Of a stretch of 64,000 nucleotides of DNA, positions 1 to 64,000 are shown piece by piece (the stretch's first letter is position 1; each line of letters opens with the position of its first letter). The notes beneath the pieces were generated by a model. It was given only the letters and a program-made list of their open reading frames with translations. It had not been told where the DNA came from and did no database searches. Origin of the DNA: Parasulfuritortus cantonensis (lineage in GTDB: Bacteria > Pseudomonadota > Gammaproteobacteria > Burkholderiales > Thiobacillaceae); NCBI RefSeq assembly GCF_004337445.1, contig NZ_SJZB01000049.1, forward strand, positions 1-64,000, in the 5' to 3' direction. Both the position numbers and the translations under genes were made by a program.

Positions 1-1384
1 TCCCAGAGCACGCTGGCGTCGTTCGGGTCCGGGTTGCGGTCCAGATCGTAGACGGTGTAGTGCCAGCCGACCTTGGGCCGGATGTAGCCGTAGGTGCGCT
101 CGAAGGTGGCCTCGACGCTGGGATAGGCATAGAAACGGTTGCCGACCGCCTTGTCGCTCGACTTGTGCTCGAAGCGGACCGTCTCGCTGTCCAGGTTGAA
201 CTGCAGCGTGCTGCCCAGCAGGTGGGCGTTCTGGTTGGCGTTGAAGAGGATCTGGGGCAGCCGCTCGTAGGGGCGCGTGATGGGCGACGCCGGGTCCTGG
301 AGCAACTGGTAGGTCTGCACCCGGCCGGTCAGGGTCCACCAGTCGCCGTCGTAGGTCAGCGAGCCGCGCCGGGGCAGAAGGACCTGCGAGGTCTGGTTGA
401 CCAGGTTGGACAGGTCGGTGAAATAGGTGCTGTCGGAGACGCTGTCGACCAGCAACTCGCCGGACAGGCGCGAGGTGAAGTCCTGCTGGTGCTCGATGCG
501 GCCCCGGTAGCGGCCCTTGCCGGTCATGGCGTCGTAGGGCAGGGCCTCGATGCCGATCTGGCCGCGGTAGTCGGGTTCCAGGTAGCGGAATTCGGCGCCC
601 AGCTGGACGCCGCGCTTGCTCATCATGCGGGGGAGGAAGGTGGCGTCCAGGTTGGGCGCGATGTTCCAGTACCAGGGTGCCAGGATTTCCAGGCCGCGGT
701 CGTCGGATACCCCGATCGACGGGCTCAGGAAGCCGCTCTTGCGGTTCTTGTCGAGGGCGAAGTCGAGCCAGGGGCGTACAGGATGGGCACGCCCAGGTAC
801 TCGACCGTGACGTCGCGGGCCTGGCCGACCTTGCTGACGTAGTCGAGGTTCAGGTTGTCCGTGCGCATCGCCCAGTCGTCGTTGCCGGCCGGGCAGGTGG
901 TGTAGCGGGTCGACTCCATGCGGTAGTGCTCGCGGTCGTCGATGTAGACCTTCCTGGCCTCGCCGCGTCCGCTCACGCCGCTCTGGTTGGTGAAGTAGAA
1001 GCGCGCCTGGTTGACCTCGCCGATGTTCTCGCTCATGCGCAGGTGCAGGTCGCTGCTCTCCAGGCGCCGCTCGCCCTCGACCAGGACGACGTTGCCGCGG
1101 GCGAACACCTCGTCGGTGGTCGGGATGTAGCGCGCCCAGTCCGCCTCGAAGTTCTTGCCCAGGCTGCGCGCCCGGACCTGGCCCTCGACCTCGATGCTGC
1201 CGTCGTCCAGGGTCTTCAGGCGGTCGGCGTCGAAGAACACCGGGTCGTTGCCGACCGTCCCCGACGGCCGTTCGGCGGTCAGGTTGAGCGACAGCTTGAG
1301 GGGAAGGGGGGCGTCCACCGCCAGGCTTGCGCCGGAGGCGACCATCATGGCGACGGTCAGTGGGAGAAGGCGGTGCGGGGCCAT
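1..1384 (-). CDS. lptD: LPS-assembly outer-membrane protein LptD (partial, frameshifted)
   Basis: LptD is the outer-membrane beta-barrel that, with LptE, inserts lipopolysaccharide into the outer leaflet. The ATG at 1384 opens a signal peptide (about residues 1-23), followed by the periplasmic OstA/LptA-like jellyroll (V-F-F-D-A-D, E-V-E-G-Q-V-R). The family signature V-P-I-L-Y-A-P-W, then S-G-F-L-S-P-S-I-G, marks entry to the barrel. The reading frame breaks at the four-G run 771-774: upstream reads Y-A-P then nonsense and a stop near 725, while the other frame resumes with W-L-D-F-A-L-D and stays open to position 1. One extra G (C on the coding strand) restores it. LptD is essential in most Gram-negatives, so a sequencing error is likelier than decay. 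The C-terminus lies beyond the window. Confidence 0.88.
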
Positions 1385-1397
1385 GGACGGGCGGTGG

Positions 1398-1403
1398 TAG
1401 AAT
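1398..1403 (+). promoter_or_regulatory. -10 element TAGAAT for the amgK operon
   Basis: TAGAAT preceded by TGG (an extended -10, TGn) lies in the 51-bp divergent gap between lptD and amgK. No clear -35 is visible. A start of transcription about 7 bp downstream fits translation from the TTG at 1436 and argues against the upstream in-frame GTG at 1394. Confidence 0.4.
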
Positions 1404-1435
1404 CGGTTCGGTTAATTGAGCGCGCGGATTATAAC

Positions 1436-4465
<3,030 letters not shown>

Positions 4466-4493
4466 AGCGCGCCGGTCCACTAGGAGCGACAGT

Positions 4494-5654
4494 TTGAGCA
4501 GCAACGATACCTTCGATATCGCCATCGTCGGCGGCGGCCCGGTCGGCGCCGCCCTGGCGATCGCCCTCCGGGACAGCGGCCTGGCGGTCGCCGTACTCGA
4601 GGCGAAGCAGGAATTCGCCGCCCGCGATCCGCGTGCCCTCGCCCTGGCCGAGGGCACCCGCCTGATCCTGGCCCGGCTGGGCGTCTGGGACGCCCTGGCG
4701 CCGCACGCCACGGCCATCGAAACCATTCACGTCTCCCAGCGCGGCCGCATCGGCCGGGCGCTCCTGGAGGCGCGCGACATGGGCGTGCCCGCGCTCGGCT
4801 ACACGACGGCCTACGGCGATCTCTACCAGGCCCTGGCCGCGGCCCTGCCGGAGGCCGGCGCCACGCTGATCACCGGTGCCCGGGTCAGTGCGGTGCGGCC
4901 GGCCGCCGGACTCGGCCTGGTCGAGTTCGAGCAGGGCGGCAGCGTCCGCGGCCTGTCGGCCCGCCTGATCGTCCTGGCCGACGGCGGCAAGAGCCTGCCC
5001 GGCGCGGTCAAGATCAAGGACTACGGCCAGAGCGCCATCATCTGCACCGTGCAGACCGAGGTCGGCCACGGCGGCCGCGCCTACGAGCGCTTCACGCCGG
5101 CCGGACCGATGGCCCTGTTGCCGCTGGGCGACGACTACGCCCTGGTCTGGACCACCGCGAACGACCTGGTCGAGACCCGCATGGCCTGGGACGAGGCGAC
5201 CTTCCTGGAACACCTGCAGGCGGCATTCGGCGACCGCCAGGGCCGCTTCCTCGCGGCCGGGCCGCGTTCCGTGTTTCCGCTCCGGCTGGTGACCGCCAGC
5301 GCGGTGGCGGAGCCGGGCCTGGTGCGCATCGGCAACGCCGCCCAGACCTTGCACCCGGTCGCCGGCCAGGGCTTCAACCTGGGCCTGCGCGACGCCTGGT
5401 GGCTGGCCGAGTGCGCGCTCGACTTCCCGCGCGAGGCGTTCGGCGGCCCCGAGTTCCTGGCTGCCTACCGCAAGCGTCGGCGTGCCGACGTGCGCGGTGG
5501 CATCGCCATGACCGACATCCTGGTCGAGCTGTTCGCCAACGACCTGCCGGTGTTGTCCCAGGCACGCGGCCTGGCCCTGACCGCCATGGACATGCTGCCC
5601 CTGGTCAAGCAATCTTTCGCCCGCAAGATGATGTTCGGGGTGCAGGCGTGGTAG
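4494..5654 (+). CDS. ubiH: FAD-dependent ubiquinone-biosynthesis hydroxylase, UbiH family
   Basis: A flavoprotein monooxygenase hydroxylating the ubiquinone ring. It begins with the Rossmann motif I-V-G-G-G-P-V-G-A-A and carries the second FAD motif with G-N-A-A-Q-T-L-H-P-V-A-G-Q-G-F-N-L-G-L-R-D near residues 280-300, typical of the UbiH/COQ6 family. Start TTG 4494 is chosen because AGGAG lies 7 bp before it and the Rossmann fold begins 8 residues in; no ATG fits. About 386 residues. Which ring carbon it acts on cannot be read from sequence, and a second family member follows directly. Confidence 0.88.
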   Translation: MSSNDTFDIAIVGGGPVGAALAIALRDSGLAVAVLEAKQEFAARDPRALALAEGTRLILARLGVWDALAPHATAIETIHVSQRGRIGRALLEARDMGVPALGYTTAYGDLYQALAAALPEAGATLITGARVSAVRPAAGLGLVEFEQGGSVRGLSARLIVLADGGKSLPGAVKIKDYGQSAIICTVQTEVGHGGRAYERFTPAGPMALLPLGDDYALVWTTANDLVETRMAWDEATFLEHLQAAFGDRQGRFLAAGPRSVFPLRLVTASAVAEPGLVRIGNAAQTLHPVAGQGFNLGLRDAWWLAECALDFPREAFGGPEFLAAYRKRRRADVRGGIAMTDILVELFANDLPVLSQARGLALTAMDMLPLVKQSFARKMMFGVQAW

Positions 5655-5774
5655 CCCGCGACGACGGTCCGGGCGTCGGGGCGGTGCGGGCGGGGAGCCG
5701 GGGCCCCGCTTGCGGGGGTGCGAGCGGCCGCGAGTCGGCGCCGGCCGCCGACCTGGCAAGTTTGTGGAGGAGGT

Positions 5775-6932
5775 ATGGTGAACGCCACTGATCGCTTCGA
5801 TATCGTGATTGTCGGCGGCGGCCTGACCGGCACCGCCTTCGCCCTGGCGCTCAGGAATTCGCCCTACCGGGTCGCCCTGGTCGAGCCCAGGCCGCCCGGC
5901 CCGCCCGGCGCGGACTGGGACGCCCGGGTCTACGCCTACAGTCCGGGCAACGTCGACTGGCTGCGCGGTCTGGGTGGCTGGGCCGAGCCGGTGCGTGCCC
6001 AGGCCATCCACGCCATGCGCATATTCGGCGACGCCGGCGGCCGCCTGAGCTTCGACGCCCTCGAGACGGGCCTGCCGGAACTGGCCTGGATCGCCGAGAA
6101 CGGCCGCCTGCAGTACGCCCTTTGGCAGGCCGCCGGGCAGGTCGGCAACATCGAACTGGTGGCCGCCCAGCCCGAGGCGGTGGCCTGGGGCGAGGCCGGC
6201 CGCCACCGCCTGGTCCTGGCCGACGGCCGCGAGCTCGTCGCCGACCTGCTGGTCGGGGCCGATGGCGCCAGTTCCTGGCTGCGCGACCAGGCCGGCATCG
6301 GCTTCACGGTCAAGGACCAGCACCAGGCCGGCGTGGTGGCCAATTTCGAGACCGAGAAGCCGCATCGCGGCATCGCCTGGCAGTGGTTCGCCGGCGACAG
6401 CGTGCTCGCCTACCTGCCCCTGCCGGGCCGCCGTATCTCCATCGTCTGGTCGACCCACGAGGACGCGGTGCCGGAACGCATCGCCCGCGCCGCGGACGAC
6501 TTCGCCGCCGACGTCGCGGCGGCCGGCCAGCATGTCCTCGGCGAACTGCGCCGGATCACCCCGCAGGCCGCCTTCCCGCTCAAAATCCGGCGCGCCCGCG
6601 AATGGGTGCGTCCGGGCCTGGCCCTGATCGGCGATGCCGCCCACACCGTGCACCCGCTGGCCGGCCAGGGCGTCAACCTGGGCTTTCGCGATTGCCGGTT
6701 GCTCGCCGAGATGCTCGCCGCGGGCGGGAACCCGGGCGACATCGGCCGCCTCCAAGCCTACGCGGTACGCCGGCTGGAGGACGTCGCCTCCATGCAGTTC
6801 ACCACCGGCGGCCTGAAGTCGCTGTTCACGAATCCCGACCCGATGCTGCGCGGCCTGCGCAACGCCGGCCTGGGCTTGACCAATGGCCAGGATTGGCTGA
6901 AACAGGCGCTCATGCGCCATGCTGTCCAATAA
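5775..6932 (+). CDS. Second UbiH/UbiI/COQ6-family FAD hydroxylase
   Basis: A paralogue of the preceding gene: Rossmann motif I-V-G-G-G-L-T-G-T-A and family motif G-D-A-A-H-T-V-H-P-L-A-G-Q-G-V-N-L-G-F-R-D. About 385 residues. ATG 5775 follows a strong GGAGGAGG ribosome binding site. The 120-bp gap after ubiH is GC-rich with no clear promoter. Two tandem hydroxylases imply a division of labour between ring positions (for example UbiH with UbiI, UbiF or UbiM type); the exact member cannot be assigned from sequence reading alone. Confidence 0.85.
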   Translation: MVNATDRFDIVIVGGGLTGTAFALALRNSPYRVALVEPRPPGPPGADWDARVYAYSPGNVDWLRGLGGWAEPVRAQAIHAMRIFGDAGGRLSFDALETGLPELAWIAENGRLQYALWQAAGQVGNIELVAAQPEAVAWGEAGRHRLVLADGRELVADLLVGADGASSWLRDQAGIGFTVKDQHQAGVVANFETEKPHRGIAWQWFAGDSVLAYLPLPGRRISIVWSTHEDAVPERIARAADDFAADVAAAGQHVLGELRRITPQAAFPLKIRRAREWVRPGLALIGDAAHTVHPLAGQGVNLGFRDCRLLAEMLAAGGNPGDIGRLQAYAVRRLEDVASMQFTTGGLKSLFTNPDPMLRGLRNAGLGLTNGQDWLKQALMRHAVQ

Positions 6933-6948
6933 CTTGAAGAGAGAAAAG

Positions 6949-7656
6949 ATGCGCATCTTTACCCCCCTGCTGCTCACCGTCCTGCTGGCCTCGGCCTGCA
7001 ACGCCGACGAGACCGAGATCAAGAAGAACATCGAGGCCCGCTTCCCGGGGGCCAAGGTCGACAGCGTCAGCAAGACGCCCATGAAGGGGCTCTACGAGGT
7101 CGTCGTGGGCGGCAACGAGATCGTCTATTCGGACGCCAAGGGCGACTACGTCGTCACGGGCGACCTCCTGGAGACGGCCAAGCGGCACAACCTGACGCGC
7201 GAGAAGCTGGACAAGCTGAACGAGGTGAAGTGGGACAGCCTGCCGTTCGACCAGTCGATCACCATCGTCAAGGGCGACGGCAAGCGCAAGATGGCGGTCT
7301 TCTCCGACCCCGACTGTCCGTACTGCAAGAAGCTGGAGCATGAACTGGCGCAGCTCGACAACGTCACGGTGCACGTCTTCCTTTATCCCCTGCCCATGCA
7401 CGCCGACGCGCCGCACAAGGCGCGCCTGGTCTGGTGCAGCGCGGACCGCGCCAAGGCCTGGCAGGATCTGATGCTGAACGGCAAGGTGCCGGACGGCAAG
7501 GACGATTGCCAGACGCCGCTGGATGCCGTCGAGGCGCTCGGCCAGAAGCTCAATATCCAGGGCACGCCGGCCATCATCCTGGGCAACGGCCAGCGCCTGC
7601 CGGGCTATGCCCCGGCCGACAAGCTGGACGCCATGCTCAACGCGGCCAGCCGCTAA
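6949..7656 (+). CDS. dsbC: Thiol:disulfide interchange protein DsbC
   Basis: A periplasmic disulfide isomerase. ATG 6949 follows a purine-rich ribosome binding site and gives a signal peptide ending L-L-A-S-A-C-N-A; the cysteine could also serve as a lipobox. The N-terminal dimerisation domain (I-K-K-N-I-E-A-R-F-P-G) is followed by a thioredoxin fold with active site C-P-Y-C at residues 123-126 (E. coli DsbC has CGYC), the structural cysteine pair later in the chain, and the cis-Pro loop G-T-P-A-I-I. About 235 residues, normal length. It starts before any gap after the ubiH paralogue, so probably co-transcribed. Confidence 0.92.
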   Translation: MRIFTPLLLTVLLASACNADETEIKKNIEARFPGAKVDSVSKTPMKGLYEVVVGGNEIVYSDAKGDYVVTGDLLETAKRHNLTREKLDKLNEVKWDSLPFDQSITIVKGDGKRKMAVFSDPDCPYCKKLEHELAQLDNVTVHVFLYPLPMHADAPHKARLVWCSADRAKAWQDLMLNGKVPDGKDDCQTPLDAVEALGQKLNIQGTPAIILGNGQRLPGYAPADKLDAMLNAASR

Positions 7657-7670
7657 GGCGCTGTCCGAAC

Positions 7671-7692
7671 GGGCCGGTAGAGGCACCGGCCC
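7671..7692. repeat. GC-rich hairpin after dsbC
   Basis: A perfect 8-bp inverted repeat (GGGCCGGT / ACCGGCCC) with a 6-nt loop sits between the dsbC stop and the next start. No T-run follows, so it is a weak or Rho-assisted terminator candidate, or a 3'-end stabiliser. Confidence 0.35.
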
Positions 7693-7707
7693 TGCCGGGC
7701 CTGGGCC

Positions 7708-8331
7708 ATGTCGGCGCCACCGGATACGCCGCCCACCGCGCCGCGCGGGGCGGCCGGGTGGCGGCTGCTGGTCCGCATGGTGGTCCTGTCGGCGGCCGTG
7801 CACGGCGCCCTGATCACCCTGGTTCCGGCCCGCCGCTTCCCGTTTCTGGCCGACACCGTCGCCATCGACGCGCGTCTGGCGCCGGCCCCAGCGAAGGTCG
7901 CCACGCTGGCCAGCGTCCCGTCACCGGCGCCGGCCGCCGCGCCCGAGTCGCTTGCCGCCCGGCCGACCGGTATGGTGGCCCCGCCGGGGCGCGCCGCCCC
8001 GGCGCCGGTGGGACCGGCCCTCCCGATCGATACCAACTGGTATGAGGCCCGTCAGCTCGATGCCATGCCCGAACCGCTTGCCTGGGTCGCGCCGGACTAC
8101 CCGGCCGGCGCTCGGCAGCAGGGTCTGGAAGGATGGGTACGGCTCCGGTTGCGTATCGACGAGGCCGGGGTGGTGCGGCAACTGGAAGTGGTGGAGGCGC
8201 ATCCGCCCGGCGTGTTCGAAGACTCGGCGTTGGCGGCGTTCAGGCAACTCCGCTTCCGGCCCGCGCGCAAGGACGGCCGTCCGGTGCGCGTCCAGCTCGA
8301 CATGCCGGTGCGCTACCAACTCGGCGACTAG
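7708..8331 (+). CDS. TonB-family energy transducer
   Basis: 207 residues. The N-terminus is cytoplasmic with one membrane helix (about residues 22-42, L-V-R-M-V-V-L-S-A-A-V-H-G-A-L), then an Ala/Pro-rich periplasmic linker. The C-terminal TonB fold shows P-D-Y-P-A-G-A-R-Q-Q-G-L-E-G-W-V near residue 133 and R-Q-L-R-F-R-P-A. Such proteins transmit proton-motive force to outer-membrane receptors or act as envelope adaptors. No ExbB/ExbD genes are adjacent. The first about 60 linker residues have little similarity to a specific subfamily that I can name. Confidence 0.75.
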   Translation: MSAPPDTPPTAPRGAAGWRLLVRMVVLSAAVHGALITLVPARRFPFLADTVAIDARLAPAPAKVATLASVPSPAPAAAPESLAARPTGMVAPPGRAAPAPVGPALPIDTNWYEARQLDAMPEPLAWVAPDYPAGARQQGLEGWVRLRLRIDEAGVVRQLEVVEAHPPGVFEDSALAAFRQLRFRPARKDGRPVRVQLDMPVRYQLGD

Positions 8332-8350
8332 GTACGGCCGGGTGTCGCCG

Positions 8351-8545
8351 TCAGGCGTAGGTGTCGAGCGACTGGCCGAGGTGGGCCGGGTTGCTGGCCA
8401 GGACCTGGCCGGATTGGGCCGCCTGGGCGAGCATGGCCGCCATCTGCTGCTCGGCCTGCACGGCCATCTTCAGGGTCGCCATGCCGACCTGGCTCTGGGT
8501 GAGGCTCTGGCTGGCGGCGAGGGCCGAGGAGACGCTGTCCATCAT
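8351..8545 (-). CDS. YjfB-like putative motility protein
   Basis: 64 residues with the pattern of the YjfB family of small putative motility proteins: an N-terminal M-D-S-V-S-S-A-L-A, a Gln-rich amphipathic helix and A-A-M-L-A-Q. No signal peptide or membrane segment. The role of this family is unproven; its members often accompany flagellar genes, and this window also encodes a chemoreceptor. It converges with the TonB-like gene and is followed on its own strand only by distant genes. Confidence 0.6.
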   Translation of the reverse strand: MMDSVSSALAASQSLTQSQVGMATLKMAVQAEQQMAAMLAQAAQSGQVLASNPAHLGQSLDTYA

Positions 8546-8572
8546 GGTTTTCCGTGATCCGTCATGACGCCA

Positions 8573-9885
8573 CTATAGACCGCCGCGGACCCCGTTGCCG
8601 AGCAGCGGGTAGTCCTTGGGCAGGAGCAGCCAGAGGCGTCCCTTCTGCTTCATCGCGCCGGCCAGGCGGCCGGCCTCGTCGCCAAAGCCCCAGAAGAAGT
8701 CGGCCCGCACCTTGCCCTTGATCGCCCCGCCGCTGTCCTGGGCGAGCATCAGGCGATTCAGGGCTTCGCTGGCGTTGGGGCGGCTGGTGGCCAGCCAGAC
8801 CGGGGCGCCGAGCGGGATCGCGGTCGGGTCGACGGCCAGGCTGCGCTCCGCGCTGAGCGGAATCCCCAGGGAACCGAGCGGGCCGCCGTCCTGGCCCGGC
8901 AGCTCGCGGAAGAAGACATAGCTCGGGTTGACCGCGAGCAGTTCCGGCAGGCGGTCCGGGTGATTGCGGGCCCAGTCCTTGATGCCTTGCATGGAGGCCT
9001 TGTCCAGGGTCAGCTCGCCGCGTTCGACCAGCCATTTGCCGATCGACCGGTACGGGTAGCCGTTGTGGTCGGCATAGCCCACCCGCATGAGCTCGCCGTT
9101 TTCCAGCTGGATGCGGCCGGACCCCTGGACTTGCAGGAAGAACAGCTCGACGGGGTCGTCCACCCAGGCGATCTCGCGTCCGGGCGCCGGGGTCCGGCCT
9201 GCCTCGATGTCGCCGCGCGGGTAATAGGGAACCACGCGGTTGCCGTCCAGGCGGCCGCGCAGGCGCAGCCCCTTCAGCTCCGGGTAGAGGTCGCTGAGGT
9301 CGATGGCGAGGAGATCGTCGGGGGGCGCGCGCAACGGGTAGCGGTAGGTCGGCGACGGCGCGCGGGCGCCGCGCAGGAGGGGTTCGTAATAACCGGTGAC
9401 CAGGCCTTCGACGCTGGCGTCCGGTTCGCGTACCCGGTAGGGGGTGAAGCGGTTCTGGAAATAGGCGCGGATGCGCTCGGGGCTCGGGTCGACCAGCCGG
9501 GCGGCCTCCTCACAGGCCGCGCGCCAGCCGCTCTGGCGCTGGATCACCGTGCACGACTGCAGCCAGGCCGGCCAGGCGGCCTTGAGGTCGTCGTTCTTCC
9601 AGCCGGGCAGATCGTTCCAACCGGCCGCCTTGAGCCAGTCCATGGCGACGGCGGCGGTCCGGATCTCGGGCAGGACGGCGGCCGGCATGCCGACGGGCGG
9701 GGCGGAAGGGGCCGCGACCGGTGCCGCCGTGGGGCGGGCGGCACGGGCTCGGGTCCGTCGCCGACGACTGTCGTGATTTCCGGTTCGGGTGCCGACTCGA
9801 CCACAGGGGCGTTCGGCTGGACGGGCAGATTCTGGCAGGCGACCAGCCAGGGCAAGGCCGCCAGGTACCACAGGCAACGCTTCAA
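8573..9885 (-). CDS. mltA: Membrane-bound lytic murein transglycosylase A (frameshifted)
   Basis: Cleaves the MurNAc-GlcNAc bond of peptidoglycan, leaving 1,6-anhydro ends. TTG 9885 opens a lipoprotein signal peptide ending L-V-A-C (Cys17). The MltA barrel domain follows (Y-F-Q-N-R-F-T-P-Y, G-L-V-T-G-Y-Y-E-P), with the C-terminal 3D domain carrying A-Q-D-S-G-G-A-I-K-G with its catalytic Asp. The signal peptide and body are in different frames, joined at the G-run 9731-9734 inside the Pro/Ala linker; adding one G restores a 437-residue protein. Its products feed the AmgK/MurU-type recycling seen at 1.4-3.2 kb. apaG lies 14 bp upstream. Confidence 0.87.
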
Positions 9886-9899
9886 CGTCGGCTACCCGC

Positions 9900-10283
9900 T
9901 CAATGCAACACCCGGGGCATGTTCAGGGTGAATTCCGGGATTTCGGCCTCGAAGTGCTCGCCGTCCTCGGCCACCATCTGGTAACTGCCGCGCATGCTGC
10001 CGACCGGAGTGGAGATGGCCGTGCCGCTGGTGTATTCGAACTTCTGGCCGGGCTGCAGCACGGGTTGCTCGCCGACCACGCCGACGCCGCGCACTTCCTG
10101 CACCTCGTCGTGGGCGTCGGTGATGATCCAGTGCCGGGAGATGAGCTGGGCGGTGACGGTGCCGGTGTTGACGATGGTGATCGTATAGGCGAACACATAG
10201 CGGTCCGTGGCCTCGTCCGACTGGTCCGGAATGTAGTGCGTCGTCGGGGTCACCGTGATGTGGTATTTCCTGTCTTCGGCCAT
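9900..10283 (-). CDS. apaG: ApaG family protein (DUF525)
   Basis: 127 residues with an immunoglobulin-like beta fold: Y-V-F-A-Y-T-I-T-I-V-N, H-W-I-I-T-D and the conserved G-V-V-G-E-Q-P-V-L-Q-P-G, ending with the Y-x-M-V-A-E-D-G strand. The family is linked to Co2+/Mg2+ homeostasis phenotypes in Enterobacteria but its biochemical role is unclear. ATG 10283 starts the conserved region. It precedes mltA on the same strand and diverges from rpe, a common betaproteobacterial order. Confidence 0.9.
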   Translation of the reverse strand: MAEDRKYHITVTPTTHYIPDQSDEATDRYVFAYTITIVNTGTVTAQLISRHWIITDAHDEVQEVRGVGVVGEQPVLQPGQKFEYTSGTAISTPVGSMRGSYQMVAEDGEHFEAEIPEFTLNMPRVLH

Positions 10284-10363
10284 GGTTATTGCTGGGACGT
10301 GGGCTGAACTGGCGGCCATTGCACACGAATTGGCCGCGTCTGTCCAGAGAAGGGGGGAGCAGG

Positions 10364-10369
10364 TAGAAT
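10364..10369 (+). promoter_or_regulatory. -10 element TAGAAT upstream of rpe
   Basis: TAGAAT in the 120-bp divergent apaG/rpe gap, 35 bp before the rpe ATG. No good -35 is seen 16-18 bp upstream. The same hexamer recurs in several promoter positions in this window. Confidence 0.4.
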
Positions 10370-10403
10370 CATACGGTTTGCAACGAAACCGGGTAGCAGA
10401 AAA

Positions 10404-11090
10404 ATGACGCAATACATGATCGCCCCCTCCATCCTGTCCGCCAACTTCGCCAAACTGGGCGAGGAAGTCGACAACGTCCTGGCTGCCGGTGCCGACATCG
10501 TCCACTTCGACGTGATGGACAACCACTACGTGCCCAACCTGACCATCGGGCCGCTGGTCTGCGAGGCCCTGCGCAAGCACGGCGTCACCGCCCCGATCGA
10601 CTGCCACCTGATGGTCAAGCCGGTGGACCGCATCATCCCCGATTTCGCCAAGGCCGGCGCCAGCTACATCACCTTCCATCCGGAAGCCTCCGAGCACATC
10701 GACCGCACCATCGGCCTGATCAAGGAAAGCGGCTGCAAGGCCGGCCTGGTGTTCAACCCGGCCACCCCGCTCGACGTGCTGGAATACACCCTGCCCAAGC
10801 TGGACATGGTCCTGCTGATGTCGGTCAACCCCGGCTTCGGCGGCCAGAAGTTCATCCCCTACGTGCTCGACAAGGCCAGGAAGGTGCGCGCCATGATCGA
10901 CGCCGGCGGTTATGACTGCCGCCTGGAGATCGACGGCGGCGTCGGCCCGGCCAACATCGCCGAGGTCGCCCGTGCCGGCGTCGACACCTTCGTGGCCGGC
11001 TCCGCTGTGTTCGGCAAGTACAACGCCGACGACAAGAACAAGTACGACACCATCATCGGCGCCATGCGTGCCGAACTGGCCAAGGTCTGA
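10404..11090 (+). CDS. rpe: Ribulose-phosphate 3-epimerase
   Basis: Interconverts ribulose-5-P and xylulose-5-P in the pentose-phosphate and Calvin cycles. A 228-residue TIM barrel with [10 protein letters not shown] at the N-terminus, metal-binding H-F-D-V-M-D (residues about 34-39), D-C-H-L-M-V, and the phosphate loops N-P-G-F-G-G-Q and V-A-G-S-A-V-F. ATG 10404 opens the conserved N-terminus. It begins the rpe-gph-trp gene run. Confidence 0.95.
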
Positions 11091-11092
11091 AC

Positions 11093-11779
11093 GTGGTGGC
11101 GGGCACCCCCCTGGCGATCAAGGCGGTCGTCGTCGATCTCGACGGCACCCTGCTCGACACCGCGCCGGACCTGGCGGATGCCGCCATGGCCATGGCGGCC
11201 GACCTGGGCCTGCCCGAGATCGACCTGGCGACGGTGAAGACCTATATCGGCAACGGCGTCTCGCGCCTGGTCAAGCGGGTGCTGACGCGGCAGATGGAGG
11301 CCGAGCCGGACAAGGAACTGTTCGCTCGGGCCATGCCGATCTACGAGCGCCATTACGCCGAATGGGTATCGCGCAAGAGCCGGCCGTTCCCGGGGGTGGT
11401 CGACGGCCTGCAGGCCTTCAAGGCGATGGGTTTGCACGTCGCCTGCATCACCAACAAGGCCGAGCGGTTCACCGTACCGCTCCTGCAGGACACCGAGCTG
11501 TATCCGTTTTTCGAACTGATCCTGTCGGGCGACACCCTGCCCGAACGCAAGCCGTCGCCGTTGCCTTTGCTGCATGCCTGCCAGTACTTCGGCGTCGAGC
11601 CGGGCGAGCTGTTGTTGATCGGCGACTCGCTCAACGACGCCCAGGCCGCGCGTGCCGCGGGCTGTCCGGTCTTCTGCGTTCCGTACGGTTACAATCGGGG
11701 CCGTCCGGTGGCAGAATTGGACCTCGATGCGGTGGTGCCCAGCCTCACCGAAGCCTCTAAATTGGTCGTGAAGAAATGA
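11093..11779 (+). CDS. gph: Phosphoglycolate phosphatase (HAD superfamily)
   Basis: Dephosphorylates 2-phosphoglycolate. HAD motif I D-L-D-G-T-L-L-D-T-A-P-D near residues 15-26, motif II T-N-K, motif III Lys in R-K-P-S-P, motif IV G-D-S-L-N-D. 228 residues. The GTG start is 2 bp after the rpe stop; the rpe-gph-trpE order is classic in proteobacteria. Its stop codon overlaps, by four bases (ATGA), the start of a candidate trp leader peptide. Confidence 0.92.
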   Translation: MVAGTPLAIKAVVVDLDGTLLDTAPDLADAAMAMAADLGLPEIDLATVKTYIGNGVSRLVKRVLTRQMEAEPDKELFARAMPIYERHYAEWVSRKSRPFPGVVDGLQAFKAMGLHVACITNKAERFTVPLLQDTELYPFFELILSGDTLPERKPSPLPLLHACQYFGVEPGELLLIGDSLNDAQAARAAGCPVFCVPYGYNRGRPVAELDLDAVVPSLTEASKLVVKK

Positions 11780-11838
11780 ACTCAGTCTCCCTGAAAACCG
11801 GAAAAGTGAGCCGCCCGGCGTGGCGATGGCGTTGCTGA
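11776..11838 (+). CDS. trpL: Candidate trp operon leader peptide (20 codons, W-R-W)
   Basis: A short ORF opens with ATG 11776, overlapping the gph stop as ATGA, with a purine-rich GTGAAG a few bases before it. It encodes 20 residues ending S-R-P-A-W-R-W-R-C and stops at 11836-11838, 54 bp before the trpE start. Two Trp codons one residue apart near the C-terminus of a tiny ORF directly before trpE are what ribosome-mediated attenuation needs. Coupling to gph would load ribosomes on it. A terminator/antiterminator pair is not obvious by eye, which lowers confidence. An internal GTG at 11806 could give a 10-residue version. Confidence 0.6.
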   Translation: MNSVSLKTGKVSRPAWRWRC

Positions 11839-11883
11839 GCCATATCCCCGCGTTGCGCACGACTCAGGTAATCCGTTTTTCAG
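11791..11883 (+). promoter_or_regulatory. Long-range inverted repeat enclosing the Trp codons before trpE
   Basis: CTGAAAACCGG (11791-11801) can pair with CCGTTTTTCAG (11873-11883) at 10 of 11 positions, closing a loop that holds the Trp codons and leader stop. The 3' arm contains the T-run and abuts the trpE ribosome binding site (AGAGAG). A smaller 5-bp hairpin, ATGGC/GCCAT, lies inside. These could be the alternative structures of an attenuator or a translational switch; the fold is inferred by eye. Confidence 0.35.
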
Positions 11884-11892
11884 AGAGCGACC

Positions 11893-13367
11893 ATGACCGA
11901 ACAGGAATTCATCGATTTCGCCCGCCAGGGCTATAACCGTATCCCCGTCTACCGGCAATTCCCGGCCGACCTGGACACGCCCCTGTCCATCTATCTCAAG
12001 CTGGCCAACCAGCCCTACACCTACCTGCTCGAATCGGTGGTGGGGGGCGAGCGTTTCGGCCGCTATTCCTTCATCGGCCTGCCCGCCCGCACCGTCGTGC
12101 GCGTGCGCGGCCACTTCGTCAGCGTCGAGACCGACGGGCTGCCGGTCGAGCAGAGCGACCAGGCTGATCCGCTCGCCTTCGTCGAGTCCTTCCTGGGCCG
12201 TTACGAGGCGGCGCCGTTGCCCGGCCTGCCGCGCTTCCCGGGCGGCCTGTGCGGCTACTTCGGCTATGACACGGTGCGCTACATCGAGAAGCGCCTGGCC
12301 GCCGTGGTCAAGCCGGACGTGCTCGGTACGCCCGACATCCTGCTCATGCTCACCGACGAACTGGCGGTGGTCGACAACCTGTCGGGCCGCCTGACCCTGA
12401 TCGTCTTCGCCGACCCGTTGCAGGACGATGCCTACGCCAAGGCCCAACTGCGTCTGGCCGAATTGGCGAAGCATCTGTCGCGCGCGGTGACGCCCCCAAG
12501 GACGAGCCGGGCGAGGTCGTCGAGGCGCAGTCGGAGTTCGGCAAGGAGGCGTACAAGCAGGCGGTCGAGAAGGCCAAGCGCTACATCCGCGATGGCGACA
12601 TCATGCAGGTCGTGCCCTCGCAACGCATGAGCCGGCCGTTCAACGCCCATCCGCTCACCCTGTACCGGGCCCTGCGCGGGCTCAACCCGTCGCCCTACAT
12701 GTTCTATTACGACATGGGCAACTTCCAGGTGGTCGGCGCCTCGCCGGAGATATTGACCCGCCTGGAGGGCGACATGGTCACCGTGCGGCCCATCGCCGGC
12801 ACGCGTCCGCGCGGCCGCACCCGCGAGGACGACCTTGCCCTCGAACGCGAGTTGCTGGCCGACCCCAAGGAACTGGCCGAACACCTGATGCTGGTCGATC
12901 TCGGCCGCAACGACGTCGGCCGGGTGGCGCAGACCGGTACGGTCAAGGTGACCGAAAAGATGGTCATCGAGCGTTACTCGCACGTCATGCACATCGTCTC
13001 CAACGTCGAGGGCCGGCTGCGCCCGGGCCAGACGGCCATGGACGTGCTGCGCGCCACCTTCCCGGCCGGGACCGTGTCGGGGGCGCCGAAGGTGCGGGCG
13101 ATGGAGATCATCGACGAGATCGAGCCGAGCAAGCGCGGCATCTACGCCGGCGCGGTCGGTTACCTGGGCTTCAACGGCGACATGGACCTGGCCATCGCCA
13201 TCCGTACCGCCGTGATCAAGGACAAGACGCTGTACGTGCAGTCGGGGGGAGGTCTGGTTGCCGATTCCGTGCCCGAGAACGAGTGGCAGGAGACGCAGAA
13301 CAAGGCGCGCGCGGTGTTGCGTGCCGCGGAATTGGCCCAAGCCGGATTCAGCGGCGAGACGGTCTGA
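11893..13367 (+). CDS. trpE: Anthranilate synthase component I (frameshifted)
   Basis: Converts chorismate plus ammonia to anthranilate; partner of TrpG. The N-terminal half carries the tryptophan feedback site L-L-E-S; the C-terminal half carries the chorismate-binding core ([25 protein letters not shown]). The frame breaks at the C5 run 12493-12497: the N-terminal frame reads V-T-P-P then nonsense, while the next frame resumes K-D-E-P-G-E. One added C restores a protein of about 491 residues. Tryptophan biosynthesis appears otherwise intact, so an assembly error is likely. Regulation probably combines feedback at L-L-E-S with the leader upstream. Confidence 0.92.
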
Positions 13368-13445
13368 TCCGACCCGTCGTCTGGTGACGGTCGTCATCGG
13401 TTGGCGCTACACTTATTCGATTATTTTCCTGGACTTGGAGACATC

Positions 13446-14378
13446 ATGAGGTATCTCACCCGCACCCTGGTTCCGTTCGGCCTGGCCCTGTTCATTCCCG
13501 CCGCCTACGCCGCCGATGGCCAGGCGCAACCGACCGCGCCGCAGGCGGTCTATGCCCAGCCTGCGATGCCGCAATACCCGTTCTTCCCGTTTCCCTTTCC
13601 GCAGCTGACCTACCAGCCGGCGCCCCAGTACATGCCCGGCTACGCGCCCCAGATGGTGCCGCAGCAGTACGCACCGGCCTACATGCCGCAGATGATGCCG
13701 CAGCAGTATGGCTACGTGCCCTATCCGATCCCCGCCAACGTCGATCCGAAGGTACTGGAAGCGATCCGCAACGTGATCCAGTCCGGCCAGAGCGCCGGTG
13801 CCGCCGCGGTCAAGGCGAACGAGAGCGCGACCAAGGCCGACAATGCCGCCAAGGCGGCCGGCGAGGTGGTCGACCGGGCCAGCGCCTTCACCCAGAAGGC
13901 GGCCCAGGGCATGGCCACCTTTGCGCAATCCGCGAACGAGGTCGTGGCGGCCGGCAACAAGGCCGAGCAGGCGGCCCAAGTGGCCAACCAGGCCGCGGCC
14001 CGTGCCGAGGCCATGAGTGCCAAGGTCCAGGCCGTCGCCGAGCGCGCCGCCCAAGGCATGGCGGTGTTCGCGCAGTCCGCCAACACCGTCACCGAGGTCG
14101 GTGCCCGTGCCCAGGAAGCGGCCAGCCACGCCGAGCAGTCGGCGACCAAGGCGATGGACCTGATCAAGCAGGCGGAAGCCATGCTGAAGGATCTGGAGGC
14201 CCGCCTGCAGACCCTGAACGCGGCCCAGCCGGGCGCCGCCAAGGCCGTGTCGGCCAAACCGGTCGTGGCCAAGTCCGCAGCGGGCGCCCTGGAGGCGGAA
14301 GTGAAGCCGGTCGCCGCGGGCAAGACCGGCCGCCGTTACACCAGTGGCCGGCATTACACGAACAAGGCGAAACACTGA
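13446..14378 (+). CDS. Exported Pro/Gln/Tyr-rich, Ala-rich repeat protein of unknown function
   Basis: 310 residues that I do not recognise as a named family. A signal peptide (residues 1-22, ending A-Y-A-A-D) is followed by about 80 residues rich in Pro, Gln, Tyr, Met and Phe with short repeats such as M-P-Q-Q-Y and P-Q-M-V/M-P-Q-Q-Y. Residues about 115-285 are Ala-rich and probably helical or coiled-coil, with two copies of a 49-residue unit beginning A-A-Q-G-M-A-x-F-A-Q-S-A-N at residues 152 and 201. The tail is basic. It sits between trpE and a glycosyltransferase, suggesting a small insertion in the trp run. A structural or cell-surface role is a guess. Confidence 0.55.
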   Translation: MRYLTRTLVPFGLALFIPAAYAADGQAQPTAPQAVYAQPAMPQYPFFPFPFPQLTYQPAPQYMPGYAPQMVPQQYAPAYMPQMMPQQYGYVPYPIPANVDPKVLEAIRNVIQSGQSAGAAAVKANESATKADNAAKAAGEVVDRASAFTQKAAQGMATFAQSANEVVAAGNKAEQAAQVANQAAARAEAMSAKVQAVAERAAQGMAVFAQSANTVTEVGARAQEAASHAEQSATKAMDLIKQAEAMLKDLEARLQTLNAAQPGAAKAVSAKPVVAKSAAGALEAEVKPVAAGKTGRRYTSGRHYTNKAKH

Positions 14379-14381
14379 TCC

Positions 14382-15263
14382 GTGCCGGCTGGCCTCCGCC
14401 TCTCACTGTGCATCAGCACCTACAACTGGCCGGCGGCGCTCGACCTCGTGCTGGCGAGCGTCGCCCGCCAGACCGTCCTGCCGCGCGAGGTGATCGTCAC
14501 CGATGACGGTTCGGGGCCGGATACCGCGGCCCTGATCGCGCGTTGGCGGGCGCGGTTTCCGGTGCCGCTGGTACACGTCTGGCAGGCGGACACGGGCTTC
14601 CGCCTGGCGCGCGCCCGCAACCTCGCGGTGCTGGCGGCTACCGGCGATTACCTGGTCTTCCTGGATGGCGACATGGTGCTGCATCCGTGCTTCGTCGGGG
14701 ACCACAAGCGGGCCGCAGCCAGGGGAGCCTACGTTCAAGACGTGCGCGCGAAGGCCGGTAAGGGGTTGACCAGGCGCCTACTTGAACATCAGCTGCTCTG
14801 GCCCGGCTTCTTCGCGGCTGATATCAGGGGTAGACGCCATCTCCTCCATAGCCATCTGCTGAGCCACTACCGGCGCCAGGCCACGCGATCCCTGCAGAAC
14901 GTCACCGGCTCCAACATGGCGTTCTGGAAGGAAGACCTGCTCCGGGTGAACGGTTTCAACGAGGCCATGGAGGGCTGGGGCATGGAGGACAAGGAACTGG
15001 TGATCCGCCTGCGCAACAGCGGCTGCCGCGTCCGCCTGCTCAAATATGCCGGGATTGCCATGCATCTCTATCATCCCAGTCGGCGGGCACCGGAGGAGAG
15101 CAATCCGAACCGGTTCCACCTCGACAAGGCGAAGGCCGGTGCCACCTGGTGCGAGTTCGGCCTGGACCGCCATACCGGTGAGGACTTCCGCGTCGCAGAC
15201 GGGGCCGAACGGGGCGCGCGGGCGTCCGCCAACACTAGACAGGAAGCCGCGACATGCTGCTGA
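14382..15263 (+). CDS. Family 2 glycosyltransferase with galactosyltransferase-type C-terminus
   Basis: GT-A fold enzyme of 293 residues: the N-terminus [11 protein letters not shown] matches GT2, D-D-G-S-G binds nucleotide, the metal motif D-G-D is residues 95-97 (F-L-D-G-D-M), and G-W-G-M-E-D (198-203) is the hallmark of the Glyco_transf_7C region. GTG 14382 lies 3 bp after the previous gene, and its end overlaps trpG by 10 bp, so it is embedded in the trp transcription unit. The acceptor is unknown; surface polysaccharide or LPS glycosylation is likely by family. Confidence 0.82.
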
Positions 15264-15826
15264 TGATCGATAACTACGACAGCTTTACCTATAACCTCGT
15301 GCAGTACTTCGGTGAACTCGGCGAGGACGTCAGGGTGATCCGCAACGACGAGATCGACCTCGCCGGCGTCGCGGCGCTGTGCCCGGACCACATCGTCATC
15401 TCGCCGGGGCCCTGCACCCCGACGGAGGCGGGCATCTCCGTGCCTCTGATCCAGGCCATGGCCGGCAAGGTGCCGCTGCTCGGCGTCTGCCTGGGCCACC
15501 AGAGCATCGGCCAGGCCTACGGCGGGCGCATCGTGCACGCCAAGGAACTCATGCACGGCAAGACCTCGCCGATCCATCACAAGGATGTCGGCGTCTTCCG
15601 CGGCTTGGCCAACCCGTTCACCGCGACGCGCTACCACTCCCTGGTCATCGAGCGCGAGACGCTGCCCGATTGCCTCGAGATCACCGCCTGGACTGAGGAT
15701 GGCGAGATCATGGGCGTGCGCCACAAGACCCTGGCGGTGGAAGGCGTGCAGTTCCATCCGGAATCGATACTGACCGAACACGGCCATGCCCTGTTGAAGA
15801 ACTTCCTCGAGGGGGCGCGGGCATGA
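15254..15826 (+). CDS. trpG: Anthranilate synthase component II (glutamine amidotransferase)
   Basis: Supplies ammonia from glutamine to TrpE; the closely related PabA function is often shared. Class I amidotransferase triad: Cys79 in G-V-C-L-G-H-Q-S, and His/Glu in V-Q-F-H-P-E-S. It opens with [12 protein letters not shown], diagnostic for TrpG/PabA. 190 residues. ATG 15254 follows AGGA and lies within the end of the glycosyltransferase; its stop overlaps trpD as ATGA. Confidence 0.95.
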
Positions 15827-16848
15827 CCGACGACGCCATCACACCCCAGCAGGCCCTGGCACGGGTCATCGAGCACCGCGAGATCTTCTACGACGAAATG
15901 CTCGGGCTGATGCGGGCGATCATGTCCGGGGAGATGAGCCCGGTGCTGATCGCGGCCCTGATCACCGGCTTGCGCGTGAAGAAGGAGACCATCGGTGAAA
16001 TCGCCGCCGCGGCAACCGTGATGCGCGAGTTCTCCACCAAGGTGGAGGTCGCCGACACCGCCCATCTGGTCGACACCTGCGGTACCGGCGGCGACACCGC
16101 CCACACCTTCAACATCTCCACGGCCGCCGCCTTCGTGGCCGCCGCCGCCGGTGCCCGGGTCGCCAAGCACGGTGGCCGCTCGGTGTCGTCCAAGTCGGGC
16201 AGCGCGGACGTCCTCGAAGCGTTGGGCGTGAACATCGGCCTGGTGCCCGAGCAGGTCGCCCAATGCATCGCCGAGGTGGGGCTCGGCTTCATGTTCGCGC
16301 CCAATTTCCACGGTGCCATGAAGCATGCCGCCCCGGTGCGCAAGGAACTGGGCGTGCGTACCCTGTTCAACATCCTCGGCCCGCTCACCAACCCCGCGGG
16401 GGCGCCGAATCAGGTGATGGGGGTGTTCCATCCCGATCTGGTCGGCATCCAGGCGCGGGTGCTGCAGCGCCTGGGCGCCCGCCATGCCGTGGTGGTGCAC
16501 GGCCGCGAAGGTCTGGACGAGATATCGATTGCCGGCGAAACGCTGATCGGCGAATTGCGCGACGATGCGGTCACCGAGTACACCGTACACCCGGAGCAGT
16601 TCGGCTTGCCGGTGCACGACATCGATGTGTTGCGCGTCGCCAATGTCGAGGAATCGCGGGACGTGGTCCTGCGCGTCCTCGACAACGTGCCCGGTCCGGC
16701 GCGCGACATCGTGTTGCTCAACGCCGGCGCGGCGATCTATGCGGCTGGCGTCGCCGGCGACTTGCAGGACGGTGTGGCACGCGCCCGCGAAGCGCTCGCC
16801 AGCGGCCGTGCGCGCGCAAAACTGGAGGAACTGGTGCGCTTCGCCTGA
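15823..16848 (+). CDS. trpD: Anthranilate phosphoribosyltransferase
   Basis: Transfers phosphoribose from PRPP to anthranilate, the second Trp-specific step. 341 residues with the PRPP site D-T-C-G-T-G-G-D and the anthranilate-site motifs [15 protein letters not shown] and F-A-P-N-F-H. Four-base overlap with trpG. In many betaproteobacteria trpC follows; here the plus-strand run ends at trpD and a minus-strand small ORF and tRNA come next, so trpC must be elsewhere. Confidence 0.95.
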
Positions 16849-16852
16849 CGGT

Positions 16853-17053
16853 TCAGCGACCGAGCCGGCGCAGCAGCTTGCCGGTGTACATCGAGGTTAC
16901 GTAGGCGGCGTCTTCCTGACTGGTGCCACCTTGCAGCAGCCTCTGGCGCAAGGGGAGGGAGAGGGCGAGACCGAGTCCGAGCAGTACGGTCAAATCCCAG
17001 GAATAGGTCGTGCCCTGGCTGATGTGGCGGATTACCGTTTCGAAGCAGGTCAT
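16853..17053 (-). CDS. Small hypothetical protein with one hydrophobic segment
   Basis: 66 residues from ATG 17053, chosen because a good GGAGGT lies 5 bp upstream. A central hydrophobic stretch (D-L-T-V-L-L-G-L-G-L-A-L-S-L) could be a membrane helix; the tail is basic (G-K-L-L-R-R-L-G-R). No family recognised. Convergent with trpD, 4 bp away. The ribosome binding site makes it more credible than a chance ORF. Confidence 0.45.
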   Translation of the reverse strand: MTCFETVIRHISQGTTYSWDLTVLLGLGLALSLPLRQRLLQGGTSQEDAAYVTSMYTGKLLRRLGR

Positions 17054-17123
17054 GGCAACCTCCGGCCGCGCGCTGGCTTGTGCGCTCAGCCACGATAACG
17101 GCACATCCGGGAAAGAATTGAGC

Positions 17124-17199
17124 TGGCGCCCACGGCAGGAATCGAACCTGCGACCCTCCCCTTAGGAGGGGGATGCTCTATCCACTGAGCTACGAGGGC
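17124..17199 (-). tRNA. tRNA-Arg (anticodon CCT)
   Basis: The cloverleaf reads on the minus strand: acceptor GCCCTCG, D-arm GCTC-AGTGGATA-GAGC, anticodon stem TCCCC/GGGGA around loop CTCCTAA (anticodon CCT, codon AGG), T-arm GCAGG-TTCGATT-CCTGC, discriminator G and an encoded CCA (17124-17126). One acceptor pair, 5:68, is T-T rather than Watson-Crick. A TAGAAT -10 lies 11 bp upstream of its 5' end. Confidence 0.95.
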
Positions 17200-17209
17200 G
17201 GCGGGCGTG

Positions 17210-17215
17210 ATTCTA
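17210..17215 (-). promoter_or_regulatory. -10 element TAGAAT for tRNA-Arg(CCT)
   Basis: On the minus strand GGGTAGAATC lies 11 bp before the tRNA 5' end, the right spacing for a tRNA promoter. It overlaps the stop codon of the kinase gene. No good -35 is visible. Confidence 0.45.
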
Positions 17216-18997
17216 CCCGGCCTGGGCTGACCCTGCAGCCGGGACGGCCAGTTTGTCCAACATCTCGGTGAGGCGGCCGGCCTCGACCGGTTTCGCCAGG
17301 TAACCATCCATCCCGGCCGCCAGGCATTTCGCCTCGTCGTCCCGGCTGGCGTGCGCCGTGAGGGCGATGATCGGGATATGGCCTTGCCCGCGGTCGCGTT
17401 CCGCGCCACGGATTTCGACAGTGGCCTGGTAGCCGTCCAGTTCAGGCATCTGGATGTCCATCAGGATGACGTCGAAGCGGCCGTCGCGCCATGCCGCCAG
17501 GGCGGCGCGGCCGTTTTCCGCGACCGTCGGGTGGTGGCCGAGATCCTCGAGCAGATGACGTATGACCCATTGGTTGACCGGGTTGTCCTCGGCGACCAGG
17601 ACGGCCAGCCGCGCCATCCCGACGGGCCGTACGGCCGCTGTCGTCGCCGGCTGGTCGGCGGGGGCGGCCAGGACCGTCTCGGCCCGGGGGAGGTCGATCT
17701 CGAAGCTGAACAGGCTGCCCCGCCCGGGTGTGGATTCGACCTTGATCTCGCCGCCCATCTGGGCAACCAGGCGGGAGGCGATGGACAGGCCGAGGCCGCT
17801 GCCGCCCGCCCGCCGGCTGGCCGAGGCGTCGACCTGGTTGAAGGCCTCGAAGATGCTGGCCTGGCGGTCCTGCGGGATGCCGATGCCGGTGTCCTGCACC
17901 GCGAAGGCGAGTCTTGCCGAGCCGGCCCGCTCGTCCTTCAGCTTGACCGAGAGGATGACGCTGCCGGCATCGGTGAACTTGATCGCGTTGCCGACCAGGT
18001 TGCTCAGTATCTGGCCCAGCCTGAGGGCGTCGCAGAACACCTGTTCGGGTACCTCCGGTGCGACGGCGATGTCGAACGCCAGGCCCTTCACCACGGCGTT
18101 TGCCTGCAAGGGCAGCATGCAGCGCGCCAGCGCGGCGCGCAGGCCGGTGGGCGCCGGCTTCAGCTCCAGGCGGTCGGCCTCGATACGGGCGAAATCCAGG
18201 ATGTCGTTGATGACGTCGAGCAGCGTCGTGGCGGAATCGCGGATCATGCGTACCTGCTGGCGGTGCCCGGCCGGGAGATCGGCGCGCAGGAGCAGCTCGG
18301 CGAGACCGATGATGCCGTTCATCGGCGTCCGTATCTCGTGCGAGATGTTGGCCAGGAACTCCGACTTCGCCCGGCTGGCACCCTCCGCGGCGTCCTTCGC
18401 CTGCCGCATGGCCACTTCGGCACGCTTGCGGGTGGTGATGTCCTGGAACACGCCGACCATGCGCAGCGGCCGGTTCGGGCCGGCGTCGACGAGCATGCCC
18501 TTGGAGGCGAACCAGCGCGTCTCCGCATGCCGGGTGACGCCGCGGTACTCGACCTCGTATTCGGCGAGTTCCCCGTTCTTGTAGCGCCGCCCGACTTCCA
18601 GCACGCGTTGGACGTCGTCGGGGTGCAGGCTGCGCACCCAGGTCTCGTGGACGTTGTCGCCGACCTCGTCGCGCGTAGTGCCGAGCAGTTCGTGCCAGCG
18701 CGCGTTGACGACGCCCTTGCCGGTTGTGACGTTGACGTCGAAGAACGCCAGGCGGGCCCCGGCCAGGGCGAGATCGGCACGGCGCTCGGAGAGGTCGAGA
18801 GCGGCGCGCTGCAGGCGCGCCTGTTCCGCCAGGCCGATGACGCCGATGCCGACCAGGGGGACGAGGAGGGCGGCCAGGACCAGGCCGGCATGCACCACGC
18901 CATGCGGCGCCGCGCTGCCGCCCACCGCGACCAGCATGGCGATTTCCGCTACGACGAGCGAGGCCAGCATGGCGGGCGCGGGTAGGCTGAAATGCAT
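17213..18997 (-). CDS. Membrane hybrid sensor histidine kinase (TM-PAS-HisKA-HATPase-REC)
   Basis: About 594 residues from ATG 18997; upstream in-frame sequence is discarded because two membrane helices begin right after this start. Order: two N-terminal helices, a PAS/PAC region (about 85-200, F-D-V-N-V-T-T-G-K, ending V-F-Q-D-I-T-x-R-K), HisKA with phospho-acceptor His220 (S-H-E-I-R-T-P-M-N-G), the HATPase boxes (N-A-I-K-F-T, D-T-G-I-G-I-P, G-G-S-G-L-G-L-S-I) and a C-terminal receiver with Asp514 (I-L-M-D-I-Q-M-P-E). No output domain, so the phosphate must pass to an Hpt or separate regulator not in view. Divergent from the DksA/TraR gene; the stimulus is unknown. Confidence 0.88.
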   Translation of the reverse strand: MHFSLPAPAMLASLVVAEIAMLVAVGGSAAPHGVVHAGLVLAALLVPLVGIGVIGLAEQARLQRAALDLSERRADLALAGARLAFFDVNVTTGKGVVNARWHELLGTTRDEVGDNVHETWVRSLHPDDVQRVLEVGRRYKNGELAEYEVEYRGVTRHAETRWFASKGMLVDAGPNRPLRMVGVFQDITTRKRAEVAMRQAKDAAEGASRAKSEFLANISHEIRTPMNGIIGLAELLLRADLPAGHRQQVRMIRDSATTLLDVINDILDFARIEADRLELKPAPTGLRAALARCMLPLQANAVVKGLAFDIAVAPEVPEQVFCDALRLGQILSNLVGNAIKFTDAGSVILSVKLKDERAGSARLAFAVQDTGIGIPQDRQASIFEAFNQVDASASRRAGGSGLGLSIASRLVAQMGGEIKVESTPGRGSLFSFEIDLPRAETVLAAPADQPATTAAVRPVGMARLAVLVAEDNPVNQWVIRHLLEDLGHHPTVAENGRAALAAWRDGRFDVILMDIQMPELDGYQATVEIRGAERDRGQGHIPIIALTAHASRDDEAKCLAAGMDGYLAKPVEAGRLTEMLDKLAVPAAGSAQAG

Positions 18998-19124
18998 GGT
19001 TCGGAAGGGCGGCTGAAGTACCGCGATGGTAATGAGTAAAGGTGCGTGCCAGCCCTGGTAAATTCGTCTTGTCCCTACTGCCGGGCGAACCATAATGTCC
19101 ATATGGCAACAAGGAAAGCGAGTC

Positions 19125-19523
19125 ATGCGTCATTATTCGAAACAGGACATGCAGACCGTGCGCGATGCCTTGGCAAGCCGGTTGGCCGACCTTACCGCGC
19201 ACATCCGTGACGGCTTGTCGGAGAGCGAACAGAACCAGTTCAACGCCATCCTCGGGCGCGGCACCGGCGACAGCAGCGACGAGGCGTTGGCCGTCTCCCT
19301 GGGTGACCTGTCGGCGGCCCGGCTCGACCTGGATATCCGCCAGTGGCAGGCCCTGAAGGCGGCCGAGCAGCGGCTCGACGGCAGCGAATTCGGTGTCTGC
19401 GTCGAGTGCGGCAAGGCCATTCCGGTGGCCCGCCTGGTCGCCAATCCAGCCGCCGAGCGCTGCATCGAATGCCAGTCTGCATATGAACGCAGCCACGGCG
19501 GACAGGCCCACGGTTCCCTGTAA
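19125..19523 (+). CDS. DksA/TraR-family zinc-finger RNA polymerase regulator
   Basis: 132 residues. A coiled-coil N-terminus followed by a four-Cys zinc finger (C-V-E-C-G ... R-C-I-E-C). The tip motif D-x-x-D-x-A that DksA inserts into the RNA polymerase secondary channel is present as Asp49-S-S-Asp52-E-Ala54. ATG 19125 is preferred over 19095 because AAGGAA lies 9 bp before it. It is shorter than classical DksA, so a second DksA-like paralogue is likely rather than the housekeeping copy. A terminator follows. Confidence 0.85.
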   Translation: MRHYSKQDMQTVRDALASRLADLTAHIRDGLSESEQNQFNAILGRGTGDSSDEALAVSLGDLSAARLDLDIRQWQALKAAEQRLDGSEFGVCVECGKAIPVARLVANPAAERCIECQSAYERSHGGQAHGSL

Positions 19524-19545
19524 AATCCCCGCACCATCCCTGACC

Positions 19546-19569
19546 GGGCGGCAGATGGCCGCCCTTTTT
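19546..19569 (+). terminator. Rho-independent terminator after the DksA/TraR gene
   Basis: Perfect 7-bp stem GGGCGGC/GCCGCCC with a 5-nt loop, followed by five T. It ends only 4 bp before the uup ATG, so uup may have a promoter inside or upstream of this hairpin, or depend on read-through. Confidence 0.8.
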
Positions 19570-19573
19570 ACGT

Positions 19574-21460
<1,887 letters not shown>

Positions 21461-21472
<12 letters not shown>

Positions 21473-21880
21473 CGCCGTCGGCATGGGCTTGCGGTCGAGC
21501 AGGGCCAGCCAGCCGCGGGCGATGCGGTAGACGATCCAGAGCCCGACGCCGAGCATGAGCAGGAGGGCGGCCGGGATGCCGATCAGGGTGAAGGCCAACG
21601 ACCACGCCACCAGCAGCCAGAGCAGGGCGAACCAGAAGGTACGGATCTGCCAGCCGAAGTGGCTGTCCAGCCAAGTGCCGCGGACGTCGCCGCGCTTCAG
21701 GTAATTGAGTATGACCGCGATGATCGACGGCCAGCCGGACAGGAAAGCCGTGATCACGAACGCGGCGCTGGTCAGCCCGGCCAGCGCGCTCAAGGCATGC
21801 AGGCCGTAGATGACGTGGGCGAGGGCGAGGCTGCTGTCGCCGCTGGCGGTCGTGGCCGGAACGGGATCGGTCTGGTTCAT
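21461..21880 (-). CDS. DUF4870-like small membrane protein
   Basis: 139 residues from ATG 21880. About three membrane helices (starting A-L-A-H-V-I-Y-G-L-H-A-L, then F-W-F-A-L-L-W-L-L-V-A-W, then G-I-P-A-A-L-L-L-M-L-G) with an intervening D-S-H-F-G-W-Q-I-R-T-F-W loop, matching the pattern of uncharacterised bacterial membrane proteins related to DUF4870. Function unknown. Convergent with uup. Confidence 0.65.
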
Positions 21881-21940
21881 GGCGGTGGGTCGATTGCAGG
21901 CCCGTTCATTCTCGCCGCTTTCCCGGAGTCGGTCCATGTA

Positions 21941-21969
21941 TTGAGTTGGTTAATGGAATTGATTAATGT
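21941..21969 (+). promoter_or_regulatory. Possible sigma-70 promoter for the Cys-rich gene
   Basis: TTGAGT, 17 bp, TAATGT in an unusually AT-rich stretch. The -35 matches 4 of 6 and the -10 only 3 of 6, so this is tentative. Confidence 0.3.
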
Positions 21970-21976
21970 CACAAAT

Positions 21977-21997
21977 AACCACTTGTAAACAGTGGTT
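21977..21997. repeat. Perfect inverted repeat AACCACT-N7-AGTGGTT
   Basis: A 7-bp perfect inverted repeat with a 7-nt spacer lies about 8 bp after the putative -10 and is followed by four T. It could be an operator or a short leader hairpin for the downstream small secreted protein. Confidence 0.45.
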
Positions 21998-22059
21998 TTG
22001 CCGTGCCAATCTCAACTGCCGGGTTCCCGACAACCATATGACCGTAAGGAGGAGAAACC

Positions 22060-22323
22060 ATGCGGACGATCATGACGGGGTTGTTGTTGTGTGCGATGGC
22101 CGGCTTGGCGACCGCCACGCTGGCCGCCGATGCCGCGAAAAACGGCGAAGTGGTGGAGACGTTGCGCAAGACCTGCGATTGCGTGCGTCACCATCCGAGT
22201 GGCTTTCCGTACATCGAACAACGTATCGCGACCTGCAAGACCTACAAGAATTCGCAAGGTCACGTGACGGCGTTCGATTGTCCGAATTGCTATGCCCTGT
22301 GTTCAGACAAGCCCGCGAGTTGA
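22060..22323 (+). CDS. Small secreted Cys-rich protein of unknown function
   Basis: 87 residues from ATG 22060, preceded by a near-perfect AAGGAGGAGA ribosome binding site. A signal peptide (about 1-22, ending T-L-A-A) leads to a mature chain of about 65 residues with six cysteines: C-D-C-V-R-H-H, R-I-A-T-C-K and F-D-C-P-N-C-Y-A-L-C. The Cys pattern plus H-H could bind metal or haem-free clusters, or form disulfides; no family recognised. Base composition is less GC-rich than neighbours. It has its own terminator, so it is probably a monocistronic, well-translated gene. Confidence 0.65.
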   Translation: MRTIMTGLLLCAMAGLATATLAADAAKNGEVVETLRKTCDCVRHHPSGFPYIEQRIATCKTYKNSQGHVTAFDCPNCYALCSDKPAS

Positions 22324-22349
22324 GAACACCTAGATAAGGGCAACGATTG

Positions 22350-22377
22350 GCCGGGGTTCGTCCCCGGCTTTTTTTTT
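22350..22377 (+). terminator. Strong Rho-independent terminator
   Basis: Stem GCCGGGG/CCCCGGC (7 bp), 5-nt loop TTCGT, then nine T. Ends the transcript of the Cys-rich protein 27 bp after its stop. Confidence 0.92.
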
Positions 22378-22430
22378 CCGCCGGCCGCCGACGGCTTGCT
22401 GGCCGCAGGCCCTGCGGGCATGATGCGGAC

Positions 22431-24390
<1,960 letters not shown>

Positions 24391-24432
24391 ACGTCATACG
24401 GCCGGCGTCGCGCCGGTGGGGACGGGAAATTG

Positions 24433-24457
24433 GGCGCGCCGACTTGGCGCGCCTTTT
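24433..24457 (+). terminator. Terminator after glnB
   Basis: GGCGCGCC, 5-nt loop, GGCGCGCC, then TTTT. The stem is 8 bp and flanked by ATTG/CAAT, so it can extend. It ends at the stop codon of the convergent oxidase gene and may serve both directions. Confidence 0.75.
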
Positions 24458-25839
24458 CAATCGGGCAGTTTCTTGCCCGGGTTCAATATGCCGTGGGGAT
24501 CGAACAGCGCCTTGACCTGACGCATCAGGGCCAGGGTGGCCGGCTCGAACTCCAGGCCCACGAACGGCCGCTTCTCGCTGCCGATGCCGTGTTCGCCGGA
24601 CAGGCTGCCGGACAGGCCGAGGACCGTGCGCACCAACTCCAGCCGGCAGGCCCGGGCGCGCGTCATCTCGTCGATGTCGTCCGGATGGACCATGATGTTG
24701 ACGTGCAGGTTGCCGTTGCCGGCATGGCCGAAGGCGACCACCGGCACGCGGTGGCGGCGGCCCAGGTCGTCGATGGCGGCGACCAGGTCGGCGAGCTTGC
24801 CGACCGGCACCACGACATCCTCGTTGATCTTGAGCGGGGCGATCTTCTTGACGGCGTGCGAGAGCGACTTGCGGGCCGTCCACAGGTGGGCGATCTCGGC
24901 CTTGGAGAAGCCGCTCTGCACCTCGAGCAGGCCGTCGCCGCGCAGGGCCGCCTCCAGGGCCGCCAGGTGGCGCGGGATGTCCTCGTCGTCGCCCTCCACC
25001 TCGACCATCAGGATGGCCTGGGTACCGGCCGGCAGGCCCTCGGCGGCGCCGTATTCGCGCACCGCGTCGATGGAACGGCCGTCCATGAATTCCAGGGCGT
25101 AGGGCACCACGGGTTGGCGCATGGCGCGGATCACCGCCTCGCAGGCGGCCCGGGTGCCGGAATAGCAGACGCGCAGGCTGGCGATGCGGCGCGGCGCCGG
25201 CAGGAGCCGCAGGGTGGCCTCGGTGATCAATGCCAACGTGCCCTCGGAACCGACCAGCAGGCGGGTCAGGTCGTAGCCGGTGGCGTACTTGGTGGTCCGG
25301 CTGCCGGTGCGGATCTCGCGCCCGTCGCCGAGCACGGCGCGCAGGCCGAGGACGTGGTCGCGCGTGGTGCCGTACTTGACCGCGCGCGGCCCGGCCGCAT
25401 TCATGGCCAGGTTGCCGCCGATCCGGCTGTAGGCGCCGGAACCCGGGTCCGGCGCGTACATCAGGCCGGCACTGGCGGCCAGTTCGTCGATGTCGTCGGT
25501 CACCACGCCCGGCTGCACCACCATGAGGCGGTTGTCGGGGTCGAATTCGAGGACGCGGTTCATGCATTCGAAGCTGACGACCAGGCTGCCCGGCGTCGGC
25601 AGGGCGCCGCCGACGTTGCCGGAACCGGCGCCGCGCGGCGTGATGGGCAGGCGGGCGCGCCCGGCGATGGCGACGATGCCGGCGACGTGGTCGTGGCTGG
25701 CCGGGAACAGCACCGCCTCGGGCGTACAGGATTTCGGGGTTTCGTCGCTGGCGTACAGGGCCAGGGTGGCGGGGTCGGTGTGGACCCGGTCCGCGCCCAG
25801 CAGGGCGACGAACTCGTTCTGCAATGGCTCGGAAAGCAT
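24457..25839 (-). CDS. FAD-linked oxidase, GlcD/D-lactate dehydrogenase type
   Basis: 460 residues. The FAD_binding_4 (PCMH) domain shows P-I-T-P-R-G-A-G-S-G-N-V-G-G-A and G-S-G-A-Y-S-R-I-G-G-N-L-A-M-N-A-A-G; the FAD-oxidase C-terminal domain shows V-V-A-F-G-H-A-G-N-G-N-L-H-V-N and S-G-E-H-G-I-G. This is the family of glycolate oxidase GlcD, D-lactate and D-2-hydroxyglutarate dehydrogenases; substrate cannot be decided from sequence alone. No glcE/glcF follow. The gph gene elsewhere in the window makes glycolate one possibility. It is the third gene of a minus-strand operon, overlapping the preceding gene by one base. Confidence 0.82.
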   Translation of the reverse strand: MLSEPLQNEFVALLGADRVHTDPATLALYASDETPKSCTPEAVLFPASHDHVAGIVAIAGRARLPITPRGAGSGNVGGALPTPGSLVVSFECMNRVLEFDPDNRLMVVQPGVVTDDIDELAASAGLMYAPDPGSGAYSRIGGNLAMNAAGPRAVKYGTTRDHVLGLRAVLGDGREIRTGSRTTKYATGYDLTRLLVGSEGTLALITEATLRLLPAPRRIASLRVCYSGTRAACEAVIRAMRQPVVPYALEFMDGRSIDAVREYGAAEGLPAGTQAILMVEVEGDDEDIPRHLAALEAALRGDGLLEVQSGFSKAEIAHLWTARKSLSHAVKKIAPLKINEDVVVPVGKLADLVAAIDDLGRRHRVPVVAFGHAGNGNLHVNIMVHPDDIDEMTRARACRLELVRTVLGLSGSLSGEHGIGSEKRPFVGLEFEPATLALMRQVKALFDPHGILNPGKKLPD

Positions 25840-26411
25840 CAGCCCAGGGCCGCCTCGATGATTTCGGCCGCCTCCGCCATGGCGTCGGTATCCGGGAAGC
25901 GGGCGTAGGTCTCCTGCACCGCGATGTCGTACAGGGGCCGGACGAAGGGCGCCTCGGCCTGCGTCGCCATGACGTGGCGCAGGGATTGGGTCATCACCTT
26001 GTCCAGGGAGACCAGGCGGCGGCCCTTGATGATGCCGTCGTCGGCGTCGACCAGGGTGATGATCAGGCGGCTGCGTTCGCCGGTCGGCTCGGCCGGCAGT
26101 TCGCGTTCGCCTTCCGGCACCAGATGCACGTTGAAGGCCGCGTCGGACCACTCGCAGACGTCGTCGACCTTGTAGAGCAGGAAGGCGGCGGGGCCATGGT
26201 CGTACAGGCCGACCGTGACCGGCCGGTCGCGCAGGCCGGCGAGTTCGGCCGGACTCGGCCCCGACCAGAACAGGGTGAGGTCGTGGGCGCCGTTCTTGTA
26301 CAGGTAGCGCACGCCCTCGTCGTAACGGTTGTAGTCGGGCGAATAGGGTTCGCCGATGCGGCGGCTGTCGGACGGGAGGTCCGGCCGGGTGAATACGTGT
26401 ATTTCGCTCAT
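25839..26411 (-). CDS. Hypothetical protein, about 190 residues
   Basis: A soluble protein with no signal peptide or membrane segment and no family I can name. It starts M-S-E-I-H-V-F-T-R-P-D and has a Tyr-rich N-terminal part (Y-S-P-D-Y-N-R-Y-D-E-G-V-R-Y-L-Y), a central A-A-F-L-L-Y-K-V-D-D, and an Ala/Glu-rich C-terminal helix. Four-base overlap with the SseB-like gene upstream and one-base overlap with the oxidase downstream show a tight operon, so it probably supports the oxidase or shares its regulation. Confidence 0.6.
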   Translation of the reverse strand: MSEIHVFTRPDLPSDSRRIGEPYSPDYNRYDEGVRYLYKNGAHDLTLFWSGPSPAELAGLRDRPVTVGLYDHGPAAFLLYKVDDVCEWSDAAFNVHLVPEGERELPAEPTGERSRLIITLVDADDGIIKGRRLVSLDKVMTQSLRHVMATQAEAPFVRPLYDIAVQETYARFPDTDAMAEAAEIIEAALG

Positions 26412-26833
26412 TCCTGTTCTTGCGGCAGCAGGGCGGCGAGCATGGCCACCATGCCGGGGTCGAAATCGAAGCCGGCTTCCATGCCCGGGTTGAGGGCGAT
26501 GGCGATGTCGGCGCTCATGCGGCGGACGATCCAGGACAGCTCGGTGAGCAGGCCGCCGCCATAACCGGGGTAGGCGGCCAGGAAATCCTTGGCGCGATCG
26601 GGTCCGCTGAAGACGATCAGGGCACGGTTGCCGTCGTCATCCTCCAGCACCAGGGGGTCCGCCTGGGTGGAGCGCTGGAAACCGGCGATGGCGTTCTTTT
26701 CGTCCTTGACCGGCATGAACACCTGCATGTCCATGATCCGGCGGGCGAACTCCTCCGGTTCGACGGCGCCTTGCAGCATTTCCGCCAGCAGGCGTTCGAT
26801 GTCGTTGCGCGGGTCGAAGCTGACCGTGTCCAT
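26408..26833 (-). CDS. SseB-family protein
   Basis: 141 residues from ATG 26833 (M-D-T-V-S-F-D). The region M-Q-V-F-M-P-V-K-D through D-P-L-V-L-E-D-D-D-G-N-R-A-L-I-V-F-S matches the SseB N-terminal fold seen in rhodanese-enhancing/secretion-associated proteins of unknown biochemistry. First gene of the SseB-hypothetical-oxidase operon, with ATGA overlap to the next. About 250 bp upstream to the divergent glycosyltransferase hold no other gene that I see. Confidence 0.6.
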   Translation of the reverse strand: MDTVSFDPRNDIERLLAEMLQGAVEPEEFARRIMDMQVFMPVKDEKNAIAGFQRSTQADPLVLEDDDGNRALIVFSGPDRAKDFLAAYPGYGGGLLTELSWIVRRMSADIAIALNPGMEAGFDFDPGMVAMLAALLPQEQE

Positions 26834-27082
26834 GGAGAGGTCCGGTTTGTGGAAAGCGTCGAAGGATACCACCAGTCGCCGCCGCCGGAAAAACCCCCGA
26901 GGTCCGCCGTGGCCCGGCAATCAGGCCGCGCGCGGTGATATGATTCGCCCCCACAGCTTGGATAAGCAACCTTGCCCTGGTCCAGGGTGTCCCGCGGGAG
27001 CGGGGCGCGTCGGACGGCGGCCCGGGACAAAGTGATAGAGCGAGGTCTGCTCCTGGCGCGGAGCCGGGAGAACAAGCCGGAT

Positions 27083-27868
27083 ATGCGGATTCCCATTTAC
27101 CTGATCAATCTGGACCAGCGTCCCGACCGTTTGGCGGCGATGCAGGAACGGCTACGCGGCCTCGTATACACGCGCGTGCCGGCGTTCGACGGCAACCGGC
27201 TGGCGGCGGATGCCTTGGCCGGACGGGAGGTGTCGGCGAAGCTGACGCGTAACGAGATCGGCTGTTATCTCAGCCATGAGGCGGTCTGGCGGGATGTCGT
27301 CGAGAAACGCCACCCGCTCGCTTGCGTCCTCGAGGACGACGTCGTATTCAGCCGCGAATTCGCCGATTTCATGGCGTCCGGGTGCTGGGCGGACCTGGAC
27401 TTCGATCTGGTCAAACTGGACAACTGGCCGGGCGAGATCGTCCTGTCCAGGCTGGGGCGGCGGATTCGGCACCGGGCGGTATACCGTATCCGCTCGACCA
27501 CTTTCAGTGCGGCCTGCTACCTCGTATCCGCCCGCGGTGCCGCCAAGCTGCTCCGGGAAGGGCGCACCCTCCGTCATGCCGTTGACATCCTTCAGTTCGC
27601 GACCAAAAGTCCCTGGCTGCTCGCCAACAAGGTCTATCAGCTGAGCCCGGCGATCGCCGCCCAGGAACAACTGGTCACCGCGACACCATCGTCGAGTGAC
27701 ATCGAGGCGTCTCGAATCGAGGCGCGGCGGCGGCGCAAGAGTCTGAAACGGCGTGGCCTGGCGAGAGTGGTGAGGGAGGTCGAGCGGATCTACCGCCAGG
27801 CCCGGGCCCTGCCCGGGCGGATCGCCTCGGCGGTCAAGAACAAGCGGCGCGAGATCGGCTTCGACTAG
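27083..27868 (+). CDS. Family 25 glycosyltransferase (LPS/LOS biosynthesis)
   Basis: 261 residues. M-R-I-P-I-Y-L-I-N-L-D-Q-R-P-D-R-L is the GT25 opening, then E-I-G-C-Y-L-S-H-E-A-V-W near residue 57 and the acidic L-E-D-D-V-V-F (E-D-D metal/nucleotide motif). Typically transfers galactose or glucose to lipooligosaccharide. A very basic C-terminal tail (R-R-R-R-K-S-L-K-R-R) may bind membrane. ATG 27083 starts the conserved strand; upstream in-frame codons lack a ribosome binding site. It stands alone between two minus-strand operons. Confidence 0.85.
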   Translation: MRIPIYLINLDQRPDRLAAMQERLRGLVYTRVPAFDGNRLAADALAGREVSAKLTRNEIGCYLSHEAVWRDVVEKRHPLACVLEDDVVFSREFADFMASGCWADLDFDLVKLDNWPGEIVLSRLGRRIRHRAVYRIRSTTFSAACYLVSARGAAKLLREGRTLRHAVDILQFATKSPWLLANKVYQLSPAIAAQEQLVTATPSSSDIEASRIEARRRRKSLKRRGLARVVREVERIYRQARALPGRIASAVKNKRREIGFD

Positions 27869-27886
27869 GGGCGGCCAGGCCCCGGC

Positions 27887-29116
27887 TCAAATCCACTTCC
27901 GTGGATCGATGTTCCAGGCCTCGAACGCCTCGTGACCGACCACCCTGTCGCGGCTGGCCGGTTGGGCGAGGTCGACGATCTCGGGTTTCACGTACAGGTT
28001 GCCTTTGGCGTTGAAGACCACCAGGACCACGGGCTGCATGAGGCGGTCCGGATGCTGCTCCATGACGATGCCCAGGCGGCCGCTGTCGAGACGCACCAGG
28101 GAGCCGGTCGGATAGATGCCGACCACGCGGACGAAGTGGCGTACCAACTCCGGGTCGAAGTGGAACTTGCTCCACTCCAGCAGCTTGCCCAGTGCCTCGG
28201 TGGGCGGCATGCCCTTGTGGTAGACGCGGTCGGAAGAAATGGCGTCGTAGACGTCGACGATCGCGCCCATGCGGCCGTATAGCGAAATCTCCTCGCCCTT
28301 GAGGCGGTTCGGATAGCCGGTGCCGTCGTAGCGTTCGTGGTGCAGGGCGGCGACGTCGAGGGCGATCTGGGAAATGCCCGGCGTGTGCTGCAGGATGATC
28401 TTGCTCTGCACGACGTGCGATTTCATCTTGGCAAATTCGGCTTCGGTCAGCTTGGCCGGCTTGTTCAGGATGCTTTCCGGCACCTTGGCCTTGCCGACGT
28501 CGTGGAGCAGGGCACCGATGGCGATCTCGCGGATGGTCGGCCGGTCCAACTCGAGGCCGCGTGCGAAGGCGATCATCAGCGTGCACACCGAGACCGAGTG
28601 CTGGAAGGTGTAGTTGTCGTGCTCCTTCAGCATGCCGAGCGGCAGCAGGGCATCCGGATTGCGGAAGATCGAATCGACCATGCTTTCGACCAGCGGCTCG
28701 ACCTTCTCCATCTCGATCTGCTTGCCGAGGCGGATGTCCTGGATCATGCCGTGGACGATTTCGTTGGCCTCGCTGTGCAGGCGCTCGGCACGCCGGCGTT
28801 CCTCGGCGAGCGGCGTGCGCGTCGGCGCCGCCGGCTCCTCGGCGATGGCGATCAGCTGGGATTCGATCTCGCGCCGCACCTCGTCCTCGGTGGGCGCCTG
28901 CTGGTCGATGTCGCGGCCCCGGCTGACGTCGATGTAGATGTCGTGGATGCCCAGTTCGCGAATCTTGCGGACCGTGGCCAAGTCCTTGATCAGGAAATGG
29001 CTGGCGACGAAGGGATGGTCCATCCAGCCGCAGTTGACGTCATGGACGTACATGCCCGGGCGCAGGTGTTCGACCGGGATCTTCTTGATCTTGTCGTGGT
29101 CAGCGGTGGCGGTCAT
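27887..29116 (-). CDS. DUF3391 / HD-GYP domain protein (putative c-di-GMP phosphodiesterase)
   Basis: 409 residues. The N-terminal DUF3391 region (I-P-V-E-H-L-R-P-G-M-Y-V, about 12-110) precedes an HD-GYP domain carrying H-D-V-G-K, the H-H-E-R-Y-D-G-T-G-Y-P motif and downstream D-V-Y-D-A. These residues are the full metal and catalytic set of active HD-GYP phosphodiesterases, which degrade cyclic di-GMP and so favour motility. No membrane segments, so cytoplasmic. It is a single-gene unit as far as the sequence shows; the chemoreceptor at 54 kb is a plausible functional partner only by theme. Confidence 0.88.
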   Translation of the reverse strand: MTATADHDKIKKIPVEHLRPGMYVHDVNCGWMDHPFVASHFLIKDLATVRKIRELGIHDIYIDVSRGRDIDQQAPTEDEVRREIESQLIAIAEEPAAPTRTPLAEERRRAERLHSEANEIVHGMIQDIRLGKQIEMEKVEPLVESMVDSIFRNPDALLPLGMLKEHDNYTFQHSVSVCTLMIAFARGLELDRPTIREIAIGALLHDVGKAKVPESILNKPAKLTEAEFAKMKSHVVQSKIILQHTPGISQIALDVAALHHERYDGTGYPNRLKGEEISLYGRMGAIVDVYDAISSDRVYHKGMPPTEALGKLLEWSKFHFDPELVRHFVRVVGIYPTGSLVRLDSGRLGIVMEQHPDRLMQPVVLVVFNAKGNLYVKPEIVDLAQPASRDRVVGHEAFEAWNIDPRKWI

Positions 29117-29196
29117 GCCGTCGGCACCTGTGTGGAACGGGATACGGGTTCCGGAATGTTAATTCTTGTCTGACGCCGACGCCACGCTAGGCGCTG

Positions 29197-29745
29197 TCAG
29201 CGCCCGTATTGCTGCTGCATCTTCTGCATCTGTTTCATCATCTCGGGATCGATGTCGAACTTGCCGCCGCCCGGCATGCCGGTCACGGTCATCGAGCCAT
29301 GTTTCTGGCCGGGCTTGCAGGGGCCCAGCCAACGGCCCTCCATGACCGCGTGGTTGCTGGCCATGCCGTGCACCGGCGGGGAGAACTGGGTCGTCGATTC
29401 CATGCGGTACTGGCTGCTCAGATTGCCCGTGATGACCGTGTGTCCGGTGGCGGTGGTCTGGTCGAACTTGCACACCGAGTCGATCACGACGGTATTGCCG
29501 GAGCGCTTGGTATCGATCTTCGAGCACTGCTTGCGGATACCCTGGTTGCTGTCGCGCTGGGCGCTGACGTCGTCCTGCCGCTGGTCCACGCACATCTGGA
29601 CGGTCATGCCCGGGGTGCCATCGGCGCTGGTCTTGATTTCCCACAGGCCGGACTTGCGCTGCGGCATGTCGGCCGCTTGCACGCTGCCGGCGGCGGCTGC
29701 CACGGCGAGCCCGAGGATGGACAGGATGCGCTTGGATGCGGTCAT
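29197..29745 (-). CDS. Periplasmic DUF3617 protein
   Basis: 182 residues with a signal peptide (1-24, S-V-Q-A-A-D). The mature part begins R-K-S-G-L-W-E-I-K, the hallmark of DUF3617, and ends with Met/Gln-rich M-M-K-Q-M-Q-K-M-Q-Q-Q. Four cysteines are spaced as two likely disulfides (M-C-V-D, K-Q-C-S, S-V-C-K, G-P-C-K). Function of the family is unknown. It stands alone between the HD-GYP gene and the tRNA cluster. Confidence 0.75.
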   Translation of the reverse strand: MTASKRILSILGLAVAAAAGSVQAADMPQRKSGLWEIKTSADGTPGMTVQMCVDQRQDDVSAQRDSNQGIRKQCSKIDTKRSGNTVVIDSVCKFDQTTATGHTVITGNLSSQYRMESTTQFSPPVHGMASNHAVMEGRWLGPCKPGQKHGSMTVTGMPGGGKFDIDPEMMKQMQKMQQQYGR

Positions 29746-29835
29746 GAGCTGGCTCCCGATTGTTTAATGCGGTCGTAAGTTTCCCACGAATGGCCGGCAC
29801 TGTCTGCACGGCGGGAACTCGGGATCAGGGGAGGT

Positions 29836-29912
29836 TGGCGGAGTGGACGGGACTCGAACCCGCGACCCCCGGCGTGACAGGCCGGTATTCTAACCAACTG
29901 AACTACCACTCC
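29836..29912 (-). tRNA. tRNA-Asp (anticodon GTC)
   Basis: Minus-strand cloverleaf: acceptor GGAGTGG/CCACTCC, anticodon loop CTGTCAC (GTC), T-arm GCGGG-TTCGAGT-CCCGT, discriminator G and encoded CCA. First-read gene of the cluster on its right-hand transcription order is tRNA-Ser, so this is the last. Confidence 0.96.
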
Positions 29913-29952
29913 TAGTACTGCTCCGACGCTGATGGCTCAGCCTCGTACAACT

Positions 29953-30029
29953 TGGCGCGCTCGGCAGGATTCGAACCCACGACCCCCTGGTTCGTAGCCA
30001 GGTACTCTATCCAACTGAGCTACGAGCGC
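29953..30029 (-). tRNA. tRNA-Arg (anticodon ACG)
   Basis: Minus-strand cloverleaf: acceptor GCGCTCG/CGAGCGC, anticodon stem CCTGG/CCAGG with loop CTACGAA (ACG, read as inosine-CG for CGN codons), T-arm GTGGG-TTCGAAT-CCTGC, encoded CCA. 40 bp from tRNA-Asp. Confidence 0.96.
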
Positions 30030-30099
30030 TTCGGAAAGAGCGCGGATTATATAGAACTCCGGCTTTTTCGCAACGACAAATTTTCATCGCCGTGTAATC

Positions 30100-30192
30100 T
30101 GGCGGAGACGAGAAGATTCGAACTTCCGATCCAGGTTTTGCCCAGATGCTCCCTTAGCAGGGGAGTGCCTTCGACCACTCGGCCACGTCTCC
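30100..30192 (-). tRNA. tRNA-Ser (anticodon GCT)
   Basis: 93-nt class II tRNA with a long variable arm. Acceptor GGAGACG/CGTCTCC, anticodon stem CTCCC/GGGAG around CTGCTAA (GCT), T-arm GGAAG-TTCGAAT-CTTCT, encoded CCA. 70 bp upstream of tRNA-Arg(ACG); probably co-transcribed Ser-Arg-Asp. Confidence 0.96.
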
Positions 30193-30264
30193 GTTCCCGT
30201 CCCGGCGAACCGGGTTGCGAGAGGCCGGCAGGATACCCGCGCAGGCCCGAAAAATCAATGCCGG

Positions 30265-30305
30265 CGCGTCGGTCGACGCGCGCGGCGGATCCGCCCGGGC
30301 GGATC
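30265..30305. repeat. Two adjacent GC palindromes after lysC
   Basis: GCGCGTCG-N2-CGACGCGC (about 30264-30281) and the perfect 18-bp palindrome centred on CCCGGG (30288-30305) lie between lysC and tRNA-Ser. On the minus strand a T5 stretch follows about 10 nt after the second stem, so they may form a weak terminator for lysC. Confidence 0.4.
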
Positions 30306-30313
30306 GCTCCCCG

Positions 30314-31558
30314 TCAGGCGACGGCGGCCTTCGCGTCCGGACCGTTCTCCAGGCCGAATACCTGGTGCAGGGTACGCACGGCCAGTTCCATGTACTTGTC
30401 CTCGACCACCACGGAAATCTTGATCTCCGAGGTGGAGATCATCTGGATGTTGATGTTCTCGGCCGCCAGGGCCTTGAACATCTTGCTGGCCACGCCGGCG
30501 TGGGTGCGCATGCCGACGCCGACGATGGACACCTTGGCGATGCGGTCGTCGCCGACCACCTCGCGGGCACCGATGGCGGTCTTGACCATGTTGAGAACCT
30601 CCATGGCCTTCTTCATCTCGCCCCGGTTCACCGTGAAGGAGAAGTCGGTGGTGCCGTCGACGCCGACGTTCTGCACGATCATGTCGACGTCGATGTTGGC
30701 GTCGGCGATCGGGGCCAGGATGTGGCCGGCGACGCCCGGCTTGTCGGGTACGCCCAGGATGGTGAGCTTGGCCTCGTCGCGGTTGAAGGCGATGCCGGAG
30801 ATGATGGCTTGTTCCATGGAATCTTCCTCGAATGTGATCAGGGTGCCTTCGCCTTCATCCTCGAAGCTGGACAGCACCCGCAGTTTGACCTTGTACTTGC
30901 CGGCGAACTCGACCGAGCGGATTTGCAGCACCTTGGAGCCCAGGCTGGCCAGTTCCAGCATCTCCTCGAAGGTGATGGTGTCGAGCTTGCGCGCCTCGGG
31001 TACCACGCGCGGGTCGGTGGTGTAGACGCCGTCGACGTCGGTGTAGATCTGGCACTCGTCGGCGGTCAGGGCGGCAGCCAGGGCGACGCCGGTGGTGTCC
31101 GAGCCGCCGCGGCCCAGGGTCGTGATGTTGTTGTCGGCATCGACGCCCTGGAAGCCGGCGACCACGACCACCTGGCCGTTGTCGAGCGCGGCGCGCATGG
31201 CCCGGTCGTCGATCTCCTCGATGCGTGCCTTGGTGAAGGCATTGTCGGTACGCAGGGGGATCTGCCAGCCGGTGAAGCTCTTCGCCTTCAGGCCGAGGTC
31301 CTTGAGCGCCATGGCCAGCAGGGCGATGGTGACCTGTTCGCCGGTGGAGATCAGGACATCCAGTTCACGCGGGTCCGGGTCCTTGTTGATTTCCTTGGCC
31401 AGGGCGATGAGCCGGTTCGTCTCGCCGGACATGGCCGAGACCACGACCACCACCTGGTGGCCGAGCATCTTGAATTTCGCCACCCGCTCCGCCACGTTGC
31501 GGATACGCTCGATCGAACCGACCGAGGTGCCGCCGTATTTCTGCACGATCAGTGCCAT
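30314..31558 (-). CDS. lysC: Aspartate kinase
   Basis: First step to Lys, Thr and Met: phosphorylates aspartate. 414 residues from ATG 31558 (GGGAAA upstream). Kinase domain opens [10 protein letters not shown] and contains G-R-G-G-S-D-T-T and [10 protein letters not shown]; two ACT domains from about residue 265 ([11 protein letters not shown] and [12 protein letters not shown]) bind feedback amino acids. The single-chain length is typical of the betaproteobacterial Lys/Thr-regulated form. Divergent from the YccA gene. Confidence 0.95.
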
Positions 31559-31619
31559 GATTTCCCAATAATCGCTTGAAAAGCTGAACATGTTACCGCA
31601 GTCGCATGATTGTTGGCGG

Positions 31620-31648
31620 TTGAAACTTCATGGCCATGCCCTTAGTCT
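31620..31648 (+). promoter_or_regulatory. Possible sigma-70 promoter for the YccA-family gene
   Basis: TTGAAA, 17 bp, TAGTCT, ending 34 bp before the ATG at 31683. The -35 is strong (5 of 6) and the -10 weak (3 of 6). Confidence 0.4.
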
Positions 31649-31682
31649 TAGCGGTGTTTGCAACCCATAGGGAAACGTAGCC

Positions 31683-32378
31683 ATGCAACCCCAATACGAC
31701 ATGACCGGTTACGACGGTTCCGTCAGCCTCGGCACCAGCCGCAACAAGGTCCTGCGCAACACCTACATGCTCCTCGGCATCTCCCTGGTGCCGACGGTGG
31801 TCGGCGCCCTGGTCGGCATGAGCATGAACTTCGCCTTCATGGCCGGCCACCCGATCCTGTACACGGTCGGCATGTTCGCCGTCATGATGGGCCTGTTCTT
31901 CGCCATTTCCGCCACCCGCAACAGCGGTCTCGGCGTCGTCCTGCTCCTGGTCCTGACCGGTTTCATGGGCCTGATGCTGGGGCCCATCCTGCAGGTCGCC
32001 CTGCACCTGTCGAACGGTGCCCAGATCGTCGGCCTGGCGGCCGGCGGCACCGCCGCCATCTTCATGGTCCTGGCCGGCATCGCCTCGACCAGCAAGCGCG
32101 ACTTCAGCTTCATGGGCAAGTTCCTGCTGGTCGGCATCGTGCTCCTCATCCTGGCCTCGGTCGCGAACCTGTTCTTCCATATCCCGGCCCTGGCCCTGAC
32201 CCTGTCGGCGGTGGCCGTCCTGCTCTTCTCCGGTTTCATCCTGTTCGATGTCAGCCGGGTGGTGAACGGCGGCGAGACCAATTACGTCATGGCCACCCTG
32301 GCGATCTACCTGGACATCTACAACCTGTTCGTCAACCTGCTGCAGTTGCTGATGGCCCTGATGGGCGAACGCGACTGA
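31683..32378 (+). CDS. Bax inhibitor-1 / YccA family membrane protein
   Basis: 231 residues with seven predicted membrane helices (from Y-M-L-L-G-I-S-L-V-P-T-V-V-G onward) and the family C-terminus I-Y-L-D-I-Y-N-L-F-V-N-L-L-Q-L-L. YccA/YbhL proteins are inner-membrane BI-1 homologues; YccA modulates the FtsH protease, others are linked to Ca2+ leak. The N-terminal M-Q-P-Q-Y-D is cytosolic. AGGGAA ribosome binding site upstream; a terminator follows, so probably monocistronic. Confidence 0.88.
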   Translation: MQPQYDMTGYDGSVSLGTSRNKVLRNTYMLLGISLVPTVVGALVGMSMNFAFMAGHPILYTVGMFAVMMGLFFAISATRNSGLGVVLLLVLTGFMGLMLGPILQVALHLSNGAQIVGLAAGGTAAIFMVLAGIASTSKRDFSFMGKFLLVGIVLLILASVANLFFHIPALALTLSAVAVLLFSGFILFDVSRVVNGGETNYVMATLAIYLDIYNLFVNLLQLLMALMGERD

Positions 32379-32398
32379 ACGTTCCGGGCACCCCGAGG

Positions 32399-32421
32399 AA
32401 AGCGGCTGCGGCCGCTTTTTT
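32399..32421 (+). terminator. Rho-independent terminator after the YccA-family gene
   Basis: Stem AAAGCGGC/GCCGCTTT (8 bp) with a TGCG tetraloop followed by T6. Lies 20 bp after the stop. Confidence 0.9.
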
Positions 32422-32487
32422 CATGTCCGCTGCCAGGGCCGGGCGTGCTATGTTTCCTATGCCACCACTATGGGAATCGGGGTCGCC

Positions 32488-32952
32488 ATGAGAACGCTGG
32501 TCCTGCTCGTCCTGCTGCTGTCGGTCGGCCTGGCCCGGGCCGAAGAGGCGGCCTTCTCGACCGGCCAGACCCTCTACCTGCCCATCTATTCGCATCTGCC
32601 CTACGGCAACAGGGTGGCGGCCGACAAGCCGGGCCTGTACCCGCTCTCCATCCTGGTCAGCCTGCGCAACACCGATCCCCGGCAGCCGATCCGGCTGACC
32701 TCGGCGCGTTACTACGACACCAACGGCAAGCTGCTGCGCGAGTACCTGAACGCGCCGCGCACGCTGGCTCCGCTGGCTACCCTGGAACTGTTCCTGGAAC
32801 GCAACGACCTGGCCGGCGGCTCGGGCGCCAACTTCCTCATCGCCTGGCAGGCCGACAAGCCGGTCAACGTGCCCATCGTCGAGGCGGTACACGCCGACGT
32901 CACCGGCAACCGCACCCTGTCCTTCGTCACCTCCGCGCGTCCGGTCAGGTAG
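32488..32952 (+). CDS. Exported DUF3124-like protein
   Basis: 154 residues from ATG 32488. A signal peptide ends L-A-R-A-E-E; the mature part has L-Y-L-P-I-Y-S-H-L-P-Y-G and a beta-rich body (V-S-L-R-N-T-D, T-S-A-R-Y-Y-D-T-N-G-K-L-L, A-P-L-A-T-L-E-L-F-L), the pattern of DUF3124. Function unknown. Ends 4 bp before the potassium channel gene, so it is probably the first gene of a DUF3124-channel-RCK operon and may act on the outside of the channel or be an unrelated passenger. Confidence 0.65.
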   Translation: MRTLVLLVLLLSVGLARAEEAAFSTGQTLYLPIYSHLPYGNRVAADKPGLYPLSILVSLRNTDPRQPIRLTSARYYDTNGKLLREYLNAPRTLAPLATLELFLERNDLAGGSGANFLIAWQADKPVNVPIVEAVHADVTGNRTLSFVTSARPVR

Positions 32953-32956
32953 CGGC

Positions 32957-34570
32957 ATGAACGTCTCCGGCCTCGCCGTCCGGCTCGCCTACTGGCTCGA
33001 CGCCTCGCCGCGCTACGCCAGCGTCGAGGCCTTCTTCGCCGATCTCCTGGTCAACCCGCGCTCGCGCCGCCGGGCCTGGTTCGACATGGTCATGATCGGG
33101 CTGATCCTGGCCAGCGTGTTCCTGCTCATCTACCAGGTGCACCACCCGGTCGGGCCCTTCGCCGCCGCCTTCGAGCGCCTGGTGTTCAGCGCCCTGGTGA
33201 GCGAGTACCTGCTGCGCCTGTGGCTCGCCAGCGCCGGCCACAAGATCGTCATCGAGCACTACGAGCATGCCGAGCTGGTCGGCATGCGCTTCCGCCTGGT
33301 GCCGGCGCTCTGGGCGGTGTTGCGGAGCAAGCTGGCCTACATGACCAGCCCGCTGGCGATCATCGATCTGCTCGCCATCCTGCCCAGCTACCGGCCGCTC
33401 GCCTTCATGCGCCTGTTCCTGCTCTTCCGCCTGCTCAAGCTGTTCCGCTATGCGCGCAGCCTGAACGCCTTCGGCAAGGTGGTGGTCGAGAAGCGCTTCG
33501 AGCTGCTCACCCTGTCGATCTTCGTCGGCGCCGTGGTCCTGATCTCCAGCATTGCGGTGTACCTGTTCGAGGCGGGCGTGCCCGGGACCTCGGTGCAGAC
33601 CCTGGCGGACGCGGTCTACTGGGCCGTCATCACCATCACCACGGTCGGCTACGGCGACGTCTCGCCGATCACGCCCGAGGGGCGCGTGGTGGCCATGGTG
33701 CTGGTGTTCGCCGGCATCGGGGTGGTGTCGTTCGCCACCTCTATCGTCGTCATGGCCTTCCACGAGAAGATGCGCGAGCTGCACGACAACCGGGTGTTCT
33801 CCGAGGTCGAGCGCCTGTCCGGGGTCACCGTGGTGTGCGGCTTCGGGCGCATCGGCCAGGTGGTGGCCCAGCATCTCGCCGACGCCGGCGAGCCGTTCGT
33901 GGTCGTCGACAAGGACGAGGCGGCCGTCGAGCGCGCCCGCCGGCTCGACTACCTGGCCGTGGCCGGCGACGCCTCCGACGGCAGCGTCCTCAACAACCTG
34001 CGCCTGGGCCGCCAGGCGACCCGCATCCTGTGCCTGACCGAGGATGACGTGAAGAACGTCTACATCACCCTGACGGCGCGCGAGTTCTCGCACGACGTGC
34101 TGATCATCTCGCGCGCCAACAAGGCGGAGAGCGTGCGCAAGCTGGTCCATGCCGGGGCCAACCACGTGGTGCGGCCGTACGAGGTGGTCGCGCGCATGGC
34201 CGCCGAGTTCATCGGCCAGCCGGTCGCCTTCGACGCCATCCAGGACGTCGTCACCGGCAGCAAGGGCATCCATCTCGAACCGCTGCCGGTCCTGCCGGGC
34301 AGCCGCCTGGACGGCATCACGGTCGGGACCATGGACTTCGCCGCCCGCAATCTGCTCCTGTTCGGCGTCATCCGGCCCAAGGCCGACGCCCTGGCGGCCG
34401 AGGACGAGCATTACCTGATGGCCGACAAGCGCTTCTATTTCAACCCGCGCCCGCGCTTCCGCCTGCAGGCGCACGACATCCTGGTGCTGATCGGCTACGA
34501 GGTCAGCCTGAACCACTTCCGCAAGCAGCAGGGCCAGTCGCTGCGGACCTGGTGGCGAGGCGCGCCGTGA
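32957..34570 (+). CDS. Voltage-sensor-like K+ channel with C-terminal RCK (TrkA-N/TrkA-C) domain
   Basis: 537 residues, Kch-like: S1-S4-type helices over about 35-195 (an Arg/Lys-containing F-R-L-L-K-L-F-R-Y-A-R-S resembles S4), the pore with selectivity filter T-V-G-Y-G-D at 229-234, S6, then an RCK domain with Rossmann motif G-F-G-R-I-G-Q near 295 and V-V-D-K-D, and a TrkA-C lobe from about 440. RCK rings gate such channels by ions or nucleotides. It overlaps the separate RCK-only gene downstream by four bases. Confidence 0.88.
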   Translation: MNVSGLAVRLAYWLDASPRYASVEAFFADLLVNPRSRRRAWFDMVMIGLILASVFLLIYQVHHPVGPFAAAFERLVFSALVSEYLLRLWLASAGHKIVIEHYEHAELVGMRFRLVPALWAVLRSKLAYMTSPLAIIDLLAILPSYRPLAFMRLFLLFRLLKLFRYARSLNAFGKVVVEKRFELLTLSIFVGAVVLISSIAVYLFEAGVPGTSVQTLADAVYWAVITITTVGYGDVSPITPEGRVVAMVLVFAGIGVVSFATSIVVMAFHEKMRELHDNRVFSEVERLSGVTVVCGFGRIGQVVAQHLADAGEPFVVVDKDEAAVERARRLDYLAVAGDASDGSVLNNLRLGRQATRILCLTEDDVKNVYITLTAREFSHDVLIISRANKAESVRKLVHAGANHVVRPYEVVARMAAEFIGQPVAFDAIQDVVTGSKGIHLEPLPVLPGSRLDGITVGTMDFAARNLLLFGVIRPKADALAAEDEHYLMADKRFYFNPRPRFRLQAHDILVLIGYEVSLNHFRKQQGQSLRTWWRGAP

Positions 34571-35277
34571 CCGCCGGCAAGCTGGCCCTGTTCGGCTGCA
34601 CCACGCTGGGCCTCGAGGTGGCGCGCCGGCTGGCCGACCTCGAGCAGCCGTTCATCATGGTCGACCTCGACGCGGAACGCGTTCAGCGCGCGCGCGACGA
34701 GGGCTTCCGGGTCGAGACGCTCGATTTCACCGACGACGAGGCCCTGCGCCACCTGGGCCTGGGCGAGGACATCGAAGGCATCTTCTGCCTGCTGCCGGAG
34801 GATTCCGAGAACGTCTTCCTGGCCATCAGCGCCCGGGCCATGGATGCCGCCCTGCGCATCGTCGCCATCTGCCGCCAGCCGGAGGCGGCCTCCAAGCTGC
34901 TCGCGGCCGGGGCCGACAAGGTCGTCGATCCCTATGCCATCAGCGGTGCCCGCGCCCACGACCTGATCGCCCGGCCCGAGGTGGTGGAGTTGCTCGAGGA
35001 GACGGTGTTCGGCCAGCAGGACCTCAATATCGCCGAGGTCACCATCCCGCACGGTTCCTGGGTGCACGGCGTGCGTCTCTCGGAACTGCGCCGGCGCATG
35101 ACCCAGAACGTCCTGCTGTTCGGCGTGGTCGACGCCGAACACGGCAGCGACCTGATCTTCAGCACCCGCAACATCGACCACAACCTGGACGTCGGAGATA
35201 CCCTGGTCATCATCGGCGCGCGGGGCCAGATCAACGCCGTGCGCGACATGATCCGGGCCCGCGAGGCGCCCCGCTAG
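34567..35277 (+). CDS. Stand-alone RCK (TrkA-N/TrkA-C) regulatory protein
   Basis: 236 residues: Rossmann TrkA-N lobe ([19 protein letters not shown]) then TrkA-C ([18 protein letters not shown]). The first GxG is modified to G-C-T-T-L-G. GTG 34567 forms a GTGA overlap with the channel stop; an in-frame GTG at 34552 is the alternative. A separate RCK next to a channel that already has one suggests a hetero-octameric gating ring. It ends in a 4-bp overlap with convergent rlmD. Confidence 0.8.
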
Positions 35278-36581
35278 ATGCGCTCGAACAGGGCGATGCT
35301 CTCGACGTGGGCGGTGTGCGGGAACATGTTGGCGACCCCCGCGGCGCGCAGCGCATAGCCCTTGGTGTGCACCAGGACCGCGGCGTCGCGTGCCAGGGTG
35401 GCCGGGTTGCACGATACGTAGACGATGCGGCCCGGGCCGGAAGCGTCCTCGGGCAGGGATTTCACCAGTTCGACGGCGCCGTCGCGGGGCGGGTCGACCA
35501 GCCATTTGTCGAAGCGGCCGAGGGCGGCCAGGATCTCCGGCGCCATCTCGAACAGGTTCATCACCTGGTAGCGGGTCAGAGGGTCGAGCCCGTTCAGGCG
35601 CGCGTTCTCCAGGGCCCGGCTGACCAGGGCCGGGCTGCCTTCGATGCCGAGGACGCGGGCGCCCCTGCGGGCGATCGGCAGGGTGAAGTTGCCGAGGCCG
35701 CAGAAGAAGTCGGCGACCTCGTCGCCCGGCTTCGGGTCGAGCATGCGCACGGCGCGCCGGACCAGCATGCGGTTGACGCCGTGGTTGACCTGGGTGAACT
35801 CGGTCGGCTTGAACGGCATGGTGAGTTCGAACTCGGGCAGGCTGTAGGCGAGCGCCGGCGAGTCCAGGGGGTGGAAGGGGTGGGCAGTGTCCGGGCCCTT
35901 CGGCTGCAGCCAGACCTGTACCCCGTGGCGGTCGGCGAAGGCGCGCACGCGGGTCTCGTCGTCCGGGCCGAGCGGCTCCAGGATGCGCAGGACCAGGACC
36001 GACACGGTGTCGCCGACGGCGACCTCGATCTGGGGCAGGCGGTCGCGGATGGCCAGGCCGGCCACCAGTTCGCGCATGGCCGGCAGCAGGCGCCCGATGT
36101 GGGCGGGCAGCACCTCGCAGCCGAGCATGTCGGCGACGTAGCTGCTCCGGCGCTCGTGGAAGCCAACCAGGACGCCGCCCTTTTTGGGTACGTTGCGCAC
36201 CGACAGGCGCGCCTTGGTGCGGTAGCCCCAGGTCGGCCCGTGGATGGGCGCCAGCATGGTCTCCGGGCGCACCTTGCCGATGTGGGCGAAGCAGTCCTCC
36301 AGGACGCGTTGCTTGGCGGCCACCTGGGCCGCCTCGTCGAGATGCTGGTGGGTGCAGCCGCCGCAGACGCCGAACCAGGCGCATTTCGGCGTCACCCGGT
36401 ACGGGCTGGCGCGCACGATGCGTTCCACCTGGGCCTGCTCGTAGGTGTCCTTCTTGCGGTAGGGCGAGGCGTCGACGACCTCGCCGGTCAGGGCGCCGTC
36501 GACGAAGACCGCCTTGCCGTCGTGGTGGGCGACGCCGCGGCCTTCGTGGTCGAGGGATTCGATGAATAGTCGGTAGCTCAT
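35274..36581 (-). CDS. rlmD: 23S rRNA (uracil-1939-C5)-methyltransferase RlmD
   Basis: SAM-dependent rRNA m5U1939 methyltransferase. 435 residues: TRAM domain (L-D-H-E-G-R-G-V-A), [4Fe-4S] cluster cysteines Cys67, Cys73, Cys76 and Cys155 ([10 protein letters not shown]), SAM-binding [10 protein letters not shown], and the catalytic V-S-C-N-P. ATG 36581 opens the TRAM region. The four cluster cysteines favour RlmD over cluster-free relatives. Gap of 53 bp to the exonuclease gene upstream. Confidence 0.93.
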
Positions 36582-36634
36582 GGTGCGGTGCGATCGGGAT
36601 GTGGGCCGGGCCGCCCGGCGGCGGCCGGGACGGG

Positions 36635-37426
36635 CTAGGGCGCGGCGTCGTCCGGCCAGGCGGCCAGGAATTCCTGCCAGTGCGGGGCGCCGATGCCGGC
36701 CAGGGTGGCACGCACCAGGGCGATCTCCTGCGCGTAGTGCGCACGCGTCAGGTGGCCGCGCATGAGCTGGAAGCGCAGGTAGACCAGGTAGGTGTTCACC
36801 ACGTCGGTCTCGCAGTAGTCGCGGATCTCGGCGATCCGGCCGGCCTGGTAGGCTTCCCATACCTTGCTGCCGTCCATGCCCAGCTTGCCCGGGAAGCCGT
36901 ACAGCTTGGCCAGGGCGTCCAGGGCCACGGCGCCGCGCGGCTGGTACAGGGCGAGCAGGTCCATCAGGTCGAGGTGGCGGTTATGGTAGCGGCTGATGTA
37001 GTTGTTCCACTTGAAGTCCTTGTCGTCCTCGCCCTGGTCCCAGTAGCGCGGGGCGCTGACGCCGTGCAGCATGCCGCGGTAGTGCAGGACCGGCAGGTCG
37101 AAGCCGCCGCCGTTCCAGGACACGATCTGGGGCGTGTACTTCTCGATGCCGTCGAAGAAGCGCTGGATGATCTCGCCCTCGTCGGCCTCCGGCTCGGACA
37201 GGGAGAACACCTTGAAGCTGTCGCCGGCCCGGAGGGCGCAGGAGACGGTCACCACCCGCTGCAGGTGCAGGGGCATGAAGTCGGAACCGCCGGTCTGCTG
37301 CCGGCGCATCAGCATGGCCATGTCGGCGACCTCGTCGTCGGAGGGGGCCGGGCCGAGCTCGTGCAGGCGGCGCAGGCCGGCGATGTCCGGGATGCATTCG
37401 ATGTCGAAAACGAGTACGGGAGTCAT
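36635..37426 (-). CDS. Predicted 3'-5' exonuclease, PolB/DnaQ-like
   Basis: 263 residues. DEDD exonuclease motifs: V-F-D-I-E-C-I-P-D (Exo I), [11 protein letters not shown] (Exo II) and [10 protein letters not shown] (Exo III, with Y about 4 before the last D, the DEDDy type). Middle part [11 protein letters not shown] matches predicted PolB-like 3'-5' exonucleases. Probably acts in DNA repair or turnover; substrate unknown. Start ATG 37426; transcribed from the palindromic promoter shared with pgl. Confidence 0.82.
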
Positions 37427-37437
37427 GATCGCTAGGA

Positions 37438-37460
37438 GGTAGAATCGGCCGTATTCTACC
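37438..37460. promoter_or_regulatory. Palindromic bidirectional -10 (GGTAGAAT-N7-ATTCTACC)
   Basis: A perfect 8-bp inverted repeat with a 7-nt centre carries TAGAAT on both strands (plus 37440-37445, minus 37453-37458). The minus element points to the exonuclease (ATG 37426) and the plus one to pgl (ATG 37480), with 20-30 nt leaders. The two -10 boxes face each other across 7 bp, so RNA polymerase can occupy only one at a time. Confidence 0.6.
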
Positions 37461-37479
37461 TTCTCGGGGAGGCGGACCG

Positions 37480-38172
37480 ATGGCGACACGTTGGCACGTG
37501 GCTGAGGACGAGACCGACTGGCTGGCGCAGGCGCTGGCCTACACCCTGGCCGCCGAGGCCGAGGCGCTGGCCGAACACGGCCAGTTCCGCGTCTGCCTGG
37601 CCGGTGGCGGCACCCCCGGGCGGCTGTACCGCGAACTGGCCGCGACCGCGCGCGACTGGCCGCGCTGGCAGGTCTGGTACGGCGACGAACGTTGCCTGCC
37701 GCCCGGCCATCCCGAGCGCAATTCCGCCCTGGCCGAACAGGCCTGGCTGCGCCGGGTGCCGATCCCGGCCGCCAACGTGCACAGCATTCCCGCGGAACTC
37801 GGCGCCCGCGCCGGGGCCGAAGTCTACGCCCGCCAGTTGGCCGGGGCCGCGCGCTTCGACCTGGTCCTGCTCGGCCTCGGCGAGGACGGTCATACCGCCA
37901 GCCTGTTCCCGGGCCACGACTGGGGCACGGCGGCCGACGCCCCGGATACCCTGGCGGTGTTCGACGCGCCGAAGCCGCCGCCGGAGCGGGTCAGCCTGTC
38001 GGCGCGCCGGTTGTCCGAGGCGCGCCGGGTGTTGTTCCTGGCCGGCGGTGCCGGCAAGCGGGCGGCGGTGGCCGCCTGGCGCGGCGGCGCGGCCATTCCG
38101 GCGGCGGCGATCCGGCCGGCCGCCGGGGTGGATGTCCTGATCGATCAATCGGCATATGGAGAACGAGCATGA
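37480..38172 (+). CDS. pgl: 6-phosphogluconolactonase
   Basis: Hydrolyses 6-phosphogluconolactone in the oxidative pentose-phosphate and Entner-Doudoroff routes. 230 residues: C-L-A-G-G-G-T-P-G-R-L-Y near 38-49, W-Y-G-D-E-R-C-L-P-P (D-E-R motif), and L-G-L-G-E-D-G-H-T-A-S-L-F-P-G, which is diagnostic. GGGGAGG lies before the ATG. No zwf or gnd neighbour is in view. Its TGA overlaps the start of the DUF4139 gene (ATGA). Confidence 0.93.
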   Translation: MATRWHVAEDETDWLAQALAYTLAAEAEALAEHGQFRVCLAGGGTPGRLYRELAATARDWPRWQVWYGDERCLPPGHPERNSALAEQAWLRRVPIPAANVHSIPAELGARAGAEVYARQLAGAARFDLVLLGLGEDGHTASLFPGHDWGTAADAPDTLAVFDAPKPPPERVSLSARRLSEARRVLFLAGGAGKRAAVAAWRGGAAIPAAAIRPAAGVDVLIDQSAYGERA

Positions 38173-39581
38173 AGAGCATCGCGTTGGCGATCCTGCTGGG
38201 TTTGGCGAGCACGGCCTGGGGCGCGGAACGGCTGGCCACCGACAAGGACCAGACCGGTCTGGCGGTGACCATCTACAACGGCGACCTGGCCCTCGTGAAG
38301 GATGCCCGCAAGGTCAGGCTGGAGGCCGGCGAGAACCAGCTCGCCTGGCGCAACGTCTCGGCCCGCATGCAGCCCGAGACGGCCTTGCTGCGCTCGCTCG
38401 ACGGCAAGCCGCTGAGCCTGCTCGAGCAGAATTTCGATTTCGACCTGCTGACGCCGCAGAAGCTCCTCGAGAAGTCGGTCGGCGAAGCCGTGCGGGTGGT
38501 CAAGACCCACCCGACCATGGGTACCGACAGTTATGAGTCGGCCACCGTGCTGTCGGCCAACGACGGCGTCGTGCTCCAGTTCAAGGACCGGGTCGAGACC
38601 GGCGTGCCGGGACGCCTGGCCTTCGACCACGTGCCGGCCAACCTGCGCGACCGGCCGACCCTGTCCATGCTGCTCGATGCCGGCAAGGGCGGCGAGCAGG
38701 GCCTGGAGCTCAGCTACCTGACCGGCGGCCTGTCCTGGAAGGCGGACTACGTGGCCGAGCTTTCCGGCAAGGAGGACAGCCTGGACCTGAACGGCTGGGT
38801 CACCCTCACCAACGTCAGCGGCACCGCCTACCACGACGCCCAGTTGCAGCTGGTCGCCGGCGAGATCAACCGGGCCCGGCCGGAGGTGACGCCGATGAAG
38901 ATGATGCGCGACATGGTGGCCATGGCGGCGCCGACGGCGGCCATGCAGGAGGAATCCCTGCTCGACTACCACCTGTATACCCTGGAGCGGCCCACCACCA
39001 TCCTGGACAACCAGACCAAGCAGGTTGCCCTGCTCTCGGCCCAGCGCGTGCCGGCGAGCAAGGAATACCTGCTGCAGGGTGCCGAATACTACTACTCGGG
39101 CCAGTACGGCGAGCTGGGCCGCAAGCTGAAGCCGGCGATCTACCTGCAGTTCGACAACAAGGGCGGCCAACTGGGCGTGCCGTTGCCCAAGGGCATCGTG
39201 CGCGTGTACAAGAAGGATCGCGCCGGACGCGCCCAGTTCGTCGGCGAGGACCGCATCGACCACACCGCCAAGAACGAGACCGTCCGGCTCCGGCTCGGCG
39301 AGGCCTTCGACATCACCGCCGACAAGAAGCAGACCGACTACCAGAAGATCGCCGCCGGCCTGCGCGGCGGGGTCTACGAGACGGCCTACCAGATCGAGAT
39401 CCGCAATGCCAAGAACGAGCCGGTCGAGGTCAAGGTGGCGGAGCCGATGCCGGGCGAATGGCAGATGGTCTCCGAGAGCCTCAAGCACGACAAGGACAGC
39501 GCCCACACGGCGGTCTGGCGGGTGCCGGTGGCGGCCGAGGGCAAGACCGTCCTGAGCTGGCGGGTGCGGGTCAAGTACTGA
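38169..39581 (+). CDS. Exported DUF4139 protein
   Basis: 470 residues with a signal peptide (A-W-G-A-E-R near 20). Opens T-G-L-A-V-T-I-Y-N-G-D-L-A-L-V-K, then Y-L-T-G-G-L-S-W-K-A-D-Y and the C-terminal Y-Q-I-E-I-R-N-A-K-N-E-P-V-E-V and L-S-W-R-V-R-V, all marks of DUF4139 (mucoidy-inhibitor A related). Beta-rich, periplasmic or outer-membrane associated; no biochemical role known. The ATG overlaps the pgl stop, but functional linkage to pgl is unlikely. Confidence 0.8.
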   Translation: MKSIALAILLGLASTAWGAERLATDKDQTGLAVTIYNGDLALVKDARKVRLEAGENQLAWRNVSARMQPETALLRSLDGKPLSLLEQNFDFDLLTPQKLLEKSVGEAVRVVKTHPTMGTDSYESATVLSANDGVVLQFKDRVETGVPGRLAFDHVPANLRDRPTLSMLLDAGKGGEQGLELSYLTGGLSWKADYVAELSGKEDSLDLNGWVTLTNVSGTAYHDAQLQLVAGEINRARPEVTPMKMMRDMVAMAAPTAAMQEESLLDYHLYTLERPTTILDNQTKQVALLSAQRVPASKEYLLQGAEYYYSGQYGELGRKLKPAIYLQFDNKGGQLGVPLPKGIVRVYKKDRAGRAQFVGEDRIDHTAKNETVRLRLGEAFDITADKKQTDYQKIAAGLRGGVYETAYQIEIRNAKNEPVEVKVAEPMPGEWQMVSESLKHDKDSAHTAVWRVPVAAEGKTVLSWRVRVKY

Positions 39582-39697
39582 GGCATGGCCGCCGGTGCCG
39601 GCATTCGTGCCAAAATCCGGGCCGAGGAAGCGTCGGCTCGTTCTGCCCGGGCATGACGGCCAAGTCGGCATTTCCCTGACCTGAAACGGAGCGGGCA

Positions 39698-40081
39698 TTG
39701 GGCTATCTGGCATTCATCGCAATCGGCATCGGCGCGGCGGTCGGCGCATGGCTGCGCTGGGGCCTCAGCCTGTGGCTCAATCCGCTCTATTCGGCCATCC
39801 CGCTCGGCACCCTGGTCGCCAACCTGGGCGGCGGCTACCTGATCGGCCTCGCCATCGCCTTTTTCGCCCAGCACCCCGGCCTGTCGCCGGAATGGCGGCT
39901 GCTGCTGGTGACCGGCTTCCTGGGCGGGCTGACCACCTTCTCGACCTTCTCGGCCGAGATGTTCACCCTTTTCGCGCGGGCCCAGCTGGCGACCGGCCTG
40001 GCCGCCATCGGCCTGCACGTGGCCGGCTCGCTGGCCATGACCGGCCTGGGCGTGCTGACCTTCAAACTGATCAGGGGGTAG
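39698..40081 (+). CDS. crcB: Fluoride channel CrcB/Fluc
   Basis: A four-helix dual-topology F- exporter subunit, 127 residues. Conserved R-W near residue 20, G-T-L-x-A-N-L-G-G/x-Y ([10 protein letters not shown]) and the T-T-F-S-T-F-S-x-E selectivity region are all present. Start TTG 39698 has GGAG 6-8 bp upstream; no ATG fits. The 115-bp upstream gap does not contain a recognisable fluoride riboswitch. Followed 4 bp later by DUF190, its usual partner. Confidence 0.92.
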
Positions 40082-40085
40082 GACC

Positions 40086-40403
40086 ATGACGACCCTATGC
40101 GTGCGCTTCTTCGTCCAGGAAGGCATGCGCCATGCCGGCGAACCCATCCACGAATGGCTGTTCCAGACGGCGCGCGAGATCGGCATCGCCGGCGGTACCT
40201 GCTTCCGCGCCAGTGCCGGCTACGGCCGGCACGGCCTGCACGAGGACACCTTCTTCGAACTGGCGGGCAAACTGCCGGAGACGGTCGAGTTCTTCGCCGT
40301 CGAGGGCCTCATCCAGGCGCTCCTGGTTCGGGTCGGCCGGGCCGGCCTGCGCCTGGTCTACGTGCTCCACCCGGTGACCACCGGCGTGACCGGCAACGTC
40401 TAG
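40086..40403 (+). CDS. DUF190 protein, CrcB-linked
   Basis: 105 residues, soluble alpha-beta PII-like fold. Opens T-T-L-C-V-R-F-F-V-Q-E and carries G-G-T-C-F-R-A-S-A-G-Y-G-R-H-G, the DUF190 motif (G-x-x-G-x-G). The family is widely coupled to crcB and has been proposed as a regulator of fluoride channels; the mechanism is not established. It sits 4 bp after crcB. Confidence 0.88.
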   Translation: MTTLCVRFFVQEGMRHAGEPIHEWLFQTAREIGIAGGTCFRASAGYGRHGLHEDTFFELAGKLPETVEFFAVEGLIQALLVRVGRAGLRLVYVLHPVTTGVTGNV

Positions 40404-40419
40404 CCACGCCGTCGCCGTC

Positions 40420-41175
40420 TTGTCCGCCGTCGACCAACTCGTACTCTTCGTCGCCTCCTTCGTCGCCAACTGGTTTTCCGCCCTCTCGGGCGGCGGCGCC
40501 GGGCTGATCCAGTTCCCCATCCTGATCTTCCTGGGCCTGCCGTTCGGCGTCGCCCTCGCCACCCACAAGGTCGCCACGGTATTCCTGGGCCTGGGTGCCG
40601 CCCTGCGCCACCTGAAGGAGAGCCATCTCGAGCGCCGCTTCGTGCTCGCCATCGTCGGGGCCGGCGTGCCCGGCGTCGCCCTCGGCGCCTCGGTCATCCT
40701 GTACGTGCCGGAGCGCCCGGCCATCCTGGCGCTCGGCATCCTGACCCTGGGGCTGGGCCTGTATTCCATGGTCAAGCCCAAGCTGGGCCTGGACTACGCG
40801 CCCCGCAACCGCACCGGGATCGGGCTGGCCGTGGGCCTGGCGGGCCTGTTCTCGGTCGGTTTCCTGAACGGCTCGATCACCTCGGGCTCGGGCCTGTTCC
40901 TGACCCTCTGGCTGGTGCGCCACTTCGGCCTCGACTACAAGCGCGCGGTCGCCTACACCATGGTGGTCGGCGGCGTGCTCTGGAACGGTACCGGGGCGGC
41001 GGTCCTGGGCGTGCTCGGCAACGTCCGCTGGGACTGGATGCCGGTCCTTCTGATCGGCGCCCTGCTGGGCGGCTACCTGGGCAGCCACGTGGCCATCGTC
41101 AAGGGCAACCTGTGGGTCAAGCGCGCCTTCGAGGTCACCACCATCCTGATCGGCGCCAAGCTGATCGTCGGCTGA
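40420..41175 (+). CDS. Sulfite exporter TauE/SafE family permease
   Basis: 251 residues, eight-helix membrane protein. The two TauE repeats are visible: S-G-G-G-A-G-L-I-Q-F-P near residue 25 and the second with G-S-I-T-S-G-S-G-L-F. Family members move sulfite, sulfoacetate or other anions, or act in cytochrome assembly; the substrate here is unknown. Start TTG 40420, 17 bp after DUF190. The position after crcB-DUF190 suggests an anion-export operon. Confidence 0.8.
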   Translation: MSAVDQLVLFVASFVANWFSALSGGGAGLIQFPILIFLGLPFGVALATHKVATVFLGLGAALRHLKESHLERRFVLAIVGAGVPGVALGASVILYVPERPAILALGILTLGLGLYSMVKPKLGLDYAPRNRTGIGLAVGLAGLFSVGFLNGSITSGSGLFLTLWLVRHFGLDYKRAVAYTMVVGGVLWNGTGAAVLGVLGNVRWDWMPVLLIGALLGGYLGSHVAIVKGNLWVKRAFEVTTILIGAKLIVG

Positions 41176-41181
41176 GGCGCC

Positions 41182-42084
41182 TTAGCTCCGCCGCCAGAAG
41201 CGCAGGGCGGCGCCGCGCTCGAGCCGGCAGCGGCGCGGCGCGCGGCCGGTCAGGGTCAGTTCGAGGCGGTCCAGGCGGCCCAGTTGCACGGCGCGCAGGG
41301 CGGGCTTCAGCCAGTTGCGGTCGGCCGCGCCGGGGTCGGCGAGGACCGCCAGGGTGACGCCGTCGGCGGGATCGGCCGGCAAGCTGACCGGCAGGGCGGC
41401 GGCCGGGATTCCGGCCGCGGCCGCCAGCGCCCGGGCCAGGAAGTCGTCGGCCAGGACCCGGTCGCAGGCCGCCACGACGGCGGCCGGACGGCCGCCGCCC
41501 CACAGCCAGACGCCGTTCACGACCGGCTCGCCGCGGGCCTCGCGGGCGGCGTTGACCGGATGGTCGTGCAGGCACATCTGAATCTCCACCAGGGTACGCT
41601 GTACGGCGCCGGCATCGGGGCCGGCCAGCCGGCCGGGCAGCGCCTGGGCGCCGGCGACTTCGTCGAGCGGCGGGGCGGTGACGGCGGGTGGCGCCGGGAA
41701 ACGGGCATACCAGCGCGTCGGATGCGGGGCGATGAAGTCGACGTCGCCGGCGAAGGCGCGGTTGAGGGCGGCGACCAGTTCGGCGGCCTCGGCCGCGGCC
41801 AGGGCGAAGTGGCGTCGGTCGAGCAGGGTCAGGCTGTGCATGCCGGCCGCCAGATGCACCGGGTCGGCCCGGAACCAGGCACCGGCACCCGGATCGACGC
41901 CCTCCGCGGCCAGGGCGTAGGGCGCCAGGGCGGCATCGTCGATGCCGAACAGGCCGGCCAGTGCGGCACTGGTACCGCCTGCGCCGGGACAGGCGTCGAC
42001 CCGGCCGCGGGCGATCAGCCGGGCCAGGTAGGGCAACTCGCCGAGGTCGTCGGTGTCGGCGAGGATCAGATGCAGGTGTCTCAT
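41182..42084 (-). CDS. COG4255-like phosphoglycerate-mutase-related protein
   Basis: 300 residues, matching a betaproteobacterial family annotated as phosphoglycerate mutase-like (COG4255). Motifs include L-H-L-I-L-A-D at the N-terminus, M-C-L-H-D-H-P-V-N near 170 and G-V-W-L-W-G-G-G. The metal-binding set of independent phosphoglycerate mutases is not complete, so catalytic activity is doubtful. Convergent with the TauE gene (6 bp) and divergent from yjbQ. Confidence 0.55.
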   Translation of the reverse strand: MRHLHLILADTDDLGELPYLARLIARGRVDACPGAGGTSAALAGLFGIDDAALAPYALAAEGVDPGAGAWFRADPVHLAAGMHSLTLLDRRHFALAAAEAAELVAALNRAFAGDVDFIAPHPTRWYARFPAPPAVTAPPLDEVAGAQALPGRLAGPDAGAVQRTLVEIQMCLHDHPVNAAREARGEPVVNGVWLWGGGRPAAVVAACDRVLADDFLARALAAAAGIPAAALPVSLPADPADGVTLAVLADPGAADRNWLKPALRAVQLGRLDRLELTLTGRAPRRCRLERGAALRFWRRS

Positions 42085-42136
42085 GGCCGGGATTGTATGC
42101 CCGGCGCCGGCCGGCTTTCGTCGCTACAATGCCGCC

Positions 42137-42556
42137 ATGCGCCAAGAACACAGCCAATTCGATATCGCTTGCCGGGGCCAGGGCCTGTACGACTTCACCG
42201 CCGAGGTGGCCCGCTGGCTGGCCGGGACCGGCCTGCGCGACGGCCTGCTGACGCTGTTCGTGCGCCACACCTCGGCCAGCCTGGTGATCCAGGAGAATGC
42301 CGATGCCGACGTCCAGCGTGACCTGGCCGCCTTCCTGGCCCGCCTGGTGCCCGAGCACGACCCGCTCTACAACCACGTCCTCGAGGGCCCGGACGACATG
42401 CCCGCCCACGTGCGCGCCGCGCTCACCCAGACCCACCTGACCATCCCGGTGCGCGACGGCCGCATGGTGCTCGGGACCTGGCAAGGCATCTATCTGTTCG
42501 AGCACCGCCGCGCCAGCCATCGGCGCAGCGTGGCCGCCCACGTGATCGGCGAATAA
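42137..42556 (+). CDS. yjbQ: YjbQ/UPF0047 family protein
   Basis: 139 residues. The family signature R-H-T-S-A-S-L-V-I-Q-E-N near 44-55, Y-N-H-V-L-E-G-P-D-D-M-P-A-H, and the C-terminal G-T-W-Q-G-I-Y-L-F-E-H-R form the conserved barrel core. The family has weak thiamine-phosphate synthase activity in some bacteria. ATG 42137 follows TACAAT (42125-42130) by only 6 bp, so the mRNA may be almost leaderless; the alternative is a promoter inside the divergent gap that I cannot see. Confidence 0.88.
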   Translation: MRQEHSQFDIACRGQGLYDFTAEVARWLAGTGLRDGLLTLFVRHTSASLVIQENADADVQRDLAAFLARLVPEHDPLYNHVLEGPDDMPAHVRAALTQTHLTIPVRDGRMVLGTWQGIYLFEHRRASHRRSVAAHVIGE

Positions 42557-42573
42557 CCCTGTCGCGCGTGGCG

Positions 42574-42601
42574 TTGACGCGCAATAGTTGATAAATATAA
42601 T
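42574..42601 (+). promoter_or_regulatory. Sigma-70 promoter TTGACG-N16-TATAAT
   Basis: A near-consensus -35 (5 of 6) and perfect -10 separated by 16 bp in a locally AT-rich stretch, 33 bp before the ATG of the small secreted protein at 42634. The best housekeeping promoter seen in this window. Confidence 0.8.
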
Positions 42602-42633
42602 CGGGTATACATCATCGAGCGCGGGGGCGGATC

Positions 42634-42903
42634 ATGAAGACGGCAGTGTTGTTCATCTTGTTGGCAGCTTCAGGGACGGCCCTGGCCGGGCCCGAGGCCG
42701 GCGCGGCGGACCGGAAGGCGGCTTGCGACCGCCTGATGACCGAAGCGGAGTGCCGGCAGTACCGGGCCGATCTGGTCAGCCTGACCGATCCGGCCGCCCG
42801 CCGGCTCTATCTGGCCGAGCACGAGGCCCTGCTGCACGAGCGGGAACTGATGTGCGGCGGCCTGAGCGGGCGCCAGATCGTCGCCCGCGCGCAATACCGC
42901 TGA
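42634..42903 (+). CDS. Small secreted hypothetical protein
   Basis: 89 residues. Signal peptide ends T-A-L-A-G; the mature chain is charged and helical, with cysteines in A-C-D-R-L-M-T-E-A-E-C-R and a third at E-L-M-C-G-G. No family recognised. The strong promoter just upstream and a GGGGGCGG ribosome binding region suggest real expression. Ends 43 bp before lolC. Confidence 0.6.
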   Translation: MKTAVLFILLAASGTALAGPEAGAADRKAACDRLMTEAECRQYRADLVSLTDPAARRLYLAEHEALLHERELMCGGLSGRQIVARAQYR

Positions 42904-42946
42904 GGCAATCTGGTGGCCGGGCGCGGCCTGTGGCAGACTGCCGCGG

Positions 42947-44191
42947 ATGCGTCCCTACGAACTCTGGATCGGCCTCCGCTATACCCGCGCCAAACGGCGC
43001 AACCACTTCATCTCATTCATCTCCGGCGTCTCCATGGCGGGCATCGCCCTGGGGGTGATGGCGCTCATCGTGGTGCTGTCGGTGATGAACGGCTTCCAGG
43101 ACGAACTGCGTAGCCGCATCCTGGGCGTCGCCTCGCACATGGAAATCTCCGGGCCGGATGGCCGCCTGGCCGACTGGCCGGCCCTGGCCGAGCAGGTGCG
43201 CAAGCATCCCGACGTCCGCGGCTATGCCCCCTACGTGGCGGGCCAGGGCCTGCTGGTCATGGGCGACAGCACCAAGGGCGCGATGATCCGCGGCATCCTG
43301 CCCGAGCAGGAGGCCCAGGTCACCGACATCGGCGCCCACATGCGGATCGGCACCCTGGCGGAACTCAAGGCCCACGAGTTCAACATCGTCCTCGGCGCCG
43401 ACCTGGCCAATGCCCTGGGCGTCACCGTGGGCGACAAGGTCACCGTCATCGTGCCGCAGGGCGTGGTCACGCCCGCCGGCCTGCTGCCGCGCATGAAACA
43501 ATTCCGGGTGGTCGGGCTGTTCTCGGTCGGCATGTTCGAGTACGACGCCGGCCTGGCCCTGATGCACATCGACGACGCCGCGCGCCTGTACCGCCTGGGC
43601 GATGCCGTCTCGGGCCTGCGCCTCAAACTCGCCGACATGGACCGGGCGCCCTGGGTGACGCGCGAGCTGGCCCACACCCTGGTGGGCGACTACTACCTAT
43701 CCGACTGGACCATGAGCCACGCCAACTTCTTCCGCGCCGTGGCGATCGAGAAGCGCATGATGTTCATCATCCTGCTCCTGATCGTCGCCGTGGCCGCCTT
43801 CAACATCGTCTCCACCCTGGTCATGGCGGTCACCGACAAGCAGCCCGACATCGCCATCCTGCGCACCCTGGGCGCCAGCCCCGCCAGCATCATGAAGGTG
43901 TTCATGGTGCAGGGCAGCCTGATCGGGGTGATCGGCACGCTGGCCGGGGTGGTCCTCGGCGTCCTGCTGGCGCTCAATGTCGAGACCGTGGTGCCGCTGC
44001 TCGAGCGCGCCCTCCACATGGACCTCTTCCCGGCCGACGTGTACTACATCTCGGAGCTGCCCTCGAAGGTGATCTGGTCGGACGTCGGCACCATCGCCGG
44101 GGTGTCCCTCACGCTCGCCTTCCTGGCCACCCTGTACCCGAGCTGGCGCGCCGCGCGTGTCCAGCCGGCCGAGGCGCTGCGCTATGAGTGA
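42947..44191 (+). CDS. lolC: Lipoprotein-releasing system permease LolC/LolE
   Basis: The inner-membrane subunit that hands lipoproteins to LolA. 414 residues: N-terminal helix ([19 protein letters not shown]), a large periplasmic MacB-like domain (about 50-240), then three C-terminal helices of the FtsX/MacB permease type ([11 protein letters not shown], and [13 protein letters not shown] at the end). LolD follows in a 8-bp overlap. No second permease is visible, so this may be a homodimeric system. Confidence 0.92.
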
Positions 44192-44870
44192 CGCCGTACT
44201 CGCCTGTACCGGCCTGGCCAAGAGCTATTGGCAGGGCAAGACCGAGGTGCCGGTCCTGGCCGGCGTCGACCTCGCGGTGGCGGCCGGCGAACGGGTCGCC
44301 GTGATCGGCGCCTCGGGGTCCGGCAAGAGCACCCTGCTGCACGTGCTCGGCGGTCTCGACAAGCCCGATGCCGGGCACGTCGAGGTGGCCGGGCGCGACA
44401 TCTGGAGCCTGGGCGAGGGCGAGCGCGGCCGCCTGCGCAACGCCACCCTGGGCTTCGTCTACCAGTTCCACCACCTGCTGCAGGAGTTCACCGCCCTGGA
44501 GAACGTCGCCATGCCGCTGCTGATCCGGCGCATGGACAAGGCGGCGGCCCTGGCGGCGGCGCGGCCCTGGCTCGAGGAGGTCGGCCTCGGCCACCGCCTG
44601 CACCACCGTCCGGGCGAATTGTCGGGCGGCGAGCGCCAGCGCGCCGCCATCGCCCGTGCCCTGGTGACCGGGCCGGCCTGCGTGCTCATGGACGAGCCGA
44701 CCGGCAACCTCGACCGCCATACCGCCGAGCGCATCCAGGACATGATGCTGGAGCTGAACGCCCGCCATGCCGTCAGCTTCCTGGTCGTCAGCCACGATCC
44801 CCTGCTCGCCGCCCGCATGGAGCGGGTGCTCGAACTGCGCGACGGCGACCTGGTTCAGGTGCGCGCCTGA
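44184..44870 (+). CDS. lolD: Lipoprotein-releasing ABC ATPase LolD
   Basis: 228-residue ATPase: Walker [10 protein letters not shown] (about 41-49), signature L-S-G-G-E-R-Q-R, Walker [13 protein letters not shown] and the H-loop S-H-D. ATG 44184 overlaps the lolC stop. Powers lipoprotein extraction toward LolA. The adjacent convergent DUF2062 gene overlaps its end by 16 bp. Confidence 0.93.
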
Positions 44871-45409
44871 GCGCGCCGCTTGCGCCGGCGCAGGTAGGCC
44901 AGGATGTACAGGCGCCAGGCCAACTGGACCCCGACGTAGCCGAGGGCGGCCAGGAGCAGGCCGAGCGCCACGCTGCCGATCAGGTAGGTTTCGCCCAGGT
45001 TCTTGAACCACAGCCATAATTCGGGCAGATAATTCGACCATTGGCCGCCGCCCCAGTCGAAATCCGGCGGGATGGCCCGGGCGATGGTCTCGCCGGTGAA
45101 CAGCGAGCCGAGCCAGTAGGCCGCGACGATAAGCGGTCCCCAGGTGAAGGGATTGGTATACCAGGTGGTCACCATGGCCACCGGGAGGTTGACCCGAAAG
45201 ATGATCGCCAGGATGGCACCGGACAGCATCTGCACCGGTCCCGGGATCAGGCCGGCGAACAGTCCTGCGGCGACCCCGCCGGCCACCGAGTGGCGGTTCA
45301 GATGCCACAGGTTGGGATGGCGCAGGAGCGGCTGGAACAGCTTCAGGTGCCGATGTTCGCGGATCGTGGCGTGATCGGGCAGGAATTTCCGGAAGTGCTT
45401 GCGCGGCAT
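44855..45409 (-). CDS. DUF2062 membrane protein
   Basis: 184 residues. The N-terminus is basic, then helices with [20 protein letters not shown] and Y-T-N-P-F-T-W-G-P; the latter is the DUF2062 signature. Function unknown. ATG 45409 is chosen over 45442 because a TAGAAT -10 sits at the upstream start; neither has a good ribosome binding site. Convergent with lolD. Confidence 0.78.
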
Positions 45410-45440
45410 GCGGCACCGGGAGGGGAGGACATGGCAAGGC

Positions 45441-45446
45441 ATTCTA
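45441..45446 (-). promoter_or_regulatory. -10 element TAGAAT for the DUF2062 gene
   Basis: On the minus strand GCTAGAATG, 32 bp before ATG 45409, in the short divergent gap to comEC. Same hexamer as several other promoters here. Confidence 0.35.
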
Positions 45447-45462
45447 GCCGGGAACGGAACTC

Positions 45463-47769
45463 ATGCCATTAAGGCTGCTGATCCTGTCGTTCGTGGCCGG
45501 TGCCGCCTGGCTGCAGACCCGGCCGGAGTTGCCGGACCCGCGCTGGCTCTGGTTGCTGCCCGGTGGCTGGGCGCTCGCCGGCCTGCTCCCGGACGCCTGG
45601 CCGCGCCGTCTGCTGGTGGGCCTGCTCGCCGGCGCGCTCGGCTTCGGTTACGCCGGCTGGCGTGCCGAGCGGCGCCTGGCCGACGAACTGCCGGCCGCCT
45701 GGCAGGGCCGCGATGTCGCCCTGGTCGGCCGGGTCGCCGGCCTGCCCGAGGCGACCCCGCGCGGCTGGCGCCTGGTGCTCGACGTCGAACGGGTGGACAG
45801 CCCGGGCGCCCGGGTGCCGGCCCGGATACAGCTGAGCCGCTACGCCTTCGCCGGCGCCCCCGAGCCGGCCCCGCGCGGCGGGGCCTGCCTGGCCCTTAGC
45901 GTGCGTCTGAACCGGCCGCACGGCAACGTCAATCCGGGCGGTTTCGACTACGAAGCCTGGCTGTTCGAACGCGGCATCCGGGCGGTCGGCTACGCCCTCG
46001 CGCCGGCCCGGGCGTCCGCCGCCTGTCCGGCCAGCGCGGCCGCCCTGGTCGACGGTTGGCGCCAGGCCCTGCGCGACCGCCTGGCCGGTGAACTCGCCGG
46101 CCGGCCGTATGCCGGCGTCGTGGTCGCCCTCGCCGTGGGCGACCAGGAGGCCATCCCGGATGCCCAGTGGACCCTGTTCAGGCGCACCGGGGTCACCCAT
46201 CTGATGAGCATCTCCGGTCTCCACGTCACCCTGCTGGCCGGCCTGGTCTACGCCCTGGTGAACCTGGCCTGGCGCCGGCTGCCGGGTCTGGCCGTACGTC
46301 TGGCGGCCGGGCGTGCCGCCAGCCTGGCCGGCCTCGCGACCGCCGCCCTGTACGTGGCCCTGGCCGGTTTCGGCCTGCCGGCCCAGCGGACCCTCTACAT
46401 GCTCGCGGCGGCGGCGGTGGCGCTCTGGCTGGGCCGCACCGACTCACCCTCCAGGGTGCTCGCCGCCGCCGCCGGCGTGGTCGTCGCGATCGACCCCTGG
46501 GCGGCCCTGGCGCCCGGGTTCTGGCTGTCCTTCGGTGCCGTCGCCGCCCTCATGTACGCGGCGGCCGGGCGTTTGCGCCGGCGTTCGTTCTGGACCGCCT
46601 GGCCGGCGGCCCAATGGGCGGTCAGCCTGGCCCTGGCGCCAGCCCTGCTGGTGCTGTTCCACGAGGTGTCGCTGGTGGCGCCGCTGGCCAATGCCGTCGC
46701 CATCCCGCTGATCGGCTTGCTCGCGGTACCCGTGATCCTGGCCGCCGCGCTGCTGCCGGTGCCGTTCCTGGCCACCCTCGGGCACGGCCTGGTCGCGGCG
46801 GCCATGGCGGCGCTGGATTGGCTGGCCGGCCTGCCGCAGCCGGTCTGGCACGGCGCCACGCCGACCTGGCCGGCGCTCCTCCTGGCGCTGCTCGGGGTGG
46901 CCGTCCTGCTGGCGCCGCGCGGCCTGCCCGGCCGCTGGCTGGGCCTATTGCTGTGCCTGCCGCTGCTGGCGCCGCGCCTGGACCATCCGGTACCGGGCAG
47001 TTACTGGGTCGACGTGATCGATGTCGGCCAGGGGCTGGCGGTACTGGTGCGCACGGCCGGCCATGTCCTGCTCTACGATGCCGGGCCGCGCTATGCGTCG
47101 GGCGAGGACGCCGGCGCCCGGGTGGTGGCGCCGTTTCTGTTCGGGCAGGGCATCGGGCGCCTGGACGGCATGGTGGTATCCCACGACGATGCCGACCACA
47201 GCGGCGGCATGGCGGCGCTGCTGGCCAGTCACGCACCGGCCTGGCGGCTGTCCTCGGCGCCGCTGCCGGGTGCCCGCCGATGCGCCGCCGGCCAGGTCTG
47301 GCAGTGGGACGGCGTGCGCTTCGAGGTCCTGCATCCGCCCGCCCGCTATTACGCCCAGCCGGGGTTCCCCGACAACGATCTCAGTTGCGTGGTCCGGGTC
47401 GCCGGGCGCGACGGCAGCACCCTGCTGACCGGCGACATCGGGCGGCTGGGCGAGCTGAGCCTGCTGGAACTGGCCGGCGACCGTTTGCGCAGCGATGTCC
47501 TGGTCGTCGCCCACCATGGCAGCGGCGGCTCCTCGATGGCCCCGTTCGTCGAGGCCGTGGCGCCCCGGCTGGCCGTCTTCTCGGTCGGCCTGCGCAACCG
47601 CTTCGGGCATCCGGACGCCGCCGTATTGGCACGCTTCCGGGCCGCCGGCGCCGCGATCGCCCGCACCGACCGCGACGGCGCCCTGCATCTGGCGGTGGCC
47701 GGGCGCGGGCTGCCGGTGCGGGCCGCCCGGGTGGCCGATAGACGCTATTGGCAGGCGGATGGGACTTGA
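45463..47769 (+). CDS. comEC: DNA uptake channel ComEC/Rec2
   Basis: 768-residue inner-membrane protein for transport of single-stranded DNA in natural transformation. N-terminal helices and a DUF4131-type extracytoplasmic region (about 70-195, G-N-V-N-P-G-G-F-D-Y-E-A-W-L), the Competence domain with many helices (A-L-A-V-G-D, M-S-I-S-G-L-H), and a C-terminal metallo-beta-lactamase-like domain with V-S-H-D-D-A-D-H-S-G-G (H-x-D-x-D-H) and a later A-H-H-G-S, a complete-looking nuclease set. Length and frame are intact. Other competence genes are not in the window. Confidence 0.92.
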   Translation: MPLRLLILSFVAGAAWLQTRPELPDPRWLWLLPGGWALAGLLPDAWPRRLLVGLLAGALGFGYAGWRAERRLADELPAAWQGRDVALVGRVAGLPEATPRGWRLVLDVERVDSPGARVPARIQLSRYAFAGAPEPAPRGGACLALSVRLNRPHGNVNPGGFDYEAWLFERGIRAVGYALAPARASAACPASAAALVDGWRQALRDRLAGELAGRPYAGVVVALAVGDQEAIPDAQWTLFRRTGVTHLMSISGLHVTLLAGLVYALVNLAWRRLPGLAVRLAAGRAASLAGLATAALYVALAGFGLPAQRTLYMLAAAAVALWLGRTDSPSRVLAAAAGVVVAIDPWAALAPGFWLSFGAVAALMYAAAGRLRRRSFWTAWPAAQWAVSLALAPALLVLFHEVSLVAPLANAVAIPLIGLLAVPVILAAALLPVPFLATLGHGLVAAAMAALDWLAGLPQPVWHGATPTWPALLLALLGVAVLLAPRGLPGRWLGLLLCLPLLAPRLDHPVPGSYWVDVIDVGQGLAVLVRTAGHVLLYDAGPRYASGEDAGARVVAPFLFGQGIGRLDGMVVSHDDADHSGGMAALLASHAPAWRLSSAPLPGARRCAAGQVWQWDGVRFEVLHPPARYYAQPGFPDNDLSCVVRVAGRDGSTLLTGDIGRLGELSLLELAGDRLRSDVLVVAHHGSGGSSMAPFVEAVAPRLAVFSVGLRNRFGHPDAAVLARFRAAGAAIARTDRDGALHLAVAGRGLPVRAARVADRRYWQADGT

Positions 47770-47820
47770 CAAACGGGCGTTGAAATCCACAGTCGTCATC
47801 GCCCGGTCCGATTCCGGCCG

Positions 47821-47906
47821 TAGGTCTTTGAAGACACTGGATAAATTTATAAGCATTTGATTATAAAGACCTATACCGAGGGCCCAAAAATTGGCCTCGG
47901 GTATAG
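47821..47906. repeat. Overlapping inverted repeats (mutually exclusive stems)
   Basis: TAGGTCTTT (47821-47829) pairs perfectly with AAAGACCTA (47865-47873) across a 35-nt AT-rich loop. The right arm overlaps by three bases a second stem, CTATACCGAGGGCC (47871-47884) with GGCCTCGGGTATAG (47893-47906), which pairs over 14 bp with a single-base bulge and an 8-nt loop. Only one can form at a time, so they could be a switch or binding-site pair. Confidence 0.6.
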
Positions 47907-47959
47907 AAATCAAGTGGCGACAGTCATTTAGGTGCAATGTGCAGGGTTTTTGCACAGTT

Positions 47960-47982
47960 TTATCCACAGCTTCTGTGGATAA
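47960..47982. repeat. Inverted pair of consensus DnaA boxes (TTATCCACA / TGTGGATAA)
   Basis: TTATCCACAG (47960-47969), three bases CTT, then CTGTGGATAA (47973-47982): a perfect 10-bp inverted repeat whose arms are both exact 9-mer DnaA boxes. A 6-bp TGTGCA/TGCACA repeat lies just before (47938-47956). Known role of the motif: binding of DnaA. Function here, and whether it is instead a terminator-like hairpin, is open. Confidence 0.7.
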
Positions 47983-48061
47983 GCGTCGGGCGACTGGCCC
48001 GGATGCCCTCCGGAACGACCTCCCCGCCGCCGTAACGGTTTGTTTGAACATCATTTGAGGG

Positions 48062-48118
48062 TATAGTTGATCGTTCACGGCGGCGCCTAGGCCGCCGAAT
48101 TTGTATCTTCGGTGAACG
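48062..48118 (+). promoter_or_regulatory. argD promoter -10 and structured leader
   Basis: TATAGT (48062-48067) is a good -10 with no clear -35. Downstream, CGTTCAC (48072-48078) pairs with GTGAACG (48112-48118), enclosing an inner hairpin CGGCGG/CCGCCG with a CGCCTAGG loop. The predicted leader is almost wholly this two-stem structure and ends 4 bp before the argD ATG, so it could control ribosome access. No ribosome binding site is obvious. Confidence 0.5.
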
Positions 48119-48122
48119 AGTT

Positions 48123-49295
48123 ATGTCCGAGCATTTGATGCAGACTTATGGCCGCCAGCCCATCGCTTTCACGCATGGGGAGGGCGTCTGGCTATACGAC
48201 GAGAACGGTGACAAGTATCTGGATGCGGTGGCCGGCGTGGCCGTGGTCGGCCTCGGCCACGGCCATCCGGTCCTGGCCAAGGCCCTGTGCGAGCAGGCCA
48301 GCCGGGTGATCCACACCTCCAACCTGTACCGCATCCCGAAGCAGGAAGAACTGGCCGACCGCCTGTGCGGCCTGTCCGGGATGGACCGCGTGTTCTTCTG
48401 CAACTCGGGTGCCGAGGCCAACGAGGCGGCCATCAAGCTGGCCCGCCTGCACGGCCACAACAAGGGCATCGACAACCCGGCCATCGTGGTCATGGAAAAG
48501 AGCTTCCACGGCCGCACCCTGGCGACCCTGTCGGCCACCGGCAGCCGCAAGGTGCAGGCCGGCTTCGAGCCCCTGGTGGGCGGCTTCGTGCGGGTGCCGT
48601 TCGGCGACGCCGATGCGGTGGCCAAGCTGGCCGAACACCACAACAACATCGTGGCCGTCCTGGTCGAGCCCTACCAGGGCGAGGGCGGCGTGCAGATTCC
48701 GCAGGCGGACTACCTCGACCGCCTGCGCGCCATCTGCGACGGCAACGGCTGGCTGCTCATGCTCGACGAGGTCCAGACCGGCATCGGCCGTACCGGCAAG
48801 TGGTTCGCCTTCCAGCATTCCAACTGCCTGCCCGACGTCATGTCGCTGGCCAAGGGCCTGGGGTCCGGCGTGCCCATCGGCGCCTGCCTGGCGCGCGGCG
48901 CCGCCGCCGAGGTGTTCACCCCCGGCAAGCACGGCTCCACGTTCGGCGGCAATCCGTTCGCCTGCACGGCGGCACTGACCACCCTGTCGGTGATGGCGGC
49001 CGAGGACATCCCCGGCAATGCCGCCAGCATCGGCACCTTCATCCGCGACACCCTGAAGCGCGAGCTGGGCCAGGTGCCGGGCGTGCGCGAAGTGCGCGGC
49101 CAGGGCATGATCATCGGCGTCGAACTGGATCGCCCGTGCGGCGAACTGGTCAAGATGGCGCTGGCCGAGAAGCTGCTCATCAACGTCACCTCCGACAACG
49201 TCGTACGCCTGATCCCGCCGCTGGTGATGAACCGGGAGGAGGCGGCGCTGCTGACCGACAAGCTGGCTGCCTTGATCTGGGCCTTCCTGAACTGA
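48123..49295 (+). CDS. argD: Acetylornithine/succinyldiaminopimelate aminotransferase
   Basis: A PLP-dependent class III aminotransferase of arginine (and lysine) synthesis. 390 residues with N-S-G-A-E-A-N-E-A-A-I-K near 97, L-M-L-D-E-V-Q-T-G-I-G-R-T-G, and the PLP lysine in L-A-K-G-L-G-S-G-V-P-I-G near 242. Length and motifs match ArgD. It is followed 7 bp later by argF, and a cytochrome gene separates the pair from argG. Confidence 0.95.
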   Translation: MSEHLMQTYGRQPIAFTHGEGVWLYDENGDKYLDAVAGVAVVGLGHGHPVLAKALCEQASRVIHTSNLYRIPKQEELADRLCGLSGMDRVFFCNSGAEANEAAIKLARLHGHNKGIDNPAIVVMEKSFHGRTLATLSATGSRKVQAGFEPLVGGFVRVPFGDADAVAKLAEHHNNIVAVLVEPYQGEGGVQIPQADYLDRLRAICDGNGWLLMLDEVQTGIGRTGKWFAFQHSNCLPDVMSLAKGLGSGVPIGACLARGAAAEVFTPGKHGSTFGGNPFACTAALTTLSVMAAEDIPGNAASIGTFIRDTLKRELGQVPGVREVRGQGMIIGVELDRPCGELVKMALAEKLLINVTSDNVVRLIPPLVMNREEAALLTDKLAALIWAFLN

Positions 49296-49302
49296 GGTGG
49301 TC

Positions 49303-50223
49303 ATGGCGGTCAAGCACTATCTGCAGTTCCGCGATTTCACCCGCGACGAATACGACTACCTGTTCCGGCGCACCGGGCTGATCAAGGATCGCTTCAAGCG
49401 CTACCAGCCCTATCATCCGCTGGCCGACCGGACCCTGGCGATGATCTTCGAGAAGAGCTCGACGCGGACCCGGCTGTCCTTCGAGGCCGGCATGCAGCAG
49501 CTCGGCGGCAGCGCCATCTACCTGAACACCCGCGACACCCAACTGGGCCGTGGCGAACCGGTCGAGGATGCCGCCGAGGTGATCTCGCGCATGGTCGACA
49601 TCGTCATGATCCGCACCTACGAGCAGGACATCATCGAGCGTTTTGCCAGCCACTCCCGGGTGCCGGTGATCAACGGCCTGACCAACGAATATCACCCCTG
49701 CCAGATCCTCGCCGACATCTACACCTACATCGAGACGCGCGGCTCCATCCAGGGCAAGACGGTGGCCTGGATCGGCGACTCGAACAACATGTGCAACACC
49801 TGGCTGCAGGCCGCCGAGGTGCTCGACTTCCACATCCGGGTGTCGACCCCGGCCGGCTACGAGGTCGAGCCGGAGCGCGCCAACCTCTACGGCACCGGCC
49901 ATTACGAGTCCTTCGCCGACCCCATGGAGGCCTGCCGGGGTGCCGATCTGGTCACCACGGACGTCTGGACCAGCATGGGCTTCGAGGCCGAGAACGATGC
50001 CCGCCAGAAGGCCTTCGCCGACTGGCAGGTCGACGCCGACATGATGCGCATGGCCAAGCCGGACGCGCTGTTCATGCATTGCCTGCCGGCGCACCGGGGC
50101 GAGGAGGTCGCCGCCGAGGTGATCGACGGCCCGCAGTCGGTGGTCTGGGACGAGGCGGCCAACCGCCTGCACGCCCAGAAGGCCCTGATCGAATACCTGC
50201 TCCTGGGCCCCCTCACCGCCTGA
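49303..50223 (+). CDS. argF: Ornithine carbamoyltransferase
   Basis: Converts ornithine and carbamoyl phosphate to citrulline. 306 residues: carbamoyl-phosphate loop S-S-T-R-T-R near 53, H-P-C-Q near 130, ornithine loop H-C-L-P-A-H-R-G near 262. ATG 49303 has GAGG just before it; GTG 49297 is an in-frame alternative. The sequence is anabolic in character. Directly downstream of argD. Confidence 0.95.
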   Translation: MAVKHYLQFRDFTRDEYDYLFRRTGLIKDRFKRYQPYHPLADRTLAMIFEKSSTRTRLSFEAGMQQLGGSAIYLNTRDTQLGRGEPVEDAAEVISRMVDIVMIRTYEQDIIERFASHSRVPVINGLTNEYHPCQILADIYTYIETRGSIQGKTVAWIGDSNNMCNTWLQAAEVLDFHIRVSTPAGYEVEPERANLYGTGHYESFADPMEACRGADLVTTDVWTSMGFEAENDARQKAFADWQVDADMMRMAKPDALFMHCLPAHRGEEVAAEVIDGPQSVVWDEAANRLHAQKALIEYLLLGPLTA

Positions 50224-50252
50224 CCCCCCGACATGCCTCTGGAGACCGGCCG

Positions 50253-50699
50253 ATGAAACCGATCCACCTGCTGATCGCCGTCGTCCTGTCGGCGGCCGCG
50301 CCGGCCGCCGGCGCCGAGGACGTCCCGGCCGACACCCGCGAGGCGGTCGCCATGCCGCCGCTGCAGCGGGCCCTGGTGCGCGAGGAGATGATCCAGAACC
50401 TGGCCACCCTGAACGACCTGCTCGGCCTGATCGCCGCGGGCAAGCTGGCCGAGGCGGCCGACCGGGCCGAGCGCGAGCTCGGCTTCGCCAGCATGGGCAA
50501 GCATGCCGCGCGCACCCAGGGCATGGGCCCCGGCCGCTTCATGCCGGACGCCATGCGGGCAACCGGCTTCGCCATGCACGAGGCGGCCAGCGAATTCGCC
50601 AAGGTGGCGCGCCAGGGCGACCGGGCCGCGGCCTATGCGGCACTCCAACCCGTGACGGAAGCCTGCGTGGCCTGCCATGTCGGCTACCGTCTGAAATGA
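50253..50699 (+). CDS. Class II cytochrome c (cytochrome c' type)
   Basis: 148 residues. Signal peptide ending A-A-G-A-E-D; the haem-binding C-V-A-C-H is at the extreme C-terminus (C-x-x-C-H at about 139-143), with a long four-helix chain before it, the arrangement of cytochrome c'/c-556. The sixth ligand or open site cannot be read off. Periplasmic; may handle NO or electrons. It lies between argF and argG in the same direction, an odd place for a redox protein. Confidence 0.8.
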   Translation: MKPIHLLIAVVLSAAAPAAGAEDVPADTREAVAMPPLQRALVREEMIQNLATLNDLLGLIAAGKLAEAADRAERELGFASMGKHAARTQGMGPGRFMPDAMRATGFAMHEAASEFAKVARQGDRAAAYAALQPVTEACVACHVGYRLK

Positions 50700-50725
50700 C
50701 CCCAATGATCCATCGGTGAACGAAC

Positions 50726-51961
<1,236 letters not shown>

Positions 51962-51976
51962 CCGATGGAAACCAGT

Positions 51977-52288
51977 ATGTCCCAGTTCGAAAACGTCAGC
52001 GTCGTCAAGCAGGCCAACGTCTACTTCGACGGCAAGTGCATCTCCCACAGCGTGCAGTTCGCCGACGGGACCAAGAAGTCGGTCGGCGTCGTCCTGCCCG
52101 CCACCCTGACCTTCAACACCGGCGTGCCGGAAACCATGGAATGCGTGGCCGGCGCCTGCCGCTACAAGCTGAAGGACGGCGACTGGCAGAGCAGCCGGGC
52201 CGGCGAGTCGTTCAGCATTCCGGGCAACTCGTCGTTCGACATCGAGGTGGTGGGCGAGCCCTACCACTACGTCTGCCACTTCGGTTGA
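51977..52288 (+). CDS. ppnP: Pyrimidine/purine nucleoside phosphorylase PpnP
   Basis: A 103-residue cupin of the YaiE/PpnP family that phosphorolyses nucleosides. [17 protein letters not shown] and [12 protein letters not shown] are conserved, as is the ending P-Y-H-Y-V-C-H-F. Start ATG 51977 with GGAAACC before it (12 bp after an earlier in-frame ATG). Follows argG closely, probably co-transcribed. Confidence 0.88.
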
Positions 52289-52298
52289 GGTCAGCGCC

Positions 52299-52793
52299 GT
52301 GCCGTCCTTCGACATCGTCTCCGAGTCCGACATGGTCGCGCTGAAGAACGCCATCGACGTGGCGGCGCGCCAGATCGGCAACCGCTACGACTTCAAGGGC
52401 ACCAGCGCGGCGGTGGAGCTGGACGAAAAGGCCAAGTCCATCACCATGCATGGCGATTCCGATTTCCAGCTCGAACAGGTCCAGATGATCCTGTTCCCCG
52501 AGATGGAGAAGAAGGAACGCGACAGCACCAAGCGACTGGAGCATGGCGACATCCAGAAGATCTCCGGCAACAAGGTCAAGCAGGTGCTGCAGATCAAGCT
52601 GGGCATCGAGCAGGACCTGGCCAAGAAGATCGTCAAGCTGATCAAGGACAGCAAGCTCAAGGTCCAGGCCAACATCCAGGGCGACACCGTGCGGGTTTCC
52701 GGCGCCAAACGCGACATCCTGCAGGAATGCATCGCCCTGGTGCGCAAATCGATCAGCGATTTCCCGCTCCAGTACCAGAACTTCCGCGACTGA
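52299..52793 (+). CDS. yajQ: YajQ family nucleotide-binding protein
   Basis: 164 residues, start GTG 52299 ten bases after ppnP. S-F-D-I-V-S-E-S-D at the N-terminus, R-Y-D-F-K-G-T, and the final S-D-F-P-L-Q-Y-Q-N-F-R-D are standard YajQ marks. YajQ proteins bind tRNA, GTP and, in Xanthomonas, cyclic di-GMP. Any such link to the HD-GYP protein at 28 kb is only thematic. Confidence 0.92.
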   Translation: MPSFDIVSESDMVALKNAIDVAARQIGNRYDFKGTSAAVELDEKAKSITMHGDSDFQLEQVQMILFPEMEKKERDSTKRLEHGDIQKISGNKVKQVLQIKLGIEQDLAKKIVKLIKDSKLKVQANIQGDTVRVSGAKRDILQECIALVRKSISDFPLQYQNFRD

Positions 52794-53003
52794 CCGGGCG
52801 CCCCCGGGCGGGGCGCCGCCCCGCAGTACCGCGACCTCCGGGATTCTAGCCGTTGCGTCGTTCCCGCCCGGGCGGGAACCCGGTTGCCGTTCGCCCGGGA
52901 AGCGGGCAAGCTATGCCCGAGGCCGTGCCGGGTTCGGCACCTCATCAGCGGTTTCCACATGGGACAGCGCCGGGCGCCGCCCGGCATCGGAGGTAACAAG
53001 ATC

Positions 53004-54041
53004 ATGACCAAATCATCGCGTGGCATGCGTTCGCTGCTTGCCGTCCTGCTGCTTGCCGTTTCCGGATGGGCGAGCGCCCAGATGTCGTTCGGCAGCATCG
53101 TCGTCTTCGGCAGCAGCCTGTCCGACCCGGGCAACGCGTTCTCCCTCCTGGCGCACCCGGTCGACGGCCTGAGCCTGGACGGCAGCGTGATCCACAATAC
53201 GCCGCCCTACGACGCCCTGGACGAGTCGCTCGTGCCCGGCGCGCCGTACGCGCGTGGCGGCCACCACTTCAGCAACGGCGCGACCTGGATCGAGCAGTTC
53301 GCCCAGGGCCGGGGCCTGGCCGGCGACGTCGCGCCGGCCTTCCGGAGCGGCAACGGCAAGGCCCGCAACTACGCCGTCGGCGGCGCGCGGGCGACGAACT
53401 ACGACGACCGGGTGAACCTGCCGCAACAGGTGGATGCCTTCCTGGGCGACGTCGGCGGCGCGGCACCGGGCGACGCCTTGTACGTCATCGAGATCGGCAG
53501 CAATGACATCCGCGACGCCCTGGTGAGGTTCCTGACCGTCTATCAGACCAGCGGCGGCGACCAGGCCCAGGCCACGGCGGCGGCGAGCGCCGTCATCACC
53601 GATGCCCTTGGCCAGATCGGCTATGAGATGCAGCGTCTGAGCTACGCCGGGGCGCGCAAATTCCTGGTCTGGAACGCGCCGAGGATCGCCCTGACGCCCG
53701 CCGTGCGGGCCTTCGGGCCGCTGGCGCAGGCGGTTGCCGACAGCCTCACCGATGGCTTCAACTACGGCTTGGCCAACAACGTGCTGACCCCGCTCGGCGG
53801 GCTCGGCATCGAGATCGCCCAACTGGACATCAGCAGCCACATGACGGCGATCATCGCCGATCCGGACAGCTACGGCCTGAGCAACGTCACCGACGCCTGC
53901 GTGACGCCCGGCCTGGCGCCGTTCACCTGCGGCCAGCCCGACGGCTACTTCTTCTGGGACGGGATTCATCCGACCAAGGCGATCCACGCGGTGATCGGCA
54001 ACCTGACGGCCGCCACGCTGGCCGCCTATCCCGGTCCGTAA
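53004..54041 (+). CDS. Secreted SGNH/GDSL lipase or esterase
   Basis: 345 residues. Signal peptide ends A-S-A-Q-M; block I is F-G-S-S-L-S-D (catalytic Ser), block III G-S-N-D, block V D-G-I-H-P-T (catalytic Asp and His). G-S-S-L-S-D replaces the commoner G-D-S-L. A strong GGAGGT precedes ATG 53004. Probably an exported esterase; substrate unknown. The 211 bp before it hold a GC-rich hairpin (GCGCCCC/GGGGCGC) but no T-run. Confidence 0.85.
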   Translation: MTKSSRGMRSLLAVLLLAVSGWASAQMSFGSIVVFGSSLSDPGNAFSLLAHPVDGLSLDGSVIHNTPPYDALDESLVPGAPYARGGHHFSNGATWIEQFAQGRGLAGDVAPAFRSGNGKARNYAVGGARATNYDDRVNLPQQVDAFLGDVGGAAPGDALYVIEIGSNDIRDALVRFLTVYQTSGGDQAQATAAASAVITDALGQIGYEMQRLSYAGARKFLVWNAPRIALTPAVRAFGPLAQAVADSLTDGFNYGLANNVLTPLGGLGIEIAQLDISSHMTAIIADPDSYGLSNVTDACVTPGLAPFTCGQPDGYFFWDGIHPTKAIHAVIGNLTAATLAAYPGP

Positions 54042-54213
54042 CACCCGCGCTGGTTCGCGTGCGCGGCGGCCGCCCCTGCCCCCGGGCGGCCCGGCGCCAG
54101 GGGCGGGTATTTGTGCGCATGCTATGTTGAAGTAGCTTCGCGGCGGCAAGTCGGCCGGGCCGGCGCCGGCTGGCCGCCGGGTCGTCCGAAGATAGCGAGA
54201 GAAAGGGGACGCC

Positions 54214-55845
54214 ATGTCTGGCCTGCGCAATCTCAGCATCCGCCTGCAGTTGGCACTGCTGCTCGTCCTGGTGATCGGCCTGTTCTCGGTCGCCTCCCTG
54301 GTCAGCTACCGGGCGCTCAGCCAGGCCAAGGGCGACTTCACCCGCTTCATCACCGAAGACCAGTCGCTCCTGCTCAATTACACCGAGCTGTACGCCAATG
54401 GCCTGCAGATGGGCCAGGCCCTGCGCAACATCATCCTGGACCCCGCCAATCCCAAGGCCTACCAGAACTTCGCCAAGGCGGCCAAGACCATGGACGACCT
54501 GCTCGCCGCTACCCAGCCGCTGGCCGTCGCCCACGGCGACGACGCGGCGCGCGGCCTGCAGAGCATCGTGGCCATACGGGAACGTCAGAAGGGGCTCCAG
54601 GAGCAGGTCATGGCCTTGGTCAAGGCGGGTGACTCGGAAGCCGCCAAGGCCCTGTTGAACGACCAGGAAACCCCGACCTGGCGCGAGATGCGCGGCCTCC
54701 TGCTGGATGCCATCAAGGCGCAGAAGGCCTATATCGAGACGCGCGACCGCACCGTCCAGAGCGGCGTCGCCGGCGCCCAGACCACCAGCCTGGTGTTTTC
54801 CTCCCTGGCGGTGCTGGCCGGGCTCGCGGTCGGCCTGCTGATCCTGGCCAACATCGTCGCCAACCTCAACCGCCTGGACAACTCGATCGCCGCGCTCAGC
54901 CAGGGCGAGGGCGACCTGACCGCGCGCCTGCCGGGCGACGGCGGCAGCGAGCTCGGGCGCGCCGCCGCCAGCTTCAACCGATTCATCGGCGGCCTGCAGG
55001 ACATGGTCAACGCGATCAAGGCGCATGCCGGGCAACTGGACGGGCTGTCCTCGCAACTGGCCGGCACCTCCGCCGACCTGCGCCAAGCCACCCACAACCA
55101 GGCCGAGGCGGTGGCCTCGACCGCCGCCTCGGTCGAGCAGATGTCCGCCAGCATCACCTCGGTCGCCGACGGTGCCGACCGCATCCAGCTGGTCTCCCAG
55201 GACAGCGCGCGCTACTCCGACGAGGCGCGCGCCCGGATGGAACGGCTGGGTAGCTCGATGAACGGCGTGCGCGAGGCTGTCCAGGGCGTCGCCGGCTCGG
55301 TCGACCAGTTCCTCGAGAGCACCCATCGCATCATCGGCGCCACCCAGCACGTCAAGGACATCGCCGACCAGATCAACCTGCTGGCCCTCAATGCCGCCAT
55401 CGAGGCGGCCCGCGCCGGTGAACAGGGGCGCGGTTTCGCGGTGGTCGCCGACGAGGTGCGCAAGCTGGCCGAAAAGACTGCCTTGTACGCCAACGAGATC
55501 AACTCCATCACCACCGAACTGGGCGGCCGCTCCGGCCAGGTCGAGGCCTCCATCCAGGAAGGGCAGGCGGTCCTGGACACCAGCGTCAAGTGCGGCGAGA
55601 CCGCGGTGGGCAGCATCGAGCAGGCCCACGGTGCCGTCATGGAGGCCAGTCGCGGCATCGAAGGCATCGCCGCGACCACCCGGGAGCAGTCGCTGGCCAG
55701 CAGCCAGATCGCCGCCAACGTCGAACGCCTGGCCGACGTCGCGGCGCACACCGAGGAGGCGATCCGGCAGTCCGACCGGACGGTCCAGGAGATGCGCCAG
55801 CTCGCCCAGGCCCTGAGCGGCACGGTATCGCGCTTCCGCAGCTAG
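54214..55845 (+). CDS. Methyl-accepting chemotaxis protein
   Basis: 543 residues: helix 1 (about 10-32), a 160-residue four-helix-bundle-type periplasmic domain with no named sensor motif, helix 2 (about 192-212), HAMP, and a signalling domain whose tip reads [31 protein letters not shown]. Ligand unknown. GAGAGAAAGGGG lies before the ATG. No che genes are adjacent; together with YjfB and HD-GYP it implies a motile cell. Confidence 0.92.
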
Positions 55846-55852
55846 GCGGCGG

Positions 55853-56566
55853 TCAGAGCAGGCGCTGGATCACCGCGCCGGCCAGCATCAGTCCGAACAG
55901 GGGCGGCAGGTAGGAGATGGTGCCGTTGACCGCACGGGCGCGTCCGTGCGAGGTCGGTTCGGGCGGCCGTGGCGGCCGGCCGGGTTCGTCCGAGTAGACG
56001 GTCAGGATGCCTTCCGTGATGCCCAGGCGGCGCAACCGGTGGCGCACCTCGCGCGCCAGGGCGTCGCCCTGGGTGCGGGCGATGTCGGCGATGCGCACGC
56101 GGCCCGGGTCCAGCTTGTTGCCCGCCCCCATGCTGGCCGCGACCGGGATGCCGCGGGCGTGCGCGGTGGCGATCAGGGCCACCTTGCAGTTGAGGGAATC
56201 GATGCAGTCGACGACGTAGGCGGCGTCGGCCGGCAGCAGGCCGGCGACGTTGTCCGGATCGATGAAGGTATCGAGCACCTCCAGGGCGCAGGCCGGGTTG
56301 ATGTCCCGGATGCGTTCGGCCATGACCTCGGTCTTGCGCCGGCCGACGGTGGAGAGCAGGGCCGGCAGCTGGCGGTTGATGTTGGACAGCGCGACGTCGT
56401 CCATGTCGACCAGGGTGAGGCGGCCGACGCCGGCGCGCGCCAAGGCCTCCGCGCACCAGGAACCGACCCCGCCCAGACCGGCCAGGAAGACGTGGCTGGC
56501 CGCCAGGCGCTCGACGCCGGCGCGGCCGATGAGTATCTCGGCGCGTTCGAACTGGGCCGGGATCAT
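55853..56566 (-). CDS. tcdA: tRNA threonylcarbamoyladenosine dehydratase TcdA
   Basis: An E1-like enzyme that cyclises t6A37 to ct6A in tRNA. 237 residues: G-L-G-G-V-G-S-W-C near 31 (ATP loop), D-M-D-D-V, N-x-N-R-Q, and the conserved [10 protein letters not shown] near 118. No N-terminal extra domain. Overlaps the upstream ubiA stop by four bases (ATGA), so it rides on a ubiCA operon. Converges with the chemoreceptor. Confidence 0.85.
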
Positions 56567-57435
56567 GACACCAGGCCGGCCCCGACGATGCCGGCGAACA
56601 CCGCGGCGCCGAACCAGTTGTTGTGCAGGAAGGCCTTGAAGCAGGGACCGCCCTCGCGGCCGCGGATCAGGGTCCAGTGATAGCCGGCGATGCCCGCGGC
56701 CACGGCCAGGCCGGCATAGTACGGCCAGGCCAGGCGCAGCGCGTCGCCGACGTAGGCGAGCAGGCCAAGGGTCGCGGCATAGCAGAACATGACGGCGGCG
56801 ACGTCGTAGCGGCCGAAGGTGATGGCCGAGGTCTTGATGCCGATCTTGAGGTCGTCCGGACGGTCGACCATGGCATATTCGGTGTCGTAGGCGACCGCCC
56901 AGAAAATGTTGGCGAGCAGCAGCCACCAGCCCACGGCGGGCACGTTGCCGAGGTGGGCGGCGTAGGCCATCGGGATGCCGAAGCCGAAGGCGATGCCGAG
57001 GTAGGCCTGCGGGATGGCGAAGAAGCGTTTCGTGAACGGGTAGCTGGCGGCCAGGAACAAGGCCACGACGGCCAGTTCCAGGAGCAGGAGGTTGTCGAGC
57101 GCGAGCGGCAGGATCAGCAGCAGGGCGAGCAGCGACAGGCCGGCGGCGAGCAGCAGGGCTTCCCGGGTGCCGACCTTGCCGGCCGCCATGGGGCGGTCCT
57201 TGGTGCGGGCGACGTGGGGGTCGAAGTCGCGGTCGGCATAGTCGTTGATGACGCAACCGGCCGAACGCATCAGCACCGAGCCGAGCATGAACACCCAGAC
57301 GACCAGCCAGTCCGGCCGGCCGCCGCCGGACAGCCAGAGCGCCCACAGGGTGGGCCAGACCAGGAGCAGGATGCCGATGGGCTTGTCGAGGCGCATCAGC
57401 TTTTCGTAGAGGGCGAGGCGGGCGAGCAGATTCAT
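56563..57435 (-). CDS. ubiA: 4-hydroxybenzoate octaprenyltransferase
   Basis: Membrane prenyltransferase that attaches the polyprenyl tail in ubiquinone synthesis. 290 residues with eight or nine helices; both aspartate motifs are present, N-D-Y-A-D-R-D-F-D near 63-71 and the second [13 protein letters not shown]. Start ATG 57435 after trimming upstream in-frame codons. Four-base overlaps on both sides (ubiC before, tcdA after). The two UbiH hydroxylases at 4.5-6.9 kb act later in the same pathway. Confidence 0.94.
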
Positions 57436-57950
57436 GGTCGGATGACGCTGGGTAGGAAGACCTCGGTGACCATCAGTCGATGGCCGGCGAGGGCGAATTG
57501 CGACCGGCGTGCCCACAGGGCGGCGGCCGGCTCGGTCAGATAGGGGGCCGCCGCCAGATAGAGCGGGTGGCGCCGGCTGACACGGCGGAAGGCGAGCGGG
57601 AAACGCTCGACGCGCGGGTCGGCGAACAGGGTGGCCCCGAGCGACTGGTTGCCCAGGCCGGCCAGTTGCCGCCAGGGACCGCGCAGACAGGCCGAGGGGA
57701 TGACGGTATGGGCGTAGACCAGCGGCACGGAGCCGGAGCGGAGCAGGACTTCGCGGACCAGGGCGCGTTCGTGGCCGCCCAGGCCGAGCGGGGCGACCTC
57801 GTCACGGTAGGGCAGGTCGAAGGCCTGGCGCAGGCGCCGTACGTTGAAGTCCGGGAAGCGTGAACTGAGCAGGCGGGTCAACGAACCGTGGTGGATCAGC
57901 CAGGGCCGCCAAGGCGCCATCGTGCTGGTGGCTAGATGCCAGTTCGTCAT
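57432..57950 (-). CDS. ubiC: Chorismate pyruvate-lyase
   Basis: Makes 4-hydroxybenzoate from chorismate, the first committed ubiquinone step. 172 residues. Key residues are visible in context: V-R-E-V-L-L (Arg), L-G-N-Q-S-L-G near 96-104 and the C-terminal T-E-V-F-L-P. Competes with TrpE for chorismate. First gene of ubiC-ubiA-tcdA; ATG 57950. Confidence 0.88.
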
Positions 57951-58048
57951 GCCTGCCCACGTCTGTCGAGAAGCTGTTAATTATGACAGATGCGGCGGCC
58001 CGGCGTCCGCCCGGCCGAGGCGATGGCGGCCGGGCGGCGGGGTTCGCC

Positions 58049-59122
58049 CTAGCGCAGGTAGACTTCGACCCGGCGGTTCTTCACCTCGGCCGTCTCCGGC
58101 GGCGTCTGCACCAGGAGTTGGCGTTGCCCGAAGGATTCCACCTCCAGGTGTTCGATGCCCGCATACGCGGCACGAATCCGCTTGGCGACGTAGTCGGCGC
58201 GTTTCTGGGCCAGCTTGTCGTTGAATTTCTCCGTGCCGACCGTGTCGGTATGGCCCTGCAAGGTCAGTTCCGGCAGGGGCCGGTCGTGCAGGTCGGCGAG
58301 CAGGGCGGCCAGCGCCTGCTCGGAATCCGCGTTCAGCTTGGTCGAGCCGGTCTCGAAGAACAGGGTCACGTGGCTGGGCAGGGGCGGACGCGCGTCCAGG
58401 GCGGCGCCGAAGTCCTGCCGCACCTGCTCGGCTCCGGCCTCGAACGTGGCGTAATTGCCCGGGTCCATGCGCAGCGCCTCGAGATTCTGGTCCAGGACGG
58501 TCGTGCCGTGCGCGTCGGTGACCATGATCTTGCCGGTCTTGCCATCCGGGTTTTCCAGCAGGACGACGTAGGTCCGCGTGGGCAGGCCGGCCTGCTTGGC
58601 CTCGGCCAGGGTGGTCAGCAGGGTCCCGAAGTCGCCCGTGATCTGCCCCGGCGTGGCGGTGAACGGGGCGTAGGAGTAGCCGTCCATGAGCATGGCCCGG
58701 CCGGGTTCCTCCAGGCGGTAGCTGCGCTCGCCGACGCTCACGCCCAGGTAGCCGGCCGCCTGGCCGGCTTCCGGGGCGAGCAGCACCACATATGAGTGCG
58801 ACAAGGGCGGCAAGCCTTGCTGCAGGATCTCGTGCATGGCCGCCAGGGCGGCGCCGAAGTCGCTCTGGATGCGGTCGTCGCTGACCCGCGGCACGGTGAT
58901 GAAGCCGCGTTCGACCTGGCCGCCGAAGCCGGCCGCCGGAATGCCGTAGACGCCGTCGGCATTGTGAATCTGGGCGCGGTTGTCTTCCGGCACTTCACTG
59001 GGCAGCGGGTTCTGCAGGACCACGACCTCGGTGCCGGCGAGGGCGGGGACGGCCAGGCCGTACAGGGCCGTGACAAGCAGGGCGCGCAGGCGCGCCGACA
59101 GGGTAGGGCATGACGTGGGCAT
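58049..59122 (-). CDS. OmpA-family envelope protein
   Basis: 357 residues with a signal peptide (A-L-A-G-T near 30). Residues about 30-230 have no named domain; a pattern V-V-V-L-Q-N-P-, V-V-L-L-A-P-E-, V-V-L-L-E-N-P-D-G-K recurs three times at about 90-residue spacing, suggesting repeated beta units. The C-terminal OmpA peptidoglycan-binding domain (F-F-E-T-G-S-T-K-L-N-A-D-S, L-T-L-Q-G-H-T-D-T-V-G, N-R-R-V-E) is complete. It lies 13 bp after the FecR gene on the same strand, so the pair forms one envelope operon. Confidence 0.85.
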   Translation of the reverse strand: MPTSCPTLSARLRALLVTALYGLAVPALAGTEVVVLQNPLPSEVPEDNRAQIHNADGVYGIPAAGFGGQVERGFITVPRVSDDRIQSDFGAALAAMHEILQQGLPPLSHSYVVLLAPEAGQAAGYLGVSVGERSYRLEEPGRAMLMDGYSYAPFTATPGQITGDFGTLLTTLAEAKQAGLPTRTYVVLLENPDGKTGKIMVTDAHGTTVLDQNLEALRMDPGNYATFEAGAEQVRQDFGAALDARPPLPSHVTLFFETGSTKLNADSEQALAALLADLHDRPLPELTLQGHTDTVGTEKFNDKLAQKRADYVAKRIRAAYAGIEHLEVESFGQRQLLVQTPPETAEVKNRRVEVYLR

Positions 59123-59135
59123 GTCGGGCTCCCGG

Positions 59136-59582
59136 TTACTGGTTGTCGACCTTGATGGCGAAGTGCGAACCGCGTACGCCGACGCTGCCGGTCGGGGTCT
59201 TCAGCATCACGCCGCCCGGGTTCTGCTTGGCGATGGCGCCGGCCAGGTAGGCCAGGGTGCCTTTCTCCAGGGTGGCGTCGAGCTTGAACTCGCCATGGCT
59301 CGGGGCATAGGCGTAGTCGACCAGGCTGAGCGCGCTGCCCGGCCCGACCGAGAGCACGGTATTGTCCTTGAACACGATGCCGAGCGAGGCGCCGGAACCG
59401 GTTTCGATCCGGGTGCCGGCGCTCACCGGGGCGTCGGCCGCCGCCGGGCTGCGCTGGCCGTCGACGGTCAGGTAGGCGTCGCCGTGCAGGGCGCGGACGT
59501 AGCCGGCCACGTCGGCGGCGAGGACGGAGCTGGTACTTAGGCCCAGCAGGATGATGGCCAAGGCGAGTTTGCGGGTGTTCAA
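59136..59582 (-). CDS. FecR-domain periplasmic protein
   Basis: 148 residues. Start TTG 59582 with GAGGAG 8 bp upstream. Signal peptide (ends V-L-A-A-D), then a FecR-type beta domain (G-T-R-I-E-T-G-S-G-A-S-L-G-I-V-F-K-D-N-T-V-L-S-V-G), ending V-K-T-P-T-G-S-V-G-V-R-G-S-H-F. It lacks a cytoplasmic or TM part, unlike classical FecR anti-sigma factors, so it is a free periplasmic or surface FecR protein. Divergent from the cyclase across a 238-bp gap. A close paralogue starts at the right edge. Confidence 0.82.
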   Translation of the reverse strand: MNTRKLALAIILLGLSTSSVLAADVAGYVRALHGDAYLTVDGQRSPAAADAPVSAGTRIETGSGASLGIVFKDNTVLSVGPGSALSLVDYAYAPSHGEFKLDATLEKGTLAYLAGAIAKQNPGGVMLKTPTGSVGVRGSHFAIKVDNQ

Positions 59583-59638
59583 GACGGTTTCTCCTCTGCG
59601 GGCTGCAACGAGGCAGCAGTAATTGACGGCGACCGACC

Positions 59639-59653
59639 GGCACATCGTGTGCC
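59639..59653. promoter_or_regulatory. Operator-like palindrome GGCACA-TCG-TGTGCC
   Basis: A perfect 6-bp inverted repeat with a 3-nt centre in the divergent FecR/cyclase gap, upstream of both genes. It is not the CRP consensus. An AT-rich stretch (59695-59745) with TAATAAT-like -10 candidates for the cyclase follows. Assigned as an operator only by position and symmetry. Confidence 0.35.
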
Positions 59654-59819
59654 CGCCGCGCCTGCTTGCCCAGGGCTCCTTGTTCGCCATCCGAATAGTT
59701 GAATGAAATGGCATGTTTTTTCGAGTAATAATACATAAAACGGTCCCGTGTCGATATCTCAAGATCGCCAGGGGGTGTGTCCCAACCTGACGCGGCGCCG
59801 AGCCCCTGACGAGTCCTCC

Positions 59820-61952
59820 ATGACCCTGCCCAAACCGAACCCGGGTTGGCTGATCCCGATTGCGGCCGTCCTGGCCGGCATCGCGCTCTACCTGATCGAT
59901 CCGCTGCCCCTGCAGGGCCTGCGCAACAACGTCTTCGACCAGTACCAGCGCTGGAAACCCCGCCAGTACGAGCCGGTCCCGGTTCGCGTCATCGACATCG
60001 ACGACGAGAGCCTGGCCCGGCTCGGACAATGGCCCTGGCCGCGCACCCGCATCGCCGAGCTGATCGACCGCCTGCGCGCCGCCGGTGCCGCGTCCATCGC
60101 CTTCGACGTCATGTTCGCCGAGCCGGACCGGACCTCCCCGTCCGCCATCGAGAAGGTCTGGCGTCCGGATGCGGACCTGAGCCGCCGCCTGGCGGCGCTG
60201 CCCGACCACGACGCCGTGCTGGCCCGCACGCTGTCGGCCGGCGGCGTCGTGCTCGGCCACGCCCTGTTGCGCAAGGGGACACCGCCGGCCCACTTCGCGA
60301 CCCCGTTCCGGGTGGTCGAGGTGGGCGGATCGCCACTGCCCTACCTGCCGGCGTTCCAGGGCACGGTGGCGGCGCTGCCGGAACTCCAGGACGCCGCAGC
60401 GGGCAATGGCGCGATCACCTTCATCCCGGATTCGGACGGCGTCGTGCGGCGGGTTCCGCTGCTCTTCGACCTGGGCGGCAAGCCGATTCCCTCGCTGGTC
60501 GCCGAGGCGTTGCGCGTCGGTCAGGGGGCGCGCAACCTGATGGTCAAGACCGATGCCGAGGCGGGCACCGGCATCCAGTCCGTACGCATCGGTGCCTTCG
60601 AGGTCCCGACCAATGCCTCCGGCCAGGTCTGGGTGCATTACACGCGTCCGGTCGCCGGCCGTTACATCCCGGCCTGGAAGGTCTTCGCGGGGCAGGTGCC
60701 GGCGGCCCAGCTGGAGGGCCACGTGCTGCTCGTCGGCACCTCCGCGCAGGGGTTGATGGACCTGCGCTTCAGCCCGCTCGGCGGTCTGATTCCGGGGGTG
60801 GAAAGCCATGCCCAGGCGATCGAGGAGATCCTACTCGGCAGCCACCTGTCGCGACCCAACTGGGCGCCCGGCCTGGAGATGCTGGGCATCCTGTTCGGCG
60901 GCCTGCTGGTCGGATTCATCGGCCTGTCGGCGGGGGCCATCCTGTCGGCGGCGGCGGCAATGGTCACCATCACCGTCACCGGGGCCGCCAGCTGGTACGC
61001 CTATGCCGAGCACGGCCTGCTGCTCGATCCGGTGACCCCGGCGCTGGTCCTGCTCGTCATCTTCATCCTGGCCAGCATCCACCACCACGCCACCGCCGAA
61101 CGGCGCCAGCGCTGGGTCAAGCGCGCCTTCTCGCGCTACGTCTCGCCCAACCTGGTGAGCTATCTGGTCGACAACCCGAACCACCTCGAACTGGGTGGCG
61201 TGCGGCGCGAATGCAGCTTCATCTTCACCGACCTGGCCGGCTTCACCAACCTGATGGAGAAACTCGACCCGGCCGAGGCGGTGGCCCTGCTGAACGACTA
61301 CCTGGACAGCATGATCCACATCGCCTTCGAGCATGACGGCACCCTCGACCGCATCGTCGGCGACGCCGTGGCGATCATGTTCTCGGCGCCCGTCGAGCAG
61401 CCGGACCACCGCCAGCGGGCGATGACCTGCGCGGTCGCCATGCACCGCTTCGCCCAGCGCCACGCGGCCGCCGCGAACGCGCGCGGGGTCCCGTTCGGGG
61501 CCACCCGGATCGGCATCCATACCGGCGAGGTGACGGTCGGCAACTTCGGCGGCTCGACCATATTCGACTACCGGGCCCTCGGCGACCCGGTCAACACGGC
61601 CTCCCGCCTGGAGAGCGTGAACAAGCAGCTGGGCACCCTGGTGTGCGTGTCCGAGGCGACCCTGTCCGGCTGTGTCGGCACGGTGGCGCGGCCGGTCGGC
61701 AAGCTGGTGCTGAAGGGCAAGAGCCTGCCCCTGATGGTCTACCAGCCCCTCATCCCCGACGCCGGCGAGTCGGCGCCGCCGGATCCCGAATACGAGGCCG
61801 CCTATCGCCGGATGGCGGCCGGCGACCCCGCCGCCCTGGCCACCTTCGAGGCCCTGGCCGAGGCGCGTCCGGACGACCCGCTGGTGCGTTTCCACCTGGG
61901 CCGTCTGCACAAGGGCCAGACCGGCGACGTCATCACCTTCACGGAGAAATAA
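59820..61952 (+). CDS. CHASE2-type membrane class III adenylate/guanylate cyclase
   Basis: About 710 residues. One N-terminal helix (W-L-I-P-I-A-A-V-L-A-G), a CHASE2 extracytoplasmic domain (about 30-345: V-R-V-I-D-I-D-D-E-S-L, F-D-V-M-F-A-E-P-D, ends before I-P-G-V-E-S-H-A-Q), three helices (about 360-425), then the catalytic domain. Metal Asp471 (F-T-D-L-A-G-F-T) and Asp515 (G-D-A-V-A), Asp583 in F-D-Y-R-A-L-G, and transition-state Asn592 and Arg596 (V-N-T-A-S-R-L-E) are all intact, so it should be active; Asp583 suggests ATP. ATG 59820 preferred over an earlier in-frame GTG. Its product likely feeds the CNB protein downstream. Confidence 0.88.
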   Translation: MTLPKPNPGWLIPIAAVLAGIALYLIDPLPLQGLRNNVFDQYQRWKPRQYEPVPVRVIDIDDESLARLGQWPWPRTRIAELIDRLRAAGAASIAFDVMFAEPDRTSPSAIEKVWRPDADLSRRLAALPDHDAVLARTLSAGGVVLGHALLRKGTPPAHFATPFRVVEVGGSPLPYLPAFQGTVAALPELQDAAAGNGAITFIPDSDGVVRRVPLLFDLGGKPIPSLVAEALRVGQGARNLMVKTDAEAGTGIQSVRIGAFEVPTNASGQVWVHYTRPVAGRYIPAWKVFAGQVPAAQLEGHVLLVGTSAQGLMDLRFSPLGGLIPGVESHAQAIEEILLGSHLSRPNWAPGLEMLGILFGGLLVGFIGLSAGAILSAAAAMVTITVTGAASWYAYAEHGLLLDPVTPALVLLVIFILASIHHHATAERRQRWVKRAFSRYVSPNLVSYLVDNPNHLELGGVRRECSFIFTDLAGFTNLMEKLDPAEAVALLNDYLDSMIHIAFEHDGTLDRIVGDAVAIMFSAPVEQPDHRQRAMTCAVAMHRFAQRHAAAANARGVPFGATRIGIHTGEVTVGNFGGSTIFDYRALGDPVNTASRLESVNKQLGTLVCVSEATLSGCVGTVARPVGKLVLKGKSLPLMVYQPLIPDAGESAPPDPEYEAAYRRMAAGDPAALATFEALAEARPDDPLVRFHLGRLHKGQTGDVITFTEK

Positions 61953-61959
61953 CCGGCTC

Positions 61960-61981
61960 CGCCAGCGCGTTTCGGCTGGCG
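61960..61981 (+). terminator. Hairpin between cyclase and glutaminase
   Basis: CGCCAGC/GCTGGCG, 7-bp perfect stem with an 8-nt loop, 7 bp after the cyclase stop; only a short, mixed T/A tail follows. Weak terminator or transcript boundary, so the glutaminase may have its own promoter in the next 40 bp or be partly co-transcribed. Confidence 0.5.
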
Positions 61982-62027
61982 CGCTTATTGCGTAGTTTTA
62001 CTGTCATTCTTCCGGCTAGGAGGCCAT

Positions 62028-63851
62028 ATGCAGTCGCCGATCCAGACGTACCTCGAAAACCTCCACGGCCGGATCGCCGGCCTCGACGACGGTGCCCTCG
62101 CCAGCTACATCCCGGAGCTGACCAAGGCGGACCCGGCCTGGTTCGGCATCTGCCTGGTCACCCTCGACGGCGTGGCCTACTCGGTGGGGGATTTCTCGCG
62201 TCAGTTCACCATCCAGTCGATCTCCAAGCCGTTCGTCTACGCCACCGCGCTGGCCGACCGCGGCCGCGACTTCGTGCTGAGCAAGGTGGGCGTGGAGCCG
62301 AGCGGCGATGCCTTCAATTCGATCAGCCTGAATCCCCAAACTGGTGCGCCGCTGAACCCGATGATCAACGCTGGTGCAATCGCCACCGCCAGCCTGGTCG
62401 CGGGCGACACGCCGGAGGCACAATGGCAGCGCATCGAGAGCTCGATGTCCACCTTCGTGGGGCGCGACCTGAGCGTCGACGAGTCGGTGTACCGCTCGGA
62501 GAGCGAGACCGGCTTCCGCAACCGGGCCATCGCCTGGATGCTGAAGAACTTCGGCATCATCGACGGCGAGCCGATGGCTTCCCTGGAGAACTATTTCCGG
62601 CAGTGCTCGGTGCTGGTGGATTGCCGCGACCTCGCCTACATGGCGGCCACCCTGGCCAACGGCGGCGTCCATCCGCTCACCGGCAAGCGCGCGCTGCCGG
62701 CCGAGCACGTCGAGCGGGTACTCAGCGTCATGGCCACCTGCGGCATGTACGACTACGCGGGCAGCTGGCTGTACGAGGTCGGCATGCCGGCCAAGAGCGG
62801 CGTCGGCGGCGGCATCATCGCCGTGCTGCCGGGGCGTTTCGGCATCGGCATCTTCTCGCCGCGCCTGGACGAGAAGGGCAACAGCGTGCGCGGCATCGAG
62901 GTCTGCAAGCAGTTGTCGCGCGACTTCCACATGCACGTGTTCAGCCATGCCGGCCACCCGGCCATGGCGCTCGGGCGCGTCTACACCGGCGCCGATGCCC
63001 CCTCGCGGCGCCAGCCGGGCGCCGAGATGCGCGCCTGCCTGAACGCCCAGGCGCACCGCATCAAGTACCTCAGCCTGCACGGCTTCCTGGCCGTGGACGG
63101 CATCGAATACGTCATCCGGCGCATGCGGGAGATGGCGCCGGACACGCACAGCTTCATCCTCGACATGCACCAGGTGGCCGGGATATCGGAGAGCGCCGCG
63201 CGTCTGCTCAACCAGGCCCGGCGGCAATTCGCCCGCGACGACATCGCGGTGGTGTTCTCGCGCATCCACGAGCGGCCGGCCATCATCGAGCCGTTGCGCA
63301 AGTCGGCCGGGCCGGACGACCACGGCTACCTCAGCTTCGAGGACAACGACCTGGCCGTGGAATGGTGCGAGAACCGGCTCTACGGCGGCGCCGCCCATTA
63401 CGCCGACCGGCTCGGCTCCCTGGCCGAGTCGCCGCTCTTCGCGGGGGTGCCGGCGGAGCTGATGGCGCAGGTGGAGGCGGTGACGGGCACGGCGTCGTTC
63501 GCCGCGGGCGATGCCATCCTGGTGACCGGCCAGGCCGGCGACGGCCGCATCTTCTTCATCGAATCCGGCCAGGTCAGCATCCTGGTGCCGCTCCAGAACG
63601 GCGGCCACCAGCGCATCGCCTCGCTCGGCCCGGGCATGAACTTCGGCGAGATGGTGCTCCTGGGCCAGACCACGCGCAGCGCCTCGGTGCTCGCGGACAC
63701 CGAGGTGAAGTGCTGGATACTCGATACGGAGAACCTCGACCGGGTGGCGGCGGAGGCGCCGCAGCTGAAGATCGCGCTGTTGGAGAACCTGGCCCGCGAC
63801 ATGGCCAGCAAGCTGCGCCGCGCGACCCAGTGGATCAGCGCCCTGGCGTGA
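62028..63851 (+). CDS. Glutaminase A fused to STAS and cyclic-nucleotide-binding domains
   Basis: 607 residues. Glutaminase (about 1-310) with the catalytic Ser64 and Lys67 (Q-S-I-S-K-P), N-A-G-A-I, E-S-E-T-G-F-R-N-R and S-G-V-G-G-G; then a STAS-like domain (about 345-440, I-L-D-M-H-Q-V-A-G-I-S-E-S-A); then a CNB domain (about 470-595) whose ligand loop F-G-E-M-V-L-L-G-Q-T-T-R-S-A-S keeps Glu541 and Arg550, the residues that contact ribose and cyclic phosphate in CRP-like proteins. AGGAGG precedes ATG 62028. Converts Gln to Glu plus ammonia; the tail suggests control by cAMP or cGMP. Follows the cyclase. Confidence 0.88.
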   Translation: MQSPIQTYLENLHGRIAGLDDGALASYIPELTKADPAWFGICLVTLDGVAYSVGDFSRQFTIQSISKPFVYATALADRGRDFVLSKVGVEPSGDAFNSISLNPQTGAPLNPMINAGAIATASLVAGDTPEAQWQRIESSMSTFVGRDLSVDESVYRSESETGFRNRAIAWMLKNFGIIDGEPMASLENYFRQCSVLVDCRDLAYMAATLANGGVHPLTGKRALPAEHVERVLSVMATCGMYDYAGSWLYEVGMPAKSGVGGGIIAVLPGRFGIGIFSPRLDEKGNSVRGIEVCKQLSRDFHMHVFSHAGHPAMALGRVYTGADAPSRRQPGAEMRACLNAQAHRIKYLSLHGFLAVDGIEYVIRRMREMAPDTHSFILDMHQVAGISESAARLLNQARRQFARDDIAVVFSRIHERPAIIEPLRKSAGPDDHGYLSFEDNDLAVEWCENRLYGGAAHYADRLGSLAESPLFAGVPAELMAQVEAVTGTASFAAGDAILVTGQAGDGRIFFIESGQVSILVPLQNGGHQRIASLGPGMNFGEMVLLGQTTRSASVLADTEVKCWILDTENLDRVAAEAPQLKIALLENLARDMASKLRRATQWISALA

Positions 63852-63861
63852 GCGGGAACGA

Positions 63862-63885
63862 CCGGGCCGGCGTTGACCGGCCCGG
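63862..63885. terminator. 9-bp GC hairpin between convergent genes
   Basis: CCGGGCCGG, 6 nt, CCGGCCCGG between the glutaminase stop and the convergent FecR paralogue. No T-run; could act from both sides with Rho or simply be a stem. Confidence 0.4.
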
Positions 63886-63902
63886 CCCGGCCGGCGCCTG
63901 GA

Positions 63903-64000
63903 TCAGTCGGTCTCGACCTTGACGACGAAGTGGGTGCCGCGCACGCCGATGGTGCCGGTCGGGGTCTTCACCGCCACGGCGTCCGGCTTGATCTTGGCGA
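63903..64000 (-). CDS. Second FecR-domain protein (C-terminal fragment, runs off edge)
   Basis: The last 31 codons of a minus-strand gene are visible, stop at 63903. They read A-K-I-K-P-D-A-V-A-V-K-T-P-T-G-T-I-G-V-R-G-T-H-F-V-V-K-V-E, nearly the same as the end of the FecR protein at 59136 (K-T-P-T-G-S-V-G-V-R-G-S-H-F). It is a paralogue at the far side of the cyclase and glutaminase genes, oriented toward the latter. Nothing more can be said without the next sequence. Confidence 0.78.
   Translation of the reverse strand, partial: AKIKPDAVAVKTPTGTIGVRGTHFVVKVETD

Follow-up and report, generated by a model that had tools for sequence, protein, structure and literature searches.

A short open reading frame (ORF) with two Trp codons lies between gph and trpE of Parasulfuritortus cantonensis, and the question raised by this locus is how such a leader might place trpE under tryptophan control. 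For attenuation through transcription termination, control by tryptophan is the textbook example. The original prediction, made from the letters of the DNA, had instead suggested a switch that may act on translation. Here, the window (the whole analyzed stretch of 64,000 nt, contig NZ_SJZB01000049.1) was studied together with trpE upstream regions from related genomes. From sequence comparison and folding models, the trpL leader ORF probably acts as a Trp-responsive translational attenuator that controls translation of trpE. The parts of this reading differ in strength. A conserved Trp leader peptide at this locus is certain for practical purposes, and sequestration of the trpE ribosome-binding site by leader codons is strongly supported by sequence and models. 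Trp-responsive translational attenuation is likely, and gating of trpE by a queue of ribosomes is plausible on the basis of the models.

The leader ORF and its Trp codons

The features of the locus are listed in Table 1. The matches of rpe and gph both exceed curated NCBIfam cut-offs. The match of trpE to anthranilate synthase component I falls into two pieces, each below the cut-off, because the reading frame is broken in this assembly; it is split across ORFs 11893-12630 and 12603-13367, and relatives have a single open frame of ~500 codons. The break reflects a genuine frameshift or a mistake in the assembly. NCBIfam also identifies trpG-type and trpD neighbours, and no Trp-rich leader was noticed ahead of trpG in the window. 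The trpE and trpG genes are separated by an ORF of 293 codons (14382-15263) that extends over the trpG start (15254) and, by eye, looks like a glycosyltransferase.

Table 1. Coordinates of the genes, leader elements and RNA segments at the gph-trpE junction
Feature	Position	Strand	Remarks
rpe, ribulose-phosphate 3-epimerase	10404..11090	+	TIGR01163, 308.5 bits (cut-off 212.6); upstream, same direction
gph, phosphoglycolate phosphatase	11093..11779	+	NF009695, 288.2 bits (cut-off 225)
trpL leader ORF MNSVSLKTGKVSRPAWRWRC	11776..11838	+	20 codons; kept in relatives
Sensor codons TGG-CGA-TGG (W-R-W)	11821..11829	+	Invariant in 7/7 genus members
trpE, anthranilate synthase component I	11893..13367	+	NCBIfam; frame broken in assembly
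Segment A, leader codons 4-9, 5' arm of outer stem	11787..11802	+	Inverted repeat; mean pairing probability 0.84 with trpE -21..-6
Segment B, 5' side of inner hairpin, holds both Trp codons	11807..11830	+	MFE structure; weaker cross-species support (z -3.1, z -1.7)
Segment C, 3' side of inner hairpin	11839..11866	+	MFE structure
Segment D, 3' arm of outer stem, includes Shine-Dalgarno-like AGAGAG (11882-11887) of trpE	11872..11887	+	Inverted repeat, fold models

The predicted ORF of 20 codons on the gph stop, with W-R-W near its end, was borne out. Its ATG and the gph stop TGA (11777-11779) share bases in an ATGA arrangement, the Trp codons occupy 11821-11823 and 11827-11829 with CGA in between (11824-11826), and 54 nt separate the leader stop from the trpE ATG (11893).

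For comparison, trpE upstream regions were taken from the family (matches in 108 of 117 genomes; 89 stretches used), from named contigs (80), and from samples of the order and the class (143 of 150 and 155 of 185 genomes matched; 115 stretches used). Leaders were recognized at 115 of 155 loci in the first set and at 73 of 115 in the second, and were absent or unrecognized at the other 40 and 42. Picking required RW, WR or SW near the end, the second set also allowing W-x-W or WW, and the start was set to the most upstream ATG within 32 codons, a rule under which some starts may be wrong. Excluded were one wrong stretch (L092), three loci with a mis-assigned leader, either the gph frame or a 3-codon ORF (L020, L056, L060), 14 duplicates, 5 of the 73 second-set leaders for spacing or length, and two places already in the set (L177, L178).

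Since picking required W motifs, Trp counts from these lists are circular; the unbiased count is a chance test on the gph-trpE gaps of 155 distinct loci, 138 of which are at least 40 nt long (14 are shorter, and 3 loci have no identifiable gph stop). Short ORFs (8-35 codons) whose final nine residues include W[RQ]W were present in 47 of the 138 gaps, against a mean of 0.1 and a maximum of 2 in 50 shuffles. For an ORF bearing RW or WR the count was 109 of 138 (mean 4.1, maximum 12 in 50 shuffles). Conservation of the Trp codons, on which the original prediction had staked itself, thus holds: TGG-CGA-TGG is kept in all seven aligned members of the genus, and W-R-W leaders recur across beta- and gammaproteobacteria, including the gph-trpL-trpE loci of Marinobacter and Atopomonas. 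At seven loci (L018, L019, L021, L043, L047, L049, and L050), trpE follows directly after gph and leaves no room for a leader; the control seems to be lost in relatives where the two genes abut.

Pairing of the leader start with the trpE ribosome-binding site

The RNA of the window between 11760 and 11900 folds more stably than all 200 dinucleotide shuffles (z -3.49). An inverted repeat of 10 in 11 positions had been described around the Trp codons, ending at the trpE site. The repeat is present; it is longer than described and includes the ribosome-binding site (11787-11802 and 11872-11887; 16 nt, 14/16 pairs, 88% complementary, 69 nt between the arms). Within its own genome the window arm is unique apart from its partner and one match with two mismatches.

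The pairing was examined across species by comparing the first 30 nt of each leader with positions -25..-1 of trpE, its own partner being set against permuted partners from other species among dissimilar leaders. For 45 dissimilar leaders, own pairs averaged -16.9 kcal/mol versus -9.6 kcal/mol with exchanged partners (z -14.5). A held-out set of 17 leaders, independent of the first, gave z -7.2, a value reached in 0 of 5,000 permutations, and all 62 together gave -16.7 versus -9.5 kcal/mol (z -17.7, 0 of 20,000). The signal persisted outside the family of the window (45 leaders, z -13.0). Arm sequences are wholly different between genera, and the pairing is nonetheless kept. As controls, the first 30 nt of the leader were set against the 25 nt after its stop (z -1.6) and against trpE +1..+25 (z -0.4). 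All other segment combinations were far weaker; at z -3.1, the end of the leader against the sequence following its stop came highest, ahead of the end of gph against the trpE site at z -2.9. The former pair, which corresponds to the inner hairpin B:C, reached only z -1.7 in the held-out set, and this hairpin is only moderately conserved.

In an initial swap test on 112 own pairs, only 40 ranked among the top 5% of their row and 48 among the top 5% of their column. This test was blurred by composition and by the similar arms of Thiobacillus, and was replaced by the tests on dissimilar representatives. Within the genus, 87.8% of the cells pair, and sliding the partner lowers this to 30-60%. Only 2 of the 14 pairs there have changed on both sides, and the covariation score was reached by 28 of 500 shuffles; the case for covariation therefore rests on the wide comparison. 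That the arms are mere dispersed repeats was considered and rejected: it is true for several Thiobacillus loci, but the window arm is unique and the pairing holds without such loci (57 leaders, z -14.3).

In 59 of the 62 loci, four or more nucleotides of trpE -14..-5 lie within the pairing, and the modelled accessibility of the ribosome-binding site in free RNA is below 0.5 in 56 of the 62. Shuffling leader nt 4-36 raised the mean accessibility from 0.26 to 0.36, the real sequence being the lower one at 43 of 62 loci. The idea of a switch at the level of translation gains support from this sequestration in the model, from the covariation of the pairing across species and from a window free of terminators.

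Classical transcription attenuation, in which ribosome pausing at the Trp codons keeps an intrinsic terminator ahead of trpE from forming, as for E. coli trpL, has the most in its favor among the other explanations and is still unlikely. The Trp codons do lie within the 5' side of the inner hairpin in the MFE structure, and the title of Olekhnovich and Gussin 2001 reportedly names attenuation for trpE of P. putida. Neither of two scans supplied the terminator on the + strand, one finding none in 11000-12200 and the second scoring the window 0; an antiterminator would thus have nothing to compete with here. Rfam Trp_leader did not match the window either, where only four tRNAs attain gathering scores, and the strongest conserved pairing targets the ribosome-binding site, not a terminator. 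Sites resembling terminators (-8 kcal/mol or better) were detected in 21 of 62 relatives and in 15% of shuffles; given this excess, some species may use transcription attenuation as well. No sigma-70-like promoter was found in 11000-12200.

Less probable again is control by Rho or by mRNA decay, in which the mRNA would be shielded while the leader is translated and exposed once translation of the leader or of trpE is lost. Sequestered ribosome-binding sites often lead to Rho-dependent termination or decay. Such control alone leaves the covarying A:D pairing unexplained, and it could act downstream of translational attenuation.

The overlap with gph had been called unusual by the original prediction, which was not confirmed: 124 of 159 leaders begin at most 20 nt from the gph stop, and 53 have the identical 4-nt overlap. 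This proximity, together with the position of segment A at the leader start, would suit a plain coupling device, where the leader and A:D merely tie trpE expression to gph translation and the Trp codons sense nothing. We regard this as very improbable, as it gives no role to the conserved W-R-W and the excess of Trp codons. A nascent-peptide arrest sensor of free tryptophan similar to TnaC is hardly credible despite the conservation of W-R-W near the C-terminus, as the residues ahead of it are not conserved beyond the genus (by eye) and an arrest triggered by excess Trp would increase rather than reduce expression of a biosynthetic gene.

Models of the proposed ribosome gate

According to the translational attenuation proposed for trpL, leader codons 4-9 (A) would pair with the trpE ribosome-binding site (D) in resting mRNA and hide it, the inner hairpin B:C with the Trp codons closing the loop of the outer stem. 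Ribosomes would enter the leader from gph via the ATGA overlap. With ample Trp-tRNA, they would cross W-CGA-W fast and leave at the leader stop, so that A:D re-forms and trpE is switched off. With scarce Trp-tRNA, a ribosome would pause at the Trp codons, melt B:C and hold the following ribosome over A near the leader start, whereby A:D would be blocked and trpE translated. As an alternative to the queue, trpE might be kept open by a ribosome detained at the leader start during initiation.

A queue or a held initiating ribosome is proposed because the position of the arm follows the leader start and the modelled site of the window opens only with a paused plus a trailing ribosome. The pairing probability of the leader peaks at nt 7-21, and in the 47 strong loci of the 62 the start of the arm scatters with a standard deviation of 3.7 nt relative to the leader start versus 14.9 nt relative to the first Trp codon. 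The first Trp codon and the sequence downstream of it hardly pair with trpE -22..-1 (mean probability at most 0.06 over 62 loci). Assuming footprints of 30 nt, a paused ribosome would cover 23% of the arm on average over the 62 loci and a trailing one 63%; the paused ribosome would cover at least half of the arm in only 12 of them. For the window the same assumption leaves 0% of the arm beneath the paused ribosome and 100% beneath the trailing one. Its modelled accessibility, 0.20 for free RNA, stays at 0.20 when one paused ribosome is placed and reaches 0.57 once a trailing ribosome is added.

Over all loci the modelled gain is modest. Mean accessibility rose from 0.23 to 0.39 with both ribosomes in these crude folding models, and of the 56 closed loci 14 passed 0.5, compared to 3 with one paused ribosome. 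If pairing across the paused ribosome is disallowed, the mean becomes 0.43; a paused ribosome alone would then suffice, provided that pairing around it is impossible. We infer that Trp shortage causes the pause, that the pause opens A:D, and that this takes a queue, not just the paused ribosome.

The codon between the two Trp codons may add to the pause. Arg codons directly before a leader Trp codon are CGA in 153 of 191 cases, and in 72 of 80 within W-R-W. The codon accounts for 19 of 378 Arg codons at the start of trpE and for none of the 169 in eight genes of the window. A tRNA-Arg with anticodon ACG is encoded in the window, and in most bacteria the wobble-inosine tRNA-Arg is described as reading CGU, CGC, and CGA (PMC3711424). 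We read the CGA next to TGG as kept for slow decoding. The A of CGA has no special pairing in the fold (0.60). An overlapping ORF running from the ATG inside CGATGG to trpE was rejected as a candidate, being open in 12 of 43 independent loci compared to a fraction of 0.50 in shuffles.

A broader proposal can be put forward only tentatively. The locus might represent a widespread amino-acid-responsive translational attenuator with separate sensor and gate, the Trp codons lying in the loop and the leader start region serving as the gate. In that case a trailing or initiating ribosome, not the paused one, would hold trpE open, and W-CGA-W, with an Arg codon avoided elsewhere, would sharpen the pause.

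Relation to known attenuators

With E. coli trpL and Rfam Trp_leader (which we take to be RF00513) the locus has in common a short leader ORF with Trp codons before trpE and, as proposed here, ribosome pausing as the sensor. In contrast to E. coli trpL, the window has neither an intrinsic terminator nor an Rfam match, its conserved pairing aims at the trpE ribosome-binding site, and its leader begins on the stop of an unrelated gene. Attenuation of both trpE and trpGDC in P. putida was reportedly described by Olekhnovich and Gussin in 2001. As Marinobacter and Atopomonas, also gammaproteobacteria, carry gph-trpL-trpE with W-R-W, the P. putida leader is probably homologous, and the term used for that system is said to be attenuation.

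The erm and cat resistance genes are governed by translational attenuators, in which the ribosome-binding site lies in a stem and is freed by a paused ribosome. What the locus has in common with the erm and cat attenuators (PMC8274638) is that the 5' side of the stem around the target site belongs to the leader ORF. Here, the proposed signal is a shortage of Trp-tRNA instead of a drug, and with the assumed footprint the paused ribosome in the window does not cover the 5' arm, whereas the following one would. Among the literature examined, the closest analogue is the LEU element before actinobacterial leuA. As far as its description goes, Leu codons pair with the Shine-Dalgarno box, a pseudoknot was proposed, and its authors doubted that leader translation is the sensor (PMC1262725). 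At trpL it is the first codons that pair, and the sensor codons sit in the loop and barely pair (at most 0.06).

Searches of the openly accessible literature turned up no published description of a leader that controls trpE at translation in beta- or gammaproteobacteria. A prior mention of this leader in attenuator surveys is quite possible; that the translational reading and the conservation of CGA have already been described is less likely.

If translational control holds in many beta- and gammaproteobacteria, the textbook mechanism would share its sensor with at least one other solution, and ribosome queueing, if true, would serve regulation. Through the conserved CGA ahead of Trp codons, a connection of wobble decoding to amino-acid sensing could be tested directly. 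Furthermore, a regulatory stem may retain its function despite a complete change of sequence, and may even be rebuilt from dispersed repeats, as in Thiobacillus. In many Thiobacillus genomes, at L051, L054, L055, L058, L067, and other loci, the arms are built from dispersed inverted repeats with the RW codons kept, as though a mobile palindrome had been recruited to form the regulatory stem. A 16-mer of such a Thiobacillus arm, for example GGGGTCAGGATTCAGG, is absent from the genome of the window and occurs in 5 to 44 copies in six genomes.

Follow-up and report, generated by a model that had tools for sequence, protein, structure and literature searches.

The best-known targets of bacterial cyclic nucleotides are transcription factors, and to our knowledge direct control of a metabolic enzyme by such a messenger has rarely been documented in bacteria. 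In Campylobacterota, gene clusters encode a CHASE2 adenylate cyclase together with a FecR outer-membrane protein, a TPR protein and a phosphodiesterase, and these were proposed to form a single cAMP pathway (PMC9239204). The outer-membrane protein NsrA of S. meliloti acts upstream of the CHASE2 cyclases CyaD1, CyaD2 and CyaK, the CNB effector of this system is Clr, and Clr in turn targets, among others, the FecR gene SMc02177 (PMC13001267, PMC7529298, PMC5498481). The Burkholderia BiofilmReg operon combines a LysM-FecR protein with a CHASE2 histidine kinase (PMC5192318). The locus of Parasulfuritortus cantonensis analyzed here resembles the Campylobacterota clusters in that a CHASE2 class III cyclase is clustered with a FecR-domain envelope protein, but its putative effector is a glutaminase, an OmpA-family protein is present and neither a TPR nor a phosphodiesterase gene is found among the annotated neighbours. 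The order proposed from its sequence, from outer-membrane protein to CHASE2 cyclase to CNB effector, is that of the S. meliloti system, where the effector Clr is a transcription factor whereas here it would be a metabolic enzyme. With BiofilmReg the locus shares the pair formed by a FecR envelope protein and a CHASE2 receptor, the output there being a histidine kinase. The original prediction made from this DNA knew of no described pathway joining these parts. This has to be amended for the FecR-CHASE2-cyclase clusters, which have been described (PMC9239204), and stands for the glutaminase branch: we found no report of a glutaminase with a STAS or CNB domain, or of a receptor-tied CNB glutaminase, in the open-access literature searched, and glutaminase does not feature in a survey of CNB fusions (PMC2246266). 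Taken separately, both FecR-CHASE2-cyclase clusters and glutaminase-STAS proteins belong to known kinds.

The window, that is the whole stretch of DNA that was analyzed, comprises the first 64,000 nucleotides of a 120.6-kb contig (G000:C9:1-64000) of the 3.2-Mb draft genome of P. cantonensis. The closest matches to it that bear a name are MAGs with the labels Thiobacillus sp. and Gallionellaceae bacterium. On the minus strand, the gene of an exported OmpA-family protein with a C-terminal peptidoglycan-binding domain (58049..59122; Pfam PF00691, E 5.5e-13) lies 13 bp from the upstream gene of FecR1, an exported FecR-domain protein with a signal-peptide-like N-terminus (59136..~59585; PF04773, E 3.6e-9), and UbiA and UbiC are encoded on the far side of the OmpA gene. 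The OmpA-family protein (58049-59122) also carries three internal repeats of about 75 residues, N-terminal to the OmpA domain and centred around DFG at residues 88, 164 and 237. The plus strand encodes a CHASE2-class III nucleotide cyclase receptor (ORF 59748-61952, likely start at ATG 59820; PF05226, E 9e-59; PF00211 Guanylate_cyc, E 1e-18) and a glutaminase-STAS-CNB protein of 607 residues (62028..63851; PF04960, E 7e-122; STAS, E 9e-6; PF00027, E 1e-15). Promoter and terminator scans of the intergenic regions gave chance-level hits only, so the operon status of the cyclase and glutaminase genes rests on their shared strand and the 75-bp gap between them. A minus-strand gene at 63903-~64343 encodes a second FecR-domain protein, FecR2; it extends past the end of the window, which holds the part for the C-terminal end of the protein (63903..64000). 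The five genes that had been predicted were all found intact by ORF and Pfam analysis, in the order and on the strands proposed. The second FecR gene, which had been described as ending the window on the minus strand, is present, but it belongs to a group of minus-strand genes whose other members, encoding a CNB-SpoIIE phosphatase, an RsbW-like HATPase kinase and an RsbV-like STAS protein, follow it beyond the window end.

Residue alignment of the cyclase revealed the two metal-binding Asp and the transition-state Asn and Arg of class III cyclases, with the motifs FTDLAGFT, GDAV and VNTASR, in agreement with the earlier claim that all metal and transition-state residues are present. The closest PDB entries are Cya2/CyaB, and from what is known of the family this protein very probably makes a cyclic nucleotide. 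The first base-selecting position corresponds to E488 of the CHASE2-regulated guanylate cyclase Cya2, and the E488K substitution converts that enzyme into an adenylate cyclase (PMC5995499). With Lys plus Asp or Thr read as the ATP pattern, and Glu plus Cys or a similar residue as the GTP pattern, the window cyclase and its close relatives, one of which is deltaproteobacterial, have Arg at both base-selecting positions, so that the choice between ATP and GTP cannot be read from them. Four cyclases that are linked to the same kind of glutaminase in other genomes and are more distant or of another type (L051, L077, L098 and L105) have Lys with Thr or Ser, which is the adenylate pattern.

The glutaminase gene had been described as encoding a glutaminase with a CNB domain carrying Glu541 and Arg550. 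Both residues are where they were placed; a STAS domain (residues 354-418) between the glutaminase domain (1-306) and the CNB domain (490-575) had been overlooked. The glutaminase domain scores 406 bits against a family profile cut-off of 27 (PF04960). Membership of the serine-dependent glutaminases further calls for the catalytic Ser-x-x-Lys, Tyr, Asn and Glu, and nine putative active-site residues (Y27, S64, K67, N114, E158, N165, Y189, Y241 and V259), which we take to be equivalent to those of the human glutaminase active site, are conserved in 80 to 81 of 81 fusions. The CNB domain scores 57.6 bits against a cut-off of 27.5 (PF00027), and its phosphate-binding cassette, defined by the pattern G-E...R-[ST]-A, is present as G540, E541, R550, S551 and A552, as expected for a CNB domain that binds its ligand. 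Over the 81 fusions the conservation is 81/81 for G540, 80/81 for E541, 78/81 for R550, 77/81 for S/T551 and 81/81 for A556. The G/E/R/[ST]/A cassette as a whole is kept across phyla in all but 6 of the 81 copies, and G, E and R are intact in each of the 18 cyclase-linked copies. The three copies that have lost the cassette Arg are from Rhodococcus and have no CHASE2 gene nearby. By sequence, the solved chains closest to this domain are the CNB domains of PKG and PKA, and family knowledge makes it very likely that the domain binds a cyclic nucleotide.

An AlphaFold model of the whole glutaminase-STAS-CNB protein was obtained with a pLDDT of 89.6 and a pTM of 0.82. Since the VIA-align structural rows mostly cover residues 1-394, the assignment of the CNB fold rests on the sequence profiles and not on the structural search. 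Human GLS and GLS2 are multidomain, regulated enzymes with an ankyrin-repeat tail. Over the catalytic domain their fold is the same (38% identity, Z ~45, rmsd 1.7 A), but their regulatory tail is different and holds no cyclic-nucleotide domain. The salt-tolerant glutaminase Mglu of Micrococcus luteus (PDB 3ih8, 3if5, 3agd) matches residues 1-425, which comprise the glutaminase and STAS region, with Z ~47-48 and 41% identity; the rmsd of this match is about 11 A, indicating a different placement of the domains, and the Mglu chain of about 456 residues leaves no room for a CNB domain. The STAS-CNB tail (residues 319-604) is collinear with the tail of SulP transporters (28% identity, confirmed by Pfam in L007), in which the output is an anion transporter instead of a glutaminase.

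Within the order the fusion was found in about 6 of 300 genomes sampled, and of the 7 genomes of the genus 3 carry it together with the cyclase, the other 4 having neither. It is not a local oddity, a possibility ruled out by its wide distribution: the best 80 fusion loci come from Beta-, Gamma-, Alpha- and Deltaproteobacteria, Verrucomicrobiota and Rhodococcus, and almost all are full-length, the others running off contig ends. Of 83 distinct loci, with a total flank of 976 kb, 20 have a CHASE2 gene within 8 kb of the fusion, against about 0.5 expected by chance from a density of about 0.5 CHASE2 genes per Mb (48 in 24 genomes, ~90 Mb), a Poisson comparison that ignores kinship and draws on genomes most of which were chosen for linkage. 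In two of the 20 (L029 and L039) the CHASE2 match is weak and the catalytic motifs diverge; the conclusion is the same without them. A better view of the linkage is given by the tree of 18 linked and 33 unlinked testable loci, which requires about 12 state changes, at least 7 of them forced by strong branches. The CHASE2 gene is found in four arrangements, upstream or downstream of the fusion and on the same or the opposite strand, and the linkage spans Beta-, Gamma-, Alpha- and Deltaproteobacteria as well as Verrucomicrobiota. In L097, L098, L105 and L069 the linked gene is the sole CHASE2 gene of the genome; the genomes with this property are those of Tropicimonas sp. IMCC6043 and Pseudothioclava arenosa, a deltaproteobacterial MAG and a Rhodoferax MAG. 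Unfused glutaminases of the same order had no CHASE2 gene in flanks of up to ~10 kb (0 of 29), and an unbiased clustering of neighbouring ORFs placed the CHASE2 cyclase as the top real neighbour of the fusion (20 loci) and OmpA second (13 loci). Among the immediate neighbours of the cyclase-free fusions a Pfam tally found no recurrent partner apart from NHL-repeat (propeller) genes in 9 of 84, and none shared across phyla; synteny of their neighbours is mostly confined to Verrucomicrobiota. The CHASE2 cyclase is the one neighbour found repeatedly in different phyla. Chance adjacency is thus ruled out by the CHASE2 density, the unfused-glutaminase control and the tree, and the synteny check proposed with the original prediction came out in its favour: the cyclase and the fusion adjoin each other, in more than one arrangement, across proteobacterial classes and in Verrucomicrobiota far more often than chance would allow.

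The FecR and OmpA proteins had been given a place in the pathway as envelope sensors. Their genes also accompany cyclases of the same type with no adjoining glutaminase (L145, L149 and L161-L166), and the CHASE2 domain of the window has an adjoining FecR envelope gene, the combination by which such a receptor is defined. Beside FecR and OmpA we also observed CHASE2 fused to a SpoIIE phosphatase (L152:6258-8498 and L153:6315-8546, the latter by profile) and to an HD domain (L155:6249-8252). Glutaminase-specific partnership of FecR and OmpA was therefore rejected, because both accompany CHASE2 with cyclase-only, SpoIIE and HD outputs. Their occurrence with CHASE2 proteins that lack an adjoining glutaminase or have other outputs indicates that they are components of the receptor, which agrees with the FecR-CHASE2 clusters described elsewhere (PMC9239204, PMC5192318) and with NsrA of S. 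meliloti (PMC13001267, PMC7529298). Their part in the pathway is thus retained as partners of CHASE2, and as belonging to the receptor and not to the glutaminase.

We propose that FecR and OmpA, in the periplasm or outer envelope, would act with the CHASE2 domain in sensing a cue from the envelope or from outside the cell, and that the CHASE2 cyclase would then make a 3',5'-cyclic nucleotide in the cytoplasm. This nucleotide would bind the glutaminase, encoded in the same direction, at its C-terminal CNB domain and, via the STAS domain, alter the activity or the oligomer state of the enzyme, and the hydrolysis of glutamine to glutamate and ammonia would thereby track the cue. The domain architecture, the intact catalytic and binding residues, the recurrent cross-phylum linkage and the receptor identity of FecR and OmpA are legible in the sequences themselves. 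Where both genes are present their linkage makes the adjacent cyclase the probable input, and the pathway as a whole, from envelope cue to altered glutaminase activity, seems to us reasonably likely. The signalling chain that was first read from the locus is partly supported by the linkage, by the conserved CNB pocket of the linked copies and by the pairing of FecR/OmpA with CHASE2, and has to be qualified in that adjacency is facultative. As for the sign of regulation, we slightly favour, as a speculation, relief of autoinhibition.

An alternative is a looser connection, in which the CHASE2 cyclase would feed the cellular cyclic-nucleotide pool, with Crp-family regulators or other CNB proteins as its main readers, and the glutaminase would respond to this pool wherever it is encoded. 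No CHASE2 gene is found within several kb in 33 of the 51 fusion loci with adequate flanks; Rhodococcus, most Verrucomicrobia and others have the fusion without it; of the genomes with a cyclase of this type, most have no fusion; and 15 CNB matches in the P. cantonensis genome are possible true receivers. In one genome (L025, G009:C8:92000-101041) the glutaminase gene is reduced to the remains of its CNB part (about 7831-8190; 66% identity, two stops), which lie between OmpA and a cyclase gene that extends past the contig end; the cyclase, FecR, OmpA and the RsbV, RsbW and CNB-SpoIIE genes persist. Facultative linkage and this decay with the receptor kept indicate that glutaminase and receptor are separable. 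A general pool would not, however, account for the excess of linked loci over the chance expectation with repeated independent arrangements, or for the several genomes that carry their single CHASE2 gene beside the fusion, and we regard it as unlikely. Even less probable is that the CNB domain has ceased to sense nucleotides and serves as a structural or oligomerisation tail only, like that of several CNB proteins in which the pocket is degenerate. The loss of the pocket Arg in the Rhodococcus copies and its absence from the neighbouring CNB-SpoIIE protein would fit such a role, which we nonetheless judge very improbable given the conservation of the cassette across phyla and its intact G, E and R in every cyclase-linked copy.

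The STAS domain could instead be the regulated element, phosphorylated and dephosphorylated by the RsbW-like kinase and the SpoIIE phosphatase encoded just past the window. Genes for RsbV, RsbW and CNB-SpoIIE lie close to the fusion in G000, G002, G004 and L052, and CNB-less glutaminases adjoin RsbV/RsbW genes in L121, L130 and L135. Hardly any other fusion locus has this module, however, and most of the cyclase-linked loci are without it, and a phosphorylatable Ser/Thr is not maintained in the fused STAS domain: at the phospho-serine position the 81 copies have Glu (20), Asp (15), Ser (11), Pro (8), Arg (6), Leu (5) or Thr (4), whereas the stand-alone RsbV retains Ser. Such a phospho-switch is accordingly disfavoured, and partner switching appears quite improbable as an explanation of the fusion. 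The three CNB-less glutaminases (L121, L130 and L135) belong to a subfamily nearer the fusion, adjoin stand-alone RsbV-like STAS and RsbW-like kinase genes, and are possibly partner-switched glutaminases. The neighbouring CNB-SpoIIE protein was considered as a second receiver of the messenger and rejected, its cassette Arg being replaced by Thr in the copies read by eye. In the P. cantonensis contig the CNB-SpoIIE ORF (L022:9835-11619, contig 63835-65619, minus strand) has no stop after the SpoIIE domain, runs out of frame through FecR2 and ends at the glutaminase 3' end, and in the related L027 it stops at the domain end; the read-through may reflect a late frameshift or a lost stop.

Control of the glutaminase by the adjacent receptor may be one instance of a broader arrangement. 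In a small sample of 17 genomes with window-type cyclases, found independently of glutaminase, 6 have a CNB gene with an intact cassette nearby, where about 1.1 would be expected for any CNB gene at 4 per Mb. These neighbours include a CNB-EAL protein encoded 84 bp after the cyclase (L160), CNB-patatin proteins (L162 and L163), a CNB protein with an unannotated C-terminal part (L145), a SulP-STAS-CNB protein (L177) and a short CNB protein of 159 residues (L178). In a Dechloromonas MAG (L040), one strand carries in succession the genes for glutaminase-STAS-CNB, FecR, OmpA, a CHASE2 cyclase and a Na+/H+ exchanger whose CNB cassette is intact. Because this run includes an exchanger with its own CNB domain, we favour, speculatively, ionic, pH or osmotic homeostasis as the purpose of the system. 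Since receptors of the same type adjoin other CNB fusions (EAL, patatin, Na+/H+ exchanger and SulP), the glutaminase seems to be one effector among several, and swappable effectors are a lead rather than a result. A more far-reaching version is that FecR-OmpA-CHASE2 cyclases are general plug-in receptors, each with a messenger for which CNB-fused enzymes or transporters encoded nearby serve as interchangeable readers (glutaminase, EAL phosphodiesterase, patatin phospholipase, Na+/H+ exchanger, SulP), with the Arg/Arg subtype making a messenger other than cAMP that directly switches the glutaminase; we put this forward tentatively, as doubtful though conceivable. The CNB protein of L145 (5450-6568) and one of L065 (3123-4196), both encoded beside FecR-OmpA-CHASE2 cyclases, have a similar C-terminal region of about 200 residues that has no Pfam match. 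A CNB-DUF294 protein (L161) has a degenerate cassette, as has, by eye, a protein with a CNB domain and a Ser/Thr protein-kinase-like domain in a PKG-like order, encoded about 3 kb from a CHASE2 cyclase (L169:129-1652).

If confirmed, the system would be a second-messenger-switched glutaminase tied to a known type of envelope receptor, and would link a cue at the cell surface directly, and in a testable way, to ammonia and glutamate. CHASE2 receptors, the cues of which are mostly unknown, would gain a simple enzymatic read-out, and the system suggests a rule by which further effectors may be sought, namely among CNB-fused genes beside FecR-OmpA-CHASE2 cyclases. In all, the recurrent linkage in unrelated bacteria suggests that surface signals directly tune the production of ammonia and glutamate.
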